Shown here piece after piece: positions 1-64,000 of a stretch of 64,000 bases of DNA. Position numbers and translations under genes: made by a program. The DNA is from Streptomyces griseoluteus (lineage in GTDB: Bacteria; Actinomycetota; Actinomycetes; Streptomycetales; Streptomycetaceae). A model generated the notes under the pieces. It worked only from the letters and a program-made list of their open reading frames with translations. It ran no database searches and was not told the DNA's origin. The stretch's first letter is position 1. Each line of letters begins with the position of its first letter. The DNA lies in NCBI GenBank assembly GCA_000717735.1, contig JOBE01000057.1, forward strand, positions 1-64,000. Direction: 5' to 3'.

Positions 1-38
1 CCGTTCACCCAGTCCCTGACCGCACCCCACCTCGATGA

Positions 39-296
39 CCAGCACCCCTTACCCAATCTCAACTCCGAAACGGGCATAACCTCACGTACCGCACTCTCAA
101 AGCTGGCGAGGTTCGCGAGTGGCCCGAAGGAAGTGAGTGGCTCGTCGGGGACACGATCTACAGATCAGTCACCATCTGCCGCAGAGATGCCATCACCGAA
201 ACCGGCGAGTGGCAACCCGTCTGGAAAGCGATGGAAGAACTCGCAAAACAGCACGGTGACGACAACGTGCGCCTCGTCGTGTGGTTCGACGACTGA
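39..296 (+). pseudogene. Fragment of a hypothetical protein (3' part)
   Basis: Reading frame that is open from a stop at 36-38 to TGA at 294-296. It has no ATG or GTG start in a suitable place, so the 5' part is missing or shifted out of frame; an ATG at 35 lies in another frame and runs only to a stop near 77. The translation looks like a folded protein, with evenly spaced Trp and acidic residues and the C-terminus VRLVVWFDD. Function unknown. The fragment may continue outside the window in another frame. Confidence 0.4.
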
Positions 297-1514
297 TCAG
301 GCCACTGCCACCGTGCATCGCCGCTGGACGCCCCTTGCGGATCATCTCGCGGCCCAGATGAAGATGGCGGCGCGGCGCTGTGACCTGCGGGTCAAGGGGG
401 CCGGACGGGCGGTCGTCGGTGCCGGCTACTTCTGTACAGGCCCCCGCCAGGGCCACACAGAAGAGAAGAGCCGACCTGAGGGAACCGTCGACCTCGCCCG
501 GGGGCGCCGCCGGTTCACGCACCCCGCAGCGGCGGTAACAGCCTAGTGCTCGCGCACGGCGAGGAAGATCGTTCTTGCCCAACTGGGCAAGAACCCGCTC
601 GGCCTGGTGCCGGCGTACGGCGAGAGAAGTTGGGGCGGCCCGGCGGTACTGCCCCCAGAGCGCATCTGGGCGCCGGGCCTCGCCCGCGCACGCCATATCG
701 GCGCGGGCTGGAGCCGACCCTACGGGATCAACGGAGACGCGGTCCCGGGATCGGCCGGACCACCACCGGGCGGGCCGGGGCTCGGGCGACCCGCTCGGGC
801 AGATCGGTGCGGCCGGGTCCCAGGGGACGGCGTCGTGCGGTACTCACCGTCCCAGTCTCCCCGCGCCTTGGGTGCGATCTCTCGGTTTCGTGTCAGTGCG
901 CCACCTGCACGAATACCGCCCTGTGGCAGTTAAATCGCCACGATCTCTCACACCCATGACGTGTGTGAACGCCGCCGTTATTCCCCACCCCCAGCGTCAC
1001 GGAATGGGCCATGGGGATGGCGGAGGTACGCCGTCGTCCCCATGGGGACGACACCTTCCCCGGCCGCCCGATAGCCAGCCGAGGTTCAGGGGCGGGGCGG
1101 GGCGGGCAGTCAAGGATGAGCGCAGCTCATCGCCTTGGCGACGCCGAAGGCGTCCTTAACGGCCCGGCTCGGCCCGCACACTTCGAGATCGGGCGGCCCC
1201 TCAGTCGGCACCGTCGTGTCGGGGCCAGCACGTGGGGACGAAGGAGGCCGAGATGGGGAATTACGTGAACGCTGACAAGTGCACTCCACTCGGGAACCCG
1301 ACACTGGCCTGCGCCAACGCACAGACCCTCACTGTCTCTCACTTCACTGTCACAGAACCGAGAGATCGCAGCCCCCCACCGCACCGACACCGTCGCCGTG
1401 GTCAGGGCACTGAAATCGATTGGTGCACCCCCGCTGCCCGACGGGATTATGAGCTGCCGCCGTGCCGCGCCCAGGACGGCAGTCGTTCATGTACTGCCCT
1501 GGGAGGAACCCTTT
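297..1514. other. Gene-poor stretch with a coding remnant
   Basis: No convincing complete gene. On the minus strand about 541-700 encodes a remnant with RRP-D-ALW-x-Q-x-RRAAP, AVR, QAE and LGKNDL in order. The same succession occurs at 48600-48726, next to the group II intron tail. The rest holds only shadow frames. The segment 945-975 has a weak TCACAC...GTGTGA inverted repeat of unclear meaning. Confidence 0.4.
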
Positions 1515-3104
1515 ATGCCCGTCGCACCGATAGTCCGACGCGTGCTCGGCGACGGCCCATTCTCCGAGATCGGAGAACCCGCTCTGGCCGTCGTTGACGA
1601 GCGCTCGCGTACGGTTGCTGTGGGTGGCGACCTCGGGCATGTCCAGTGGAGTGGCAGTGGGACCGCGGACTCCCGCTGGACGGGGCACCGGATCGGTGTC
1701 TACGAGCAGGACGGACTGCGGTGTCGGCACCTGGTCCGGTCTTGGTACCCCGTTCGGTCTCTCGCCTTCCACCCTGTTCTTCCCCTATTGGCCGTTGGTA
1801 CGGGGCGTTACGACGGCGGCTACTTCTTTGAAGGCGAGCTGTTGCTGATCCACCTGGATTCCGGCGACGTCGTGTCCACGTTGCAGTACCCGCGGGAGGT
1901 ATTCAGCGTGGAATGGAGCAGCGAGACGGCACTTCGTCTGGTTTTGGCGCCGTGTGACGACTGGGAGAACCCACAGGCACACGGGCAGGGGCATGCGGTC
2001 GTTGTGGCTCGCTCAGACTGGGGTGCCGTCGGGCAGGGGGCGATCGGCGCCGAGGAGCTGGCCGCCCCCGCGGGACCGGCCGTCCGGCCGGATCACAGTG
2101 CGGAGGCCCGCCGGATCCTCACGGACCTTGCGGCCTCGGCCGGTCGGCAGTGGTCCGTACGTCGGCGGGTATGGGCTGTCGAAGGTACGGAAGACGGCCG
2201 CGTGCTGGCCGCTCTGGACGGGATCCTGGCGGAGTCGTGGCTGCCATCAGGAGACCTGCAATGGGTGGTCGAGGACGAGGAAGGCGGCCGGCAGCTGGTT
2301 CTGGCCTACGACCGCGCATCGGTCTGGACTAACGCCGAACGCCGCAGCCGGCGCAAGGGAAGGCGCTGGGAGACCTCCGCACCCCGGATCGCCCGGATCG
2401 CCGTCGACACGGGGCAGGTGCTGGAGACCCTGAGTCCGGGCGGGTGCACGGTTCTCGTCGCAGGCGGCCAGGGGACGATCCTGAGGCCGTTGGACGGCCG
2501 CCGCAAGCGTCCCGAACGGCTGATGATGTTCGACCTCGACGGGCCGGTGAACGGTCCGGACGTCGGCCACTTCGACCTGTTCAATCACCCGTTCGCCGTC
2601 CGTCGCGCAAGCCGCCCGTACGTCCTGGTAGGCACTGACCCGGACAAGCCACACAGGGACAAGTGGGTCACCGCCCTTGACCACGATGGGACATTGCGGC
2701 GGCTCTTCCCACACTCCTGGGTACCGGCAGAACATCATTTCGGGGGTCCCGCAGCCGAAATCGGGCAGTCCCTGGTCTATGCCGGCGCCGTCCACCACGG
2801 CCATGGCCTCCAACATGGTGGCGCCTATGTGGTGCGGCGGTCCCTGAACGGCTCAGTACGGTGGCAGCACCGCACCGATCATCCCGCCACCGCCCTCGAC
2901 ACAGACGGACACACCGTCTACGTGGCCTACAACTCCGGCGCCCTGACAGCACTGGACGCCAACGACGGCTCGGTGCGCTGGCACACCGAACTTGAGGTTG
3001 ACGGAGCACCTACCACCGCACTGTCCCTCGCTGTGGCGCCCCAAGGACACTTGCTCATTGGGACCGTCGACGGCCGGATCCTGGAGTGCCCGCCTCGGCC
3101 GTGA
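1515..3104 (+). CDS. Beta-propeller (WD40/PQQ-like) repeat protein
   Basis: Protein of 529 residues made of irregular beta-propeller-like repeats. Early blades carry AFHPVLPLLAVGTG; the last blades resemble PQQ/pyrrolo-quinoline repeats, with GSVRWQHRTD and ALDANDGSVRWHTELE. No signal peptide is evident, so it is probably cytoplasmic. The ATG at 1515 was chosen because GGGAGGA lies just upstream; the frame stays open to an earlier start at 1398 but that part has no protein-like character. Such propellers usually act as scaffolds or sensors; no enzyme motif is seen. No operon partner: the next gene is convergent. Confidence 0.6.
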   Translation: MPVAPIVRRVLGDGPFSEIGEPALAVVDERSRTVAVGGDLGHVQWSGSGTADSRWTGHRIGVYEQDGLRCRHLVRSWYPVRSLAFHPVLPLLAVGTGRYDGGYFFEGELLLIHLDSGDVVSTLQYPREVFSVEWSSETALRLVLAPCDDWENPQAHGQGHAVVVARSDWGAVGQGAIGAEELAAPAGPAVRPDHSAEARRILTDLAASAGRQWSVRRRVWAVEGTEDGRVLAALDGILAESWLPSGDLQWVVEDEEGGRQLVLAYDRASVWTNAERRSRRKGRRWETSAPRIARIAVDTGQVLETLSPGGCTVLVAGGQGTILRPLDGRRKRPERLMMFDLDGPVNGPDVGHFDLFNHPFAVRRASRPYVLVGTDPDKPHRDKWVTALDHDGTLRRLFPHSWVPAEHHFGGPAAEIGQSLVYAGAVHHGHGLQHGGAYVVRRSLNGSVRWQHRTDHPATALDTDGHTVYVAYNSGALTALDANDGSVRWHTELEVDGAPTTALSLAVAPQGHLLIGTVDGRILECPPRP

Positions 3105-3498
3105 CCCGAGAGCACACCGGTTCCAGGCACCACCACCTCCGACCTGCGGCAACGAGGCCGAGGGCGCCAGGAGGATCTGCCTGGCCTGCCGCGGTCGGCC
3201 AGGAGCCGGTCCGAGAGTGGCGGGGTGCCGCGCCCTGCCTGGAGAGGCCGGGCGCGGCACCCAAGTATCCGGCGCCGCCTCAGGAGTGGACGCCACGTCC
3301 GCTCCTCACACACCCAGTGCAGACACGACGCCCATCAGCCGGGAGACGGCCGTACGCCGCACGTCCGGCGGCATGGGTACCAGAATCTGACCGACCGGGG
3401 CGTGTGACCGGCCGGACCGGCAGGGGGTCGGCTTCTTGCCAGTGCCGCCGGCGGCGAGTGCCTTTTTGGGCACCCGCCCGGTGATGGCCGCCTTGTTG
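3105..3498. other. Intergenic region between convergent genes
   Basis: About 390 bases between two convergent genes. I see no gene and no clear hairpin followed by a T-run, although GC-rich inverted segments near 3430-3480 could terminate transcription. Confidence 0.4.
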
Positions 3499-4359
3499 TC
3501 AGATGTATTGCTGGATCCACGCTTGACCGTCGGCGGCCGCGATGGCGAGACGCATGGCGCCTCGGGCGACGACCAGTTCCGTGGCCTGGATGCGGTCGAT
3601 GGTGCAGACGTCCCACAACTCGGGGAGGCTGTGGGCCCGCGCCGTCTCCAGTGCGGTGTCCCAGTAGCCCGAGTAGGCAAGGGTGCCGCCGGCGATCCCT
3701 ATCACGTCGGGGTTGAGGATGTTGACCAGCGAGGCGATGGCGAGTCCGAATGCCTCGCCTGCTGCATTCACCACGTGCTTCGCGCGGCGATCGCCCTGGG
3801 CAAGCGCGGCATGGATCTGCTCTGGAGGCTTGCCCAGCGCGTGCACGATCGCGGCGCCGCCGGCCACGTCGTCGAGCCGTTTGACGCCTTGAGGCGTCGG
3901 CATGGGCATGCTGCCGACCTCACCGGCCCATCCCCGCGAGCCACGAACGACTCGTCCCTCGCACAAGTAGGCCGAGCCCACTGCGGTCCCACAGAGGACC
4001 ACCACCGCGGATGAGGTCCGAGGGAGACCGGCCGTTTCCTGGGCGAGAGCGCCCCGAATATCGTTGACGAGCAACTGAGGGGCGCCATCATGGATTCCCC
4101 GCCAGCCTCTGAGCTGGGGCAGGACGTCGGAGATCTTCACCTGTCCGTGCTCCACGAGGCCAGGGACTGCGATCCCCAGCGCCGTGGGCTTCAGGAAGTT
4201 GTCGGCAAGGAATGCCTGGACGGCTGCCTCGATGTCTCCGGAACTGGTCGAGGGGCCGGTGGCCAGGCGGCGCGTGATCGGTGTCTCAAGATCCGGTCCT
4301 TCGGCCAGCATGAGCAACTTCGTGCCACCGATGTCCACGCCCACTGTTGCGTGCCGCAT
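3499..4359 (-). CDS. ROK family protein (sugar kinase-like)
   Basis: Protein of 286 residues with the N-terminal phosphate-binding signature VGVDIGGTK at residues 6-14 and the central ROK-type segment CGTAVG...GWAGEVGS. ROK proteins are glucokinase-like sugar kinases or sugar-responsive repressors. There is no N-terminal helix-turn-helix, so the kinase type is more likely. The usual GEIGH is GEVGS here, and the Cys-rich zinc motif of classical ROK glucokinases is absent, so substrate and activity are open. ATG at 4359 is preceded by GAGGTGG. No sugar transporter lies nearby. Confidence 0.8.
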   Translation of the reverse strand: MRHATVGVDIGGTKLLMLAEGPDLETPITRRLATGPSTSSGDIEAAVQAFLADNFLKPTALGIAVPGLVEHGQVKISDVLPQLRGWRGIHDGAPQLLVNDIRGALAQETAGLPRTSSAVVVLCGTAVGSAYLCEGRVVRGSRGWAGEVGSMPMPTPQGVKRLDDVAGGAAIVHALGKPPEQIHAALAQGDRRAKHVVNAAGEAFGLAIASLVNILNPDVIGIAGGTLAYSGYWDTALETARAHSLPELWDVCTIDRIQATELVVARGAMRLAIAAADGQAWIQQYI

Positions 4360-4599
4360 TGCCCCACCTCACGCGTTGCTCCCGGGGCAGCAACCTACCG
4401 TGGGGCGATCCAGGCCGCGGCGCGGTGGAGCGCGTCCGTGTACAGCCCGAGGGCCGGGTGCTCGGGCCTGCTCGGCTGAGGATGGCCAGCTCGAGGGCCC
4501 GTTCCTCAGACACCGGAACGCGGAGGCACACAGCCGCTTGAAGCGAGAGCCAGCACCTGAGAAAGGGCCTTGCCAGGTGGCCTTCTAGGCTTGTGACCT

Positions 4600-5901
4600 G
4601 TGAATCTCGATGATTTGGCATGGCATGCGAAGGGCAACGGCGGACTCCCCCAGCGGACGGTGGACGTTCTTCTGGAGCACGGTCAGCTGGAGGTGGTGAT
4701 CCGGGCGGCCGTTGAGCGGGGCGAGTGGGTCTGCGCACTGGCGGCGGTAGAGGAGTTGTGCGCGGCCGGAGAGTTCGGGCGAGCAAAGGACGTGATGGCC
4801 CCGTTCGTCGAGATCGGCTGGCAGCCAGCACGGTGGGAGACGGCCCGGATCCTGGTCCGTGCGGGACGGACGGAGGAAGGGCTGGCGCTGGTCCCCCAGG
4901 GGGAGACAGAGTCGCTGTCGGCCGAGGACTGCCGGAGCCTCGCCGAGCTGCTGGCGGAGGCGGGGCAGGTGGACAAGGCGATCGACCTGCTCGCGCCCAG
5001 GCTGGACGAGGCTGGAATGTTGCACTGCCTGGTCCGGGTGACCGAGGAGTGGGGCCGTGACGAGCGAGTGCTCGGGCTGATCCGGCCGGGACGGCCCTTT
5101 CGGGCGCGGGTCCTGGAACGGGCCGGCCGTGTGGAGGAGGCGGTCCAGACGCTTCGCGGGGCGATCGTCGTCGGTGACACCGTCATGGTGGGCACCGTCG
5201 AGGCCCTCGCCAAGCTGCTGCTGAGGCACGGGCGGATGGAGGAACTGCGTGAGCAGGCCACGGGCCCTCATGCGAGTCACACCGTGAAGTACTACGTGCG
5301 GGCGCTGCGGGAACGCGGCCGGGAGGCGGAGGCGGAGGTGCTGCTGCGGGAGTTCATCGCGGCGGAGCCGTATCCGGAGGTGTACCGCTGGCTGCTGCTC
5401 GAGCTGCTGGTCCGGCAGGGGCGGTTCGGTGATGCCGAAGAGGTCGCCCGGCCCACATACGGGTATGTGCAAAACAGCCTCCTGGAGTCCCTCGTTCACG
5501 CGCTGGTCGAGGCAGGGAAGGCGGACATGGCCCTGCGGATCGTCGAGGAGCTGGACGCGGCCGATGCGCTGGACGCCGAGAGCGACTGGGCTCTCACCAA
5601 CCGGGTCTGGCTCCTGGGCGAAGCCGGGCAGTACGAAGAGGCGCTGGCGTACGCGGCGGCCCTGCCGCCGGAGGAACAGCCCTACACGGACAGGGTCGTC
5701 GCTGGTGTCCTGGAGCGTCTCGGACGCGTCGACGAGGCGGTCGAACTGCTGCGCACGGGGGACTGGATATCGCCGTGGGAGGCGGTGGAAGTCCTCGCCC
5801 CGGCACGGGCGGGGCGCCGAAGGACTGGAAGGAATGCCGTCCTTCGCCGACGAACGGAAGACACACCGCCGGCGCTTCGAGTGGTGAGCCAGGCCTCCTG
5901 A
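4600..5901 (+). pseudogene. Helical-repeat (TPR-like) protein with C-terminal frameshift
   Basis: GTG start, giving about 400 residues of alpha-helical repeats (for example AAVEELCAAGEFGRAKDVM and DEAVELLRTGDW) like a TPR/SEL1 solenoid. After about residue 399 the zero frame gives an unnatural basic tail and stops at 5901. The +1 frame instead gives RHGRGAEGLEGMPSFADER followed by KTHRRRFEW and a stop at 5887, which looks like the true end. One extra C in the CCCC run near 5798-5801 explains this. It is either a real frameshift or a sequencing error. Function unknown. Confidence 0.6.
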
Positions 5902-6192
5902 CAGACGGCTCACTGTGCCCGGGTGGCCGCGCATGGCGAGCGAGTCGGCCGCAACCGCGGACGGGCAAGGCGCATCGCATCCAGCCCACCGGCAGGCCTT
6001 GCCATTGCTGCTCAGCGACCCTAGCGACTGTTCCCCGCAGTCGGATCCTGGCCGGCTCGCCGGGCGAACACCGGGCCAGCCTTCCTTGAGCAACGCGCGA
6101 ATCAAGCCACACCCCACCTCTCCGTACGGCTATCGCGTACAAAGACTCCTCAATGCCCTTGTCAACCCGTGACGGGTGCTGTCCGGACGGTG
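5902..6192. other. Intergenic region with a repeated sequence
   Basis: No gene seen. It holds the first copy (near 6115-6152) of a roughly 38-base repeat whose second copy is at 56023-56060. Confidence 0.4.
6115..6152. repeat. Intergenic repeat, copy 1
   Basis: The core TACGGCTATCGCGTACAAAG and its flanks recur almost unchanged at 56023-56060, 50 kb away. The core contains GTAC...GTAC with partial dyad symmetry. Both copies are intergenic and next to non-homologous genes, so this is a dispersed element, not gene duplication. Function unknown. Confidence 0.6.
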
Positions 6193-6612
6193 TTATGCAG
6201 CTGGTTCAACGCGCACCGCGACGGATCGTCTCCGAAGGTGAACCGCCAGAATCTCCATCTCGACGAGCGTGCCGATGAGACCGGTCTCGGCAAGATGCGT
6301 GGCCTGCACCCGTGCTTCACCCAGGGACAGTTCTCGCGCATGGCGGAGGGCCTGCATTACGGGAGCAAGGCGCAGCAAGTCTCCAGACAGGCGAAGCCGT
6401 GCCGCCCCGTGCACTCGCAGCAGAGCTTGTCGAATGTTCTCGGGTGTGGCGGGTCCGCTGTCCTGCTCGCACCACCCGTTCGAGCAGTCTGCGCATCGTC
6501 CTTCGGTGCCCCAGCAGAGCATGCCGTCCTCGAAGAACTGACCGACATCGCAGGTCGTGGTGCCTCCACAGACACTGCACCGGCCCGTGACCTGTGCTCC
6601 TTGCGTGATCAC
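6193..6612 (-). CDS. Small Cys-rich (zinc-ribbon-like) hypothetical protein
   Basis: Protein of 139 residues. The N-terminal half has CSVCGG, a Cys in TTTCDVG, CWGTEGRC and CSNGWC, a pattern that could bind zinc. The C-terminal half is helical, with conserved-looking Leu/Arg spacing. GTG start at 6612 with GAGGAG about 5 bases upstream. No family recognised; a small regulator or an immunity-like protein would fit, but nothing shows which. Confidence 0.6.
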   Translation of the reverse strand: MITQGAQVTGRCSVCGGTTTCDVGQFFEDGMLCWGTEGRCADCSNGWCEQDSGPATPENIRQALLRVHGAARLRLSGDLLRLAPVMQALRHARELSLGEARVQATHLAETGLIGTLVEMEILAVHLRRRSVAVRVEPAA

Positions 6613-6902
6613 CGGGGCTCCTCAGCGTCCTTGGTCCATGCTGATGGGATCTTCTCCGAGAAGTCGGCTCTCGTCGATCAGGTTTGCGCCGGCTCGGGAG
6701 CGGCCGGCTGGACGGGCTCCAGAACAGACTGCTCGGCGGGCGCATCCAAACAGGGCGTGGAATTGCTCCTTGACCCTTTCGGAACTCAGGAGGAGAGCGG
6801 TTTCAGTGTTCGATGCGTCCTGTGGATTGTGGGGTGCCCGGCCCCTGAAATTGCCTGATTGAAGAGAGAGGGAAAATCCCAAATGCTCACGGCTGATTTC
6901 CT

Positions 6903-8486
6903 CTACGCCGGCGGCCTTACCCGTCGGCCGTCCGTCTTCAACAGTCGGCGGATCGTGTCCAAGTCCAGCGCCGCGTTCGCAGCCGCATCGTGGGCCAACT
7001 CCTCGTCATCAAGGAGTACTGCCAGCCGGGACTGCGGAAGATTCGGGTGGCGCGTCGCCGCAGCCCTCACGGCAGAGTCCGGGTCCTGGGTGAGCCGCTC
7101 CACGGCTGGCGGCTCAGCTTCGGGATCGCGTGCGGCCAAGGCCCGGACATCAGGGTCCTCGTGGTCAGCAAAGGCGGCCAGTCCGTTGGTCGGGAAGTTC
7201 GGCCGGGTGGTGAGGTGGCTGCGCTCGGGGCCGGTGTACTCGAGGAAGCTGCGCAGCAGAAGGGGCGCGGGGGCGTTTGGATGGTTTTGGGCCAGCAGGA
7301 CGCGTACACCGAGGTCGTCGTCGGCGGCCAGGCGTGCGACGAGGTCCGGTGGCAGCAGGTGGTCCCTGGCTGCCTCCCGGCGCAGCAGTGGGTGGTTGGA
7401 GAGTGCGATTCGGCGGACTGTCGTGGGATCCCGGGGCACCTCGGGTGCAGGGCGGAAGACGAAGGGATGGTCCATGGGGACCTGGTAGTCGGTCTGAGCC
7501 CGTTCCTCTTCGCTCAGTTCGGGGTGGAGAGACACGGCCAGCCGGACGGCGGGGTGGGGGTCCGTCATGAGCGTGCGGCGCTCGGCCGGTCCCAGGTCCG
7601 CGCGGTACGCGACGTGCGTGCGCACGTCCGGGTCCGGATCGGCGAGGAGTGCGCGGCACTCGGCGGGTCCAAGGTCTGTGCGTTGCGCGATCCGGCCCCG
7701 TATCTCCGGATCCGCGTCGGCGGCCAGGAGGACCACCGTGTCGGGAGGGAGGGAGGGGTTCACGGCGATCATCGCCTTGTCCTCCTTGCCAGCGGGTCTG
7801 GCGAGGACGCCCTGCACCACAGCTCTGGTGAGGGGGTGGTGGAGCAGCAGGTCGGTGCGGGCGTGGCACGGTCGGTCAGGGAGCGCACTCTCCACCCACG
7901 CAGGATCCTGATAGCGAGCATGCCGCTGAGCCGTTTCCCGGACCTCGCCGTCGGGGTCTGTGAGGAGGGCGGCCCGCATGTCCGCGGACAGTGATGCCCA
8001 CGCGCCGACCCCCCAGCGGCGGACTTTCGCGATCGGGTGGGTGGGCATGGATCGGCGCAGTCTGGTGGAGATCTGCTGGTAGAAGGGACCACCCAGGAGT
8101 TCGTCGTCGTACGTGCTGATCATGTGGACGACGGCCTCGTCGGGCAGGGGCCTGGGCCGGGCGGGGGCGGCCACCCGCGGTCCCCCGGCCAGGTGGGCGC
8201 GGACGAACCACTCTGGATCGTCCAGCAGTCGAACTCGCTGGGCCGGATCGACATGGGGGTTGCGGGCGAAGAAGCTGCGGGTGTAGGTGTCGGGGTGCTC
8301 GATCACCGCGTCGACGACGGCGTCGGGCAAGATCCGGTCCCGGCACAGCACCATCCGTGCGGCAAGCGGAGCGTCAGAGAGCAGCCGCAAGAGGATGCTC
8401 TCCGGCGCGGACGGGTTGAGAGCCAGCCCGGCAAGTCGACGGGTGGGGAGATCGGCGTCCGCCCAGATCTGCTCAGGCGTAGGCAT
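6903..8486 (-). CDS. LRV/HEAT-like repeat protein
   Basis: Protein of 527 residues built of many short helical repeats with the pattern L-x-x-D-x-D-x-x-V-R-x-x-x-A-x-x-x-x-L (for example LLADPDPDVRTHVAYRADL and RLTQDPDSAVRAAATRHPNL). These resemble leucine-rich repeat variant or HEAT-like solenoids, common large cytosolic proteins in Streptomyces. ATG at 8486 gives the start MPTPEQIW; the longer frame to 8570 lacks protein-like sequence. A binding scaffold is likely; no catalytic motif is seen. Confidence 0.7.
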   Translation of the reverse strand: MPTPEQIWADADLPTRRLAGLALNPSAPESILLRLLSDAPLAARMVLCRDRILPDAVVDAVIEHPDTYTRSFFARNPHVDPAQRVRLLDDPEWFVRAHLAGGPRVAAPARPRPLPDEAVVHMISTYDDELLGGPFYQQISTRLRRSMPTHPIAKVRRWGVGAWASLSADMRAALLTDPDGEVRETAQRHARYQDPAWVESALPDRPCHARTDLLLHHPLTRAVVQGVLARPAGKEDKAMIAVNPSLPPDTVVLLAADADPEIRGRIAQRTDLGPAECRALLADPDPDVRTHVAYRADLGPAERRTLMTDPHPAVRLAVSLHPELSEEERAQTDYQVPMDHPFVFRPAPEVPRDPTTVRRIALSNHPLLRREAARDHLLPPDLVARLAADDDLGVRVLLAQNHPNAPAPLLLRSFLEYTGPERSHLTTRPNFPTNGLAAFADHEDPDVRALAARDPEAEPPAVERLTQDPDSAVRAAATRHPNLPQSRLAVLLDDEELAHDAAANAALDLDTIRRLLKTDGRRVRPPA

Positions 8487-8650
8487 GCCTTGTACCCCCA
8501 AGGTGTCAACCGGTCTCGTGCAGACTTGGTTCACGACCCTATCCGCCCTGCACAGCGACAGGCCGAGCATGCCGGCGCGGTTGCGCCGGCCGTCGCGCGC
8601 CCACTGCAGTACGGCCTCGTTGGGCCGGTTCCAGCGAGAAGCACATACAG

Positions 8651-8684
8651 CAGTGCCCCGGCCCTGATCGGGGCCGGGGCACTG
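8651..8684. terminator. Strong hairpin, possible terminator
   Basis: Perfect 14-base inverted repeat (arms 8651-8664 and 8671-8684, 6-base loop), almost entirely GC. It lies between the end of the minus-strand secreted protein gene and the next minus-strand gene, where it could stop transcription. Confidence 0.6.
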
Positions 8685-8925
8685 AGAGCGGTTCGGAAGC
8701 CACCTGTGTACAGCGCAAGCTACGAGGTCGACAGCCCGTGCTCCCCGGGGGTGCCATGGCGATCATCACCACGCAAGCGGGGCAGGAGGTGCCTGGTAGC
8801 CAGTGTCCGCGCTGCGCGAGCGGCATCCTCAAGCCACGCGTGCCCCGCAGCGGGGAGGCCGCTCACCCCGCTGAGCCGCTCGGTGATGTGCTCTTCTGGG
8901 ATGTACGTATCTGGGTGGCTCGACG

Positions 8926-8966
8926 ACGCGGGAGCTACCTGCATGAGCTGCAGGCAGCTCCCGCGT
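8926..8966 (-). terminator. Terminator hairpin after the DNRLRE/FG-GAP gene
   Basis: Inverted repeat with 17 paired bases, one mismatch and a 5-base loop (8944-8948), located 30 bases past the stop of the minus-strand gene ending at 8996. A short T-rich stretch flanks it on the plus strand. The following hairpin at 8651-8684 may act as a second stop. Confidence 0.6.
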
Positions 8967-8995
8967 TTCTTGGCGGGCCGTGCCCCAAGTTGCGG

Positions 8996-11900
8996 TCAGC
9001 CGATGGCGCGGTTGCTGACCCAGCCGACGCCGCTGGCGGCGAAGCGGCTTCCGTTCGCGGTGCGGCCGCCGGCGTAGAAGTAGAGGTATCCGTCGGATGC
9101 GACTGCCCAGATGTCGGGGATGCCGTCGCCGTTGGCGTCGGGGGTTCCCATGATCTTGGGCATGGATGCCTTGTCCCAGCCGCCGGTTCCGTACGTCTCG
9201 TCCTGGCCGGTCTTGGAGCCGGCGGCCGTTGCCAGCGAGTTCAGGTCGACTCCGCCGCCCGTGCCGGGCTTGCCGTGTCGCAGGAGCAGGCCGCGCCCGA
9301 TTTCCTCGGTGCGGAAGAGCAGGTCCGCGACGCCGTCGCCGTCGAAGTCGGCGACCGTGACGAGGTCACGGTTGGCCCAGGGTGAGCTGGTCAGCATGCG
9401 GGCTTCGCTGAAGGTGGCGCCGTTGTAGCCGATGAAGGCCCAGAGCTGGTCGCCGACGGTGGCGAAGAGTTCGGGGCGCCCGTCTCCGGTGACGTCACCT
9501 GTGGCGAGGAGCTGGGTGTACGTGAAGGAGGTGTTGGTGGGCGCGTTGGGCGGGAGGAGGAGTTCGCGGCGCTTGGTGATGTTCACGGCCCCGTAGCCGT
9601 CGCCGGGATACACCCAGAACTTTCCGCCGACGCCCGCGATGAGGTCTTGCAGGCCGTCGCCGCCGTAGAAGTCGCCGTTGTGGGTGATCAGTGCGCCGGA
9701 GAAGTAGCCGGAGGCCGGGGCGATGAACGCTGCTTCCGTGTCGCCGCCGTTGGGGTCCTTGGCAGGGTTCTCCCGGTACGCACCGGACATGGAGTAGTCG
9801 AGGTCTCCGTTGCCCTTGAGGTAGTTCGGGTCTGTCCTGTCGGTGTGTGAGGGGTAGAGGCGGAGGTTGCCGCCCGAGGTGATCGCCAGCAGGTCAGGGT
9901 GCTGGTCGCCGGTGAAGTCGCCTGCGGTGTCGGCCTGGTCCCGGGGGGTCACGTAGAAGAAGTACTTGGTGGGTTCGGACACATGGTCCGCGCCGTCGAC
10001 GGCTCTGACGTAGAGCACGTTGGGGCCCGCGGCCGGGGGCTTGGCGCCGGAGAGCATTGCCTCAACCGTGATGGGGGTGCCGGCTGTCCGGGCCAGGGAG
10101 TAGGGGTAGCTGTTGGCGTTGAAGCCGTACTCGTACCGCTTGACGTCGCTGTCCAGGGCCCGGAAGTAGAACGTGCCGGGGGTGCCGAACTTCTTGGTGG
10201 ACCAGTTGTCGGCGTCCTCGGCTTCGTTGCCGAAGGCGTTGTCACCGGCGTCGGCGTTGGGGAAGTCGGTGGAGCGGACGCGGGGCGCCTTGGGGGCGAG
10301 GCTGTCGAAGATGAAGCGGCAGGGAACGGTGCCCGGCGCGTAGGCCGAGGTGGCGCCGGCGTCGTCGATGGCGCGGACCGACCAGGAGTACATGGTGTTG
10401 TTGACCATGCCGCTGGTGGAGAAGCTCGGCGTGGTGCGCAGGGCCGCGCTGGTGTCGCCGCCGACGGAGACCGTTCCGGTGGACTTGAGCATGTCGCCGG
10501 TGGTGGACCACTTGTTGGTCGGCCACATGGTGAAGTCGAGGAGGTCGAGGTTGTCGTCCTTGTCGGTGGACTTGGCGGTGAAGTTGATGGACTCGGCACC
10601 GACCCTGACGTACGGGGGCACGGTGGTGCACTTGAAGTCGGGGCCGAGGTCGAGGTTGGTCGGCTTGCTCGGCGGCCGGTTGTAGATCAGCGTGAGGACG
10701 GGTGCGCTCTCGCCGTTCGCCTGGAACTTCTTCCAGGCGTACTGGGACTTCTCGTCCCTGGCGCGCATCCCGAACGTGATGGTGCTCTTGCCCTTGTTCG
10801 CCGTGATCTGCGAAACCGAGGTCACGTCGAAGGTCTCGTAGGCGTCGCGGCAGCCCGACTTGTATCCGTGCGCGAAGCTCCTGACCGGTGCCGCCAGGTT
10901 GCCGTCTGTGAGGGCGGGGGCGTTCTTCCAGTTGGTGCGTCCGTTGATCGGGCCGGTGTGGTGGACGCTCATGGACCGGGCGCTGCATGACCAGGAGTAG
11001 GTCTCCAGCAGGCGCAGGGTGGCCTTCTGGATCTTGGCGCCCTGGAGGTTCTTGTCGAACGCGATGTTGAAGTATGAGCGGGAGGTGCCCCAGGTGTCGG
11101 ACTCGAACCCGACGCGGGCTTCGTGCGTGCCGCCCTGGTTGAAGTCCTTGCCGTTGAAGAAGGTGGCGTTGGGGTGGCGGCTGTAGGCGGTGGTCCAGTC
11201 CTGGGTGTGCTTCTTGACGGTGGGGTCGATGAAGACCGGGTAGACGGTGGTGGGGTCGTTGAGGAAGTCCTGCTGGGGAGTCAGCAGCCACTTTCCGCCG
11301 GACAGCTCGGCCTCGACCACTTCACCGTGGGACTCGGGGGACGGGCCGTTGAGCAGGGGCAGGCTCAGTGTGGCGGCCGCGCCGGACTGGGAAGGCGCCG
11401 GTGTGGGCTCGGCCGGGGCCGAGGGAAGCGGCGGATCGGTCAGCGCGGGGGCCGCCTCATCGGTCGCCGCGGGCAGTACTTCGCCCTCGGGGTCGACCTG
11501 GTCGTTGGCCAGATCTTCGGTCACGCTGGGGCTCGGCGCGGGCGCGGAGCTCGTGCTGATCGTCGGCTGCGGCGACTCGGACGCGGTCGGCTGGGACGAG
11601 GCACCCAGCTGGCCGTCGGTGACAGCGGGGGCACCGCTGTTGTCCCACATGAGTGGGGTCGGCGACAGCGCGACCTCGTCCCCGTCCGCGTTCTCCGCCG
11701 CGACGATGCCCGATGTCGGGTCGAGGCGGAAGGTCAGCGTGGGCGAGGTGAGTCCGTAGGACAGTTGTGCGACCCGCGGGTCGGCGGCGGCCTGACGGTT
11801 CTTCAGCACGATCAGCTGGGCGAACCCGTCGTCGTCGGCGGTCAGGACCAGATCGGCGCCCGGGAAGATCTCCGGATACAGGGCCCGCGATCCGTCGATG

Positions 11901-12493
11901 ATGGGTGTGGGTACGGGGCCCGGCCAGGTCAGCTGGATCTGGTGGGTTTGCGTGTCGCCGACCGTCAGGGTGACCAGAGGGCTTGCCACCTCATCCGCAG
12001 CGGCCGCGGGCAGGAGCGAGACACGCCGGACGTTCGTGCGCGAAGCCCGCCCGGAGGAACCCTCCTGGGTGCCTGCTGAGAACGTCACGCGCGTGTTGGT
12101 CGCCTTGGGTTCCCAGCCTTCGTCCGTCCGGCGCAGGGTGGTGTCGACCGGCTTCCACTCCTGGCCGACCTTCGCCCATATCGGGGAGGCGTAGAGCTTC
12201 TTCGTCATGAGCCCGTCGGGGCGGGCCCATGTGGTCGAGCGAGCGGTCCGCAGCGCCGTCACCTCGACCTGCTTGCCGCTCTTGCGTGCCTGCGCGGACG
12301 CGACGTGCTGCGTGACCGTCTTGGCCTGCGACTGCCGGGTCTTGTCGTTGCCACCGGCGGCGGGTGCCGGGGAAGCGTCTTCGGGGGACGCGGCCTCGAA
12401 GCCCGCGTAAGTGATCCCGCCTGCGGCGAGCGCGGCGGCAACCACCACAGCACTCACCCGCCGACCGGGCAGCCGACGCCATGTCTGTCTCAT
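8996..12493 (-). CDS. Secreted DNRLRE-domain protein with FG-GAP/VCBS-type repeats
   Basis: Protein of about 1,165 residues. The N-terminus (MRQTWRRLPGRR then VSAVVVAAALAAGG) is a signal peptide. A low-complexity Pro/Ser/Thr/Ala linker follows, then a DNRLRE-type beta-sandwich (ATLRLLETYSWSCSARSM, FDVTSVSQI), fibronectin-like segments, and C-terminal FG-GAP/VCBS-type repeats with DVTGDGRPELFA, DFDGDGVADLLF and DANGDGIPDIW, which usually bind calcium. ATG at 12493 was chosen for the signal peptide and an upstream AAGGAG. Genes of this type are often found beside RHS toxins in Streptomyces; here it is divergent from one. Confidence 0.8.
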   Translation of the reverse strand: MRQTWRRLPGRRVSAVVVAAALAAGGITYAGFEAASPEDASPAPAAGGNDKTRQSQAKTVTQHVASAQARKSGKQVEVTALRTARSTTWARPDGLMTKKLYASPIWAKVGQEWKPVDTTLRRTDEGWEPKATNTRVTFSAGTQEGSSGRASRTNVRRVSLLPAAAADEVASPLVTLTVGDTQTHQIQLTWPGPVPTPIIDGSRALYPEIFPGADLVLTADDDGFAQLIVLKNRQAAADPRVAQLSYGLTSPTLTFRLDPTSGIVAAENADGDEVALSPTPLMWDNSGAPAVTDGQLGASSQPTASESPQPTISTSSAPAPSPSVTEDLANDQVDPEGEVLPAATDEAAPALTDPPLPSAPAEPTPAPSQSGAAATLSLPLLNGPSPESHGEVVEAELSGGKWLLTPQQDFLNDPTTVYPVFIDPTVKKHTQDWTTAYSRHPNATFFNGKDFNQGGTHEARVGFESDTWGTSRSYFNIAFDKNLQGAKIQKATLRLLETYSWSCSARSMSVHHTGPINGRTNWKNAPALTDGNLAAPVRSFAHGYKSGCRDAYETFDVTSVSQITANKGKSTITFGMRARDEKSQYAWKKFQANGESAPVLTLIYNRPPSKPTNLDLGPDFKCTTVPPYVRVGAESINFTAKSTDKDDNLDLLDFTMWPTNKWSTTGDMLKSTGTVSVGGDTSAALRTTPSFSTSGMVNNTMYSWSVRAIDDAGATSAYAPGTVPCRFIFDSLAPKAPRVRSTDFPNADAGDNAFGNEAEDADNWSTKKFGTPGTFYFRALDSDVKRYEYGFNANSYPYSLARTAGTPITVEAMLSGAKPPAAGPNVLYVRAVDGADHVSEPTKYFFYVTPRDQADTAGDFTGDQHPDLLAITSGGNLRLYPSHTDRTDPNYLKGNGDLDYSMSGAYRENPAKDPNGGDTEAAFIAPASGYFSGALITHNGDFYGGDGLQDLIAGVGGKFWVYPGDGYGAVNITKRRELLLPPNAPTNTSFTYTQLLATGDVTGDGRPELFATVGDQLWAFIGYNGATFSEARMLTSSPWANRDLVTVADFDGDGVADLLFRTEEIGRGLLLRHGKPGTGGGVDLNSLATAAGSKTGQDETYGTGGWDKASMPKIMGTPDANGDGIPDIWAVASDGYLYFYAGGRTANGSRFAASGVGWVSNRAIG

Positions 12494-13024
12494 TCGGTGA
12501 GGACTCCTTCTCGGCACCCGGGCACTCACGGCACCGGCTGAAACCACTGAGCCGGCCATGACGTGTGGATGAGTGAGTCCGCGGCGGAGCACCTTCCCGC
12601 AAGGGCATGACTGGGCCAGCCGATGATGACCCATCAATCTCGCGCCGTCACCCTGCGCGTCGCCGAGGCGGCGAACTCTGTCAGCAGGTCGCGAACGAGG
12701 GCCGCAGAAGAGCGCGACGCCGATGCGGCAGGACCAGCGACATCCCGAAGGGAACGATCAGTAGGAAATTAGGGTGAATAGTCGCCAGCGCCAGGCGCTT
12801 CAGGGGTAGATGCAGTATTCACGCTGTTTGCCGGGCTTAATGGAGTGCCCTCCCATCTGCCGGGGAAGGAGCCGCTTGACCCTTCTCTGTACGGGACTAC
12901 ATCGTTACGCTCCGTGACGTTAATCACGTAGAGCTGTCGCGCCCTGGCGTTCCTTCACGACACGCCCGCAGAATCTTCCAATCTGAAGTGTCATCACCTG
13001 CGGTCCGCTCCGGTCCCGCTCCAA
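12494..13024. other. Divergent promoter region
   Basis: About 530 bases between the divergent secreted DNRLRE gene and the RHS toxin gene, less GC-rich than its surroundings. No gene seen. It should carry the promoters of both genes. Confidence 0.5.
12876..12903 (+). promoter_or_regulatory. Candidate promoter for the RHS gene
   Basis: TTGACC at 12876-12881 and TACATC at 12898-12903, separated by 16 bases, resemble a housekeeping sigma-factor promoter reading toward the RHS gene. The match at -10 is weak. Confidence 0.25.
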
Positions 13025-16000
13025 GTGGTCCGGGGGGACCCCACCTTGTTCGGTCGAATCCCGCCTGCACGCCGTCGCGTGCGGCGAACTGTCATACCCG
13101 CCCTGGGCGCAGCCCTGCTGGTGGGTCTGCTGCCTGCCCAGTCACTGGCCCTGCCACCCGACCCAGCGACGGCCGAGACCGGCCGGGAATCCCTCGCGTC
13201 AGTGCCTCTCGAGCTCGAGACCATCGAGGCGGAGAAGCCGGTCGAAGGCGCGACGCTCGAGAAGGACCTCGAGACGCTCAAGGAAGAAGTTCCTGCAGAT
13301 CTCCAGCAGGCCCCTACCGGGACCACGACGCCGCCGCCTGCGAACACGGGCACCGTTTCCTTCGGTTCCGTTCTCAGTGCGGCTCTGATGACGGAGACAA
13401 CTGCCGAGACGACGATTGAACCGAAGCCGGTTCCAGGCGTCCCGGTCAAGCTCGGCCAGGCCGAAGGCCAGCCCATGCCCACCGGAACCTGGGCAGCCAC
13501 GGTCATCGACCGGACCAAAGAGCTCAACGCCGGCATCGACCGCGCTCTGACGGTCGGCACACTCGTCACCGTCGAGGCACCCACCACCGGGTCCGTACCC
13601 ATCAAGGTGCAGCTGGACTACAGCAAGTTCGAGAACCTCTACGGCGCCGACTGGTCCTCCCGTCTGCGCCTCGTCCAGTTCCCCGAGTGCTACCTGACCA
13701 CGCCGCTCGAAGAGGCGTGCCAGGCGTACACGGAACTGGAAACGGTCAACGACGCCGGCACCGACTCGATCACCGCGACCGTCGACACGGCAGCCGACGG
13801 CACGACGACGCCCGCATCCTTCACCGGCGGCACTTCCCACTCCGGGCCCGCGATGATGCAGGCGTCCTACACCACCGCGACGCCCACGGCGACGGGCGGC
13901 GACAAGGCCGTCGTCGGCGCCGTCGACTCGGGTGCCGGCAACGGGGGCTCGTTCAAGGCCACCCCGCTCGCCTCCAGCGGCAAGTGGTCGGCGGGAGGCT
14001 CCTCCGGGGCCTTCACCTGGAGCTACCCCCTGGCCATCCCACCTGCGCCGGCCGGGCCCGCCCCCAACGTGTCGTTCAATTACAGCTCGCAGACGGTCGA
14101 CGGAAAGACATCCGTCTCCTCACCTCAGGCCTCGTGGATCGGCGAGGGCTGGGACTACGACCCCGGCCACATCGAGCGCCGCTACCGCGCCTGCAAGGAC
14201 GACACCAAGACGCTCAAGGCCGGCGCGCCCAACAACACCGCCAAGGCCGACAAGACCAGCGACCTGTGCTGGGTGTCCTACAACGCCGTGATGTCACTCG
14301 GCGGCAAGACCACCGAGCTGGTGCGCGACGACGCGGCGACCACCGATGCCGAAACCGGCACCGAGACCTACCGCTCCCAGAGTGACGACGGCACCCGGAT
14401 CCGCCGCCACACGGGCGGAACGAACGGCGACAACAACGGCGAGTACTGGGTCGTCACCACGACCGACGGAACCCAGTACTACTTCGGCCAGAACAAAATC
14501 GACGGCGGCCACGCCAACACGAACTCAGTGTCGACCGTGCCGGTCTTCGGCAACCACCCGGGCGAACCCTGCTACCAGGAGACGTTCGCCAACTCCCGGT
14601 GCGGGACGAGCAAGCAGGCGTGGCGCTGGGGCCTCGACAAGGTCGTCGACGTTCACGGCAACGTGATGGTCATCAACTGGACTCAGGAGCAGAACCACTA
14701 CGCGGTCCGCGAGAAGCGGAAGACCCCGGAACAGTACGACCGGTTCGCCTACCCGACGAGCATCGAGTACGGGATGCGCGCGGGCACACTGACCAATCCG
14801 GCCGCCAAGGTCGAATTCGGCGTCCAGCAGCGCTGCCTCAAGTCCGAAACGGTCTGTGCCCCCGCCAACTTCGACAAGACGGGCGACGCCGGCGCCTACC
14901 GCGCGTGGTGGGACACCCCGGGCGCGCTGAACTGCAAGTCCACCTCGAGCCTCTGCCCCGCATTCCCCTCGTTCTGGACCCAGATGCGTCTGGGCGCGGT
15001 GACGACATGGGCGGCACGGGCCGGCCAGACGGGCCTGGGCAAGGTCGACACCTGGAACCTGTACCAGTCGTTCCCGGAAGACTGGTACGACTCCTCCCCG
15101 GGCCTGTGGCTCAACTCCATCACCCGGAGAGGCTTCGGCCCCGGTGACACCACCGGCACCCTGCAGTCCAAGGACGGCGTCAGCTTCGCCAAGTACACCG
15201 TGGGAACCACCTCCCCACTGCGAGGCCGGCTGAAGGACCAGCAGCTCCGCAACCTCGTACCGGCCGGCTCGACCGACCAGCGGCCTCCGTTCACGCGCCC
15301 CCGCATCGGCACGGTGGCGACCGAAGGCGGCGGCAGCATCGAGGTCGAGTACGCGGGAGGCTGCAAGGAAGAGCCGACCGAGGACAAGGGGCAGGCCAAC
15401 ACGTACTGCTACCCGGTGCGCTGGTCCCCTGACGGTGAAGAGAAGACACCGGCCAAGGCCTGGTTCAACAAGTACGTCGTCGACTCGATCACCGAAACCG
15501 ACAAGGTCACCTCGCCCTTCAGCAAGCCCATCTACACCAAGTACCGGTACTACGGACCGGCCTGGGCGAAGAGCAACGACGAATTCACCCGCCCGGCACT
15601 GCGCACCTACAGCGACTGGCGCGGCTACGGCAGGGTCACCGTCACCAAGGGCAGCAGTGTCGGCGACGGCACGTGGTACACCCCGCAGTCACAGTCGTTC
15701 TCCGAGGCCCGCTACTTCCAGGGAATCGGCGGCGAGATCAAGGACTCCACGGGCAAGGCCCTGCCCGTGGACAACGAGCCGCAGTACGCGGGCATGACCT
15801 CGGAGACCATCACCTACCTCAACTCCGACAGGCCGGCCGGCGGCATGCCGAAGGTCGTCAGCCGGACCCTGAGCGTTCCGGAGTCCACACAGACCGCGTC
15901 GCGAAGCCGCGAGGCCGAGGACGGCAGCGACCCCGGACCACTCGTCGCTCACAGGATCAGCGTCAAGCAGTCCGACGCCATACAGACAGTCGGCAGCAGC

Positions 16001-19000
16001 TGGCAGGCGGTGCGGACGGCCACTCTGGCTCGGGACGAGTACGGCCTGCCGACCGAGGTGGAGACCGCGGTCGTCAAGCCCAACGGCACCGGCGAGAACC
16101 TCTCCGAGCAGACCTGCACCAAGACCGTGTACACCAACAGCACGTCGGACTGGCTCATCGGTCTGACCAAGACCAAGCGCACCACCGCCACCCCCTGCGC
16201 GAGCGTCGACACGGCCAATCCCGCCACGGAGCTGAAGAGCTCGGTGGAGATCACCTACGACGACGGCGGCGCCCTCACCAAGGGCCTGCCCACCAAGGTC
16301 TCCGAGATCGACGGAACCGGAACCTCACACTCGGTCACCACGACCACGACCTACGACCCCCTGGGCCGGATCCGCACGGTCACCGCACCGGGCTCCGGAA
16401 CGACCGAAACCGTATACACCCCCGGTGACGGAGGTGGCCCGGTCACAGCCGTCAAGACCAGCAAGACCGTCAACAACAAGGTCCACGCGACCACCACGAC
16501 CTACGACCCCGGCCGAGCACTGCCCCTGACGGTGACCGACCCCAACAATCGAGTCACCCGTACCCAGTACGACGCGCTCGGCCGCCTGGTCAAGGGCTGG
16601 TCCGCCTCCCGCTCCTCCGGCAGCCAGGCTCCCAACGTCGAGATCGGCTACCAGCCAGCCGTCGCCACTGCCACCGAAACCAGCCCGGCAGCGGTCACCG
16701 TCAAATCCCTCAAGGACGACGGCACGTATGCCACTCAGATCACCGTCTACGACGGGCTGATGCGCCAGATCCAGACCCAGTCCGAGGCCGTCGGCCCTGG
16801 GCGGATCATCAGCGACACCAAGTACAACGATCAGGGCCTGCCCGCAGAGCAGACCAGCGGATACCTCGCCAAGGGCAACCCCGAGACCAAGGCCTTCGAG
16901 GTCAAGTCCGCCTCCCTCATACCCAGCCGGGTCAAGACCGTCTACGACGGTCTGGCACGCGCAACCCGCCAGACCACCTTCCACGGCACCACCGCCAAGT
17001 ACTCCTCGTACACCGGCTACGTCGACAACAGCGTCACCGTCGACCCGCCCGGCTCCACGGTGCCCAAGACGACGACCACCTCCGATGCCCTCGGCCGTGT
17101 CACCGACATCCGCCACTACACCACCCTCGCCAGCAGCGGTCCCTACCGCACGACCACCTACGGCTACGACCGGCGCGGCAACCGCACCTCGGTCACCGAC
17201 CCGGCCGGCAACGCCTGGACGTACGTCTACGACGCCCGGGGCCGGGTGACCTCCTCCACCGACCCCGACACCGGCACCACCGAGACGTGGTACGACGAGG
17301 CCGACCGCCCGGTGGAGGTGAAGGACCAGCTCCAGCAGTCGACCAAGACGACCTACGACACGCTCGGCCGTATCACCGAGGTGAACGGCGGGCCGACGAC
17401 CGCCCCGCAGATCAAGAGGTTCACCTACGACATGACCGGGGCACTCGGCCTGCCCTGGGAGTCCAAGCGGGTCACCAGCGCCGGCGAGTACATCGACCGG
17501 GTGACGGGCTACGACACCGAGTACCGGCCGACCGGACGCGAGACGGTCATCCCGCAGAACACCATGACCACGGGCCTGTCGGGCACCTACACGTACGCGT
17601 ACACGTACACACCCACCGGCAAGCCGCTGTCGGTCACGCTCCCCGCGAAGGGTGGCCTGAACAGCGAGAAGGTCATCACCCGCTACACCGAGGACGGACT
17701 TCCCGAGTCGACCTCCGGCCACAGCTGGTACACCACCGACGTCACCTACTCGCCCTACGGCGAAGTGCTCCGCACCGTCTCCGGCGCCCAGCCCTTCCGG
17801 GTCTGGACCACCAACTTCGTCGACGAGCACACCGGCCGCCTCCAGCGCACCGTGAGCGACCGGGAAGCGACGGACTACCATCGCGTCGCCGACGCACGGT
17901 ACGCCTACGACACCTCGGGCATGATCACCGCGAGCGCCCGGGAACTGGCCGACGGGTCCGCGAGGACCTGGGACAACCAGTGCTTCACGTACGACGCCAT
18001 GGGCCAGCTGGTCAACGCCTGGACCTCCTCCATCACACCACCCGCCGTCACGCAAGGAGGGGTGGGCGGCACCGGCTGCAAGTCGGCATCGGGAGCCACC
18101 TGGGGCCACCGCTTCGACGGAGCCGCCTCCAGCGGACCCGTCGCGGACGCCGCCCACCAGACCGGCGCGTCAGCACCCGCCAACCTCGCCGGCACGGCCC
18201 CCTTCGCCGGCACCATCGCCACCGGCACGACCGCCTACCGCCAGTCCTTCACCTACGACTGGCTCGGCAACCGCGCCACCCACACCGACCACGACCCGGC
18301 CGGCAACACCGCCAACAACACCAGCTACACCTACAACTACCTCGCGACCCAGCCCCACACACTGGCCTCCGTCGCTACCACAGACACCGCCAAAAGCAGC
18401 ACGTACACGTACAACCCCACGGGCACGACCCGGACGCGCGGCTTCCCCGGTGACGCCCAGGACCAAAACCTCGAGTGGACGTCCGAGCAGAAACTCGAGT
18501 CGAACACCGTAGGCACAGGCACCACGGCCACGAAGACGACCTACGTCTACGACGCCGCAGGCAACCGCCTTCTGGAGAACTCCCCCGCAGGCAGCACCCT
18601 CTACCTCGGCGAAACCGAACTCACCACCGACAAGGTCGGCCTGATCACCCGCGCTTCACGCGCCTACGGCCAAGCGGGGGCCCCGACCGTCGTACGCACC
18701 ACCAACGGCACCCCCACAGGCCACACCCTCAGCGCCCTGATCACCGACCACCTCGGCACCGCCAACACCACCGTCGAACTGTCCACCGGCCAGCCCGTCA
18801 CCCGCCGCAGCTTCAAGCCCTACGGCGAACTCCGCGGCCCGAAGCCGACCACCTGGCCCAACAAACGCAGCTACCTCGGCGTCGGCATCGACGACACCAC
18901 AACCGGCCTCACCCACATCGGCGCCCGAGAATACGACCAAAAAACCGGCCGCTTCCTCTCCGCCGACCCCCTCATCGACATCACCGACCCGCTCCAGATG

Positions 19001-20335
19001 AACGGGTACACCTACGCCAACAACAACCCCGTTTCAAAGAGCGACCCCACCGGCCTCGCCCCCATGGCCTCCGGCGGAAACGCGCGAGACGAAGACGACT
19101 ACCATCGCACCAACGGCACCGACGTCACGGTGACATCCGGAGGGAAGTTCGCCCTCGGCGAGTACGTGGGATACCTCCCCGGGCCCTCGCTCAACGACAC
19201 CATGTACTTGAAGCACGGCCTGGGAAGCGAGCCTCTCCCTGCCCCCACAAAGGGCCTCGCAAAATACCTGCGGATATACCACAAGAGCCTTAGCGCAGTC
19301 AACTTTACGGTCGATAGCGATAGGTACAATGAGTCATCCCTGAAAATAAGCGCGCATTTCAGCGCCTGCAATTCAAAAGGCGTTGAATGCGCAGACGACC
19401 TACACGAGGAGCGCTACACTAAGCAGGCCCAAGAGTACGGCCTGGACGGCTCGGCAGCGAAATGGCGGGCGCCCCGCCAAAAGCCAAAGTCCAAGTCAAC
19501 CGATTGCAATCACAGTTTCCTCCCCGACACCAAGGTTCTCATGGGGGATGGAAGCCGGAAGAAGCTCAAGGATGTGAAGGTCGGCGATGTCGTCATCGCC
19601 ACCGATCCTGGCACCGGAAGAAATTACAGGAAGCGCGTTGCCGAGGTAATCCGCACCGAAGACGACAAGAGTTTCACAAGCCTCACCATCTCCGTCAACG
19701 GGCAGCTCTCCGAAATCATCGCAACGGACACCCACCCCTTCTGGGTGCCGGACCTTCGTGAGTGGGTCGAGGCAGGGAACCTCAAGGCCGGCCAGCTCCT
19801 GCGCACCAGCTCGGGGACCCATGTCCAGATAACCCAGGCCACTCGCTACATCAAGCAGCAGCGCACGTACGACCTGTCGATCGATGACATCCACACGTAC
19901 TATGTGCTGGCGGGAGCCACGCCGGTCCTGGTTCACAATTGTGGCGGCCAGGTGGAATATGGTGGCAATGATCTGAGCCAGGCTGTCATACAGGAACGGC
20001 TGAGGACGGGGAACAAGTCCAACAATTTTGCGGCGGTGAGGTACACCGATGCGAATGGGGACTCGCAGATTGCGGTCGCAGTCTCCTCGAAGGGTCTGGG
20101 TAACCATGCGGAGCGTAAATTGCTCAGGCAGTACGGGGATTCGATCACTGAAGCCTATTCGGAATTCCAGCCGTGCACTGGGACGAATAAGTGCCGCAGC
20201 AGGCTAGCTGAGGCTGGCATACCAACGACTTGGACTTGGGGTTGGACCACCTCGGCTGAGGGTGCTGCCGCAAGGTCCGCCAAGGGTAAAGCGGTGACTT
20301 CGATGTTCAGGGACGCCATATCGGGCAACTGGTAA
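13025..20335 (+). CDS. RHS-repeat polymorphic toxin with Hint domain and C-terminal deaminase-type toxin
   Basis: Protein of 2,436 residues. An N-terminal secretion signal (RRRVRRTVIPALGAALLVG) precedes a long series of RHS/YD repeats ending in the RHS core motif near YDQKTGRFLSADPL. Residues about 2158-2306 form a Hint (intein-like) domain: Cys start, G-D-V-V-I, T-D-T-H-P-F-W and the end VLVHNC, the set needed for self-cleavage. The last 130 residues carry HAERKLL and PCTGTNKC, the His-Ala-Glu and Pro-Cys...Cys zinc motifs of nucleic acid/nucleotide deaminase toxins. The tail after the RHS core is visibly less GC-rich. The likely immunity gene follows at once. The GTG at 13025 is uncertain; TTG and GTG codons lie slightly downstream. 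Confidence 0.88.
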   Translation: MVRGDPTLFGRIPPARRRVRRTVIPALGAALLVGLLPAQSLALPPDPATAETGRESLASVPLELETIEAEKPVEGATLEKDLETLKEEVPADLQQAPTGTTTPPPANTGTVSFGSVLSAALMTETTAETTIEPKPVPGVPVKLGQAEGQPMPTGTWAATVIDRTKELNAGIDRALTVGTLVTVEAPTTGSVPIKVQLDYSKFENLYGADWSSRLRLVQFPECYLTTPLEEACQAYTELETVNDAGTDSITATVDTAADGTTTPASFTGGTSHSGPAMMQASYTTATPTATGGDKAVVGAVDSGAGNGGSFKATPLASSGKWSAGGSSGAFTWSYPLAIPPAPAGPAPNVSFNYSSQTVDGKTSVSSPQASWIGEGWDYDPGHIERRYRACKDDTKTLKAGAPNNTAKADKTSDLCWVSYNAVMSLGGKTTELVRDDAATTDAETGTETYRSQSDDGTRIRRHTGGTNGDNNGEYWVVTTTDGTQYYFGQNKIDGGHANTNSVSTVPVFGNHPGEPCYQETFANSRCGTSKQAWRWGLDKVVDVHGNVMVINWTQEQNHYAVREKRKTPEQYDRFAYPTSIEYGMRAGTLTNPAAKVEFGVQQRCLKSETVCAPANFDKTGDAGAYRAWWDTPGALNCKSTSSLCPAFPSFWTQMRLGAVTTWAARAGQTGLGKVDTWNLYQSFPEDWYDSSPGLWLNSITRRGFGPGDTTGTLQSKDGVSFAKYTVGTTSPLRGRLKDQQLRNLVPAGSTDQRPPFTRPRIGTVATEGGGSIEVEYAGGCKEEPTEDKGQANTYCYPVRWSPDGEEKTPAKAWFNKYVVDSITETDKVTSPFSKPIYTKYRYYGPAWAKSNDEFTRPALRTYSDWRGYGRVTVTKGSSVGDGTWYTPQSQSFSEARYFQGIGGEIKDSTGKALPVDNEPQYAGMTSETITYLNSDRPAGGMPKVVSRTLSVPESTQTASRSREAEDGSDPGPLVAHRISVKQSDAIQTVGSSWQAVRTATLARDEYGLPTEVETAVVKPNGTGENLSEQTCTKTVYTNSTSDWLIGLTKTKRTTATPCASVDTANPATELKSSVEITYDDGGALTKGLPTKVSEIDGTGTSHSVTTTTTYDPLGRIRTVTAPGSGTTETVYTPGDGGGPVTAVKTSKTVNNKVHATTTTYDPGRALPLTVTDPNNRVTRTQYDALGRLVKGWSASRSSGSQAPNVEIGYQPAVATATETSPAAVTVKSLKDDGTYATQITVYDGLMRQIQTQSEAVGPGRIISDTKYNDQGLPAEQTSGYLAKGNPETKAFEVKSASLIPSRVKTVYDGLARATRQTTFHGTTAKYSSYTGYVDNSVTVDPPGSTVPKTTTTSDALGRVTDIRHYTTLASSGPYRTTTYGYDRRGNRTSVTDPAGNAWTYVYDARGRVTSSTDPDTGTTETWYDEADRPVEVKDQLQQSTKTTYDTLGRITEVNGGPTTAPQIKRFTYDMTGALGLPWESKRVTSAGEYIDRVTGYDTEYRPTGRETVIPQNTMTTGLSGTYTYAYTYTPTGKPLSVTLPAKGGLNSEKVITRYTEDGLPESTSGHSWYTTDVTYSPYGEVLRTVSGAQPFRVWTTNFVDEHTGRLQRTVSDREATDYHRVADARYAYDTSGMITASARELADGSARTWDNQCFTYDAMGQLVNAWTSSITPPAVTQGGVGGTGCKSASGATWGHRFDGAASSGPVADAAHQTGASAPANLAGTAPFAGTIATGTTAYRQSFTYDWLGNRATHTDHDPAGNTANNTSYTYNYLATQPHTLASVATTDTAKSSTYTYNPTGTTRTRGFPGDAQDQNLEWTSEQKLESNTVGTGTTATKTTYVYDAAGNRLLENSPAGSTLYLGETELTTDKVGLITRASRAYGQAGAPTVVRTTNGTPTGHTLSALITDHLGTANTTVELSTGQPVTRRSFKPYGELRGPKPTTWPNKRSYLGVGIDDTTTGLTHIGAREYDQKTGRFLSADPLIDITDPLQMNGYTYANNNPVSKSDPTGLAPMASGGNARDEDDYHRTNGTDVTVTSGGKFALGEYVGYLPGPSLNDTMYLKHGLGSEPLPAPTKGLAKYLRIYHKSLSAVNFTVDSDRYNESSLKISAHFSACNSKGVECADDLHEERYTKQAQEYGLDGSAAKWRAPRQKPKSKSTDCNHSFLPDTKVLMGDGSRKKLKDVKVGDVVIATDPGTGRNYRKRVAEVIRTEDDKSFTSLTISVNGQLSEIIATDTHPFWVPDLREWVEAGNLKAGQLLRTSSGTHVQITQATRYIKQQRTYDLSIDDIHTYYVLAGATPVLVHNCGGQVEYGGNDLSQAVIQERLRTGNKSNNFAAVRYTDANGDSQIAVAVSSKGLGNHAERKLLRQYGDSITEAYSEFQPCTGTNKCRSRLAEAGIPTTWTWGWTTSAEGAAARSAKGKAVTSMFRDAISGNW

Positions 20336-20350
20336 GGTAGTTCCAATATG

Positions 20351-20390
20351 ACGGTTGGCCCGCCGCCCACATGGGCGGCGGGCCAACCGT
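20351..20390. terminator. Perfect 19-bp hairpin between toxin and immunity genes
   Basis: Arms 20351-20369 and 20372-20390 are perfectly complementary with a 2-base loop. It lies 15 bases after the toxin stop and 28 bases before the immunity start. It could terminate most toxin transcripts, in which case the immunity gene needs its own promoter or readthrough. Confidence 0.75.
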
Positions 20391-20418
20391 GTAGCTATGG
20401 GAATGGAGGCGGGTGTCG

Positions 20419-20904
20419 ATGGCTAGCCACCGCTACTCGATCGACTATGTTGCATTCGTGAGGAACTCCGCTGCGCGCGGGTATCTTTCTTCCGTCGGTC
20501 TACCTGCCGAGCATGTCCTCTTTTCGGCTTCAGAAGCCGCTGATGGCGGGGTCGAGAGCGCTGAAGGTCGACACCTTCTTAAATTGGGATCTGGTGGAGA
20601 TGGCGATGACGCGTACTGCGTTGACTGTAAAAGCGGAGAGGTACTCTACCGCGGTAGCGGTGATTCGTCCCTGTTTTTTGTGAATTCGTCACCGCAGAAA
20701 TTCTCTGAGTATTTGAGTGTGTTTGAACGTGAAACCGCTCGATCCGCAGGTGAAGATGATCCAGAAATGCTGGAAGAACTTGCTGATCTACTGGCGATGT
20801 CATTCCAGGAGATTGATGCGTCGGCTCTGCAGGACGATCCAGGATTTTGGCGTTCAATTCTCTTCGATGTGGCAATCGGCGACTATGTCGATGACGAGGA
20901 GTGA
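20419..20904 (+). CDS. SUKH-4-type immunity protein
   Basis: Protein of 161 residues (MASHRYSIDYVAFVR...). The segment HLLKLGSG...AYCVDCKSGEVLY followed by LFFVNSSPQKFSEYL matches the core of SUKH-4 immunity proteins, which bind and neutralise polymorphic toxins, including deaminase types. ATG at 20419 is preceded by GGAGG at a usable distance; the GTG at 20413 is too close to it. The low GC matches the toxin tail, so the pair probably arrived as a unit. It is the obvious antidote to the RHS deaminase. Confidence 0.75.
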   Translation: MASHRYSIDYVAFVRNSAARGYLSSVGLPAEHVLFSASEAADGGVESAEGRHLLKLGSGGDGDDAYCVDCKSGEVLYRGSGDSSLFFVNSSPQKFSEYLSVFERETARSAGEDDPEMLEELADLLAMSFQEIDASALQDDPGFWRSILFDVAIGDYVDDEE

Positions 20905-20922
20905 CCTCCTTCAGGCCGGCCG

Positions 20923-22159
20923 GTGAACAGCAAGGTCCTGCCCGTCAGGATCGACCTCGCCCGCTCGGCCGGCGGCGACTTCGAGCACCTCGTCCTCACC
21001 CTCCGGGCCGCCCTCGCCGCCATCGGCCGCCCCCTGCCCGCCTTCGACCTCGCGCTGCGCCGCTACTGGGAACACCAGCACCCGGGCGAGCCTCTGGAGG
21101 CGTACCTCCAGCGCGGCGGGCTCACCGCGAAGTTCGGCAAGACGATGCCGCAGCAGATGCAGTCCGCGCTCTCCGACGTCGCCCAGGCCCTGCTCCTGCC
21201 CGGCACCGTCGGCAGCGCCGTCGGGCAGGTCACCGACTCCCTCGTCCGCGCGCTGCGCGAACGCCGGCAGACCGTGCGCGCACTCGCCTCCTGCTTCCGG
21301 CTCGCCGACCTGCTGGAGGCCGAACCCGACCTGGATACGCTCTCCTTCTACCCGCACCTGCTCGCCTGGGAGCTCGACCGCCTCCCGGAGAACAAGAAGG
21401 TGACGCCGGTGATCCTGCTGGACACCTTCGAGGACGTCGGCGACCGCACCCACCGCGACCTGGAGCGGCTCATCCAGCGCGTCGTGTGGCTGCTGCCGAA
21501 CGCGTTCTTCGTCATCACCGGCCGCGCCCGCCTGCAGTGGGCCGAGCCCGCCCTCCAGGGCCAGCTCGACTACACCGGCCGCACCGCCTGGCCCGGCCTC
21601 GCCGTCTCCTCCCGGCCCGGCGGCATCCCACACGCCCGCGGTCTCCTCCCCCGCGACATCCCGGTACGTGGGCGGCAGGTCCTGATCGGCGACTTCGCTC
21701 CCGAGGACTGCGACGACTACCTCGCCCGACGGCTCGAAACAGACGGCACCGCGCTCATCCCCGAGCCCGTACGGAACGTGATCACCCGCCGCTCCCACGG
21801 CCTCCCGCTCTACCTCGACCTGTCGGTGATGCGGTTCCTCGAACTCCGCCGCACCGGCCACACCCCCGCACCGGCCGACTTCGAGCACGACTTCGGCGCC
21901 CTGATCGCCCGCACCCTGGCCGACCTCACCCCCGACGAGCGCCACGTCCTGCGCTCCGTCAGCCTCCTGGACGCCTTCGACGAAGACCTCGCCACCCAGA
22001 CCGCCGGCCTCACCCACCACACGGCGGCCCGGCGCCTGATCGAACGGCCCTTCGTCCACGAGAACCCCTTCGGCCTGTGGCCCCACCACCTGCACGGCCT
22101 CATCCGCTCCACCATCCGCAGCGCCGACGACCTCACCGACGACCGCTGGACCCCCGTCG
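20923..22159 (+). pseudogene. STAND-type ATPase gene, middle part (5'-truncated, then interrupted)
   Basis: Open from GTG at 20923. It encodes RIDLARSAGGDFEHLVLTLR..., a Walker-B-like ILLDTFEDVGDR, FFVITGRARLQWAE (sensor-like) and a winged-helix-like region. No P-loop precedes it, so the nucleotide-binding start has been lost, apparently at the junction with the toxin/immunity unit. The frame runs to 22159, where a 4.55-kb segment begins; the formal stop at 22162-22164 is inside that segment. Coding resumes in the same frame at 26713. The original gene was probably an NTPase-TPR signalling protein. Confidence 0.75.
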
Positions 22160-22175
22160 TGTAGGTTCGCACTTC
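22155..22175. repeat. Target duplication and left terminal inverted repeat
   Basis: CGTCG at 22155-22159 followed by the element end from 22160. The first nine bases are identical to the reverse complement of the right end. Confidence 0.8.
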
Positions 22176-22218
22176 AAGTGGCCCCTTCTCGTTCGCCGTG
22201 GCCTCTCTCCGGCCCAAA

Positions 22219-22235
22219 GGACAGCGCGGTGAGAC
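22219..22235 (+). repeat. Subterminal motif, left copy
   Basis: GGACAGCGCGGTGAGAC. Two related copies in the same orientation lie near the right end (26611-26627 and 26638-26654). The shared pattern is GGACA-N6/7-TGAGAC. They could be protein-binding sites for mobility or regulation. Confidence 0.45.
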
Positions 22236-22530
22236 GGACTCCTGTCCTATGATCGTGGAGATGGCTCAGCTGGTAGAAGTTGGCCCTTTTGCGCCCTGGC
22301 CTTGCTGCTCGGGGGTGGGGGCGTGTCAGAGCCAGAGTGCCGGGCTAGATTCCCCAGGCTGGGACACCCGACCGCGTCTGCGGAATCAGATGTAGAGCGC
22401 GGAGGGAGCTTGCCCAGCCGACTCGCTTCGATCGTGGTGAGGGGCAGAGAACCATCAGTTCTCGCGAGGCGTCTTGTTTCCCGCGAGGTTAACTGCGGAT
22501 TGTGCAGGGGATCAGGCAGGCACGGGTTCT

Positions 22531-22998
22531 GTGACGGAACAGCTGGGGGCGATGACGTTGTTCGACGAGGCATTGGTGGCGCTTGCGGCGGCGGGGGGCA
22601 CTGCGGTGGTGCAGGCTGCGAGCACGGATGCCTGGACCGGGTTCCGCCAGGCAGTGGCCCGGTTGGTCGGCCGAGGAGATGAGCAACGGACGAGTAGCGC
22701 GATGCAGGCACTTGACGGGACGGCGGCAGCTCTACAGGCCGCCGACGCGGAGCGTGCGGAACAGGTGGGCGCGCGTCAGGAGCAGCTCTGGCAAGCCTGC
22801 TTCGGCGACTTGCTGGAAAACGTTGACGGGCCAGAGCGGGCTCGTGTGGTCGCCGACCTACGCGCACTGATCGAAGAACACGCCCCACCAGCGTCGGCGA
22901 ACAGAGACCAGGTCTCCGGCAACACCTTCAACGGGCCCACCGCCCTTCAGACTGGCAACCACAATCGGCAGGTGAACCGCTTCGGGTCGGAAGCATGA
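22531..22998 (+). CDS. Bell-like small protein with C-terminal amyloid-type signalling motif
   Basis: Protein of 155 residues. The N-terminal helical region (LVALAAAGGTAVVQAASTDAW) resembles the Bell domain described in actinobacteria, the bacterial counterpart of fungal HeLo-type cell-death domains; this is from memory of the family. Residues 125-151 form the motif R-D-x-V-x-G-N-T-F-N-G-P...L-Q-T-G-N-x-N-x-Q-x-N-x-F, nearly the same as the N-terminus of the next protein. The last bases overlap the next start (ATGA at 22995-22998), so translation is coupled. GTG at 22531 or ATG at 22552 could be the start. Probable role: membrane-acting effector triggered by amyloid templating. Confidence 0.65.
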   Translation: MTEQLGAMTLFDEALVALAAAGGTAVVQAASTDAWTGFRQAVARLVGRGDEQRTSSAMQALDGTAAALQAADAERAEQVGARQEQLWQACFGDLLENVDGPERARVVADLRALIEEHAPPASANRDQVSGNTFNGPTALQTGNHNRQVNRFGSEA

Positions 22999-25900
22999 CG
23001 GCCACGCCCGGCCGAGACAGAGTGGCCGGCAACACGTTCAACGGCCCTGCTTTCATCCAGATCGGCGACGGCAACCAGCAGAACAACTACTTCGTCGCGC
23101 CCTCCCAGCAGCTCCGTCAGCCGCCGCCAGTGCAGGAGGTCGCCGACTGGGTGGTTGACCGCCCTGAGGCCGACGAGGTCATCGCCACGGTGTGCTCGCA
23201 GGAGGGCGGCGCGGTGGGGATCACCACGGCCCTGGAAGGCGCGGGCGGATTCGGGAAAACGATGCTCGCCAAGAAGGTGTGCACGAGCCCCCAAGTGCGG
23301 CAGCACTTCGGGGAACGGGTGTACGCATTCACCATGGGCCGGGACGTGCGCCGCAAGGCCGACATCGCCAGGAAGGTCGGCGAGGCGATCCGCTTCATTA
23401 CCGAGGACGCCACGCCGTTCGAAGACCCAGAACTGGCCGGAGCCCACCTTGGGCGGCTCTTGGACCAGCACGACGATCAGCGCTTTCTCCTGGTCATCGA
23501 CGATGTCTGGAGCAAGGAGCAGCTCGCTCCCTTCCTTATCGGCGGTAGGCGCTGCGTGCGTCTGGTGACGACCCGCCGCCCCGAGAGCCTCCCACCAGAC
23601 ACGCAGCGGATCCGCGTCGATGAAATGGCCACCGGCCAGGCGAGCGCAGTGCTCACCTGGGAGTTGCCCCCCTTGCCCGAAGCGACAGTCCAGGGGCTGC
23701 TGCGGGCCACCGGTCGCTGGCCCTTGCTGCTGCGCTTGACCAACCGCGTGATCGCCACACAACTGGACACGGGTGCTCCCCCTGCGGCAGCCGCTCAGGG
23801 TGTGCTGGAACTGTTGGAGAGACAAGGCCCAGCCGCAGTCGACGTCCTGGCACCGTCCGCAGGCCCGGACGACCTCGACCACAGCCGGAGACTGCTCGAC
23901 GACCCCGAACAACGCAAGCGCCTGGTGCGAGCAACGGTCGAAGCCGCGACCGAACTACTGCCCGGGGAGCACGAGAAGCGATTAGCCGAACTCGGCATCT
24001 TCGCCGAGGACGAGTCGGTCCCCATCCCCCTTGCGGCCAAGCTGTGGCATGCCACCGGCGGGCTCGACGAGATGCAGGCACGACAGCTATGCAAGACGCT
24101 TCACGATCTGTCCCTGCTTACCATGAACAGGGTGGACGGGGGCCGGCTGACCCTGCACGACGTCATCCGCGATTTCCTGCGCCACGACCTTGGCCCTCGT
24201 CGCGTCGCCGAGCTCAACTCCACGCTGGTGGATGCAGTCGCAGCCACCTTGTCCCCGCCCACGACCCTCACCCCTTCAGGTCCCCGATCACGCGCTGCGT
24301 GGTGGGAACTGACGGACCAGTACCTGCTCGACCACGCCGTGGCGCACATGCTGGCCGCCAGGCGTACTGATGAGGCCGAGGCGATCGCCTTCGACTTGCG
24401 CTGGGTCGAGGCCCGGCTCTACCAACGCGGCCCCACGGCCCCCTGGAGCGACCTTGCCCGGATCCCTACTCGCGGAGCCCGAACCCGGGCACAAGATCTC
24501 GCTCGTGCCATGCATTTGCTCGCCGACGTCCAGCCCACCCACGCCGTGAGCGCGATCCTCCGCAGCCGCTTGGAACCTCTCACTGCGTGGCACGATCAGG
24601 TCCGCGCCCTGGAGCGCCACCCTGGCCCGCCGGCCCTGATCAATGCCTGGCCCCCACCGGACCTTCCCGATCCTCTGCTCCTGCGCACGCTCACCGGCCA
24701 TCTTGAGGTGACAGCGATAGCGATCGCCCCCGACGGCACGCGGCTCGCCACCGGCGACGGCTACGACGGCAGCGTACACATCTGGGACATGGCCACCGGG
24801 CGGAACGTCACCACCTTCGCCGGCCGCACCGACCGTGTGAGCGCGAGCGCCCCCGAAGGAACCTGGACGAAAGACCACGTGACTACAGTGGCGATTTCCC
24901 CTGACGGAACCTGGCTGGCCGCAGCGCATGCCAACGGCACGGTCTGCATCTGGGACATGGCCACCACCCAGAACACCACCATCCTCAGCAGCCCCCTCAA
25001 ACCGGCGAACACGATGGCGATTTCCCCTGACGGAACCTGGCTGGCCGCGGGGTACGGCGACGGCACGGTCCGTATCTGGGACACGGCCACCTGGCGGAAC
25101 ACCACCATCCTCACCTGCCACGACAGTCCCGTTCTCGCCGTAGCGATCGCTCCCGACGGAACGTGGCTCGCCACCGCCAACAGGGACGGCTTCGTGAGGA
25201 TCTGGGACACGACCACCGGCGAGAACACCACCACCCTCGGCCGCAGCCCCGTGTGGGTGAGCGGGGTGATGATCTCACCTGACGGAACCTGGCTCGCCAC
25301 CACTGGTGGAGGCAGCACGGTGCACATCTGGGAGGTGGCCACCGGACAGGTCACCGCCACCCTCGCGGACGAGAGGGGCCGCGTGATCGCGGTGGCGATC
25401 TCACCCGACGGAACCTCACTCGTCACCGCCACCAGCAACAACAAGCGCGACGGAACCGTGCGGATCTGGGACCGAGCCACCGGCGAGAACACCGCTACCC
25501 TCGGCGGCCCGGGATGGGTGCACACCCTGGCCATGTCACCCGACGGCGCCTGGCTCGCCATCGGGCACGGCAAGGCGGTGTCGATCTGGGACACGACCAC
25601 CGGCCGGAGCGCCGCCGCCCTCAACGACCGTAGAGGCTGGGTGAATTCAGTCGCATTCTCGCCCGACGGAACTTGGCTCGCCACCGGCCATATCGACGAC
25701 GACAACGTCGTAGCCCTCTGGGACCGGGTCACTGGCGATAGGATCAAGATCCTCACGGGCCACACCGGTCGTGTACAGGCATTGGCGATCGCCCCTGACG
25801 GATCATGGCTCGTCACGGTTGGCGGGGACCGCGCGGTCCGCATCTGGGACACGGGTTCCGGCCGGACCGTCGCCACCCTCACCGGCGATCTCAGCATGGA

Positions 25901-26564
25901 CTCGGTGGCGATCGCCCCCGACGGAACCTGGTTCGCCGTCGGCAGCTCCCGATTCGCAGCGGCGCACGTGCGGATCTACGATCGGGCCACCCGGCGGAAC
26001 ACCATCACCCTCGCGAGTCGAAACACCGTGTTGCATGCGTTGGAGATCGCCTCCGACGGCACCTGGCTCGCCACCGGCGGCAACGGTGATGACGCGGTGC
26101 GCATATGGGACACGGCCACCGGACAGAACACCATCAGTCTCACCGGCCACGACCCGCGTTACGTGCAGGCGCTGGCGATCGCCCCCGACGGAACCTGGGT
26201 CGCGACTGTAGGGGGGGAAGACGACAAGGTGCGGATCTGGGACCGAAATACCGGAAAGGTCGTCACCACCCTGGCCGGCCACACGGAACCAGTGCTGGCG
26301 GTGGCGATCGCCCCCGATGGCCTATGGCTCGCCACCGGCGGCTGGGACCGCACGGTGCGGATCTGGAATGCGACGACGGGACATCCCGTGACCATGATGC
26401 GCTTCGAGGAGCCGGTCTACGCCTGTACCTGGGCACCGGACGGTCACAGCCTTGCGGTGGGCAGTGTCGGTGGGCTGTACCTGTATGAATTCCGATCTGA
26501 ATCCGATGTGAGGTGTACGCCTGTCCCCGCCCCGCCGACCTCGCGATCACCGTCACCCAAGTAG
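22995..26564 (+). CDS. NLR-like protein: amyloid-type motif, NB-ARC, 14 WD40 repeats
   Basis: Protein of 1,189 residues. Residues 7-33 are R-D-R-V-A-G-N-T-F-N-G-P-x-F-I-Q-I-G-x-x-N-x-Q-x-N-x-F; the I-Q-I-G core recalls RHIM-type motifs. An NB-ARC domain follows: P-loop GAGGFGKT at 82-89, Walker B LLVIDDVW at 165-172, RLVTTRRPE, and the GRWPLLL segment. A winged helix and an LHD (MHD-like) motif come next. Residues about 560-1170 contain 14 WD40 units (APDGTWLATG...VRIWDTATG), enough for two seven-blade propellers. This is a STAND sensor: the propellers detect a trigger, NB-ARC oligomerises, and the N-terminal motif would seed the partner's identical motif. Confidence 0.85.
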   Translation: MTATPGRDRVAGNTFNGPAFIQIGDGNQQNNYFVAPSQQLRQPPPVQEVADWVVDRPEADEVIATVCSQEGGAVGITTALEGAGGFGKTMLAKKVCTSPQVRQHFGERVYAFTMGRDVRRKADIARKVGEAIRFITEDATPFEDPELAGAHLGRLLDQHDDQRFLLVIDDVWSKEQLAPFLIGGRRCVRLVTTRRPESLPPDTQRIRVDEMATGQASAVLTWELPPLPEATVQGLLRATGRWPLLLRLTNRVIATQLDTGAPPAAAAQGVLELLERQGPAAVDVLAPSAGPDDLDHSRRLLDDPEQRKRLVRATVEAATELLPGEHEKRLAELGIFAEDESVPIPLAAKLWHATGGLDEMQARQLCKTLHDLSLLTMNRVDGGRLTLHDVIRDFLRHDLGPRRVAELNSTLVDAVAATLSPPTTLTPSGPRSRAAWWELTDQYLLDHAVAHMLAARRTDEAEAIAFDLRWVEARLYQRGPTAPWSDLARIPTRGARTRAQDLARAMHLLADVQPTHAVSAILRSRLEPLTAWHDQVRALERHPGPPALINAWPPPDLPDPLLLRTLTGHLEVTAIAIAPDGTRLATGDGYDGSVHIWDMATGRNVTTFAGRTDRVSASAPEGTWTKDHVTTVAISPDGTWLAAAHANGTVCIWDMATTQNTTILSSPLKPANTMAISPDGTWLAAGYGDGTVRIWDTATWRNTTILTCHDSPVLAVAIAPDGTWLATANRDGFVRIWDTTTGENTTTLGRSPVWVSGVMISPDGTWLATTGGGSTVHIWEVATGQVTATLADERGRVIAVAISPDGTSLVTATSNNKRDGTVRIWDRATGENTATLGGPGWVHTLAMSPDGAWLAIGHGKAVSIWDTTTGRSAAALNDRRGWVNSVAFSPDGTWLATGHIDDDNVVALWDRVTGDRIKILTGHTGRVQALAIAPDGSWLVTVGGDRAVRIWDTGSGRTVATLTGDLSMDSVAIAPDGTWFAVGSSRFAAAHVRIYDRATRRNTITLASRNTVLHALEIASDGTWLATGGNGDDAVRIWDTATGQNTISLTGHDPRYVQALAIAPDGTWVATVGGEDDKVRIWDRNTGKVVTTLAGHTEPVLAVAIAPDGLWLATGGWDRTVRIWNATTGHPVTMMRFEEPVYACTWAPDGHSLAVGSVGGLYLYEFRSESDVRCTPVPAPPTSRSPSPK

Positions 26565-26610
26565 TCCCGACCCGTCCGTCATCTCAACTGCCGCCGGACA
26601 GGATGAGTAA

Positions 26611-26654
26611 GGACACGGTAGTGAGACGAACTCAAGAGGACACTGCGTTGAGAC
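26611..26654 (+). repeat. Subterminal motif, two right-end copies
   Basis: GGACACGGTAGTGAGAC at 26611-26627 and GGACACTGCGTTGAGAC at 26638-26654, 27 bases apart, so nearly three helical turns between matching points. Both match the copy at 22219. Confidence 0.5.
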
Positions 26655-26695
26655 ATCCAGCATGAAGCTGGTCACCGCTACTCCAGGGGACATCG

Positions 26696-26716
26696 GAAGC
26701 GAGAACCTACACGTCG
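26696..26716. repeat. Right terminal inverted repeat and target duplication
   Basis: The inverted repeat ends GAACCTACA at 26703-26711 and is followed by the second CGTCG copy at 26712-26716. Confidence 0.8.
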
Positions 26717-27882
26717 ACTGGGAACGGGCCGCCGTACGCGCGCACACCGCGCTCGGCGAGCAGTGGACCACCGGACCGGACCGCGACCGGCTCCTCCTCG
26801 TCGGCTGCCTGCGCCAGGGCCTCACGCTCGCCCGAGACTTCCGCCTCGACCTCGGCTGGCTCACCGACGCCGCCTGGGCCTACGTCAGCGACTCCGTCTG
26901 GGAACCGGTCGCCCCAGCCGAACGCGCCGACCACGCCCATGCGGACGGAGCCGGCACCGGGCTGCAGACCGCCGCCGACGCCCTGACCGAGCTCCTCAGC
27001 ACGCTCGCCCGCCGCCAGCACGAGCACCGCTCCATCACCGCCGACCGGCTCACCGCCCTCACCACCGCCAGGCTGCTGCCCGACGAGCTGCAGCAGATGG
27101 CCGTCTACTACCTCGCCAAGGCCAACCGCGACCTCGGCCGCTCCGCCGACTCACGGCTCGGCATGCAGTACGTCGCCGACACCGACGGCCGCCTCGCCCC
27201 CGCCGCCCGCCGCGGCCTCGCACACCTCGCCCGCCTCGCAGGCGACTTCCCCACCGCCCACGCCGTGATCCCCACCCTCGGATGGGCCGGCCGGCACCAC
27301 CGCGTCGACGGCGACATCTGGTGGCCCCACGGCGACATGCACCGCGCCGCCACCGCGTACGAAGCCGCCCGTGACGAAGCAGAGCGGCACGGCGTCGCCG
27401 GCGAACGAGCCACCTGTCAGGCGCAGCGCGCCTTCGCCCTCGCCTTCACCGACCCACAGATCGCCGACGACGAACTCGAACTCGCCGAACAGCTCCTGAC
27501 CGGTCTCGACCTCCGCGCCACCGCCCTCACCGTGCGGATCGCCGCCCTCGTCCGCGACGCCGGGACCGACCGCGACATCCCCGGCCGCGCCGAGGCCATC
27601 CGCACCGAAATCCGCACCACCGGGCTCGTCGCGCCGGAGGCGATGCTCGAACTCGGCCTCACCTTCCACCACGCCGTACGTGACGACAGAACAGAGTTCG
27701 AGGCCGCCGTCGAGCGACTGGAACACCTCACCGGCGACTACGCGTACTACGCCAACATCGCGGCCTTCATGGCCGACCGGCCAGCCCCCTCAACGCGCGC
27801 ACGATGGATCGAGAGCGAAGCCACAGTTCATCGACGGTGGCGGCACCTCGTCACCACACGCCGCACCGGCGATCACCAGTGA
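26713..27882 (+). pseudogene. STAND-type protein, C-terminal TPR-like part (after the insertion)
   Basis: Continuation of the gene interrupted at 22159. It starts V-DWERAAVRAHTALGEQW and runs to a stop at 27880-27882, encoding about 390 residues of helical repeats (LLPDELQQMAVYYLAKANR, RDEAERHGVAGERATCQAQR) like a TPR effector/sensor region. The frame is identical to the upstream part once the element and one CGTCG are removed. An ATG at 26662 inside the element's right end could allow a separate product, but a functional one is unlikely. Confidence 0.75.
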
Positions 27883-28089
27883 CCGGGCCCGCACCATGCG
27901 CTTACTGGGGCGGAGCGGCTGACCGGCAGGGCAGCGGCTTCAGACGCGGCCAGAGGCTCGCCGCGAGCTGCGCCCGGGCCCGTGGAGCCCAGCCGGGAGC
28001 GGCGGCGGATCCGTCTTCAGGCGTGCGGTTCCACGCCTCGCGGTACAGGCAAGCACCCCAGTCCCGGCTGGGACCACCCCACCCAGATT

Positions 28090-28292
28090 CTTCTGTTCCA
28101 CCTCGGCACCGTCGACTCCACCGCCTCGACCTCCTGGCCCTCGACCCCGACATCGCCGAGCACCGCTGGGTCGCACTCGACGAGGCGATCCCTCTCCTCA
28201 AATCCGCCCGCGCCGGCCAGCTCAACGCCGGACTCGCCGCGTTGGGCGAAGGCCGACCAGCACTCATCACGGCAACGATCCCCGAACTGTGA
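28090..28292 (+). pseudogene. Possible NUDIX-like C-terminal fragment
   Basis: Two frames together read WDHPTQILLFHLGTVD then LLALDPDIAEHRWVALDEAI and PLLKSARAGQLNAGLAAL, ending at TGA 28290-28292. The pattern EHRWV...EAIPLL is like the end of NUDIX hydrolases. A frameshift near 28130 and loss of the NUDIX box make it non-functional. The identification is weak. Confidence 0.3.
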
Positions 28293-28487
28293 AATCCCGC
28301 CCGTAGGACGGTCCTGCAGACGGCCCGCAGAATCGTGGCCTTGCTGCCTCCGGTGCCCGCGGAGATCAGGACGTGTGCAGGCAGAGGCGATCAGCAGCGG
28401 AGGACCGTACGAGCTCCGGGTCCGTGTGGCCCTCCGACGACAATCCCGGTGCACCGTGGCCCCGCCGGATCGTACGATCGGGCCGCA

Positions 28488-28569
28488 ACCTTCGTCGTCC
28501 AGCGGCCGAGGACACCGGTCTCCGGTCCGCCCGGAATCGGAAACCCGGGTTCGAATCCCGGCGACGGCT
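28488..28569 (+). tRNA. tRNA-like sequence, probably a pseudogene
   Basis: A perfect T-arm (CCGGG TTCGAAT CCCGG at 28545-28561) follows a D-arm-like GTC...GAC segment and a loop that can be read with anticodon CCG (Arg). The acceptor pairs only 5 of 7 and the anticodon stem pairs poorly; no clean CCA follows the discriminator. Probably a degraded tRNA or an integration-site remnant. Confidence 0.3.
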
Positions 28570-29126
28570 GCCACGGGCGGCCCGTCGCAAGCACTGAAGC
28601 GCGTCGACCTCTACCATCTCCCGGGGCCGGGAGCCGGTCTGCCGGACCAGCCGCGGTCAGGAGGCGACGCGGCTATGGCCCCTGAGCACGCCACGGCCTC
28701 GCGGCAGCGCTCCGCACCGCCGCTGAGATGCTCGACCGGACCGACACAGACACCGCCGGCCCGGCAGACGAATCGGCTGGGTAGGAACAGCCCCTGGCCT
28801 TGGTGAGTACGGCCAGGCTTCACGGCCGACCAGAACGAGCCGTCAACCTGAGGAAGCCCGGCAGCTGACCGACCGCCCCTGGCGGCCGATCAGAACCTGC
28901 GCCCGGCTCAGCCCGGCCGTACGGTCGTCACGGACCCCACAGGACGGGTGCCTCCAGGCCGGTCCCGCGTCCCCGCACGTGCGCGGGACCGGCTTCCTTT
29001 CTCCGGCACATCCCGGCATCGATGACGCCCGGGACGATGAGGAGACCTCATCAGCACCCCGGCCTCCCCGATCATCCTGGGCTGGTATCGGAAAGCCGTT
29101 CTCGGCCCGCGAACATGGACAGCGGG

Positions 29127-29858
29127 TCAGGTGGCCGCGTCGAGGAGGTGGGCGCCGTTGTTGCGGACGTTGTTGACGGCCGTGGAGACTGGCCGGGCAT
29201 CGAGGCGGCCGTCCGCGGGCTGGGTGAGCAGGGCGCGGAGGTCGTGGGTGTCGTGGTGGTGGGGGTCGAGCCAGGCGTCGTAGTGGTCGGGGGTGAGGGT
29301 GAGTGGCATGCGGGGGTGTACGCGGCCGGCCGCGTCGGTGGCCTCGGTGGTGATGATCGTGCAGGTCGTCAGCCAGGCGTCGGGGTCGTCGTCGCTGGTG
29401 ATGTCGGGGTTGCGCCAGTACTCGAAGAGTCCCGCCATGGCCATCACCTGACCGTCGGCGGGGTGGATGAAGTACGGCTGCTTGCGGGTCTTGCCCGTCG
29501 CCTCGTCCTTCACCGGTTCCCATTCGTAGAAGCCGTCGGCCGGCAGCAGACAGCGGCGTCTGGCGAAGGCGCGTCGGTAGGCGGGCTTCTCGTGCACGGT
29601 CTCGACCCGGGCGTTGATCATCCGGGAGCCGATTTTCGGGTCCTTCGCCCACGACGGCACCAGGCCCCAGCGCAGCGCCCGCAGCTGACGCCGTACCTCG
29701 GCGCCGTCCCGGGCGGTGCGTTCCAGGACTGCGTAGACCTCGTCGGTCGGCGCGACGTTCCAGCTCGGCGCCAGCGTCTCGGCAGGGTTCCAGTCGGTGA
29801 CCTGGAAAAGCCGGGTCAGGTCCTCGGGACCACGGGTCGAGGTGTAGCGGCCGCACAT
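29127..29858 (-). CDS. SRAP domain protein (HMCES/YedK family)
   Basis: Protein of 243 residues with the family hallmarks: Met-Cys2 start (MCGRYTS), in which Cys2 becomes the new N-terminus and forms a thiazolidine link to abasic sites in single-stranded DNA; WNVAPTD; RWGLVPSWAKD; INARVET with the conserved Asn; DGFYEW with the conserved Glu; and HPRMPL with the conserved His. All expected residues are present, so it should shield abasic sites. It is a single gene. Length is normal for the family. Confidence 0.93.
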   Translation of the reverse strand: MCGRYTSTRGPEDLTRLFQVTDWNPAETLAPSWNVAPTDEVYAVLERTARDGAEVRRQLRALRWGLVPSWAKDPKIGSRMINARVETVHEKPAYRRAFARRRCLLPADGFYEWEPVKDEATGKTRKQPYFIHPADGQVMAMAGLFEYWRNPDITSDDDPDAWLTTCTIITTEATDAAGRVHPRMPLTLTPDHYDAWLDPHHHDTHDLRALLTQPADGRLDARPVSTAVNNVRNNGAHLLDAAT

Positions 29859-30004
29859 GAAGCCACTGTGCCACGGAACCCGTCGCCGTCACCTGCAAAG
29901 AGGGCGGGCCACTGAGGACGTCGGCGCCCGCGGCCCCCGGCCGGCTCCGGCAGGGTGTCGCCCTGGGCGGCCGGCACGCAAAGCTGGGGCGGCGGGACGG
30001 GTCG

Positions 30005-30895
30005 TCAGAGGCGGAACCCGCGATCGGGGTCTCGGGCGTAGTCCGTCCTGAACGGCTTGAACCACTCGTCGGCGGCGAGGCTCACCATGCCCATGGCCTG
30101 GTGGATGTCGCTGTCCGGGTCTTCCATGCCGTCGAGCTGGGCGTCGAAGAGCATCAGTACGTCGTGGTCCTCGAAGAGGTCGTTCGAACAGCCGTCCCAG
30201 TCGTAGTCGGCACCCCTTGAGGGCAGGTCGGCAACGAGTTCACGCACGGCGTTCGGGCGGTTGACCGTGATCGACCGGGCGCGGTCGATCATCAGGTGCA
30301 GAGCCATCTCCTCGCCCGTACACCGAGGCTCCACTCCGGCCCGGCCCTCGTCGCGCAAGCCGCCGGCGAGGTCGTCGAAGGTCCGGGCCATCTGCCTGCG
30401 CCACTGCCCGTCGCGGCGCAGCGTGATCGGCGGTAGCCGGCCGAACACCCCGCCGGCGCCCCGTGGCAGGGGTTCGTCACCGAGTGCGGTCACCTCTTGC
30501 CAGGCCAGGGCGGACAGTTCCTCGCCCGCCAGGCGCAGCACGGCGGCGGTGCGGGGAGTCAGCACGCCCTCGTCGTCTGCGGCGTCTTCGGGCGCGGCGA
30601 GGCAGGTGTCGATGAGTTGGAGCTCGTCGTCGAAGGGTTCGGCGGCGAGGTCGGTGGCGGCCCGGGCGAGGTGGCGGGTATTCGTGTCGGCGTCCGGCGT
30701 CGCGTGGGGCAGGACGACGGCGTAGTAGTTGTCGGTCAGGCGGTCGATGACCTCGGCGACGACGGCGGTGACGACGGTCTGGTCGTCGAAGGGGGCCGCG
30801 ATGTTCAGCTGGTCGAGGACCAGGAAGGTGCCGGGCTGTTCGACGGCCTCCTCCAGTTCGGGCGTGGGTAACGAGTTGTACCGGATGAAGGCCGA
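30005..30895 (-). pseudogene. Hypothetical protein, 5'-truncated
   Basis: The minus-strand frame is open from a stop at 30896-30898 down to 30005 (296 residues), but no ATG or GTG is found in its first 110 codons; the first is GTG at 30565. The upstream part (TPELEEAVEQPGTFLVLDQL, TDNYYAVVLPHATPDADT) looks like real protein continuous with the rest (ADYDWDGCSNDLFEDHDVLM). The true start has therefore been lost at the junction near 30896. Family not recognised. Confidence 0.55.
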
Positions 30896-31118
30896 TCACG
30901 CCCATCACCAGGGCCGGACCGTGGTTCTGGACACGATCCCGACGGATCCATCGCCCGCTGGGTATGGCTGGACAGGAACTGGTCGCCCCACCGCTACGCG
31001 GTCTACCTCTCCTTCATGCAGGCAGCCCGCCAGATGGCGGCAACGGACACCTGGCTGGCCGTCCGACGTCTCGCCCGACCTCCTCGGATACGCGCTCTTC
31101 AGCACCGCATGGCAGTAG
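30896..31118 (+). pseudogene. Frameshifted remnant, possibly 8-oxoguanine glycosylase (OGG fold)
   Basis: Pieces in different frames read HHQGRTVVLDTIPTD, then DGSIARWVWLDRNWSPHRYA and VYLSFMQAARQMAATDT, then GWPSDVSPDLLGYALFSTAWQ and a stop. Two frameshifts separate them. The order VLD...W...Y..YL...A...LF is reminiscent of the OGG-fold glycosylases of Streptomyces, but the identification is tentative. Truncated at the 5' side. Confidence 0.35.
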
Positions 31119-31201
31119 CCCCCTACCTGCTGGACGGGCTACCTCTGGGAACGCCTGGTCACCCGCTCCAGGCGACGCGGGCAAGGACACACGCGGGCTA
31201 A

Positions 31202-32086
31202 GAGGTCCTAACAGAAGCTGCTGACGGTGTGACTGTCGGCTCAGATGCTCGTTGCTCCTTTCATGGGGAAGAGAAACTCTCGTCCGTGGATCGTTTCGGA
31301 TGAACTGTGGTCGTTGATCGAGCCGTTGTTGCCGGAACCGGGTCCGAAGCTGGTCGCGGGGCGGCCGCGGGTGCCTGACCGGCAGGCTCTGTGCGGGATC
31401 TTGTTCGTGCTCCACACGGGGACCCAGTGGGAGTACCTGCCCCAGGAGCTCGGCTTCGGATCCGGTATGACGTGCTGGCGGCGGCTGGCCGCCTGGAACG
31501 AGGCCGGCGTGTGGGACCGCCTTCACGTCGTCCTGCTGCAGAAACTGCGGGCGGCGAAGCAGCTCGACTGGTCGAGGGCGGTGATCGACTCCAGCCACGT
31601 CAGGGCCGCTCGGCGCGGCCCAAAAGCGGTCCCAGCCCGGTCGACCAAGTACGGCCGGGCAGCAAGCATCACGTCCTCGTCGACGGGCAGGGCATCCCGC
31701 TCGCGGTGTCTCTGACCGGCGGGAACCGCAACGACGTCACCCAGCTCCTGCCTCTGCTGGCGAAGGTCCCGTCCGTCGCCGGTCTGGTCGGCCGGCCGCG
31801 CCGTCGCCCCGACGTGCTGTTTGCCGACCGGGGTTACGACCACGACAAATACCGCCGCCTGGTCTGAGCTCAGGGCATCAAACCGATGATCGCCCGGCGC
31901 GGCGTTCCGCACGGCTCCGGCCTTGGTGTCTACCGGTGGGTCGTCGAGCGGACCATCGCCTGGCTGCACGGCTTCCGACGCTTACGCGTCCGATGGGAAC
32001 GACGCGACGACATCCACGAAGCCTTCCTTGGCCTCGCGACCTGCCTCATCACCCACCGACACGTCCAACGCCTTTGTTAGGACCTC
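31202..32086 (+). mobile_element. IS5-family insertion sequence (IS1031-like), complete ends
   Basis: Terminal inverted repeats GAGGTCCTAACA at 31202-31213 and TGTTAGGACCTC at 32075-32086, flanked by TAA at 31199-31201 and 32087-32089. A TNA target is typical of IS1031-type IS5 elements. The element is 885 bp and contains one interrupted transposase. Confidence 0.85.
31263..32080 (+). pseudogene. IS5-family transposase with -1 frameshift site and internal stop
   Basis: The first frame (31263-31715) encodes VSDELWSLIEPLLPEPG... and the N-terminal DDE part up to VIDSSHVRAARRGPK. The second frame continues GSKHHVLVDGQGIPLAV...FADRGYDHD and [17 protein letters not shown], the DDE core. CCAAAAGC near 31620 is a plausible programmed -1 site, normal for this group. 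In the second frame TGA at 31865-31867 interrupts KYRRLV-AQGIK, so no full transposase can be made. Confidence 0.8.
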
Positions 32087-32094
32087 TAAAAGGG

Positions 32095-32655
32095 TCAGAG
32101 CACCTCGGCATCCACTCCCTCCAAAAACGCATTGAGCTCTTGCAGAAAGACCTTCCGGTCGTTGGCGGTCTCCTCATTGAACTTCAGCAGGTCCGGCACG
32201 GGATTCGCATACACTTTGGCCATCTTGAGGTGCAGGCTGCGCCACTCTGCTTCGACATCGGAGAAGAGAGCCCGGCTTTCCTCGGTCCCCACCAGGCGGA
32301 CGGTCATACCCGCCCGGTTCATCCTGTCAACGGTGGGGATGAGCACCTCACGCACCACGCGCTGCCTTTCCACCGCGTCGGATCCCACCCCAGCCACCGT
32401 CGCGAGCCTGATCACTGCGGTATCGAAGGAGTGGCAGCTGGACGCGTACTCGACGTACGCCGCACGCCTGATGTCCGCTCGACGGGCTCGCGCAGTGGCC
32501 TCCTGTGTCTTCTCACCTTGCACGTAGCCGAGCCCGCTTCCCACCAGGCCGGACAGCGCTCCGATCAGAGCTCCGCCTACGGCGGCGAGGGCAGCAGACC
32601 GATGCGCTGACCATTCAGTTCCTCTACGGCCAGCCGGCTCTGTCTGTCGGTCCAT
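32095..32655 (-). CDS. Hypothetical single-pass membrane protein
   Basis: Protein of 186 residues with one transmembrane helix near the N-terminus ([20 protein letters not shown]) followed by a long, charged helical region ([20 protein letters not shown]), probably a coiled coil. Short soluble segment at the front. The stop lies only 9 bases outside the IS5 element, so the gene escaped or its end was altered. No known family recognised. Confidence 0.6.
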
Positions 32656-32866
32656 GCCGTAGGCCTACCTCGCAATGACGGCGCTGTATCACGCCGCCGC
32701 GATCGGACGCAGCACTTATCCCCTGAGAGCCTTCGGTATCCAGCGAGCCTGAACGAGACCCCATGGCGCCCAGGACGCGTACGACGCTCGGATCGCCGCA
32801 GCGTTGCGTCCGGCAGCCTGGCGGGCGGCGTCGTTCAAGGCAGTTGTTGCGGCGAGTGCCTCGAGG

Positions 32867-33376
32867 TCACGGCTGCTTCGGTCTGCGGCGCAGGTGGCGC
32901 GCTGTGATGTAGCCACCGGCCGTGGCGGCTCCGACGGCCAGGGTGAGGCCTATGCCGACGCTGAGGCTGGACGGCCCGGACGCTCCGCCGATTCCGGCCC
33001 GGGTGCCGCGGCTCGGGACGACGGGGGCAGGAGTGACGGTGGCGGCCGGCTGCAGGGTGGTGATACTCGGGTTCACCGGCTGGATGACGGTAGGGCTCGG
33101 GTTCATCGGCGGCACAGTGGTGGCGCTCGGGCTCACCGGCGGTGCGATGCCCGCGCCGGAGCGTCTTGGCAGTGCTTCGCAGGCGATGCCGTCGTCGGGG
33201 CCCTGGTCTTCATCGAGCCGGTTCGGGTCGCTCGTGTCCTGGTTGAACTCCGCCTGCGCGTCTTCCTGGAAGCGGAAGTCCCGGCAGTCGAGATCCTGGG
33301 CATGAGCGATGCCGGACAAGGGGGCGACAGAAACGATCGCCAGGGCTATGCCGGCCACCACGCTGCGACTGCTCAT
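32867..33376 (-). CDS. Excalibur calcium-binding domain protein, secreted and C-terminally anchored
   Basis: Protein of 169 residues. Signal peptide (SVVAGIALAIVSVAPLSGIA), then an Excalibur-like domain, DLDCRDF...DPNRLDEDQGPDDGIACE, whose acidic loop binds calcium and whose two Cys likely form a disulfide. A Pro/Thr-rich linker follows, then a C-terminal membrane helix (VGIGLTLAVGAATAGGY) with a basic end. Probably held on the outer face of the membrane. ATG at 33376 has AGGAGG upstream. Confidence 0.75.
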   Translation of the reverse strand: MSSRSVVAGIALAIVSVAPLSGIAHAQDLDCRDFRFQEDAQAEFNQDTSDPNRLDEDQGPDDGIACEALPRRSGAGIAPPVSPSATTVPPMNPSPTVIQPVNPSITTLQPAATVTPAPVVPSRGTRAGIGGASGPSSLSVGIGLTLAVGAATAGGYITARHLRRRPKQP

Positions 33377-33793
33377 CAAGACCTCCTCAGTGCCCCGAAG
33401 CGTCCCCTCACACTACGAGCGGCTCCTGTCTGGAGCCCGTGACGCTAGGCCAAATGGGCATCACTCTGTGTGGCTGTCCCCTCTTTTGCCTGGTGAACGG
33501 CCATGCTGTGAGGTTGTGAGGTACTGGCCATGAGGTCTGTCAGGCCGACCCTCGGTCAGTTTTTGGTGGTGCTCGTGGTTGAGGGAGGTCGCGGGTTCTT
33601 CACTGCTGCCGGGGGAACCAGAGCTGGGTGTTTGATCCGTGCCATGCCGGCCAGGAACGCCAGACCGATAAACATGCCATTCGGGCAGATAGGTGGAGGG
33701 CTGCGGCGTCGGAGTGAACGGGCGATGCTGTCGCCGACGTTTGGCGCTACAAATGATCTCTGAAGTGGCGGTGACACGCGGGGGGAAACGATT
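33377..33793. other. Intergenic region upstream of tnpB
   Basis: About 415 bases. A minus-strand frame with MFIGLAFLAGMARIKH and a Pro-rich tail could be a tiny degraded gene. The left end of the TnpB element should lie here but I cannot identify it. Confidence 0.35.
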
Positions 33794-35578
33794 ATGCCTC
33801 AAACTGAGGTTCTGCGGGCTTACAGGTTCGCCCTGGATCCCTCCGATGCTGAACGAGCCGAGCTGGCCCGCTATGCCGGGGCCTGCCGGTGGGCCTTCAA
33901 CTACGCCCTGGCCAAGAAGACTCAGTCCTACCGGGCTTGGGCAGAGCGTCGGACCGCTTACCTCGCGGCGGGGCTGAGCGAAGCCGAGGCGAAGGCCCGG
34001 ATCAAGGCCGACGGCGCTGAGCTCACCGACCGCATCAAGGTGTGGGACCACCACCGCAAGTGCCTCATGAACACCGCCACCGGAAAGCAGCCTCTCCCGG
34101 CGACGCAGCCCCCGGCCGGGCAGGAAGCACTCGCCTGCCGGCTGGCCGCGGCCCGCGCGGACGCCGCCGCCACCGGCTGCGAACGCCGGCTACTTGCCGA
34201 AGCCCGCACCACGGTGAACGCGCTCAAGGCCGAGGCATTCAGCGCCGGATACCGCACACCGAACGCCACCGACACCAGCGCCCTGTGGCGCATGGACCGG
34301 GACCGGCCCAAAGAAGAGGGCGGCAGCCCCTGGTGGACCGAGGTCAACGTCTACTGCTTCACCTCCGGCTTCGACCGCGCCCAGGTTGCCTGGAAGAACT
34401 GGCAGGACTCGCTCGCCGGCCGCCGCGCCGGCTGCCGCAACCGGTACCCCCGGTTCAAGAAGAAGAGTCGCGCAGCAGAATCGTTCACTCTTTTCCACGA
34501 CGTGAAAAGGCCGATCATCCGCCTGGACGGCTACCGGCGCCTGGTGATGCCCGGCCTTGGCAGCATCCGCATCCACGACGGCGGCAAGCGCCTGGCACGG
34601 CTCGTGGACCGCGGTCAGGCCGTCATCCAGTCCGTGACCGTCACCCGCGGCGGCCACCGCTGGTACGCCTCCGTCCTGGCGAAGGTGCAGCAGGATGTTC
34701 CCGTGCTGTGGGAGCACGTCGACGACGCCGGCACCCGCGTCCGGTATCTGACCCGCACCCAGGCCGAGAACGCCGCCGAAAACGGCGGACGCATCGAGCA
34801 GATCGGCCGCCCGAGCGCCCGCCAGCGCGCCGGCGGGCTCGTCGGCGTCGACCTCGGCTCCCGCTACCTGGCCGCCCTGTCCAGCCCCCTCGATCCGGCC
34901 GACCCCACCTCCATCCTCCTGCCACACCCTCGTCTGCTCGCCGACAGCACGGCCAAGCTGGCGAAAGCACAGCGCACCCTGTCCCGTACTCAACGCGGCT
35001 CGCGGCGGCGGGTGAAGGCCGCCGCCCGGGTCGCCCGCGTCCACCACCAGATCAAGGTGCGACGCGCCTCGTTCCTGCACGGCCTTTCCAAGAAGCTCGC
35101 CACCCGGTTCACGCATGTGGCAATCGAAGACCTCAACCTCACCGCGCTCACCGCCTCGGCCAAGGGCAGCCCTGACAAGCCCGGCAAGAACGTGAAGGTC
35201 ACAGCCCGGTTCAACCGGCATCTCCTGGACGCCGCGCTGGGCAGCCTGCGCAGCCGGCTCGCATACAAAACCGCCTGGTACGGCTCACAGCTCGTCATCC
35301 TCGACAAAGCCGAGCCCGTCGCCAGCACCTGCGCGAAGTGCAAGGAGCGAAACCCAAACTCCGCCCCTTCGCACAGCAAGTTCCACTGCCCCTCGTGCGG
35401 CGCGGTCGTACACCGCCACGAAAACAGCACCGCGAACATCGTGCGCGCGGCGCGCAGGCAGCTCACGACGGTCGCCTCCGATAGGGGGGAGACCCAAAAC
35501 GCTCGCAGAGCCGCTGTAAGTCCCGGTGCCCGTAAGGGCCCTGGGCAGGGGGCGTTGAAACGAGAAGACACCGGCTGA
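33794..35578 (+). CDS. tnpB: TnpB-family RNA-guided nuclease-like protein, third RuvC residue changed
   Basis: Protein of 594 residues, IS1341/IS605 type without a neighbouring tnpA. RuvC-I Asp in VGVDLGSRY (about residue 351), RuvC-II Glu in VAIEDLNL (about 445), zinc ribbon CAKC...CPSC (about 512-536). The usual third motif D-x-N-A-A-x-N reads H-E-N-S-T-A-N: codon 35417-35419 is CAC (His 542), where Asp is expected. That would cripple cleavage; the rest of the fold is intact. Longer than the usual 400 residues, with extra N-terminal helices. It could be a dead remnant or an RNA-guided DNA-binding derivative. Confidence 0.85.
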   Translation: MPQTEVLRAYRFALDPSDAERAELARYAGACRWAFNYALAKKTQSYRAWAERRTAYLAAGLSEAEAKARIKADGAELTDRIKVWDHHRKCLMNTATGKQPLPATQPPAGQEALACRLAAARADAAATGCERRLLAEARTTVNALKAEAFSAGYRTPNATDTSALWRMDRDRPKEEGGSPWWTEVNVYCFTSGFDRAQVAWKNWQDSLAGRRAGCRNRYPRFKKKSRAAESFTLFHDVKRPIIRLDGYRRLVMPGLGSIRIHDGGKRLARLVDRGQAVIQSVTVTRGGHRWYASVLAKVQQDVPVLWEHVDDAGTRVRYLTRTQAENAAENGGRIEQIGRPSARQRAGGLVGVDLGSRYLAALSSPLDPADPTSILLPHPRLLADSTAKLAKAQRTLSRTQRGSRRRVKAAARVARVHHQIKVRRASFLHGLSKKLATRFTHVAIEDLNLTALTASAKGSPDKPGKNVKVTARFNRHLLDAALGSLRSRLAYKTAWYGSQLVILDKAEPVASTCAKCKERNPNSAPSHSKFHCPSCGAVVHRHENSTANIVRAARRQLTTVASDRGETQNARRAAVSPGARKGPGQGALKREDTG

Positions 35579-35640
35579 CGCCGGTGCCACCCCCGGGGAG
35601 TGATCCCCGGGCGTCCCGCAGATCCGGGGCGATCCGTGTT
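35460..35640 (+). ncRNA. Possible omega RNA of the TnpB element
   Basis: In this family the guide RNA overlaps the 3' end of tnpB. Here the tail encodes a low-complexity basic end, and GC-rich hairpins follow the stop: CGGCTGACGCCGG and CCCCGGGGAGTGATCCCCGGG (35594-35614). The boundaries and guide position are not visible. Confidence 0.3.
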
Positions 35641-35713
35641 CTGGGAGATCGGTACCTGCGCCCCATGTTGCAGGGCCAGTGCTCACACGAGGAAGGAAGG
35701 CTCTGGGACGGAG

Positions 35714-35893
35714 TCAAGCAGCCTGGCCGAGGCCGGCGGCGGTCAGGTCCTGCTCGTGGAGTCGGGTGAAGTCGACGTCGGGCTTCGGGGCGTATGCCTC
35801 GGGCTGGATGCCGAGTTCGTGCGTGCTGAATGTGCCGAACCGGTTGATGTGCTCGGTCAGGTACGGGCGGATGGCCTCGGCGAAGATCGTCGG
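35714..35893 (-). pseudogene. C-terminal protein fragment, possibly transposase
   Basis: Minus-strand frame TIFAEAIRPYLTEHINRFGT, FSTHELGIQPEAYAPKP, DVDFTRLHEQDLTAAGLGQAA, ending in TGA at 35714-35716. The sequence is protein-like and ends naturally, but the rest of the gene is missing. The TEHINRFGTF element recalls the end of Tn3-type transposases; I am not certain. Confidence 0.3.
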
Positions 35894-36133
35894 TCACCGG
35901 GAGACTTCGCCGACCGGCGCCCGGACTGCGGCCAGCGCCGTGTTGAACAGTTTCTGCCCGCGGGTCAGCGGCCGGTTCCGGGCGGCCTTGTAGCCGGTGA
36001 TCACCGCCGGGTCGGCAACCGGGCCGCTGTCGTCGAGGCCGACGAAGCCCAGGTCGGCGATCGCGCCGAGCCCAGCCGCGCGGAGACGGGCGGTGAGTTG
36101 GTCACCGGGTACGCGGCCGGTACCGCCGTCCAC
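35894..36133 (-). pseudogene. IS5-family transposase fragment
   Basis: ADLGFVGLDDSG...VITGYKAARNRPLTRGQKL...AAVRAP is the conserved C-terminal DDE segment of IS5-type (DDE_Tnp_4) transposases, where RAPVEHGFA would normally follow. Here it breaks to VGEVSR and a stop. The N-terminal part is absent or unrecognisable. Confidence 0.55.
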
Positions 36134-36319
36134 CGATTCAGGTGGCGGCGCGCCCGGCGTCGGTGGCGATCGAGGCGGCCGTGCGCCGGTTCACGTGTCC
36201 GACGCCGTGGTGCGAGGCGGTCGCGTTCGCCGCTCGGATCCAGGGCCGACCAGGTCGCATGCGTCAAGCCGCTGCGGCGGATCCGGTTCGTCGCGTCCAC
36301 AGCGGCTCACTCCGAAGCG

Positions 36320-36673
36320 TCACGCGCTGTCGCAGTTCGTGTAGGGCTCTACGCGGCCGACGCTTTCCTTCAGAACGAGGTCGATCAGTCCGGGGAACCG
36401 CTGGTCCAGCTCATCCTTGCGCAGGGTGTTGATGCGGCGGGTGCCGACGTCGTGCTGCCGGATGAGACCGGCCTCGCGCAGGACGCGGAAGTGGCGGGTG
36501 AGCACGGAGGCGGTGACGTCCCTGTTGAAGCCGCTGCAGGCCAGACCAGGTGAGGCGGCGAGAGTGACGACCATGGTGAGTCGGAGCTCGTCGGTCAGAG
36601 CGCTCATGATCTTGAAGAGGTCGAAGTCTTCTACGTCGGGGTGGACGAGCGGGGACGAAGTGCGGCTGGCCAT
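36320..36673 (-). CDS. ArsR-family transcriptional regulator
   Basis: Protein of 117 residues with the winged helix-turn-helix of ArsR-type repressors: ALTDELRLTMVVTLA, then VLTRHFRVLREAGLIRQHD with the recognition helix, then the wing (GTRRINTLRKDEL). No Cys pair of metal-sensing members is evident; CSGF and the terminal NCDS contain single Cys residues that could react with electrophiles. It is divergent from an Old Yellow Enzyme gene and probably represses it and itself through the inverted repeat at 36700-36721. No good ribosome-binding site precedes the ATG, so a leaderless transcript is possible. Confidence 0.8.
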   Translation of the reverse strand: MASRTSSPLVHPDVEDFDLFKIMSALTDELRLTMVVTLAASPGLACSGFNRDVTASVLTRHFRVLREAGLIRQHDVGTRRINTLRKDELDQRFPGLIDLVLKESVGRVEPYTNCDSA

Positions 36674-36699
36674 GAGGGAAGGATAACGCGCCGGGCTAC

Positions 36700-36721
36700 A
36701 TGTACGCGTCTATGCGTACAT
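36700..36721. promoter_or_regulatory. Operator-like perfect inverted repeat
   Basis: Arms ATGTACGC (36700-36707) and GCGTACAT (36714-36721) with a 6-base spacer, located between the divergent ArsR and flavin-enzyme genes. It is an ideal ArsR dimer site. Confidence 0.75.
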
Positions 36722-36785
36722 GAGTTACGGTGGAGGAACGGAATGGCCTTCACTCCGTTTCCCACCGCACCGCAAGAGGACACCC

Positions 36786-37898
36786 ATGCCTGTCAGCACT
36801 TCAGAACTTTTGCCTACTCCGTCGCTTTTCTCCCCTGTCTCCCTCGGGAAGATCGAGCTCGCCAACCGCATCGTCATGGCACCGCTGACCCGGGTCCGGG
36901 CCGGTTCCTCCGGCATCCCCGGAGACCTGATGGTCGAGTACTACCGGCAGCGGGCGAGCGTCGGACTGATCATCACCGAGGGCACCTACCCCGACCACGC
37001 GTCGCAGGGGTGGGTCGGCGAGCCGGGCATCGCCACCGAAGAGCAGGCGGCCGGCTGGCAGCGGGTGACCGAGGCGGTGCACGCCCAGGGCGGCCACATC
37101 GTCATGCAGATCATGCACGCCGGCCGCGCCGCCCACCCCGACATCAACGGCGGCCGACGCGTCCTCGCCCCCAGCGCGATCGCCATCGACGGCAAGGTGT
37201 TCACGGAGAAGGGCGAACAGCCCTTCCCCACGCCGGAAGCGATGACCACCGCAGAGGCCAAGACGGCCCTGGAGAACTTCGTCACCGCGGCCCGCCGGGC
37301 CGTCGAGGCGGGAGCGGACGGCGTGGAAATCCACGGCGCCAACGGATACCTGCTCCAGCAGTTCCTCTCCCCGGCGGCCAACCGGCGCACCGATGAATAC
37401 GGCGGCTCGCCGCAGAACCGGGCTCGCTTCGTCGTCGAGGTGGTCACGGAGGTCGCCAAGGCCGTGGGTCCCAAGCGGGTCGGGCTGCGGATCTCGCCGG
37501 AGGTCGGCATCGGGGACGTCTTCGAGACCGACCGCGATGACGTCCTGGCCACCTACGGCTACCTCGTGGACCAGCTGCGCCCGCTGGGCCTGGCCTACCT
37601 TTCCGTGCTGCACGACGAGCCGGGCGGTGAGCTGGTGCAGGAGCTGCGGCAGCGCTTCGACGGCAAGCTGATCGTCAACAGCGGTTTCCTCGGCGGGCAG
37701 ACCACCCGCGAGGACGCGATGCGGCGGATCGAGGCCGACCACGCCGACGCCGTGGTCGTGGGCCGAGCCCTGATCGCCAACCCCGACCTGGTCGAACGCT
37801 GGCAGCACGGGCACCCCGAGAACGAGCCGCGGCCGGAACTCTTCTACGCACCGGGCGCGGAAGGCTACACCGACTACCCCTTCCTCCAGGCGGGCTGA
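36786..37898 (+). CDS. Old Yellow Enzyme family alkene reductase
   Basis: Protein of 370 residues, normal length for FMN-dependent NAD(P)H:flavin oxidoreductases (XenA/NemA type). Visible motifs: NRIVMAPLTRVRAG near the front, QIMHAGRAAHP, the FMN/substrate-site HGANGYLLQQF, NRRTDEYGGS, and the phosphate-binding NSGFLGG plus VVVGRALIANPDL. It reduces activated C=C bonds or nitro compounds, a detoxification role that fits control by the adjacent ArsR regulator. ATG at 36786 has an AAGAGGA ribosome site; an upstream frame to 36720 overlaps the operator and is ignored. Confidence 0.9.
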   Translation: MPVSTSELLPTPSLFSPVSLGKIELANRIVMAPLTRVRAGSSGIPGDLMVEYYRQRASVGLIITEGTYPDHASQGWVGEPGIATEEQAAGWQRVTEAVHAQGGHIVMQIMHAGRAAHPDINGGRRVLAPSAIAIDGKVFTEKGEQPFPTPEAMTTAEAKTALENFVTAARRAVEAGADGVEIHGANGYLLQQFLSPAANRRTDEYGGSPQNRARFVVEVVTEVAKAVGPKRVGLRISPEVGIGDVFETDRDDVLATYGYLVDQLRPLGLAYLSVLHDEPGGELVQELRQRFDGKLIVNSGFLGGQTTREDAMRRIEADHADAVVVGRALIANPDLVERWQHGHPENEPRPELFYAPGAEGYTDYPFLQAG

Positions 37899-38079
37899 GG
37901 TCCACGGTCGCGCTTGTCCGTACCGCGCAGCTTGGAGAGGGTGAGGCAGAGCGGGAGGAGTTGGTGATCGCCGAGCCAGTGCTGCACCGTCTGGCGGAAC
38001 GGGACCGGGCCAAGGCGGAAGCCGCCGCGGCCGCGCCGAGGCCTGCGAGACCACCGTCGTCGACTACACGCCCGCCCCC

Positions 38080-38820
38080 TTGTCCTGGATAGCCCCGTTC
38101 GCCGGACTGAGCCCGCGTGCCTTCTGCAAGTTGATGAGGCAGCTGCGCCGCGAGGGCAGCGACGCGCCGGGCCGTGGTCGGCCGTGGAAGCTGTCCCTGG
38201 AGGATCGGGTGCTACTGGTGGCTGCGTACTGGCACACCAACTTGACCCTGCGCCAACTCGCGCCGCTCTTCGAAGTGTCGAAGTCCACCGCCGATCGCGT
38301 TATCGACCACCTCGGCTCCAGGCTCCCGCTGGCCCCGCGCAGGCGCTTCGCCAAGGACGCGGTGCTGATCGTGCACGGGACGCTGGTACCCACCCGCGAC
38401 CACAAGGTCGCCGAGCAGTCGAAGAACTATCGCTACTCGACGAACCACCAGGTGGTCATCGACGCCGACGCCCGCCTGGTCGTGGTGGTCGGCCGGCCTC
38501 TGCCGGGCAACCGCAACGACTGCCGGGCATGGGCCGAGTCCGGTGCCAAGCAGGAAATCTGCAACACTACGACGATCGCGGACGGTGGCTACCTGGGCAC
38601 CGGGCTGATCATGCCGCACCGCCGGCGCAAGGGCGAGGAACTACCCGACTGGAAGCAGGCCCACAACAAGAGCCACAAACGGGTTCGCGCCCGCGTCGAG
38701 CACGCCTTCGCCCGTATGAAGACCTGGAAGATCCTGCGCGACTGCCGCCTGAGGGGCGACGGTGTGCGCCACGCGATGCACGGCGTTGCCCGCCTACACA
38801 ACCTCGCTCTCACGGGATGA
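38080..38820 (+). CDS. IS5-family transposase (DDE_Tnp_4 type)
   Basis: About 246 residues: FAGLSPRAFCKLMRQLRREG (HTH region), LEDRVLLVAAYWHTNLTLRQ and LAPLFEVSKSTADRVIDHL, then the DDE core with VLIVHGTLVPTRDH, GNRNDCRAW, IADGGYLGTGL and RVRARVEHAFARMKTWKIL. The frame looks intact. The first Asp position reads VHG where VDG is usual, so activity may be reduced. The start is unclear: TTG at 38080 may be internal to a longer N-terminus, since the frame is open upstream without ATG or GTG. Confidence 0.75.
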   Translation: MSWIAPFAGLSPRAFCKLMRQLRREGSDAPGRGRPWKLSLEDRVLLVAAYWHTNLTLRQLAPLFEVSKSTADRVIDHLGSRLPLAPRRRFAKDAVLIVHGTLVPTRDHKVAEQSKNYRYSTNHQVVIDADARLVVVVGRPLPGNRNDCRAWAESGAKQEICNTTTIADGGYLGTGLIMPHRRRKGEELPDWKQAHNKSHKRVRARVEHAFARMKTWKILRDCRLRGDGVRHAMHGVARLHNLALTG

Positions 38821-38860
38821 CTCCCGCCGCATGCGGGACCTGAGAGGTCCACGGGAGACT

Positions 38861-38916
38861 GGCCTTGGGGAACATCGGGGCAGCCGATATCGGCTGCCCC
38901 GATGTTCCCCAAGGCC
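38861..38916. repeat. 56-bp perfect palindrome
   Basis: The two 28-base halves (38861-38888 and 38889-38916) are exact reverse complements with no spacer, centred on GCCGAT/ATCGGC. It lies 40 bases after the IS5-type transposase and before the VOC gene. It could form a long hairpin terminator for both convergent genes, or be a remnant of two element ends in head-to-head contact. Confidence 0.9.
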
Positions 38917-38952
38917 GGAGATGGCTCCCCACGTCGCAATCTCGGAGGAGAA

Positions 38953-39384
38953 TCAGGCGAGACAGAACTCGTTGCCCTCAATGTCCTGCATCGTGATGCA
39001 CGACTCGTTGACGCCATCGGCGCGCTGCGTCAGCACGTGTTTCGCGCCGAGTGCCATCAGTCGTGCGCATTCGGCCTCGAGTGTGGCAAGACGCTCCTCA
39101 CCCACGAGCCCGGTGCCGGCCCGCACATCGAGATGCACCCGGTTCTTGACGACCTTGCCCTCGGGAACTCGCTGGAAGAGCAAGCGCGGGGCCACACCCG
39201 AGGGATCGGTGCACGCGAAGTAGATCTCATCCTCGGGCGGCAGCGAGAGGTGGTACTCCTCCCACGTGGCGAAGCCCTCCGGGACCGTCGGCACGACGTA
39301 CCCCAGCACCTCGCACCAGAAGGCGGCGAGGCGCGCAGGCTCCGCGCAGTCGAAGGTCACTTGGAACTGTTTGATCGTTGACAT
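38953..39384 (-). CDS. VOC family (glyoxalase-like) protein
   Basis: Protein of 143 residues with the two beta-alpha-beta-beta-beta modules of the vicinal-oxygen-chelate fold: VTFDCAEPARLAAFWCEVLG, a middle segment RVHLDVRA with the metal-type His, and the end MQDIEGNEFCLA. Small members of this group are mostly uncharacterised and may act in antibiotic or aldehyde resistance. Length and order are normal. Confidence 0.85.
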   Translation of the reverse strand: MSTIKQFQVTFDCAEPARLAAFWCEVLGYVVPTVPEGFATWEEYHLSLPPEDEIYFACTDPSGVAPRLLFQRVPEGKVVKNRVHLDVRAGTGLVGEERLATLEAECARLMALGAKHVLTQRADGVNESCITMQDIEGNEFCLA

Positions 39385-39670
39385 CGGCGCACGATAACAG
39401 GGCCCTGCTCATCTCCCCAGGTCGGGACGTCCGCACATTGCCGGGAGGAGGGCGTCTGCTACCCGCTGTTGTGTCGTGCGGTCGCAGGGGTGAACCGAGG
39501 TCAATGCCTCCCCACGGGGAACCTGGGATGCGATACCGGCCAGCCACTCTCGTGCTGCCAAAGATCAGTTACGGGACAGCCCTTAACCCCGAGGGGCGGG
39601 AAACGCACTGGTCCCCCGCACCGAGCTTGGGTTCTAGTGGTCGTTGCAACACTCCAGATCAGGGGATGCA

Positions 39671-39994
39671 ATGAACTTCAAGATCCGGGAGAACCCGGGC
39701 CAGGAGGGTCGCAGGACCCTGGTCCGTGAGCGGGAGGAATACTTTCGGCTCATGGACCAGGGTCTGACCAGTGTGGAAGCGTGTGAGCGCATCGGGATCA
39801 ACCGTCGGACGGGCAAGCGGTGGCGCAACGGCCGTGCCGTTTCTGGGAGATTCAAGGCAGTGAAGCCCGTGCGGCCGTCCCTGGCGCCCACGGGCCCGTC
39901 CCGCTACCTGCGAGAGCCCGACCGTATCCACATCGCCGACCGGCTGCGGGAGAAGGCGTCTATCCGCACGATCGCCGCAGAGTTGGGCCGCAGC
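39671..39994 (+). pseudogene. IS30-family transposase, N-terminal fragment
   Basis: MNFKIRENPGQEGRRTLV, then FRLMDQGLTSVEACERIGIN with the helix-turn-helix, and IADRLREKASIRTIAAELGR, the typical front of IS30 transposases. The frame breaks at GRS, exactly where the IS21-type element starts (39995). Confidence 0.75.
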
Positions 39995-40118
39995 TGTCGG
40001 CGTACAAGTGAACGTGCAACACCGCGTACGGATGAAAGCGCACCGTTCTTGATGCGGTGAGGTTGGTGTCGCGCGAGTCTTCTGTCGTCCTGTTCGGGGT
40101 CGGTGGAGGGCGGCGAGA

Positions 40119-41540
40119 GTGGTCTTGGATCCGCATCGCTGGTTGGAGTTGAGGCGGTTTCGCGGCCTGTACGAGTCCGGTGCGATGAGCCTGCGGGAGA
40201 TCGCGAAGGAGACCGGGCTGAACCGGCGCACGGTCGCCAAGTACCTGTCGGGCGAGACTCCGGTCGCGCCACCGCGAAGGGCTCCCAACGGGCAGCCATA
40301 CCGGCGGATCGTGGATGAGGTCGCGCCGTTGATCGACGCGATGCTGCGGGCCGAGATCCTGCTCAAAGGGGCCGTGATCCACGAGCGCCTGGTGGCCGAG
40401 TACGGGTTCACCGGCAGCTACCAGCGGATCAAGATGTACTTGCAGGAAGCCAGACCGCGCATCGCGGAGGAACTGGGCATCAGCCCGAGCGAGCTGGCCG
40501 GCCTCCACCGCAGGTTCGAGGTAGTCCCGGGGTCTCAGGCCCAGGTCGACTGGGGTGACGAGGGAAAGATCCTCGCTCACGTTGGAATCCCGAAGGTCTA
40601 CTCGTTCCACATGACGTTGTCCTACTCGCGCGATCCGTTCTGCTGCTTCACCACCAGCCAGGACCTGGCCACCTTCTTCGACTGCCACCGCCAGGCGTTC
40701 ACCCACTTCGGCGGGGTCCCGACGTCGATCGTCTACGACCGCACCAAATCGGTGGTCCGCCGGCATGTCGCACCAGGTGAGGCCGTTCTGCTACATCCGG
40801 AGGCCGTCGCCTTCGCCGGGCACTACGACTTCGATCCCGACGTACTAGCCGCCTACCGGCCCACGGGCAAAGGCCGGGTCGAGCGGCAGGTGCTGATCGT
40901 CCGCGACCACGTCCTGGCCGGCCGGGCCTTCTCCTCGGTCGAAGAACTCAACGCCGCGTTCACCGCCTGGGTGCCGCTGCGGCGGGCAAAGGTCCACGGC
41001 ACCCACGGCGAGGTCATCGGTCTCAGGGCGATCCGCGACCACGTGGCCCTCCGCCCGCTGCCGCAGACGCCCTACGTGGTCACTCAGTGGTATCTCCGCC
41101 ACGTCGGCAAGGACTGCCTGGTCGCCTTCGACGCCAATCTCTATTCGGTGCCGGCCCGCAAGGTCCGCCCCCGTCAGCTGGTCGAGGTCAGGGCCACGAA
41201 GTCCCAGGTCATGCTGCATGCCACCGGCCCCGACCGCACGGGCGAGACCCTGCTGGCCGTCCATCCCCGGGCGGTTGGCCGAGGCGCCCGGATCGTGGAT
41301 GAGAAGCACTGGGACGGCCTGCCCACAGGCGCCGGCCGCCGCGTCACCACCGGTGAGGGGAGCCTGCCGCGGCCCCGCCGCCGCGTCGCCTCGGCCTCGC
41401 AGGCAGGGCCGCTGGCGGCACTGATGAACCGGGCCGCGGTCACCCAGGTCGAGGTCGGCCGCCGGCCTTTGTCGGTCTATGACGAGCTGACCGGCACCCG
41501 CCCCTTCACCACCAAGCCGAGCACGAAGGAATCGTCTTGA
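40119..41540 (+). CDS. istA: IS21-family transposase IstA
   Basis: Protein of 473 residues. An N-terminal helix-turn-helix (MSLREIAKETGLNRRTVAKY) binds the ends. The rve/DDE core has QVDWGDEG (first Asp), SIVYDRTKSVV (second) and GRVERQVLIVRDH (Glu). The C-terminal domain includes YSVPARKVRPRQLVEVRA. All catalytic positions seem intact. IstA needs the ATPase IstB, whose gene is broken here, so transposition would require IstB in trans. Confidence 0.9.
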   Translation: MVLDPHRWLELRRFRGLYESGAMSLREIAKETGLNRRTVAKYLSGETPVAPPRRAPNGQPYRRIVDEVAPLIDAMLRAEILLKGAVIHERLVAEYGFTGSYQRIKMYLQEARPRIAEELGISPSELAGLHRRFEVVPGSQAQVDWGDEGKILAHVGIPKVYSFHMTLSYSRDPFCCFTTSQDLATFFDCHRQAFTHFGGVPTSIVYDRTKSVVRRHVAPGEAVLLHPEAVAFAGHYDFDPDVLAAYRPTGKGRVERQVLIVRDHVLAGRAFSSVEELNAAFTAWVPLRRAKVHGTHGEVIGLRAIRDHVALRPLPQTPYVVTQWYLRHVGKDCLVAFDANLYSVPARKVRPRQLVEVRATKSQVMLHATGPDRTGETLLAVHPRAVGRGARIVDEKHWDGLPTGAGRRVTTGEGSLPRPRRRVASASQAGPLAALMNRAAVTQVEVGRRPLSVYDELTGTRPFTTKPSTKESS

Positions 41541-41703
41541 GCGAGCTGGTTTCCACCCGCATCCGCAACACGGCCGGCAAGCTGTGACTGCCCCACCTGG
41601 CCGAGGCCCTGACCCAGTACGCCCAGCGGGCCGACGAGGCCAAGATGGGCTATCTCCACTTCATCGACCCCGCCGCTTCCGCACCGGCCTACGGATTCGA
41701 AAC
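41537..41703 (+). pseudogene. istB: IstB ATPase, N-terminal fragment
   Basis: The overlapping TTG start gives LSELVSTRIRNTAGKL, then TGA at 41585-41587, then LPHLAEALTQYAQRADEAK, the N-terminus of IstB. It is cut at 41703. The stop and the truncation both inactivate it. Confidence 0.7.
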
Positions 41704-41802
41704 TGAGCCTTTTCCAACCTGGCTGTCAGGTCCGCCGACCATGCCCGGCGGAGCGCTCGTCGCACGACGGCCGACTGCAGATTTGCTGGGCACAGGCCTG
41801 TC
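41704..41802. repeat. 99-bp repeat, copy 1
   Basis: Identical to 48820-48918. Here it joins the broken istB to the IS30 tail. In one frame it reads LFQPGCQVRRP...SHDGRLQ, like the front of IS5-type transposases, and copy 2 runs straight into such a gene, so it is probably an IS5 5' segment. Confidence 0.85.
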
Positions 41803-41916
41803 CTCACACTCTCAACAGCAGACCCCGCAAGACGCTCGGTTGGAAGACACCCGCCGAGGCGTTCAACGAGCAGCTACAGTTGCTTCAACAAACTGGTGCT
41901 GCAACGACCGGTTGAA
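41803..41916 (+). pseudogene. IS30-family transposase, C-terminal fragment
   Basis: LNSRPRKTLGWKTPAEAFNE followed by QLQLLQQTGAATTG and a stop at 41914-41916. N-x-RPRKTLGW-x-TPAE is the conserved end of IS30 transposases. It is directly joined to the 99-bp repeat upstream. Confidence 0.75.
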
Positions 41917-42213
41917 TCCGGTCAGTTCCGCTCAAGGAAGTTCGTGTCCGTTCTCGCCCGTCACGACCTGGTCGGCTCCATGGGCCGGGTCGGTGCCGCC
42001 GGAGACAACGCGGCCATGGAGAGCTTCTTCGCGCTGCTGCAGAAGAACGTCCCCGACCGCCGTGCCTGGGCCACCCGCCAGGAGCTGCGGATCGCGATCG
42101 TGACCTGGATCGAGCGGACCTACCACCGACGCCGGCGCCAGAGACGCCTGGCCCGATCGACCCCCGTCGAGTACGAGACCATCATGACCCCACCCGCAGC
42201 TCTGGCTGCATAA
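41917..42213 (+). pseudogene. IS3-family transposase, C-terminal fragment
   Basis: QFRSRKFVSVLARHDLVGSM, RVGAAGDNAAMESFFALLQK and WIERTYHRRRRQRRLARSTP, then a stop at 42213. This is the end of an IS3 orfB (rve core, with the E-S-F-F Glu) cut by the IS30 insertion. The end VEYETIMTPPAALAA is typical. Confidence 0.8.
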
Positions 42214-42506
42214 ACCCCGCTGTCACCCGATCATGCAGCAGTCCCGACAGTCCCAGGCGATTGCCTCGGCCAGCCGCCTCTTCGACGTTGATGTGTGCGG
42301 CGGGGGCAGCGTCGGTCCCCCGGGCCTTGTCTGCACGCCTACGTCGGCCAGGAGGTACAGCGTGCGCGGGGTCCGCATGGCGTTCGACGGGTGTGCCTCC
42401 GTGGTCGGTACGCCAGGCGGGCGGCCGGCGGTGAAGTCCGCCTCGTCGGGGCCGCCCTGCCGCGCAGGCGGGACGGGCGTGAACCTACTGTCCGGGAGTA
42501 CCCGCG
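42214..42506. other. Intergenic stretch
   Basis: About 290 bases after the IS3 fragment. No gene, repeat or clear hairpin seen. Confidence 0.4.
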
Positions 42507-42770
42507 CTACCCATCGGTCGGCTCCCAGGCGTCAAGGGCGGACCTGACCTGTCCAGCCTCGAGGGGGACGCCGAATTCCTCATGTGCCAGGGTCACCACC
42601 TCCTCGACCGTGGGCTGACGCTCAGCGGTGCCTCGGTCGGCGGCAAGCCGGACCGCCGCCCGGGCCAAGACGGCCTCCCGCTCGACGGCGTCGAGGGTGT
42701 CGTCCGTGAGGGCGGCCAGGACCTCCCGCCACCTGGTCAACGCCTGCACCCCGATCCGGGCGCAAGGCTG
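42507..42770 (-). pseudogene. C-terminal fragment of an unknown protein
   Basis: Minus-strand frame ALTRWREVLAALTDDTLDAV, EREAVLARAAVRLAADRGT, QPTVEEVVTLAHEEFGV, ending DAWEPTDG. It is clearly protein-like and helical. Its 5' part is lost near 42780-42890, at the left breakpoint of the proposed inversion. Family not recognised. Confidence 0.4.
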
Positions 42771-42889
42771 AGGGCGGCTGCATCCCGGCGCCCGCCGTGT
42801 GGCACGGCAGCGAGCCTTCCGCAGGCGGAAAGACAGGATCCGCTGAGAATCAGCGCGGTCAGGCCGTAGGCCGGGCTGGTGGAGGAGAA

Positions 42890-44614
42890 CGACGCGTTCC
42901 GGCGGTCGTCGTTCGCGGCCCTCTCGCCGATCAGTCGTTCGTGGGGGAGATGTGCCAGGTCCCGCATACACGCCTCCACCTCCCGCAGGGCCTTTGAAGG
43001 GTTACCGTGGGCGGCGTGGAACACCGTGGTGTTGATGTAGCCGGCCGCCAGCGGGAACAGGTCACCGGTTGCCCTGAGTAGTCGGCGCGATTCCTCGTAC
43101 GACGCCAGGGTGCGTTCGATGTCCCGGCTCCACATGAGCATGTGGTAAGTCTCCACGTACAGGGCACGGGCGCGCAGGAAGTCGTCGTCCAGGAGCTCGG
43201 CCACGGTTCGGCAGCGCCGCACCGTCTCCCGCGTCTCCCGGTCGGCCTGAAGCAGTCCGTAGTAGGAGGCGTGATACAGGGCGATGCCCAGCTCAAGGGT
43301 CGGCTCGGGATCGGCTGTAAGTGCCTTGTCGATCCAGCGTCGGGCCTCGGTCAGCCGGCTCTTGCCGAGCCAGAGCCCCCACAGGCCGTTCACCAGCCGG
43401 AGTGCGGCCTCACCTCCGGGGTGGGCGACGGCGAAATCCATGGCTACCCGGAAGTTGTCGAAGTCGGCGGCGAGCCGGTCCCCCCACTCGACCTGCTGGT
43501 CGCCCATCCACTCCTCGCCCGCCCGCTGGGCCATGCGCAGGAAGAAGTCCTGGTGGCGGTGTGCGTACTCCTTGGTGCGGCCGCTGTGCTCCAGTTGCTC
43601 GGCGCCGTATTCACGGATGGTGTCGAGCATGCGGTAGCGGTACTCGGCGCCGCCCTCCGCTCGCTGCACCACCGACTTGTCCACCAGGGCGCCGAGTAGA
43701 TCCAGCACATCCCGGCCCGCCAGCTCGTTTCCGGCCCCCACCTCTTCGGCGGCCGCGAGGGTGAAGCCGCCGGCGAACACCGAGAGCCGTGCCCACAGTT
43801 CCCGCTCCGGTGCCGAGCACAGGTCGTGGCTCCACTCGATCGTGGTGCGCAGGGTGTGGTGGCGGGCCTGGGCGGTGCGAACGCCGGCCAGGAGCCGGAA
43901 CCGGTCGTCGAGGCGGCCCAGGATTTGCTCCAGTGGCATGGTCCTCAGGCGTACGGCTGCCAGTTCGATGGCCAGCGGGATGCCGTCGAGGCGGCGGCAG
44001 AGGGCGATCACCTCGGAGCGGTTGTCGGCGTTCAGTTCGAAGGACGGCAGGGCGGCCTTCGCCCGGGCGACGAACAGTGCCAGGGCGTCGTTGCCGTGTT
44101 CGTCCGCATCCGTTTCCGGGCTGGGCATCGGTGGGATCGGCAGGACGCATTCGCCGGGCAGGGCCACGGGCTGCCTGCTGGTCAGCAGGAACGCGAGTCC
44201 CGGGGTATGGCACAGGAGGATGTCGACGAACACGGCCATGGCGTCCACCAGGTGCTCGCAGGTGTCCAGCACCAGCAGTGCCTGCTTGTCCGCGAAATGG
44301 TCGATCAGCTGGTCCATCGGCTCCTTCGACGCGATCTCGGGCAGGCCGACGGCGGTGGCCACCGTATTGGGCAGGAACTCGGGGTCACGAAGACCGCTCA
44401 GCTCCGCGATGCTCACACCGTCCGGAAAGTCGACCGACATCTGATGGGCGGCCCGCACCGCGACCCTGCTCTTGCCGACACCACCGAGACCGGTCAGTGT
44501 GACCACACGCGCCTGCGTCAGCGACTTGCGGACCGCCTCCAGCTCGGCCACCCGGCCGATGAAACCGGTGGCCTCGTTCCGCGCACCGGGCCGGGCCCAT
44601 GTCCACTGAGTCAC
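42890..44614 (-). pseudogene. LuxR-type NB-ARC/TPR regulator, N-terminal half
   Basis: GTG at 44614 preceded by GGGAGGA. ATGFIGRVAELEAVRKSL, P-loop GLGGVGKSR, Walker B LLVLDTCEHL, LLTSRQPVALPGE, CRRLDGIPLAIELAA, a winged helix and TPR-like helices (RALYVETYHMLMWSRD). This is the usual start of large ATPase regulators that end in a LuxR helix-turn-helix. After about 42890 the frame turns into unnatural sequence to a stop at 42737. The missing end is at 45541-46165 on the other strand. Confidence 0.8.
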
Positions 44615-44998
44615 AGCTTCCTCCCTCTGCGTCACCACGACCCTCTCATGTCCCGGCCGACGCCGTACCGGAGTTCGCCTCCGACGATGCCGTCCGGCCG
44701 CGTCGAGGACGGAAGGCATGGCCGTCGACAGCCGCTTCGAACACGCGAGTTCAACGAGCGCCACCCGTAGCGGGCACGCATACGTGCACGGAGACGGGGC
44801 CCTCCAGGTACGCATACGTGCACGTACGTGATGCCGACCTCTACGTATCCGCTCCGCCGGGATACCGATCTTGGGTCCCACCGGCACGTCCGGACCCTTC
44901 CCGCAGGGCAGAGTCGTCCCCGCACCAGACGAAAGGGCAGGGGCGATCCGCTCCCGCTGCAGGAACCCGGAAAGCCCACGGTACGGAAGAGAAACCAC
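44615..44998. promoter_or_regulatory. Divergent promoter region with a repeated site
   Basis: Between the regulator's N-terminal half and the AMP-binding enzyme fragment. CGCATACGTGCACG occurs at 44777-44790 and 44811-44824 (34 bases apart, same strand), the second followed by CACGTACGTG. These may be regulator-binding sites controlling both genes. Confidence 0.5.
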
Positions 44999-45541
44999 GT
45001 GAGTAACCTCGCCACCACCCTGGTGGAAACAGCCCAGCGGTACCCGCAGCGACGGGCGGTGCAGGGGCATGACAGATCACTGACCTTTGCCGAACTGGAT
45101 GAGTGCAGCGCCCGGGCCGCCGGCGGACTCCTCGCCCATGGCGTGCTCCCCGGTGACCGGGTGGGGCTGCGACTGTCCTTCTCCCCGACCTTCACCGTGC
45201 TCTACTTCGGCGCGCTGCGTACCGGGGCGATCGTCATGCCCTTGTATCCCACAGCCCGGTCGCTCGCCGCGCGACCCCGTGACGACGTCTGCGGCCCCCG
45301 GCTCGTTTTCACCTCACCCGACATGACGGTCGCCCAGGAGATCAGGGTGAGCGACACGACGTTCGTCCCGGTCGGAGTCGACTTCCTCGACCAGATGACG
45401 TTCTGGCCCCAGCACACCGGCGTGGTCGACCGCGCCGATCACGACCCGGCGGCTGTGGTCCGCACCGGAGACACCACGCGCGCTGCCGGAGAGACCATGC
45501 TCAGCCACCGCACGCTACGCGATGCCGCCCTGACCACCAGA
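44999..45541 (+). pseudogene. AMP-binding enzyme (acyl-CoA ligase type), N-terminal fragment
   Basis: GTG at 44999 with GGAAGAGA upstream. MSNLATTLVETAQRYPQRR, LTFAELDECSARAAGGLLAH and ALRTGAIVMPLYPTARS match the start of acyl-CoA ligases/synthetases. The gene ends before the core AMP-binding signatures: at 45541 the sequence switches to the C-terminal half of a LuxR regulator. About 180 residues remain of the usual 500. Confidence 0.7.
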
Positions 45542-46165
45542 ATGCTTGGGTCCGCAACTACTTGGCCATCGCACGGGTGCTCGCACTGTGGGCGGACGAC
45601 AGACCGGCCGAGAGCCGCGAGCTGGCGCGCAGAGTGCTGCCCTCCGCCCTCGACCAGGGCGAGACGATGAGCCTGGCCGCCACGGTCGAGTTCCTGTCCT
45701 GGGTCGCCTGCGGCGAGCAGGAACACGAGCACGCCGCGACCCTGCTCGGCGGCGCTGCCACGCAGTGGCGCCAAGTCGGCACCACCCTCTGGGGTGTACG
45801 GGCGCTGAACGCTCTGCACACCGAGACCGAGAACACCCTGATGCTCAGCCTGGGTGCCGAGCGCTTCACCCAGGTGTACGCGCACGGGTCACGACTGCCG
45901 GTGGCGCAGCTGGTCGAAATCGCCTGTGGCAACGCGCACGCCGGCGCACTCGAGCCGTCCTCATCGGCCGGCGACGGCAGCCCCCTGGGCCCTCTCACCC
46001 GGCGCGAGCAGGAGGTCGCCGGCCTGATCGTCGAGGGCCTCACCAACCGCCAGATCGCCGAACGTCTCTTCATCTCCAAGCGCACCGCCGACACCCATGT
46101 CGAACACATCCTCACCAAGCTGGGCGTCACCTCCCGCGTGCAGATCGCCGCGGCCATCGAACCCC
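45541..46165 (+). pseudogene. LuxR-type regulator, C-terminal half
   Basis: VRNYLAIARVLALWADDRPA (helical repeats), AATVEFLSWVACGEQ, AATLLGGAATQWRQVGT, then the LuxR helix-turn-helix LTRREQEVAGLIVEGLTNRQ and IAERLFISKRTADTHVEHIL. It fits directly after the 42890-44614 half but lies on the opposite strand. It has no start of its own. An IS110 fragment follows immediately. Confidence 0.75.
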
Positions 46166-46168
46166 GAA

Positions 46169-46379
46169 ATCCCGAGGAGGCGTCTTCTACACCTCCGCGC
46201 TCGTCAGCGTCCGTTACGACCCGAACTCGCGGAAGTTCTACGACCGCAAACGCGCCGAAGGGAAGAAGCACGTCCATGCCGTGCTCGCCCTCGCCCGCCG
46301 ACGCGTCAACGTCATCTGGGCCTTGATCCGCGACCGTCGGTTCTACCAGGTCACGCCTCCGGTCACCGCGGCTGCCTGA
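46169..46379 (+). pseudogene. IS110-family transposase, C-terminal fragment
   Basis: VFYTSALVSVRYDPNSRKFY, DRKRAEGKKHVHAVLALARR, RVNVIWALIRD and a stop at 46379. This matches the end of the Transposase_20 domain of IS110 transposases. The rest is missing. Confidence 0.75.
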
Positions 46380-46435
46380 CTGCGGGCACGCATAATCACG
46401 GCCGGCCCGCCTCCCGCGCGGCTAGCCTCCACGGG

Positions 46436-46894
46436 ATGCCACTTCACCAGTACGCCTACTTCGCGCTGTTCAGCAAGCACACCTCGGCAGACACCATGAC
46501 CTCACAGCTAGGGATCACTCCCGACGAGGTAACCGTTCGCGGCAGCCGGATCACCGAACCGGCAGTGGTCCCGGTCGACCACTCGTGGATGGTCGTATGC
46601 CGAGACCCGGGCTTGCGCGTCGACGAGCAGATCACCCGCATTCTCGACAGACTCCAGCCCCACACGGACCGAATCTCCGACCTCACCAGGTATCTGGCCA
46701 GCACTGGCGGCGGAGCAGTGCTCAACGTCGTGCGCTACTTCAACGACACCGACCAAACCCAGCCGGGCAAAGCTGACGCCCCCAACCTCTTCGGTTGGCA
46801 CCTGGACCGCAAGGTCCTGGACTTCCTCAGTGCCACTGGCGCGGAGCTCGGCGTCGACGAGTACGACATGACCGAAGACGAGGACGCCAGGTGA
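46436..46894 (+). CDS. DUF4279-family protein
   Basis: Protein of 152 residues: YAYFALFSKHTSADTMTSQLG near the start and an alpha/beta pattern with a Gly-rich centre (ASTGGGAVLNVVRYF) and acidic end (DEYDMTEDEDAR). The pattern LGITPDEV..GSR matches DUF4279, whose members often lie near toxin or mobile loci and may be immunity proteins. ATG at 46436 is the natural start. Confidence 0.7.
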   Translation: MPLHQYAYFALFSKHTSADTMTSQLGITPDEVTVRGSRITEPAVVPVDHSWMVVCRDPGLRVDEQITRILDRLQPHTDRISDLTRYLASTGGGAVLNVVRYFNDTDQTQPGKADAPNLFGWHLDRKVLDFLSATGAELGVDEYDMTEDEDAR

Positions 46895-46943
46895 GCACGT
46901 GCCCTCGTACTCACCTGGGCCACTGAGTCGTACTCCGCCGGCT

Positions 46944-47060
46944 TGACAACAGCATTAGGAAGCCAGGGCAAGCCTTGAATCATGCCGGTGCCACCGGTAC
47001 GGGCAAGCCCCGCAACCCGTACGAGAACGTCGGGCATACAGGGAAGGCGGCGGGCGGGGG
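46944..47060. repeat. Duplicated intergenic segment, copy 1
   Basis: GGCAAGCCTTGAAT and a block around CCCCGCAACCCGTACGAG recur at about 62090-62190 with small changes. Sequence similarity then continues through the DUF6207 gene, so this is a diverged duplication of roughly 450 bases. Confidence 0.6.
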
Positions 47061-47349
47061 CAATCGCTCCACGATCCGGCGCCGCCCGGCACATGGGCCT
47101 CTCGCCCGGCACTGCGGGCCCACACGCCGAACGGCCCGCACCGTCACCCGGTGCGGGCCGTTCACCACCCAGAACCCGCCGGAAGGGGGGAGTCGGCAGG
47201 CCCTGCATATCCAGAGCGGTCCCACGCGCTCACCACCCGCATGCCCCCGATTCCACGACCCACACCCGCTCCTCCGACCGGACAATCCGGACAACCCGGG
47301 CCGGGCCTGCCAGGGGCCTGCGCAGCCGGCCGCAGAGGCGGCTTGTGGG

Positions 47350-47565
47350 TCAGGGCCGCCGGTCGGCGTAGAGCCGTGCGGTCACACCCGGCTCTCCGGG
47401 GACGCGCCGTACCCGCGGTGTCCCCGAAGTCGCCCAACGCCGGCCGAGCTCCTCGACGGCCACCTGGAGGGTCGCTTCGTCGGTGGCGGTGATGTCCAGG
47501 ACGATCAGGCCCGGCTCGTCGAGGTGGATCGGGTCAATCGGTTCCGGCTGGACCAAGACCTTCAC
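47350..47565 (-). CDS. DUF6207-family protein, possibly 5'-truncated
   Basis: About 71 residues: [52 protein letters not shown]. This is the pattern of small DUF6207 proteins common in Streptomyces. The first residues (from GTG at 47565) are shared with an istB remnant on the other strand, so the original start may have been lost. A second, shorter copy of the C-terminal part lies at 62425-62480. Confidence 0.6.
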   Translation of the reverse strand: MKVLVQPEPIDPIHLDEPGLIVLDITATDEATLQVAVEELGRRWATSGTPRVRRVPGEPGVTARLYADRRP

Positions 47566-47692
47566 CGACCCCCGTCTCTACGCGGCCATCGTCGACCGCC
47601 TCACCTTCGGCGGCAACATCATCGAGACAGAACCGACTCCTACCGCCTGGCCACCACCCGAGCACGCGCTGAACAGCAGGTCGTCGGCTGAC
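47546..47692 (+). pseudogene. istB: IstB ATPase, C-terminal fragment
   Basis: GWTKTFTDPRLYAAIVDRLT then FGGNIIET, followed after a frameshift near 47636 by DSYRLATTRARAEQQVVG and a stop. This is the end of IstB from an IS21-type element, the opposite end to the fragment at 41537. Confidence 0.65.
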
Positions 47693-47753
47693 CTCGCTTC
47701 ATCGGGGCAGGGCCCCGATCCGTCTCGTCACAGGCGTGGGGCAGGATGGCGTC

Positions 47754-48386
47754 ATGGCACAGCAGATCTTGCCCCCGTCGGAATCCTGGCGCCGGATCGA
47801 CGTCTGGCTGGCGACCCACGCGGCGTCCGATTTCGCCCTACTCAATCCGCCTGCGACACGGGACGACATCGAGCGGGCCGAGCGTCTGCTCGGCATCCCG
47901 CTGCCTGGTGATCTTGCTGAGTCTCTGCAGTGCCATAACGGGGTGAGCGCCTGGGCGACGTTCCTGCCGGAGCAGTCACCGCTCGCGGTGAGCGGCATCA
48001 TGGACCATTGGCAGACGTGCATGGATGTCGCAGCGGAGAATGACGGCCTGACGCGTCGCCCCTGGGACGACGAGCCTTGGTGGTATCCTCTCTGGGTTCC
48101 CTGGGCCGAGGGCGCTGATGGCGGGACGCAGGTGATCGACCAACGTCCTGGCCCGAACGCGGGCCGCATCGGCTGGGCAGGCCACAGTGGTGGCGGCGAC
48201 TTCACCGATTCCTGGCCTGATCTTGCGAGCCTTCTCCAGGCAGTCGCCCATGCACTTCACGAAGGTGGTGACGTGCGCGGACTGCATCCCTTCCTCACCA
48301 CCCGAGGTGAGCTTTGGTGGGACGAAGAGAGCTGCGAGGAACCCAACGGCCAACCACTAACGGCAGCGCCCATCGGGCTGCTCTGA
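47754..48386 (+). CDS. SMI1/KNR4 (SUKH) family protein
   Basis: Protein of 210 residues. SESWRRIDVWLATHAASDFA, LNPPATRDDIERAERLLGIP, LPGDLAESLQCHNGV is the classic SUKH N-terminal signature, followed by the WYPLWVPWAEG and GWPDL-like SWPDLASLLQAV segments. SUKH proteins often serve as immunity proteins for nuclease-type toxins; no toxin is adjacent, so it may be an orphan. ATG at 47754 chosen over GTG at 47736. Confidence 0.8.
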   Translation: MAQQILPPSESWRRIDVWLATHAASDFALLNPPATRDDIERAERLLGIPLPGDLAESLQCHNGVSAWATFLPEQSPLAVSGIMDHWQTCMDVAAENDGLTRRPWDDEPWWYPLWVPWAEGADGGTQVIDQRPGPNAGRIGWAGHSGGGDFTDSWPDLASLLQAVAHALHEGGDVRGLHPFLTTRGELWWDEESCEEPNGQPLTAAPIGLL

Positions 48387-48438
48387 CTATCAGCCTCGAA
48401 GGCCTGCCGCAGAGCCGACGCGAACCACGCGACTGCTC

Positions 48439-48726
48439 TTACTTTTCGCGAACACTTCCAAGGCATCTGCATCGTCGTCGTTCTCGAAACCCACCGACAA
48501 GTGCTCTCCGCTGTCTCTCGGCGACAAAGCCAGTCCGTCGGCTTGCCAGGGCGGGACAGTAGGCGGGGTCTACGAGGACGCGGCACGGCCTGGTGTCGAC
48601 ACGGCAAGCAAGATCATTTTTGCACAATTGTGCAAACGTCTCCTCGGCCTGTCCTCGCACGGCAGGAGACGGTGGGGCGGCCCGGCGGCACTGCTCCCAG
48701 AGCGCTTCTGGGCGCCGGGCCGCCGA
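48439..48726 (-). pseudogene. Unknown coding remnant, 3' exon of a group II intron
   Basis: The minus strand reads SAARRPEALWEQCRRAAPPS then PAVRGQAEETFAQLCKNDLA and RVLVDPAY. The first part resumes exactly at the intron's end and resembles the remnant at 541-700. Protein family unknown. Confidence 0.4.
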
Positions 48727-48819
48727 GTAGCCGAGGGGAGTTTCACCCCTCGGCTCTCACAGATCCGTGCGTAACGGTCTCCCGTTACACGGCTCTTGCC
48801 GCTCTGATCACCAGGCCGA
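48727..48819 (-). ncRNA. Group II intron tail (domains V-VI)
   Basis: Read on the minus strand, GAGCCGTGTAACGGGAGACC then GTTACGCACGGATC forms the domain V hairpin with its GAGC...; GCCGAGGGG-TGAAA-CTCCCCTCGGC forms domain VI with a candidate branch A. The intron would end CTAC at 48727. Upstream intron sequence is cut at 48819 by the 99-bp repeat, so the maturase and domains I-IV are missing. Confidence 0.7.
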
Positions 48820-48918
48820 TGAGCCTTTTCCAACCTGGCTGTCAGGTCCGCCGACCATGCCCGGCGGAGCGCTCGTCGCACGACGGCCGACTGCAGATTT
48901 GCTGGGCACAGGCCTGTC
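48820..48918. repeat. 99-bp repeat, copy 2
   Basis: Identical to 41704-41802. It lies between the truncated intron and the IS5-type transposase and is probably the 5' part of that transposase gene. Confidence 0.85.
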
Positions 48919-49487
48919 TACGGTTCCGGGTCCGGACCGGAGTTCCGTGGCGGGACACCCCCGTCGAGTACGGGCCGTGGAACCGGGTCTACGACCCGTT
49001 CCGCCGCTGGCAGCGCAACGGCACCTGGCACCCGGCAGCGGATCCTCACCCGGCTCCAGTCCCTGGCCGACGCGAAGGGCGCGATCGTCTGAGCGTCGAC
49101 TCCACGGTCTGCCGCGCCCATCAGCACTCGGCCGGGGCCCGCAAGGAGGGCCACCTGCAGAAGGAACCACCGGGCGGCATCTTCACCGAACCCCATGATC
49201 ACGGGCCGGGACGGTCGCGCGGCGGGTTCACCACCAAGCTCCGCCTGGCCGTCGAGCAAGGCCAGAAACCCATGTCCATCGTGGTCACGCCAGGACAGCA
49301 CGGAGACTCGCCGCAGTTCGAACCCGTGCTGGAGAAGGTCCGCGTACCCCGCATCGGACCGGGCCGGCCACGCTTCCGGCCCGACCGCGTGCGGGCCGAC
49401 AAGGCGTACGCCTCCCGCAAGAACCGCGCCTACCTGCACCGCCGCAGGATCCGCTGCACCATCGCGGCCAACAACGAGTGGCTTTGA
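48919..49487 (+). pseudogene. IS5-family transposase with internal deletion
   Basis: RFRVRTGVPWRDTPVEYGPW, DPFRRWQRNGTWH, VDSTVCRAHQHSAGARKEGH, QPPGGIF-like and VRADKAYASRKNRAYLHRRR are the conserved blocks of this transposase. A small frameshift occurs near 49035, and IRCTI is joined directly to AANNEWL and stop, the last residues of the family, so the catalytic C-terminal third is deleted. Confidence 0.75.
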
Positions 49488-49512
49488 ACGGAGGTAGCCC
49501 TCCCGTCCTGGT

Positions 49513-49854
49513 TCACCAGTCCCGGCCGGCGGTCAGCTCCTCTGCATCCGCTTCCGTGAACTCGTATGCCGACGCGACGAAGCAGAACTCGTCACAGATC
49601 CACTCCCGCGCCACCGTCTCGATCTCGCTTCCGGCCGCCACGAACTCTCTGTCCAGCAGGTTGAACTCCTCCGTCGCAGCCTGGGTGAGTGCATACAAGC
49701 TCTTCAAGTCCGACGGCCGCTCGGCCTCGATGCGCTCGCACAGCCGCAGCAGGATCGCCTTCCCCTGATCGACCACGTGATCAGGGAAGTACGAGTCGTC
49801 GTACATCTGCCGCAGGAATGCGTGTCCCGCTATCTGCTGGTTTGTGATCGGCAT
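49513..49854 (-). CDS. DUF5713-family protein
   Basis: Protein of 113 residues: MPITNQQIAGHAFLRQMYDD, VVDQGKAILLRLCERIEAER, ALTQAATEEFNLLDREF, SEIETVAREWICDEFCFVA. This is the DUF5713 pattern. Entirely helical and soluble. Function unknown; family members are found in various bacteria, often near mobile elements. Confidence 0.75.
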   Translation of the reverse strand: MPITNQQIAGHAFLRQMYDDSYFPDHVVDQGKAILLRLCERIEAERPSDLKSLYALTQAATEEFNLLDREFVAAGSEIETVAREWICDEFCFVASAYEFTEADAEELTAGRDW

Positions 49855-50261
49855 GGCACTTCCCTACCTCCGAGAAAAGCTAACGCGTCGATCATGCACA
49901 GCACCACTGACAAGGACGCCCCTCCATGGACGCCAGACCGCACGCGACCAGGACTTTCACAAAGGCCCTAGCGCGCTCCGGCACACCGTCACTCGCACGG
50001 GCCATCCCCGCTCCTTACGGTGGACCCGCCCACGCAACCCTCACGTCCCGCGCCGACTCCGGCGGCAGCGTGATCCCTACGCCCCCGCCGCGTCGCTTCC
50101 CATGGGCCGGCCCCCGGCCAGTCGTCGCCCGATCCCCCTGGCTCACCTGCGGGCGACGATGCCGCGGTCGTCCGGCGGCCCGCCGCTCCGGCGGGCCGCT
50201 GAAGCCGAAGCGAGCGGCCGCTGGCGGGCGGGCTGGCGCGGGGTTCGTGAGCTGCGCAGGG

Positions 50262-50560
50262 TTACGGGGCAGGGGTGGAGTGGACGACGGTCATCTCGCA
50301 CGGGCCGCCGGCGTAGACGTTGATGGCGTCGATCTCGCTCTGGTCGGCGGACAGGCCCCAGCGGAGCTTGGTGGCGGTCCACTCGGCGAGGTAGCGGTAC
50401 GTGGCGTTCGGCGCGGGCGGCATCCATGTGGCCGGGTCCTGGTCGGCCTTCTGACGGTTCGTGCGCGCGGTCACCGCGACGAGGCTGGTGGCCGCGTCCT
50501 GGTCGTTCGCGTACGCCTCACGCCGCTTCGCGTCCCAGGCGGAGGCACCAGCTGGCGGGG
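50262..50560 (-). pseudogene. HNH endonuclease (DUF1524 type), C-terminal fragment
   Basis: The minus strand reads ASAWDAKRREAYANDQDAAT then SLVAVTARTNRQKADQDPAT, WMPPAPNATYRYLAEWTAT, KLRWGLSADQSEI, ending HSTPAP. This is the end of the secreted HNH-type endonuclease family of Streptomyces (N-R-x-K-x-x-x-D-P region). The signal peptide and most of the HNH core are gone. Confidence 0.6.
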
Positions 50561-50624
50561 AGCGTCATTCGAACCGTGCGGTATTCCCGGCTCCGAAGCA
50601 GCTGACAGGCACAGGCGGAAACGT

Positions 50625-51893
50625 TCAGCGGCCGTCGCGGCGCCATTCGTAACGCCACACCGCGTCGAGGTAGCCCTCCTCTTCCAGAGAACCGCGCTGC
50701 GGCGGGCCGAGAAGGCGTGCTGCTTCCACGCACCGTTTGTCGTCGTGGAGGGCAAGCCCGTAGACGGCAGCCAGCTGGACCAGACGGTCCGTATCGTCCA
50801 GCACAGCTGCCATGGCGTCCGCGAACACGGGATCGTGGTCCCTGCCCTCGGCAACCACGCGGCAGGCGGTCTTCCGTACCACCGCGTCCGGATCGGCCAT
50901 CAGCCCCAGCAACGCCGTGCGAGCATCGCCGGAAAAGGCCGGCGGCGAGGACAAAGCACTGAGCCCATGCGCCACCGCACGCCGTACCCGGGCATCGGGA
51001 TGGCCGGCGTGCGGCAGAAGGGCCGTCTCCGCGCGGGGGTCGCTGTGTTCTCCAAGAGCGACCAGCACCTCGGTGAGGACGGCGACGTCCGTCTCTGCGG
51101 CCGCCCAGCCGGTGAACAGGTCCAGAGCGGGACCAGCGAACGCGTCCTCGTCGCTGTCGTCGAACAGATGAATAAGGCGGAGCACCTCGGCACCGAACAA
51201 TCGGCGGGATGGGTCCGGGCTCGTACGCAGTACCGCCGCAGCGGCCCAGGTCGCCTCCTCTCGCCGTCCACTCAACTGGAGGCTGGCACGGCTCCACGCT
51301 GCATGGTCCTGCTGATCGACCTGGGCCAACGCGCGGTCCATCAGCTCCTCGAACGGGGTTCGTACCCCGAGCAGTTCCTCGACGTACGTGAGGATCGCCC
51401 CATGGCCGTCCCGCGCACTCATGCCACCAAGGGTGAACTCGACGACGCTGTCGTACTCGCCGTCCTGAACCCGCTTACGACCGACAGCGTCCCGGGATCC
51501 GGTACGGCGTCGCAGCTCGGCCTCGACCCCCGTCTCGTGCCAGCTGCGCGCGAGGTCCCGGGCCTCCAGGAGTTCGATCTCGGGATACCTGCCGCGGATC
51601 TCGTGGTCCAGGAGCGCCTCGAACAGAGCGAGCGAACCCGAGTCGACCGCCTCGCTCAGGGGGATGAGGTCATCGGGGCGGCTCTGGCCTGAATCCGCAC
51701 CGTACTGAAGCAGCAGTTGGGCGATGCGCCCGGCGTGCATCCGGACGGCCAGGCAGAACGCGGCGTCCAGGTAGTCGGAGTCGCTGTGCTCGTGGAGAAG
51801 GATCCTCACCAGGTCCGTGTCTCCAGCCTGGACTGCGGAGATCAGGGAGGACTGGCCGTCCACCGCATTGCTCGTACCCGTACCCACGCCCAT
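50625..51893 (-). CDS. Ankyrin/HEAT-like repeat protein
   Basis: Protein of 422 residues. The N-terminal part is ankyrin-like (GQSSLISAVQAGDTDLVRIL, IAQLLLQYGADSGQ); the C-terminal part has HEAT-like repeats (GHPDARVRRAVAHGLSALSS, DPDAVVRKTACRVVAEGRDH). Probably a protein-binding scaffold. ATG at 51893 with GGGGGAACAGG upstream. No enzyme motif and no clear partner nearby. Confidence 0.7.
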   Translation of the reverse strand: MGVGTGTSNAVDGQSSLISAVQAGDTDLVRILLHEHSDSDYLDAAFCLAVRMHAGRIAQLLLQYGADSGQSRPDDLIPLSEAVDSGSLALFEALLDHEIRGRYPEIELLEARDLARSWHETGVEAELRRRTGSRDAVGRKRVQDGEYDSVVEFTLGGMSARDGHGAILTYVEELLGVRTPFEELMDRALAQVDQQDHAAWSRASLQLSGRREEATWAAAAVLRTSPDPSRRLFGAEVLRLIHLFDDSDEDAFAGPALDLFTGWAAAETDVAVLTEVLVALGEHSDPRAETALLPHAGHPDARVRRAVAHGLSALSSPPAFSGDARTALLGLMADPDAVVRKTACRVVAEGRDHDPVFADAMAAVLDDTDRLVQLAAVYGLALHDDKRCVEAARLLGPPQRGSLEEEGYLDAVWRYEWRRDGR

Positions 51894-52002
51894 GATCCTG
51901 TTCCCCCGTAGCGTTCTCGCAGCTCAGTGTAGATCTGCCGAAATCGGCCCGACGGGGCGGATAACAGCCGGCACGGCCCGGCGGACTTGCCTGACGACCC
52001 AA

Positions 52003-52970
52003 TCAGGACCCGGGGTAATGAGGCCCATCGGTAAGGGCACGCTGGCGTGCTTGAAAGTAGGCGGTCCAGTCGGTGGCGGCGCGACGGCGCCACTGGTCGG
52101 CCGTGATCGGGTGGAGGCCGAGCATCGGGCCGAGGACCGCGGGCGGCAGGTCGCCAGCGAGGGCCACCAAGGCGGTGGTCCGGGCGGGCCGGTTGGGGAT
52201 GTGACAGGCGGCCAGGCGTCGGCTGAGGGCCGCGGCGGAGATGTGGGCACAGGGCGGCCCGGACGTCGAGGTCAAGGCGGGAGTCGGTGAGGCACTGGTG
52301 GAGGAGGTCCCAGTGGGAGTCCTCGTCCAGGCCGACCGGGTCCGCCTTCGGGCGGTGCGGCACGAGGAGGTCGCGGGCGTGGTGGCGGCGGTGGGCGCAA
52401 ACAACGAAGTCGCGGACCTCGTAGCGGGTGCCGGACTTGGCCGCGAGCCAGGCGTCGAGGCGGCCTTGGTCGAGGGTCGCGATGGTCAGGCCGTGGCCGG
52501 CTGTCGTGGAGAGGAGGTCGGCGGCGAGATTGATGCGGGTGTAGGCCCAGCGGATCCGGTGCTTGACCCCGCCGGCCCGGGCGGCCTGGTGGCGTTTGGC
52601 ACGGGGCAGCAGGGAGCAGCGGACGTCGGGGCGGAGCAGGGCTCCGTGCTCGGGGTGCCGGGCGACAGTCCGTTCCAGGTACCGAACGATCCGCACCGCG
52701 AGTTCGTCCCGGGGCTCCAGAACCTGGTAGGCGGTCAGCAGGCCGCGCAGGCACTCGGCGGTCATCGAGGTCGGTGTGAGAGAGCGGGCGGCCTGAGGTC
52801 ATGAGGTCCCGCAGAAGGCGGGCGGAGCGGGAGCCACGCAACCAGTTCAGGACCGTTCCCGCATCCGGAGCCTCGGCCAGCGCCGCCCGCATCGCCGCGA
52901 GCGATCTGGTGCCCGCCGCTTCGGGTACGTCGGTGAACAGGTCCAGGTGGTCGGCGACCGCAATACGACA
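52003..52970 (-). pseudogene. Frameshifted recombinase-like gene
   Basis: Three frames are needed: AALAEAPDAGTVLNWLRGSR and SARLLRDLM, then RDELAVRIVRYLERTVARHP, RHQAARAGGVKHRIRWAYTR and TTAGHGLTIATLDQGRLDAW, then LHPITADQWRRRAATDWTAY and a stop. This resembles a family of tyrosine-recombinase-like proteins in Streptomyces. At least two frameshifts make it inactive. Confidence 0.5.
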
Positions 52971-53029
52971 AGTTGGCCGCGCGCTATGAGGCGACAGTGC
53001 TGGTCGCAGCCATCAATGAGTGGCTGTGA
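52964..53029 (+). pseudogene. IS5-family transposase, last 21 codons
   Basis: YDKLAARYEATVLVAAINEW-L-stop at 53027-53029. This is the exact C-terminal end expected for the family of the damaged transposase at 48919-49487, but it is 3.5 kb away. It is a tiny solo remnant. Confidence 0.7.
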
Positions 53030-53092
53030 CCAGTCCGTGGCATCAGCGCCAGGCGGACGAACGCACGTTCCGGCGCGAGGCATCATGGAGCG

Positions 53093-53893
53093 ATGAGCGA
53101 GAATCGAACCCCGACGGCAGTGTTGCTGCACGGCTGGCCGGTCACGTCCGACCACTGGCGGTACCTGGTTCCGGCCCTTGAGGCCGGCGGCATCACCGCG
53201 GTCCCCATCACGCTTCCCGGGCTGGGCACCGCTCCCGAACCTGGCGTGACTGACTTCCGCAAGGCGGCACTTGCCGATGAAGTCCGGGCCCGGCTGACGC
53301 AGGAGGGCGTCACACGCTTCGCCGTCATCGGTCACGACTGGGGTGCGACGGTCGGATACCTCATCGCGGCCCAGGCACCGGAATCGGTCAGCGCGCTCGT
53401 GGTCGAGGAGGAGATCCTTCCCGGTATCGATGTTGAGATTCCCGAGGCCGGCCGGGGCTACTATCCGGCCTGGCATGGCCCCTTCAATCGGACGCCTGAC
53501 CTCGCGGAGAAGCTCGTGCCCGGCCGGGAAGCGGCGTACTACGGCACGTTCCTGGAACAGAGCGCCGGACCGAGCGGCCTCAGCCCGGACACCCTTCGTG
53601 CCTACATCGACGCGTACAGCACTCCAGGCGTACTGGATGCCGGGCTGGCGTACTACCGCACCAGGTCAGAAGATGTCGACGACATCCAAGCTCTTGCCGC
53701 CCAGCCGATTTCTACGCCTGTCCTGGCGGCCGGAGGCAGACACGCGATGGGGACGGCTGTCGCGGCCGGACTGGCCACCCTCGCCACCTGCGTCACCCCA
53801 CTCGTCTTCGAACAATCCGGCCACTACCCCGCAGAGCAGGAACCGGACAGCGTGAACCTCGCAATCGTGCAGTTCCTGCAACGGCACTCGTGA
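53093..53893 (+). CDS. Alpha/beta hydrolase (epoxide hydrolase-like)
   Basis: Protein of 266 residues. Oxyanion motif HGW at 13-15, nucleophile motif GHDWG at 80-84 (Asp82, as in epoxide hydrolases and haloalkane dehalogenases, which use Asp), and catalytic His in SGHYPAEQE near residue 242. Cap-domain helices lie between. Soluble, no signal peptide. Substrate unknown; the Asp nucleophile favours epoxide hydrolysis. Single gene between remnants. Confidence 0.85.
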   Translation: MSENRTPTAVLLHGWPVTSDHWRYLVPALEAGGITAVPITLPGLGTAPEPGVTDFRKAALADEVRARLTQEGVTRFAVIGHDWGATVGYLIAAQAPESVSALVVEEEILPGIDVEIPEAGRGYYPAWHGPFNRTPDLAEKLVPGREAAYYGTFLEQSAGPSGLSPDTLRAYIDAYSTPGVLDAGLAYYRTRSEDVDDIQALAAQPISTPVLAAGGRHAMGTAVAAGLATLATCVTPLVFEQSGHYPAEQEPDSVNLAIVQFLQRHS

Positions 53894-53958
53894 CCCCTCG
53901 ATGCCGCGCTCCCAAAGCGCATCTTGAGTCATCTACGCACTTTCGCAACAGGCCCTAA

Positions 53959-55410
53959 CTTGATCTTTAACGTGTGGCGTCGAACGGTGCGTCGCACTTG
54001 ATCGCTCGGTTCGGTAACCGCCGTACATGGAAACGGCCTTCGTCTGAACATGTGCTCCGACCAAGGAACACACACATTCAGCACGAAGGCCTTCTGGCAG
54101 AGCTGTCGCTGGTGGGCGAACACCGCCGTGGACACGGAGGACTCTACGCCGCGCTCGCACAGGGCCGGATCGACGCGGACAGGATGCGGCAGGCCCTGGC
54201 CTCGGTGCCGCTGCCGCGGGCAGTCGACGGCCGGCTGGTCCTGGCCGTCGATGTCACGTGCTGGCTGCGGCCCGCCGCCCACACCTCACCAGAGCGGATC
54301 CTGTGCCACACCTACGGCCGGGGCAAGGATCAGCACATCCCCGTTCCGGGGTGGCCGTACTCGATCGTCTCCGCGCTGGAGCCGGGCCGCAGCTCATGGA
54401 CCGCCCCGCTGGACGCGCTGCGTCTGGCACCCGGAGACGACACCGCCACCGTCACCGCCCGGCAGCTGCGCGAACTGGTCGAGCGACTGATCGCCGCAGG
54501 CCAGTGGCAGGCTGGCGCCCCGGACGTCCTCGTCATCGCGGACGCCGGATACGACGCACCACGCCCGGCCCACCTCCTGCGGGACCTGCCGGTCCAGGTC
54601 CTGGCCCGGATGCGTTCGGACCGAGTACTACGTCGGGCCGTCCCGCCGCGGCAGCCCCACACCATGGGCCGTCCGCCGCGGCACGGCGGCGAGTTCGTCT
54701 TCGGGCAGAGCCCGACACCTGGGGCACCCCGGACACCGAAACCGTCACCGACACCCGCCTCTACGGAACCGCCCGAGCACGCTCGTGGGACCGACTCCAC
54801 CCCAAGCTCACCCACCGATCTTCCTGGGCCGCGGCCGACGGCACCCTTCCGATCGTCGAGGGGACCGTGATCCGCCTGGACATCGATCACCTGCCCAGCG
54901 GAGCGACCCCGAAGCCGGTCTGGCTGGGGTGGTCGGCACCGGCGCCACCGAAGCGGACAGCGACCGACTCTGGCAGGCACACCTGCGCCGTTTCGATATC
55001 GAGCACACCTTCCGCCTGTTCAAACAGACTCTCGGCTGGACCTGTCCCAAGATCCGCACCCCCGAGGCGGCGGACCGCTGGACCTGGCTGATCCTCGCGG
55101 CCCACACCCAACTGCGACTGGCCCGGCCATTAGCAGCCGACCGGCGTCGCCCATGGGAGAAGCCCGTTTCCTCGGACAGGCTGACCCCGGCACGTGTCCG
55201 CCGCGACTTTCGGCACATCCGCCCCAAGCTCGTCTGCCCGGCCGGAGCACCTAAACCCACCCGCCCCGGACCTGGACGACCACCCGGCCGAAAGAACACC
55301 CGACCCACCCCACGCCACGACGTCCACACACCCAGCAGAACAAGCACTGCAGCGTCCAGGATGGCGAAGTCGACCACCCCACGACCCCGCCGCACAGGTT
55401 AAGGATCAAG
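53959..55410 (+). mobile_element. IS element with 19-bp inverted repeats, inactive
   Basis: The left end CTTGATCTTTAACGTGTGG (53959-53977) and the reverse complement of the right end, CTTGATCCTTAACCTGTGC, agree at almost all positions. The element is about 1,452 bp and contains one frameshifted transposase. A clear target duplication is not visible beyond CTA. Confidence 0.7.
54050..55402 (+). pseudogene. IS4-like transposase (NF041680 type), frameshifted
   Basis: Frames in order: LLAELSLVGEHRRGHGGLYA, RLVLAVDVTCWLRPAAHTSP, IADAGYDAPRPAHLLRDLPV (first frame); DTRLYGTARARSWDRLHPK and DGTLPIVEGTVIRLDIDHL (second); HLRRFDIEHTFRLFKQTLGW and ADRWTWLILAAHTQLRLARP (third). The DDE Glu lies in FDIEHTFR. 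Shifts near 54700 and 54960 destroy the frame. Confidence 0.7.
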
Positions 55411-55536
55411 CTAGTGGGGTCATCGCCGGCACCCGTCGGCGGGCCCCGTACGAGCGTGCGGGTGTCACAGAGGGATGCGGTCCTGGTGCTCGGCCGACAC
55501 CAGGACCGCGGAACCGACAACGTGAAGGGTTGTCAC

Positions 55537-55833
55537 ATGTACGGTCATGATCCGCTTCTGATCCTTTTGATCATGGTTCTTCTTGCAGTCCTGGCCGGGT
55601 GGATCCAGCACCGCTGGCCGGCGATCGGGGCCTCCGTCGACGTCGCCGGAAAGGTCTTGCTCGCCATCATCGGCCTGCTGCTCTTCGTCGTCACCGTCAC
55701 GGAGACGACGGGCAACGCTCCGGCGCCGGCAACACCGGCACCGGTTACCTCGACAACAGCACCGGTACCGGCAACGCCGACTCCCGGTACGACAACCGCA
55801 GCCGGCGAACGAGGGGACGCACCCCGGCGATAG
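55537..55833 (+). CDS. Small two-helix membrane protein
   Basis: Protein of 98 residues. Two transmembrane helices (LLILLIMVLLAVLAGWIQ and VAGKVLLAIIGLLLFVVTV) and a Pro/Ala/Thr-rich tail. GAAGGG precedes the ATG. Such small proteins are common in Streptomyces phages and plasmids as well as chromosomes. Function unknown. Confidence 0.55.
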   Translation: MYGHDPLLILLIMVLLAVLAGWIQHRWPAIGASVDVAGKVLLAIIGLLLFVVTVTETTGNAPAPATPAPVTSTTAPVPATPTPGTTTAAGERGDAPRR

Positions 55834-56022
55834 CCGCCTCCATGCCCACACCACACCCGGGCCGCCTTCCCGCCAGAGGCGGCCCCCGCCATGTCCGAGA
55901 ACAGAGCCGGCCCAGAAGCAAGGACGACCAAGAGCGTCCGCGTCCGCCGGGCAAGGGCACGAGCCCTCCGGCAACGCCGCCGCACCCGCCTCGCGCCCAG
56001 CCAACTACGACAGCACCTCTTC

Positions 56023-56060
56023 GTACGGCTATCGCGTACAAAGACACCTCATGCAGTTAA
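56023..56060. repeat. Intergenic repeat, copy 2
   Basis: Nearly identical to 6115-6152 with the core TACGGCTATCGCGTACAAAG. Confidence 0.6.
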
Positions 56061-56079
56061 GCCGTCAAGTTGACCTTGG

Positions 56080-56388
56080 TCATCCAACTGCAAAGGCGGC
56101 CAGCAGGGTGTCCACCCGGACCTCAAGTTCGGGCGTCAGGGCTCCCTTCACGACCACCATGAGCTCATCACCGCCGACCGTAGGGGCAAGCCGAACCTCG
56201 ACCTGTCGCTGCTCACCGACCAAGGGATACGAGTACCAGCCGTCGGGCCGATCGTCGTCGGTCGCCTCGACCGCCAGTGCCACCGTCCCCCAGTCGGTGG
56301 CATCGAAGCCGTAGCCCACGTAGTGCGACAGCAACTCCAGGAACGACCGCAGGTTGCGCTCCCAGATCCATCCACCGACTTCTGCCAT
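56080..56388 (-). CDS. Hypothetical protein, small alpha/beta
   Basis: Protein of 102 residues: WIWERNLRSFLELLSHYVGY, DWGTVALAVEATDDDRPDGW, VEVRLAPTVGGDELMVVVKG. A compact alpha/beta domain with no recognised family; its size and acidic character would suit an immunity protein, but no toxin is adjacent. ATG at 56388. Confidence 0.55.
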   Translation of the reverse strand: MAEVGGWIWERNLRSFLELLSHYVGYGFDATDWGTVALAVEATDDDRPDGWYSYPLVGEQRQVEVRLAPTVGGDELMVVVKGALTPELEVRVDTLLAAFAVG

Positions 56389-56443
56389 GACTCCCCCTCC
56401 GCACTCGGAAGGGACAGCCCGTCATGGGCCGAGTCCGCAGTGA

Positions 56444-57120
56444 TCACCCTGCCTGGGCAGGAGGGGGAAACGCGACCACTTCATCGAATGGAACGCGTGC
56501 CAGAAGGCAGTGGTGAAGTTGGCCGAGCATGCGGTTGAACAGGTGCCGCAGAGCTTGCATGTGCCAGTCCCCTCCTGCCCGGCGGCGCCGGTAGTGGGCG
56601 TCCGCGCCGGTGGAACCGCTGAGCGAGGCGAAGGCCCACAGGTGGCCGACGTGGTTGAGCCGGTTGTTCTTGACGAACCGGCGTCCGACGTAGCGGCGTT
56701 TGCCGGAAGCCCGCGTGATCGGGGCGGACCCGGCGTACGCCTTCAGTCCTCCAGCCGTGGCGAACCGGCTCCTGTCGTCGCCGATCTCGCCCAGAATGCG
56801 GGCACCGACCTGGGGACCGATCCCGGGGAAGCTCAGCATGATCGCCGCGTCCGGGTGAGACCGAAAGGCCTCCTCGGTAGCACGGGCCAGGCCATCGACC
56901 GCCTCGCAGGCCGCGTCCAGCTGCAGCAGCAGAGCCCGTGCCTGCTTACCCATGGCGTCCTCGACGAGGGGCAGCTGACGCGGGGCTTCCTCACGGAAGA
57001 GCTGCTGGATTCGTTCAGCATCGGTTTCAATGCCCCGGCGGCGGCCGGCTCGCCGGAGCATCGCGGTCAGCTTCCGCATCTGTCCGGATCCGCCCCCCAG
57101 TCGGATCCGGAGCGGCAAGC
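56444..57120 (-). pseudogene. IS110-family transposase, C-terminal fragment
   Basis: DAERIQQLFREEAPRQLP, the helical middle, then IMLSFPGIGPQVGARILGEI and GGLKAYAGSAPITRASGKRR, VKNNRLNHVGHLWAFASLS, the Transposase_20 domain of IS110. The N-terminal RuvC-like catalytic part is missing; upstream sequence belongs to the peptidase gene's end. Confidence 0.8.
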
Positions 57121-57122
57121 TG

Positions 57123-58607
57123 TCAGGACGGCACGGCGGGGCAGCTGGTGCCCCGGGGTGGGACTGCAAGGTCGATGAGGTAGCTGTCCACGGCGTCCTC
57201 CATACACGGGCCGCTGGTGACGCTGCCGTGGCCGTGGCCCTCGTAGGTGAGGAGCACGCCGCTGCGGCCGAGCTGCCGGGCCACCGAGACCGCCCACGGG
57301 TAGCCGGTGGCGGGGTCGTGGAGCGCGTTGGAGACCAGGATCGGCGGGGCACCATGTGCGTCCAGGCGGTGCTGTGGGTTGGCGGTCGGCGCGCCCAGGC
57401 ACGCCGCTGCCATGTGGATCGGCAGCAGGTAAGGCAGGTCGGGCGCGGTCTTGTTCATCATGGCGACGAGCGAGGCGTACTCCTGGTAGTCGCGCACCGG
57501 CAGGTGCCAGTCCGAGCAGAAGACCGGGGAGGCCGAAGGCAGCGGCGCTGTCGAGATGGGCGACGCAGGCAGCGGCTTGCTCGCGTCCATCCCCGCGATC
57601 TCCGTGGCCAGGCCCGCGTAGTCGGCCACGTAGAACTTCTTGAATGCGATCTTGTTGACCAGATCCGAAGACGACAGCGAGGTGCCCGGCTTCGCCGGGT
57701 CCTCCAGCTCGCCGCGCCCGGCCCGGGCCAACAGGCCCTGCCAGACGCCGCGGACGTCGCGGCCGTGCAGCGCGCAGTCCGCGGCACCGTCGCACCACTT
57801 CACGAACTCCTGGAATGAATCCTGTGCCGTGGCCGCCTCGGACTGCAGGAAGTCACGGGTGGTCGGGACGCTGTGGTCCATGACGCTCTCCAGCACCATC
57901 GCACGCACGCGCCGCGGGTAAGTCTCGGCGTACTGTGCCCCGAGCAGCGTGCCGTACGAGCTGCCGTGGAAGGTCAGTTTCCGCTCGCCGAGGGCGGCCC
58001 GGAGGGCGTCCAAGTCCCGGACCGTCTGGGCGGTGTCAAGGTGGTCGAACACCGGGCCGGTACGGGCCCGGCAGTCGGCACGGAGCCGCCTGTTGTACGC
58101 CATGGTGGCGTCGAAGTCCGCCTGGCTCTTCAGCTCCGGTGACGGCCGCTTGGCAAGCAGGTCGCCGGAGCAGGTCACCGGGTTGCTGTTGCCCACGCCG
58201 CGCGGGTCGAAGCTGACGATGTCGAAGCTGCGGCGGACCTCGGGGCTGAACCGGCTGATACGGCGCACCACCATTTCCACACCCGAGTCGCCCGGCCCGC
58301 CGGGGCCGAATACCATCGGGCCGACGCGTGTGCCGGGGTCGGTGGCCTTGCGGCGGGCCACGGCCAGGTCGAGTCTTGGCCCGTCCGGGTGGGCCCAGTC
58401 GACCGGCACCGAAAGAATGGTGCACTCGGCTTCTGGCTTCGCCGGGTCGTCACACGGTGCCCACCGCAGGGCCCCGGTGGCAGACGGCGACGCGTGGACC
58501 GCGGGAGCGGCGGCGAGGCCGGTGATTACGGCCGTGGCGGCTCCCACGGACATGGCCGTGCCCCGTGCGGCGATGCGCCGCAGTGTGGATCTGCCCCTTA
58601 ACGGCAT
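57123..58607 (-). CDS. Secreted alpha/beta-fold peptidase (S33, tripeptidyl aminopeptidase type)
   Basis: Protein of 494 residues. Signal peptide (SVGAATAVITGLAAAPAVHA), then the S33 fold: DLAVARRKATDP, FGPGGPGDSG (oxyanion region), FDPRGVGNSNPVTC, nucleophile GSSYG with Ser217, acid in NALHDPATGYPWAV and His in YEGHGHGS. Two Cys near CTIL, CSGD could pair. Streptomyces members remove N-terminal tripeptides in secreted peptide degradation. ATG at 58607 has GAGGAGG upstream. Complete and probably functional. Confidence 0.9.
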   Translation of the reverse strand: MPLRGRSTLRRIAARGTAMSVGAATAVITGLAAAPAVHASPSATGALRWAPCDDPAKPEAECTILSVPVDWAHPDGPRLDLAVARRKATDPGTRVGPMVFGPGGPGDSGVEMVVRRISRFSPEVRRSFDIVSFDPRGVGNSNPVTCSGDLLAKRPSPELKSQADFDATMAYNRRLRADCRARTGPVFDHLDTAQTVRDLDALRAALGERKLTFHGSSYGTLLGAQYAETYPRRVRAMVLESVMDHSVPTTRDFLQSEAATAQDSFQEFVKWCDGAADCALHGRDVRGVWQGLLARAGRGELEDPAKPGTSLSSSDLVNKIAFKKFYVADYAGLATEIAGMDASKPLPASPISTAPLPSASPVFCSDWHLPVRDYQEYASLVAMMNKTAPDLPYLLPIHMAAACLGAPTANPQHRLDAHGAPPILVSNALHDPATGYPWAVSVARQLGRSGVLLTYEGHGHGSVTSGPCMEDAVDSYLIDLAVPPRGTSCPAVPS

Positions 58608-58994
58608 GGATCCTCCTCATGAAGAGAGCGGTTGTGTCAGACGTGCGGACCCGGCCGGGGCACCGTCGTCACGATAGGTGCACTGCCGCCCATGTGGTGC
58701 CCCTGTCAGGGGCTTTTCCGGGGCAGGTCGGGGACCACTCAGGGGCGACCGGGGCGCAGCGCGAAAAATAGTCAGGGTCGGGTCAGGGGAAAGGCTCTGT
58801 CCCACTCTCGGTCGGCCCGTCAGCCACGACACCGACCTCTACAAGGGGGGAAACACCGTCGAACTGCTGACCAACAAGCTCAAGGCCGCGGCATCGCCAC
58901 CCGAAACGACAACACCCCAGACAGCTACTTCGCCGACCTAGTACTGCAACGGTGCTTGCGGTGACGGTTGGGCAGGTCGGTCGTTGGTCTGCTC
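58608..58994. other. Intergenic region
   Basis: About 390 bases. The peptidase promoter should lie near 58620-58750. The left end of the IS701 element is probably near 58940. No other gene. Confidence 0.4.
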
Positions 58995-59885
58995 ATGGGT
59001 GGGGAACTGTCTGATGCCCGGTCGTGGGCGGGTGAACTGAGGGCTTTGCAGGAGCGGTTCGTGCACCGTTTCGCCAGGTCAGAGCCGCGTGAGTCGGCGC
59101 TTGCGTATATGCGGGGGCTGATCGCTCCCCTGGAGCGGAAGAACGGCTGGACGCTGGCGCAGGAGGCAGGGCACGCGGGTCCGGACCGGATCCACCGGCT
59201 GCTGAACAGGATCGACTGGGAAGCGGACGAGGTCCTGGACGACGTGCGCGAGTATGTCGTCGAGCATCTCGGCGACCCGAAGGCGGTGCTGATCGTCGAC
59301 GACACCGGTTTCCTGAAGAAGGGAGACCGTTCGGTCGGGGTTCAGCGGCAGTACTCCGGGACCGCAGGGCGGACGGAGAACTGCCAGGTCGGAGTCTTCC
59401 TCGCCTATGCCGCCGGCCGCGGCCGCACCCTCATCGACCGGCGCCTCTACCTGCCGGCGTCATGGACCGACGACCGGGAACGCTGTCGGCGGGCCGGCAT
59501 CGACGACACGGTCGCCTTCGAGACCAAGGTCGCGATGGCCAGGGCGATGGTCCGCCGGGCGATCGAGGAGAAGATCCCGTTCGGGTGGGTGACCGCGGAC
59601 GCCGGATACGGCTACTCGAAAAGCTGGCGGACCGAGCTGGAGCGGGCGGACGTATTCCACGTCATGGCCACCACCCGGCAGGACACCGTCGTCACCCGCT
59701 GGGCCATGGACCACCCCGTCCACGACCTGTTCCACGGTCTGCCAAGGCAGAAGTGGAAGCGCCGGTCCTGCGGGAACGGGGCTCACGGCCCGCGAGTGTT
59801 CGACTGGGCGAGGGTCGAGGTCCGCCCCTGGCACCGGGAGGACCGGCGGCACTGGGTGATCGCCCGCCGCAGCGTGAGCCGGCCC
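58995..59885 (+). pseudogene. IS701-family transposase, 3'-truncated
   Basis: ATG at 58995, about 297 residues: ALAYMRGLIAPLERKNGWTL, DPKAVLIVDDTGFLKKGDRS (first Asp), NCQVGVFLAYAAGRGRTLID, PFGWVTADAGYGYSKSW (second Asp), then HWVIARRSVSRPEE, after which the IS frame stops matching. The last catalytic part is missing; a minus-strand DNA ligase gene begins at the junction. Confidence 0.8.
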
Positions 59886-60669
59886 GAGGAGAGCCGCTCG
59901 GCCAGGTCGCGCGCCGCGTCCGGCCGGAGCGGCGTACTGCGGCCGACCGGCCGGAGCGCCCCGGCCGCGTCGAGACGGCCCAGCACAAGCGTCTGCGGCC
60001 GCCGCAGGGTTCCAGTGATGGCGCCGACCACCGCCTCGGTGGTGTCCCGGCGGCGCACCTTGTAGAGCGCGCGAGTTCCCGGCAGGTAGCGCTTCCCGCT
60101 CCCCCGGATCACCAGTCCTTCGACGCCGGGCACCTGCGTCCAGGACGTCAGCCACTCCTGCGCCGTCGGCACGTCAGCCGTCTCCGGGCAGAGTGTCCAC
60201 GGGGCACCAGTCCTCGGTCGGTGAGCAGCTGCTCCAGCTGCGCGCGCCGTTCGCCGTACGGGACGTGCAGCAGCTCCTGGCCGTCGATCTGAAGAACGTC
60301 GAAGGCGATGAAGTGCGCCGGCGCCACTGCAGCGAGGCGCGCGGCGGTGGGGCCGCCGGAAGCCGCGCGCCTCTGGAGCGCCTCGAACGACATCTTCTCC
60401 TCGGCCCACACGACCAGCTCGCCGTCGAGGACCAGCCCGTCGGGCAGGTCCTCGGCCGCGTCCACGAGATCCGGGAAGCGGCTCTGCAGCAGGCTGCCGC
60501 GGCGGGACTGCACCAGCAGCGGGCCGGGCGACGGCCAGGGCGTGAAGACGATCGCCCGATAGCCGTCGAACTTGGGCTGAAATCGCAGCTCACCGGGCAG
60601 CGCTCCAAGCGCGGGCACCGTGTCGCGGGCCTGCGCCAGCACCGGTTCCACCGGCGGCCGAAGCACCAT
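59886..60669 (-). pseudogene. ATP-dependent DNA ligase, frameshifted and 3'-truncated
   Basis: ATG at 60669. GELRFQPKFDGYRAIVFTPW holds the nucleotidyl-transfer Lys (K-F-D-G); LLVQSRRGSLLQSRFP, GLVLDGELVVWAEEKMSFEA and FIAFDVLQIDGQELL are the next ligase motifs. One extra base near 60200 shifts the frame: the next part, PWTLCPETADVPTAQEWLTS and VEGLVIRGSGKRYLPGTRAL, YKVRRRDTTEAVVGAITG, continues in another frame. It ends where the IS701 fragment starts. Confidence 0.8.
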
Positions 60670-60717
60670 ATGTCCGGTCTACGGGCTGCCCGGTGCCCCC
60701 GCGACCTGGTGTCGGGG

Positions 60718-60773
60718 TACGGGCTCATCTGCAGAGCGGAGTACGGGCTCAAACGCAGAGGTGGGTACGGGCT
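60718..60773. repeat. Three spaced repeats upstream of the ligase remnant
   Basis: GTACGGGCT at 60718-60726, 60741-60749 and 60765-60773, spaced 23 and 24 bases; the intervening GCAGAG also repeats. They lie 50-105 bases upstream of the ligase start, so they may be regulatory. Confidence 0.55.
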
Positions 60774-60800
60774 TTGCCCTATTCCGTGGACACTCGCGCT

Positions 60801-60965
60801 TTATGCGACCAGGTCCAGGTTATCGATGCTGCCGACGTGCTGCCGTTCGTAGTCGACCGGGCTGGGATAGCCGAGGGCCGAGTGGCGCCGTCTGCGGTTG
60901 TACCAGGCAATCCAGGCGAAGACCGCCATGCGGGCCTGTGCCCGGTTCAGCCAGCATGAGCCGTA
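60801..60965 (-). pseudogene. IS3-family transposase, C-terminal fragment
   Basis: NRAQARMAVFAWIAWYNRRR, RHSALGYPSPVDYERQ and a stop TAA at 60801-60803. The W-Y-N-x-x-R-x-H-S-A-L-G-Y-x-S-P segment is the hallmark end of IS3 transposases. Only the last 50 codons remain. Confidence 0.8.
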
Positions 60966-60974
60966 GAGCCTGGC

Positions 60975-61496
60975 AAGGGCCGGACCTGGTCGCGGCGGGG
61001 CCGAACTCCGTTGGTCAGGGTGACGGGGAAGGGCTCGGGCCGGGTCCTGATGGCCGGGATGGTCTGCGTCAGACCGGGCCGGGAGACCCGTCTGATCTGC
61101 CGAACCCAGACGTACCGGGGCCGGACCGGCGAGAAGAAGGGCTTCCGGGCCCGCGAGTTCGCGGACCTGCTGACCTCCACCCACCGGCAACTCGGTGGTG
61201 CCCCGCTGATCGTCGTGTGGGACAACGCCAGCACCCACCACGCGAAAGCCCTGCGGGAGTTCTGTGACCGCAACAGCGACTGGCTCACCATCGTCAAGCT
61301 CCCGCCCTACGCACCCGACCTCAACCCGGTCGAAGGCGTATGGGCCCACCTGAAGAAGTCCCTGGTCAACCTCGCACCCCGCACGACCGACGACCTCACC
61401 CCACTCGTGAAGAACCGCTTGCGCGGCATCCAACGCCGACCCGAGATCCTCGACGGCTTCATAGCCGAGACCGGACTCGGCCTGGAGCCTCCGTAG
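60975..61496 (+). pseudogene. IS630-family transposase, C-terminal fragment
   Basis: KGRTWSRRGRTPLVRVTGKG, then LIVVWDNASTHHAKALREFC (second Asp) and PPYAPDLNPVEGVWAHLKKS (third, Glu), then LAPRTTDDL, ending at 61496. The first catalytic Asp and helix-turn-helix are missing. The end looks natural. Confidence 0.8.
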
Positions 61497-61753
61497 CCTG
61501 TCACCCCACCCTTTCAACCTCAGCGGCAACGGGGGCGGACATGAGGTGTCCGCCGCCGTTGCCGTCTGCCAGTCAGGGGTGTTGGTCGAGGACCGCGCTG
61601 AGCGTGTTGGGAGCTTGCCCCTGGAGGCGCAGGCGCACGTGGTCTCTACTTCATCGAGGCGGTCGTACTGCACCGAGCCGGGGAAGAGGGTCGCGTCGAG
61701 CCCGTCGGTGATCGGGCGGGGCGTGCCGGGGGCCCCGCTGCCGGGGGCCGGCG
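61497..61753. other. Intergenic region
   Basis: About 260 bases after the IS630 fragment. No gene seen; the 3' end of the IS should lie just after 61496. Confidence 0.4.
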
Positions 61754-61925
61754 CTACAGGTCGGCGAGGCCGAAGACGGCGGCGACGTACAGGGCGCCGA
61801 ACGCAGGCGACCGTCATGGGGATGCCGAGGCGGGGGTGACGCCAGACGAGGTAGCCGGACACGGCCAGGACGAGCAGGCCGACGGTGGGCAGGAGCAGCA
61901 GGACCATGTGCGTGGTCGTGGACAC
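61754..61925 (-). pseudogene. Small membrane protein, frameshifted
   Basis: GTG at 61925: MSTTTHMVLLLLPTVGLLVL then AVSGYLVWRHPRLGIPMTVA, after which the frame is shifted; the other frame ends AFGALYVAAVFGLADL and a stop at 61754-61756. Two missing bases near 61800 explain it. Two transmembrane helices. Function unknown. Confidence 0.55.
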
Positions 61926-62079
61926 GGGAGTCCCTCTTGAGGTGGGTGTGAATTGCCGGTCGGTCGACGCGGCGATCCGCACTTTCAAGGAGGAAGGGGT
62001 TAGCGGCGCAACTCCCCGGCACTCAAGGCCCCGAGGGGATCTCATTCAATAGTTCGCGGACTTCTGACCTGGTGCTTCT

Positions 62080-62485
62080 CGCGGCCGGGCAAGCCTTAGG
62101 CGACCCTGGGCAAGCCTTGAATACGGTGGCCCACGGGTATGGGCAGCCCCGCAACCCGTACGAGGACGTAGGGCATGCGGGCGAGGGCCGGGTGCCGACC
62201 GGTCCTGCACCTCGGCGGGGCGGAGCGTTCAGCTGTCCTGGGTCTGCCGGAGGGGGAATCCCGGCAGACCCCTGGACTGCCAGAGCGGTCCCATGCGCTC
62301 CCCACCCGCCTGCCCCCGAACCCACCTCTCACACGCCACCTTCCGCCTCGGGGCAGACCGGAGAGCCCGGCCGGGGTCGGCGCAGCCGACCGCGACCGGT
62401 GTGACGTATGGGTCAGAGCTGCAGGTCGGCGTAGAGCCGTGCGGTCACACCCGGCTCTCCGGGAACGCGCCGTATCCGCGCTGGT
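62080..62485. repeat. Diverged duplicate of the DUF6207 region, copy 2
   Basis: Matches 46944-47420 over several blocks: CCCCGCAACCCGTACGAG, TCCCACGCGCTC-like CCAGAGCGGTCCCA, and GGTCGGCGTAGAGCCGTGCG. The end encodes (minus strand, 62425-62480) [21 protein letters not shown], the last residues of a DUF6207 protein. Confidence 0.6.
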
Positions 62486-62801
62486 CGGAAAGCACGTAGG
62501 TGCCGTTGAACGGCAACTCGTCCGGAGGAACGGAGCCGGTCGAGCACCGGAGCTGCCCGGCCTGCCCGTCGTGCCACACATAGAACGTCGCTACTCCGGA
62601 AAAGCCCAGCTCGCGAATGCGTTCCCGGATGCCGGCAGCAGTCTGCTCGAAGGCAGCGACCACCTCGGCAGCGGACAACGGCCGCCCGCCCTCGCCCTCC
62701 GCACCCAACGACCAGGTGTTGGTCTCCCACTCCACCCGCCGGTCACCCGGCTCCAGTGTCAACGGCTCTTCGGCCACCTCAGCGATCCATGTCAACAGCA
62801 C
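62445..62801 (-). CDS. Hypothetical protein, probably 3'-altered
   Basis: Protein of 118 residues: [60 protein letters not shown]. Compact, acidic alpha/beta protein; no family recognised. Its last residues (GAFPESRV) overlap the DUF6207 remnant, so the true C-terminus may have been replaced by the duplication junction. Confidence 0.5.
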
Positions 62802-62860
62802 TGAAGCAGTATCCCCTCATGGAGTGGCCCAAGAACCACCATAAGAAACGACGTCTTAGA

Positions 62861-63985
62861 GGTCGTTTTCATCTGAACTGCCCGTGTATCCAGTGGTTTT
62901 CAGGCCGCCGGGTTGTGGTGCTCGTGCTGCTGGAGATGCGGGCTGGTTCTTGTTGGTCAGGTGGGGTGGCGGGTGAGGCGGGAAGTGGCTTGTTCCTGTC
63001 TCATCCCAGGACGCCCGGCCTTCGTGGCTGAGTGCTTCCGTTGTCGGCACTGTGCGCCTGGGTGCACTCAGTCCACGGCGGTACGCCTGAAGCATGCCGA
63101 AGCGACGCCCTTATCCGAGTGATCTGTCCGATGCCCGCTGGGAGTTGATCGAGCCCGTGCTCTCAGCCTGGCGCTTCGAGCGCCGTGGCAGGGCTCTGGA
63201 CTTCGGCCGGCCACCCGAACACGATCTGCGCGACATCATGGACGCGATCTTGTACGTGGACCGCACCGGGGTGCAGTGGCGCTACCTCCCGCACGACTTC
63301 CCGCACTGGAACACCGTCTACGGCTACTTCGCCAAATGGGCCGACGAAGGCGTGTTCAGCCAGCTCAACGGCCTGCTGAGGCAACTGTTACGGGAGAAGG
63401 AGGGGCGGGACGCCGAGCCGTCGGCCTGCGTGATCGACGCGCAGAGCGTGAAGACCTCCACCAGCGTCCCGGCCGCCGGCCAGGGCATCGACGCCGGGAA
63501 GAAGATCGTCGGCAGGAAGCGGAGCATCGTCACCGACACGCTTGGCCTCCTCCTCGCCGTGCTGGTCACCGCGGCGAGCGTGCAGGACTCCGTTGCCGGC
63601 ACCCAGCTTCTCGATCAGGTCGCCGCCGAGCATCCTCGCGTCCGCAAGGCGTGGGTCGACGGCGGCTATCGACAGCACCTCGTCGAACACGCCGCGGCCC
63701 TCGGCATCGACATGGAGATCACCGCCCGCAAGCCCGGGACCAAGGGGTTCACCCCGATCCCGAAGCGATGGGCGGTCGAGCGGACCTACGGCCGGCTCAT
63801 GCTCCACCGCCGCCTGGCCCGCGACTACGAAACCCTGCCCACCCGCTCCGAAACCCTGATCCACATCGCCATGACCGACCTCATGGCCCGCCGCCTCACC
63901 GGCGAGAACACCATCTCCTGACGCGACCCGACACCGCAGACCAAACACCAGATTCCAGGATGAAACAACGGGAGAAAACGACCTC
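62861..63985 (+). mobile_element. Complete IS5-family insertion sequence
   Basis: Inverted repeats GAGGTCGTTTTC at 62861-62872 and GAAAACGACCTC at 63974-63985, flanked by TTA at 62858-62860 and 63986-63988. The target type (TNA) matches the element at 31202. It is 1,125 bp with one intact transposase. Confidence 0.88.
63094..63921 (+). CDS. IS5-family transposase, intact
   Basis: Protein of 275 residues. LSDARWELIEPVLSAWRFER, IMDAILYVDRTGVQWRYLPH, ACVIDAQSVKTSTSVPAAGQ (first Asp), KAWVDGGYRQHLVEHAA (second Asp) and WAVERTYGRLMLHRRLARDY (Glu). All DDE residues are present in one frame without stops, so this is the most likely active element of the window. ATG at 63094. Confidence 0.92.
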   Translation: MPKRRPYPSDLSDARWELIEPVLSAWRFERRGRALDFGRPPEHDLRDIMDAILYVDRTGVQWRYLPHDFPHWNTVYGYFAKWADEGVFSQLNGLLRQLLREKEGRDAEPSACVIDAQSVKTSTSVPAAGQGIDAGKKIVGRKRSIVTDTLGLLLAVLVTAASVQDSVAGTQLLDQVAAEHPRVRKAWVDGGYRQHLVEHAAALGIDMEITARKPGTKGFTPIPKRWAVERTYGRLMLHRRLARDYETLPTRSETLIHIAMTDLMARRLTGENTIS

Positions 63986-64000
63986 TTAGGGCACGACGTA

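Follow-up and report, generated by a model that had tools for sequence, protein, structure and literature searches.

Amyloid signalosomes built on NLRs, of the Bell/BASS type, have been described in multicellular bacteria (Dyrka et al. 2020, as cited in PMC7889193, PMC8086366 and PMC9815663). One BASS3 peptide was reported to aggregate with amyloid signatures, and BASS3 foci were reported to be lost upon proline changes at two glutamines seven residues apart. Among other described systems, Avs and bNACHT are anti-phage STAND proteins (PMC10907252), and Tn7-like transposons with defence cargo are documented (Benler et al. 2021, PMC8649781). The locus considered here lies in a 64,000-nucleotide stretch of a Streptomyces griseoluteus contig (hereafter the window). 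Its two genes probably form a module in which a receptor of predicted Apaf-1-like build activates a small partner through an amyloid-type assembly that it nucleates and both proteins join, upon which the partner would attack the cell's own membrane. The features of the locus are as follows (window positions):

20923-22164, + strand: 5' part of a split gene for a plasmid-type ATP/GTP-binding protein, interrupted by the cassette
22155-22159: left direct repeat CGTCG (5 bp), probable target-site duplication
22160-26711: cassette of 4,552 bp, with both genes and no transposase gene
22160-22240, + strand: left end (81 bp), its first 16 bases forming an imperfect inverted repeat (14/16)
22552-22998, + strand: effector gene (148 aa; alternative start GTG at 22531)
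22558-22881, + strand: effector body, residues 3-110, a predicted five-helix bundle, Bell-like in the structure model
22903-22983, + strand: effector C-terminal motif RDQVSGNTFNGPTALQTGNHNRQVNRF, residues 118-144, short strands of low confidence in the model
22995-26564, + strand: receptor gene (1189 aa), its start codon overlapping the effector stop (ATGA)
23013-23093, + strand: receptor N-terminal motif RDRVAGNTFNGPAFIQIGDGNQQNNYF, residues 7-33, pLDDT < 50 in the monomer model
23223-23579, + strand: NB-ARC match, residues 77-195 (P-loop GAGGFGKT at 82; LLVIDD at 165)
24315-24464, + strand: APAF1_C helical-domain match, residues 441-490 (22.5 bits, below the 22.8 cut-off)
24633-26498, + strand: 14 WD40 repeats, residues 547-1168, predicted beta-propellers
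26662-27882, + strand: 3' part of the same ATP/GTP-binding protein gene, as an ORF starting inside the cassette
26696-26711, - strand: right terminal inverted repeat, pairing with the left end
26712-26716: right direct repeat CGTCG (5 bp), probable target-site duplication

The sequence-only reading had placed the module at 22531-26564; its frames were correct, but relatives favoured ATG 22552 over GTG 22531 as the effector start (P0001, 148 aa, 95% identical) and the cassette extends to 22160-26711. Residues 3-110 of the effector were predicted with high confidence as five helices forming a small alpha-helical bundle. The N-terminal helix displayed a Kyte-Doolittle peak of 1.49 (threshold for a hydrophobic transmembrane helix, 1.6). 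No enzymatic domain was recognised in the effector by domain search, and none of the anti-phage models of PADLOC-DB 2.0.0 matched it at E <= 0.1.

The receptor displayed an NB-ARC domain (Pfam, E 7e-14) followed by WD40 repeats, and the top structural match of its model was full-length Apaf-1 (3sfz, E 5e-55), with an alignment spanning the whole receptor; an Apaf-1 fold is thus predicted. No CARD was found, Pfam being silent on residues 1-60 at E <= 10. Residues 1-37, which contain the motif, had pLDDT < 50 in the monomer model, and both motif tails are predicted to be disordered, in contrast to the confidently folded effector body. With PADLOC-DB 2.0.0 the receptor matched HEAT-ARM_XIII only, the best stretch (residues 772-966) lying in the WD40 region. 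The Apaf-1 architecture had not been noticed in the sequence-only reading, nor had two points presented below, that receptor types are exchanged and that the cassette is Tn7-like.

A motif shared by the C-terminus of the small protein and the N-terminus of the NLR had been noted, together with the ATGA overlap; both were confirmed here, as were the two frames and their coordinates. The consensus RDxVxGNTFNGP...QxGxxNxQxNxF aligned over 31 residues without gaps between the effector and receptor residues 1-60; the local score was 91, whereas the best of 5,000 shuffles reached 53. In the bacterium's own genome, the motif profile matched only these two proteins at E <= 0.01 (20 of 38 first-look candidates scored). 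This profile (A1), also used for the loci searches, was built from 11 effector and five receptor motifs, so that those 16 were recovered by construction.

The suggested links to BASS and RHIM were upheld in part. Compared with one published BASS3 peptide, over 13 matched residues, the receptor core scored 45 (reached by 0 of 20,000 shuffles) and the effector core 39 (2 of 20,000). The two glutamines of QxGxxNxQ are spaced by seven residues, as are those mutated in BASS3. Of the two tetrads, IQIG in the receptor agrees with the RHIM consensus (V/I)-Q-(V/I/L/C)-G, whereas LQTG in the effector falls outside its strict form, which is why the motif is named RHIM-like only.

Two neighbouring genes both carried the motif in 28 of the 41 loci examined, a set that does not include the remaining weak profile matches, and the four-base overlap was kept in 26 of these 28 pairs. 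The proposed coupling of NLR and small helical partner through the motif is supported: an absence of paired motifs from homologous loci, which would have spoken against it, was clearly not what these loci showed. Partner motifs resemble each other more within pairs than across pairs, on average: within-pair similarity was 72.8, against 65.8 +/- 1.7 with partners permuted (none of 20,000 permutations as high). Permuting inside receptor classes gave 69.3 +/- 1.2 (72.8 reached by 48 of 20,000), and the non-redundant set of 15 pairs displayed 73.3 against 66.9 +/- 2.4 (reached by 114 of 20,000). The test left out 13 of the 41 loci: six fused effectors for which no second motif passed the threshold (L069, L070, L072, L076, L100 and L104), one fused effector with a weak second motif about 0.8 kb past it (L095), a truncated second motif (L080), three loci where likewise none passed the threshold (L081, L083 and L106), two effectors with ambiguous partners (L082) and motifs on opposite strands (L086). 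In the genome of L083, the next frame has a diverged VQIGNDN motif.

Besides NB-ARC/WD40 receptors, the helper-plus-motif unit was found with STAND-TPR, NACHT-like and single-pass ricin-type lectin proteins. The STAND-TPR class (B) was based on one scanned member (L079: TPR, AAA_16), and the membrane NACHT class (C) on three scanned members out of 12 (Pfam NACHT above cut-off in L073, below it in L101 and absent in L090), together with similarity and hydrophobic stretches judged by eye. The class B frames of L067 and L093 look disrupted.

Among relatives of the receptor, an effector gene lay upstream in both motif-bearing ones but in none of the 19 motif-less ones, 18 of which displayed predicted membrane helices at that position; such helices were predicted in 72 of 120 among the receptor homologues listed (in the profile used for both counts, A3, one locus is present twice and one row has a wrong letter at its edge). 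Because the helper is absent from all motif-less relatives and membrane helices stand in its place in nearly all, the comparison suggests that motif and helper supply the membrane step. This swap within one receptor family, between built-in membrane helices and motif plus helper, makes the role of the presumed amyloid step testable when the two forms are compared directly.

Tn7-like elements typically have ends of the form TGT...ACA and duplicate five bp of target. The window cassette displayed both traits, with inverted TGT...ACA ends and a 5-bp direct repeat. A copy of 4,542 bp (96.8% identical, same ends) occupied a different site on a Streptomyces xanthophaeus plasmid, where an exact adjacent 5-bp repeat was absent. 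Of 295 Streptomyces genomes, 12 (the window's own included) had the 81 bp of the left end as the end of an element; one element that shares this end has a TnsA/TnsB-like gene and a TniB gene next to it. No tnsA, tnsB or tnsC was found inside the cassette, positions 22160-26711 being filled by the two module genes only, and its transposase would need to be supplied from elsewhere. A mobile cassette would explain the movement of such a module among Streptomyces replicons.

In the seeded assembly proposed here, the WD40 propellers would sense a trigger inside the cell, for which a phage product is the most plausible candidate. ATP-driven oligomerisation of the receptor would then gather the N-terminal motifs, which may template the C-terminal motif of the effector; clustered effectors would permeabilise the membrane, and the cell would die or stop growing. 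That the module forms amyloid, is toxic and defends against phage is inferred; the sequence-only reading had put forward a putative role in incompatibility as the alternative to phage defence.

The Apaf-1-like receptor, the better average match of true pairs than of mismatches and the short motif of low confidence in monomer models would also suit plain heterotypic docking, in which the motif might be a small beta-arch linking receptor and effector one to one and a receptor ring gathers the effector without amyloid, as with caspase-9 and Apaf-1. This is unlikely: the motif has the core of a BASS3 peptide whose reported aggregation bore amyloid signatures, and near-identical partner motifs are more readily explained by homotypic stacking than by an interface with two different sides. 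It is still harder to see the small protein as an adaptor or membrane anchor rather than a killer, recruiting the receptor to the membrane for a third component to act, even though no enzymatic domain was recognised in it and nearly all motif-less relatives and many of the listed homologues have predicted membrane helices instead; the third factor must then be a host protein, because the cassette carries only two genes.

A 1,189-aa STAND receptor with 14 WD40 repeats would make an unlikely antitoxin, and for six motif-bearing effectors of a fused type the stretch retrieved contained no second motif that passed the threshold. That the pair serves the cassette or plasmid as an addiction module, with a receptor that restrains the effector and whose loss frees it, is accordingly very improbable, despite the gene overlap, the two cassette sites (one plasmid-borne) and the 36 plasmid records with effector homologues.

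Returning to seeded assembly, a wider and more tentative proposal may be made for Streptomyces: one interchangeable RHIM-like amyloid plug might wire one and the same small membrane-killer to at least four sensor chassis (Apaf-1-like NB-ARC/WD40, STAND-TPR, membrane NACHT and single-pass membrane proteins whose ricin-type lectin faces outward), spreading on transposase-less Tn7-like cassettes, with amyloid signalling running outside-in as well as in the cytosol. Lectin-bearing partners would mean that bacterial amyloid plugs also serve sensing outside the cell. Among the literature matches listed, there was no experimental work that ties amyloid signalling in bacteria to phage defence, and none that treats a lectin-type partner.

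The receptor resembles Avs and bNACHT in combining a STAND ATPase with C-terminal repeats as the putative sensor, but its effector is a separate, motif-joined protein, whereas theirs is usually the N-terminal domain of the same protein. The cassette differs from Tn7-like transposons in lacking any transposition gene. With Apaf-1 the receptor shares NB-ARC, a helical domain just under the Pfam cut-off and 14 WD40 repeats; it has a RHIM-like motif instead of the CARD, and in place of a caspase it is paired with a protein predicted to form a helical bundle. The core QxGxxN and the consensus-fitting IQIG of the receptor recall the RHIMs of RIPK1/RIPK3 and the fungal PP-motif NLR/HELLP pair, from which the effector LQTG, the absence of a kinase and the bacterial operon set the module apart. 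If the mechanism is true, one bacterial operon joins the Apaf-1 chassis of apoptosis to a RHIM-type amyloid of necroptosis. The closest likeness is to Bell/BASS pairs: a small protein predicted to be helical and carrying a motif C-terminally, an NLR with the same motif N-terminally, adjacent or overlapping genes and a RHIM-related core (BASS3). Here a GNTFxGP arm precedes the core, unlike in the published BASS3 peptide, the one BASS sequence compared; the pairing of the effector-motif unit with non-NLR membrane lectins and the carriage on a cassette with Tn7-like ends differ from Bell/BASS as described in citing papers, although some of these traits may already figure in the original description. 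The module is best read as a new form of the Bell/BASS type of amyloid signalosome that bacteria build on NLRs.

The pair lay within a bounded segment of the window:

22160-26711: cassette of 4,552 bp, with both genes
22552-22998 (+): effector, small protein of 148 aa
22995-26564 (+): receptor, NB-ARC/WD40 protein of 1189 aa

The positions of both frames proposed in the sequence-only reading were confirmed, as was the ATGA overlap, the receptor start at 22995 falling inside the effector end at 22998. The effector start found in relatives corresponded to the ATG at 22552, giving 148 aa. The proposed common motif also held: effector tail and receptor head aligned gap-free over 31 residues with a score of 91, while 5,000 shuffles reached at most 53. 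A motif-profile search of the window's genome matched only these two copies at E <= 0.01.

The Frankia BASS3 peptide VQVGDGNVQINRF, for which aggregation with amyloid signatures has been published, aligned to the cores of the receptor (IQIGDGNQQNNYF) and effector (LQTGNHNRQVNRF) copies. The receptor core scored 45, a value reached by none of 20,000 shuffles, and the effector core 39, reached by two out of 20,000. Because one of the 1,226 remaining six-frame segments of the window scored as high as 38, the effector copy by itself would be weak evidence. The core is preceded by GNTFxGP, an arm resembling by eye the tails EISGGTQHGPVVQ and EISGGTFHSPVQ of the same-family effectors P0081 and P0115; from this likeness, two BASS types may be combined in the motif.

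The effector matched no Pfam family at its cut-off, and neither NCBIfam nor PADLOC gave a match at E <= 0.1. Its model displayed five high-confidence helices (residues 3-110), of which the N-terminal one was Ala/Gly-rich and moderately hydrophobic (1.49), and, after these, a tail modelled at low confidence, in which three short strands spanned the motif. The receptor displayed an NB-ARC match at residues 77-195 (52.1 bits, cut-off 23.5), an APAF1_C helical-domain match at residues 441-490 just under cut-off (22.5 against 22.8 bits) and 14 WD40 repeats C-terminal to the latter. Confidence in its AlphaFold2 model (mean pLDDT 82.6) was high apart from the C-terminus, some loops and residues 1-37, where the motif lies. 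The top five PDB structural matches were all Apaf-1 or apoptosome chains, headed by 3sfz (E 5e-55, 1,232 alignment columns). Overall TM-scores to these matches were 0.45-0.57, and agreement was therefore better in domain order than in relative placement.

Motif-profile matches were found in 50 out of 392 Streptomyces genomes (E <= 0.01). Among 41 loci (40 fetched and the window), 28 carried the motif in two neighbouring genes; five of these 28 receptor copies were contained in the profile itself. Start and stop overlapped by four bases in 26 pairs and by a single base in one, and the genes of the remaining pair were 21 bases apart. Motif similarity within the 28 pairs was 72.8, against 65.8 +/- 1.7 for permuted partners (0 of 20,000 permutations reaching it). 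For the 15 pairs under 70% effector identity the values were 73.3 and 66.9 +/- 2.4 (114 of 20,000), and permutation within receptor class only gave 69.3 +/- 1.2 (48 of 20,000). An effector ranked its own partner first in only three of the 28 pairs, including that of the window. Either gene conversion or co-evolution for templating could lie behind this signal. At L093 (G019), a receptor gene stood between two motif-bearing effector-like ORFs (reverse-complement nt 1070, 1198 and 2703).

The 28 partners were sorted by sequence into five classes:

Class A (n=3): NB-ARC/WD40
Class B (n=4): STAND-TPR; L079 was the one scanned, and two frames look disrupted
Class C (n=12): 671-801 aa, NACHT-like ATPase with hydrophobic segments
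Class D (n=7): short single-pass proteins
Class E (n=2): other short membrane proteins, without Pfam match

Of three class C members scanned, one displayed NACHT above cut-off, one below cut-off and one not at all. Three of four scanned class D proteins (L068, L097 and L099) carried a Pfam ricin-type lectin domain, L102 having no Pfam match. A protein search with L097 gave 42 relatives, all with a single predicted membrane helix; 40 had a precomputed ricin-type lectin domain (all but P0280 and P0281), and 33 displayed the strict motif pattern at the N-terminus. Such a lectin protein was present in two of 199 sampled genomes, each time adjoining a motif-bearing effector, at loci already in the 41-locus set.

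The reverse exchange was also encountered, some homologues having the same helical effector body with other tails. At L033, the effector body and an NLR-like gene were paired, by eye, through a different shared motif: the tail NDFGRASFTNSQVLGSGNM had a counterpart close to the N-terminus encoded by the next gene downstream, possibly a second motif class. Effector paralogues at L018, L019, L022, L023, L028 and L035 had tails of the GGLAAGRD...IAAGVIHGG...PDPSQG type, which was not visible in the NLR-like next gene of L019 and L028. Fused effectors, with the motif mid-protein and then a further domain, occurred at L069, L070, L072, L076, L095, L100 and L104 (open frame of 285 aa in four of the seven); one plasmid relative was annotated 'cell division protein ZapB'.

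Among the 120 listed of 582 homologues of the window receptor, classed by our own rules and including some partial records, 14 displayed the RHIM-like motif and 72 one or two predicted N-terminal membrane helices; in the others the N-terminus held an IANTGY-type stretch (nine) or another BASS-like stretch (one), was short (20) or was of another kind (four). A search with a membrane-helix relative gave 23 genomic loci; once L157 and L162 were set aside, 21 remained in which the P-loop could be read. Two of them, the window and that of genome G119, bore the motif; in both, the effector gene lay upstream and predicted membrane helices were lacking. The upstream sequence fetched, about 1.5 kb, lacked an effector gene at all 19 motif-less loci (17 counting terminal-repeat duplicates once), and at 18 of them predicted membrane helices stood in that position. 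The sample was small and not blind, the window and G119 being already known as pairs. In the simplest reading, motif and separate effector would replace a built-in membrane part.

Similarity to a Streptomyces xanthophaeus plasmid was bounded at 22160 and 26711 (96.8% over 4,554 columns). The cassette ends were inverted repeats matching at 14 of 16 bases, equalled by random placement in three of 200,000 trials, with CGTCG on either side in the window. The flanks were two parts of one ATP/GTP-binding protein gene, intact on two other fetched Streptomyces plasmids; they aligned to residues 99-502 and 505-883 of the 890-aa L113 protein. The S. xanthophaeus copy began within an annotated mobF frame and had no exact adjacent 5-bp repeat. 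The left 81 bp were present in 12 out of 295 Streptomyces genomes, including that of the window. At one copy, a gene 128 bases away encoded a TnsA-like domain (26.6 bits, cut-off 26.5) and matched the integrase core under cut-off (20.2 against 32.6); a TniB gene (42.2, cut-off 22.4) came next. Hence the cassette ends, which enclose no transposase, were designated Tn7-like. Effector homologues were found in 36 plasmid records and in no phage records. At L134:6008-12699, 6.7 kb between the same family of ends held an ORF matching both CHAT and Clp_N, and such ends may therefore bear other cell-death cargo.

Elsewhere in the window, 13025-20904 held a large RHS/YD-repeat polymorphic toxin with, by eye, Hint-like and deaminase-like C-terminal stretches; after it came an immunity protein assigned by Pfam to SUKH-4. 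The region 32000-56000 displayed many insertion-sequence matches to plasmids (TnpB, IS21, IS5).

The module and its likely logic, as first proposed, were judged right; we infer amyloid formation, killing and phage defence. Beyond that proposal, the analysis brought the Apaf-1 chassis, the pairing of one effector-motif unit with receptors of several types, membrane lectins among them, the natural exchange between this unit and built-in membrane helices, and the Tn7-like cassette. By architecture, the module was provisionally placed with the bacterial Bell/BASS signalosomes. Bell has been described in the literature as a small bundle of helices that includes a hydrophobic one, and the effector model agrees with that description. 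The motif shares a glutamine spacing of seven with Streptomyces atratus BASS3, whose foci were abolished by proline at Q113 or Q120 (PMC9815663), and in the receptor it occupies the position of the CARD of Apaf-1.
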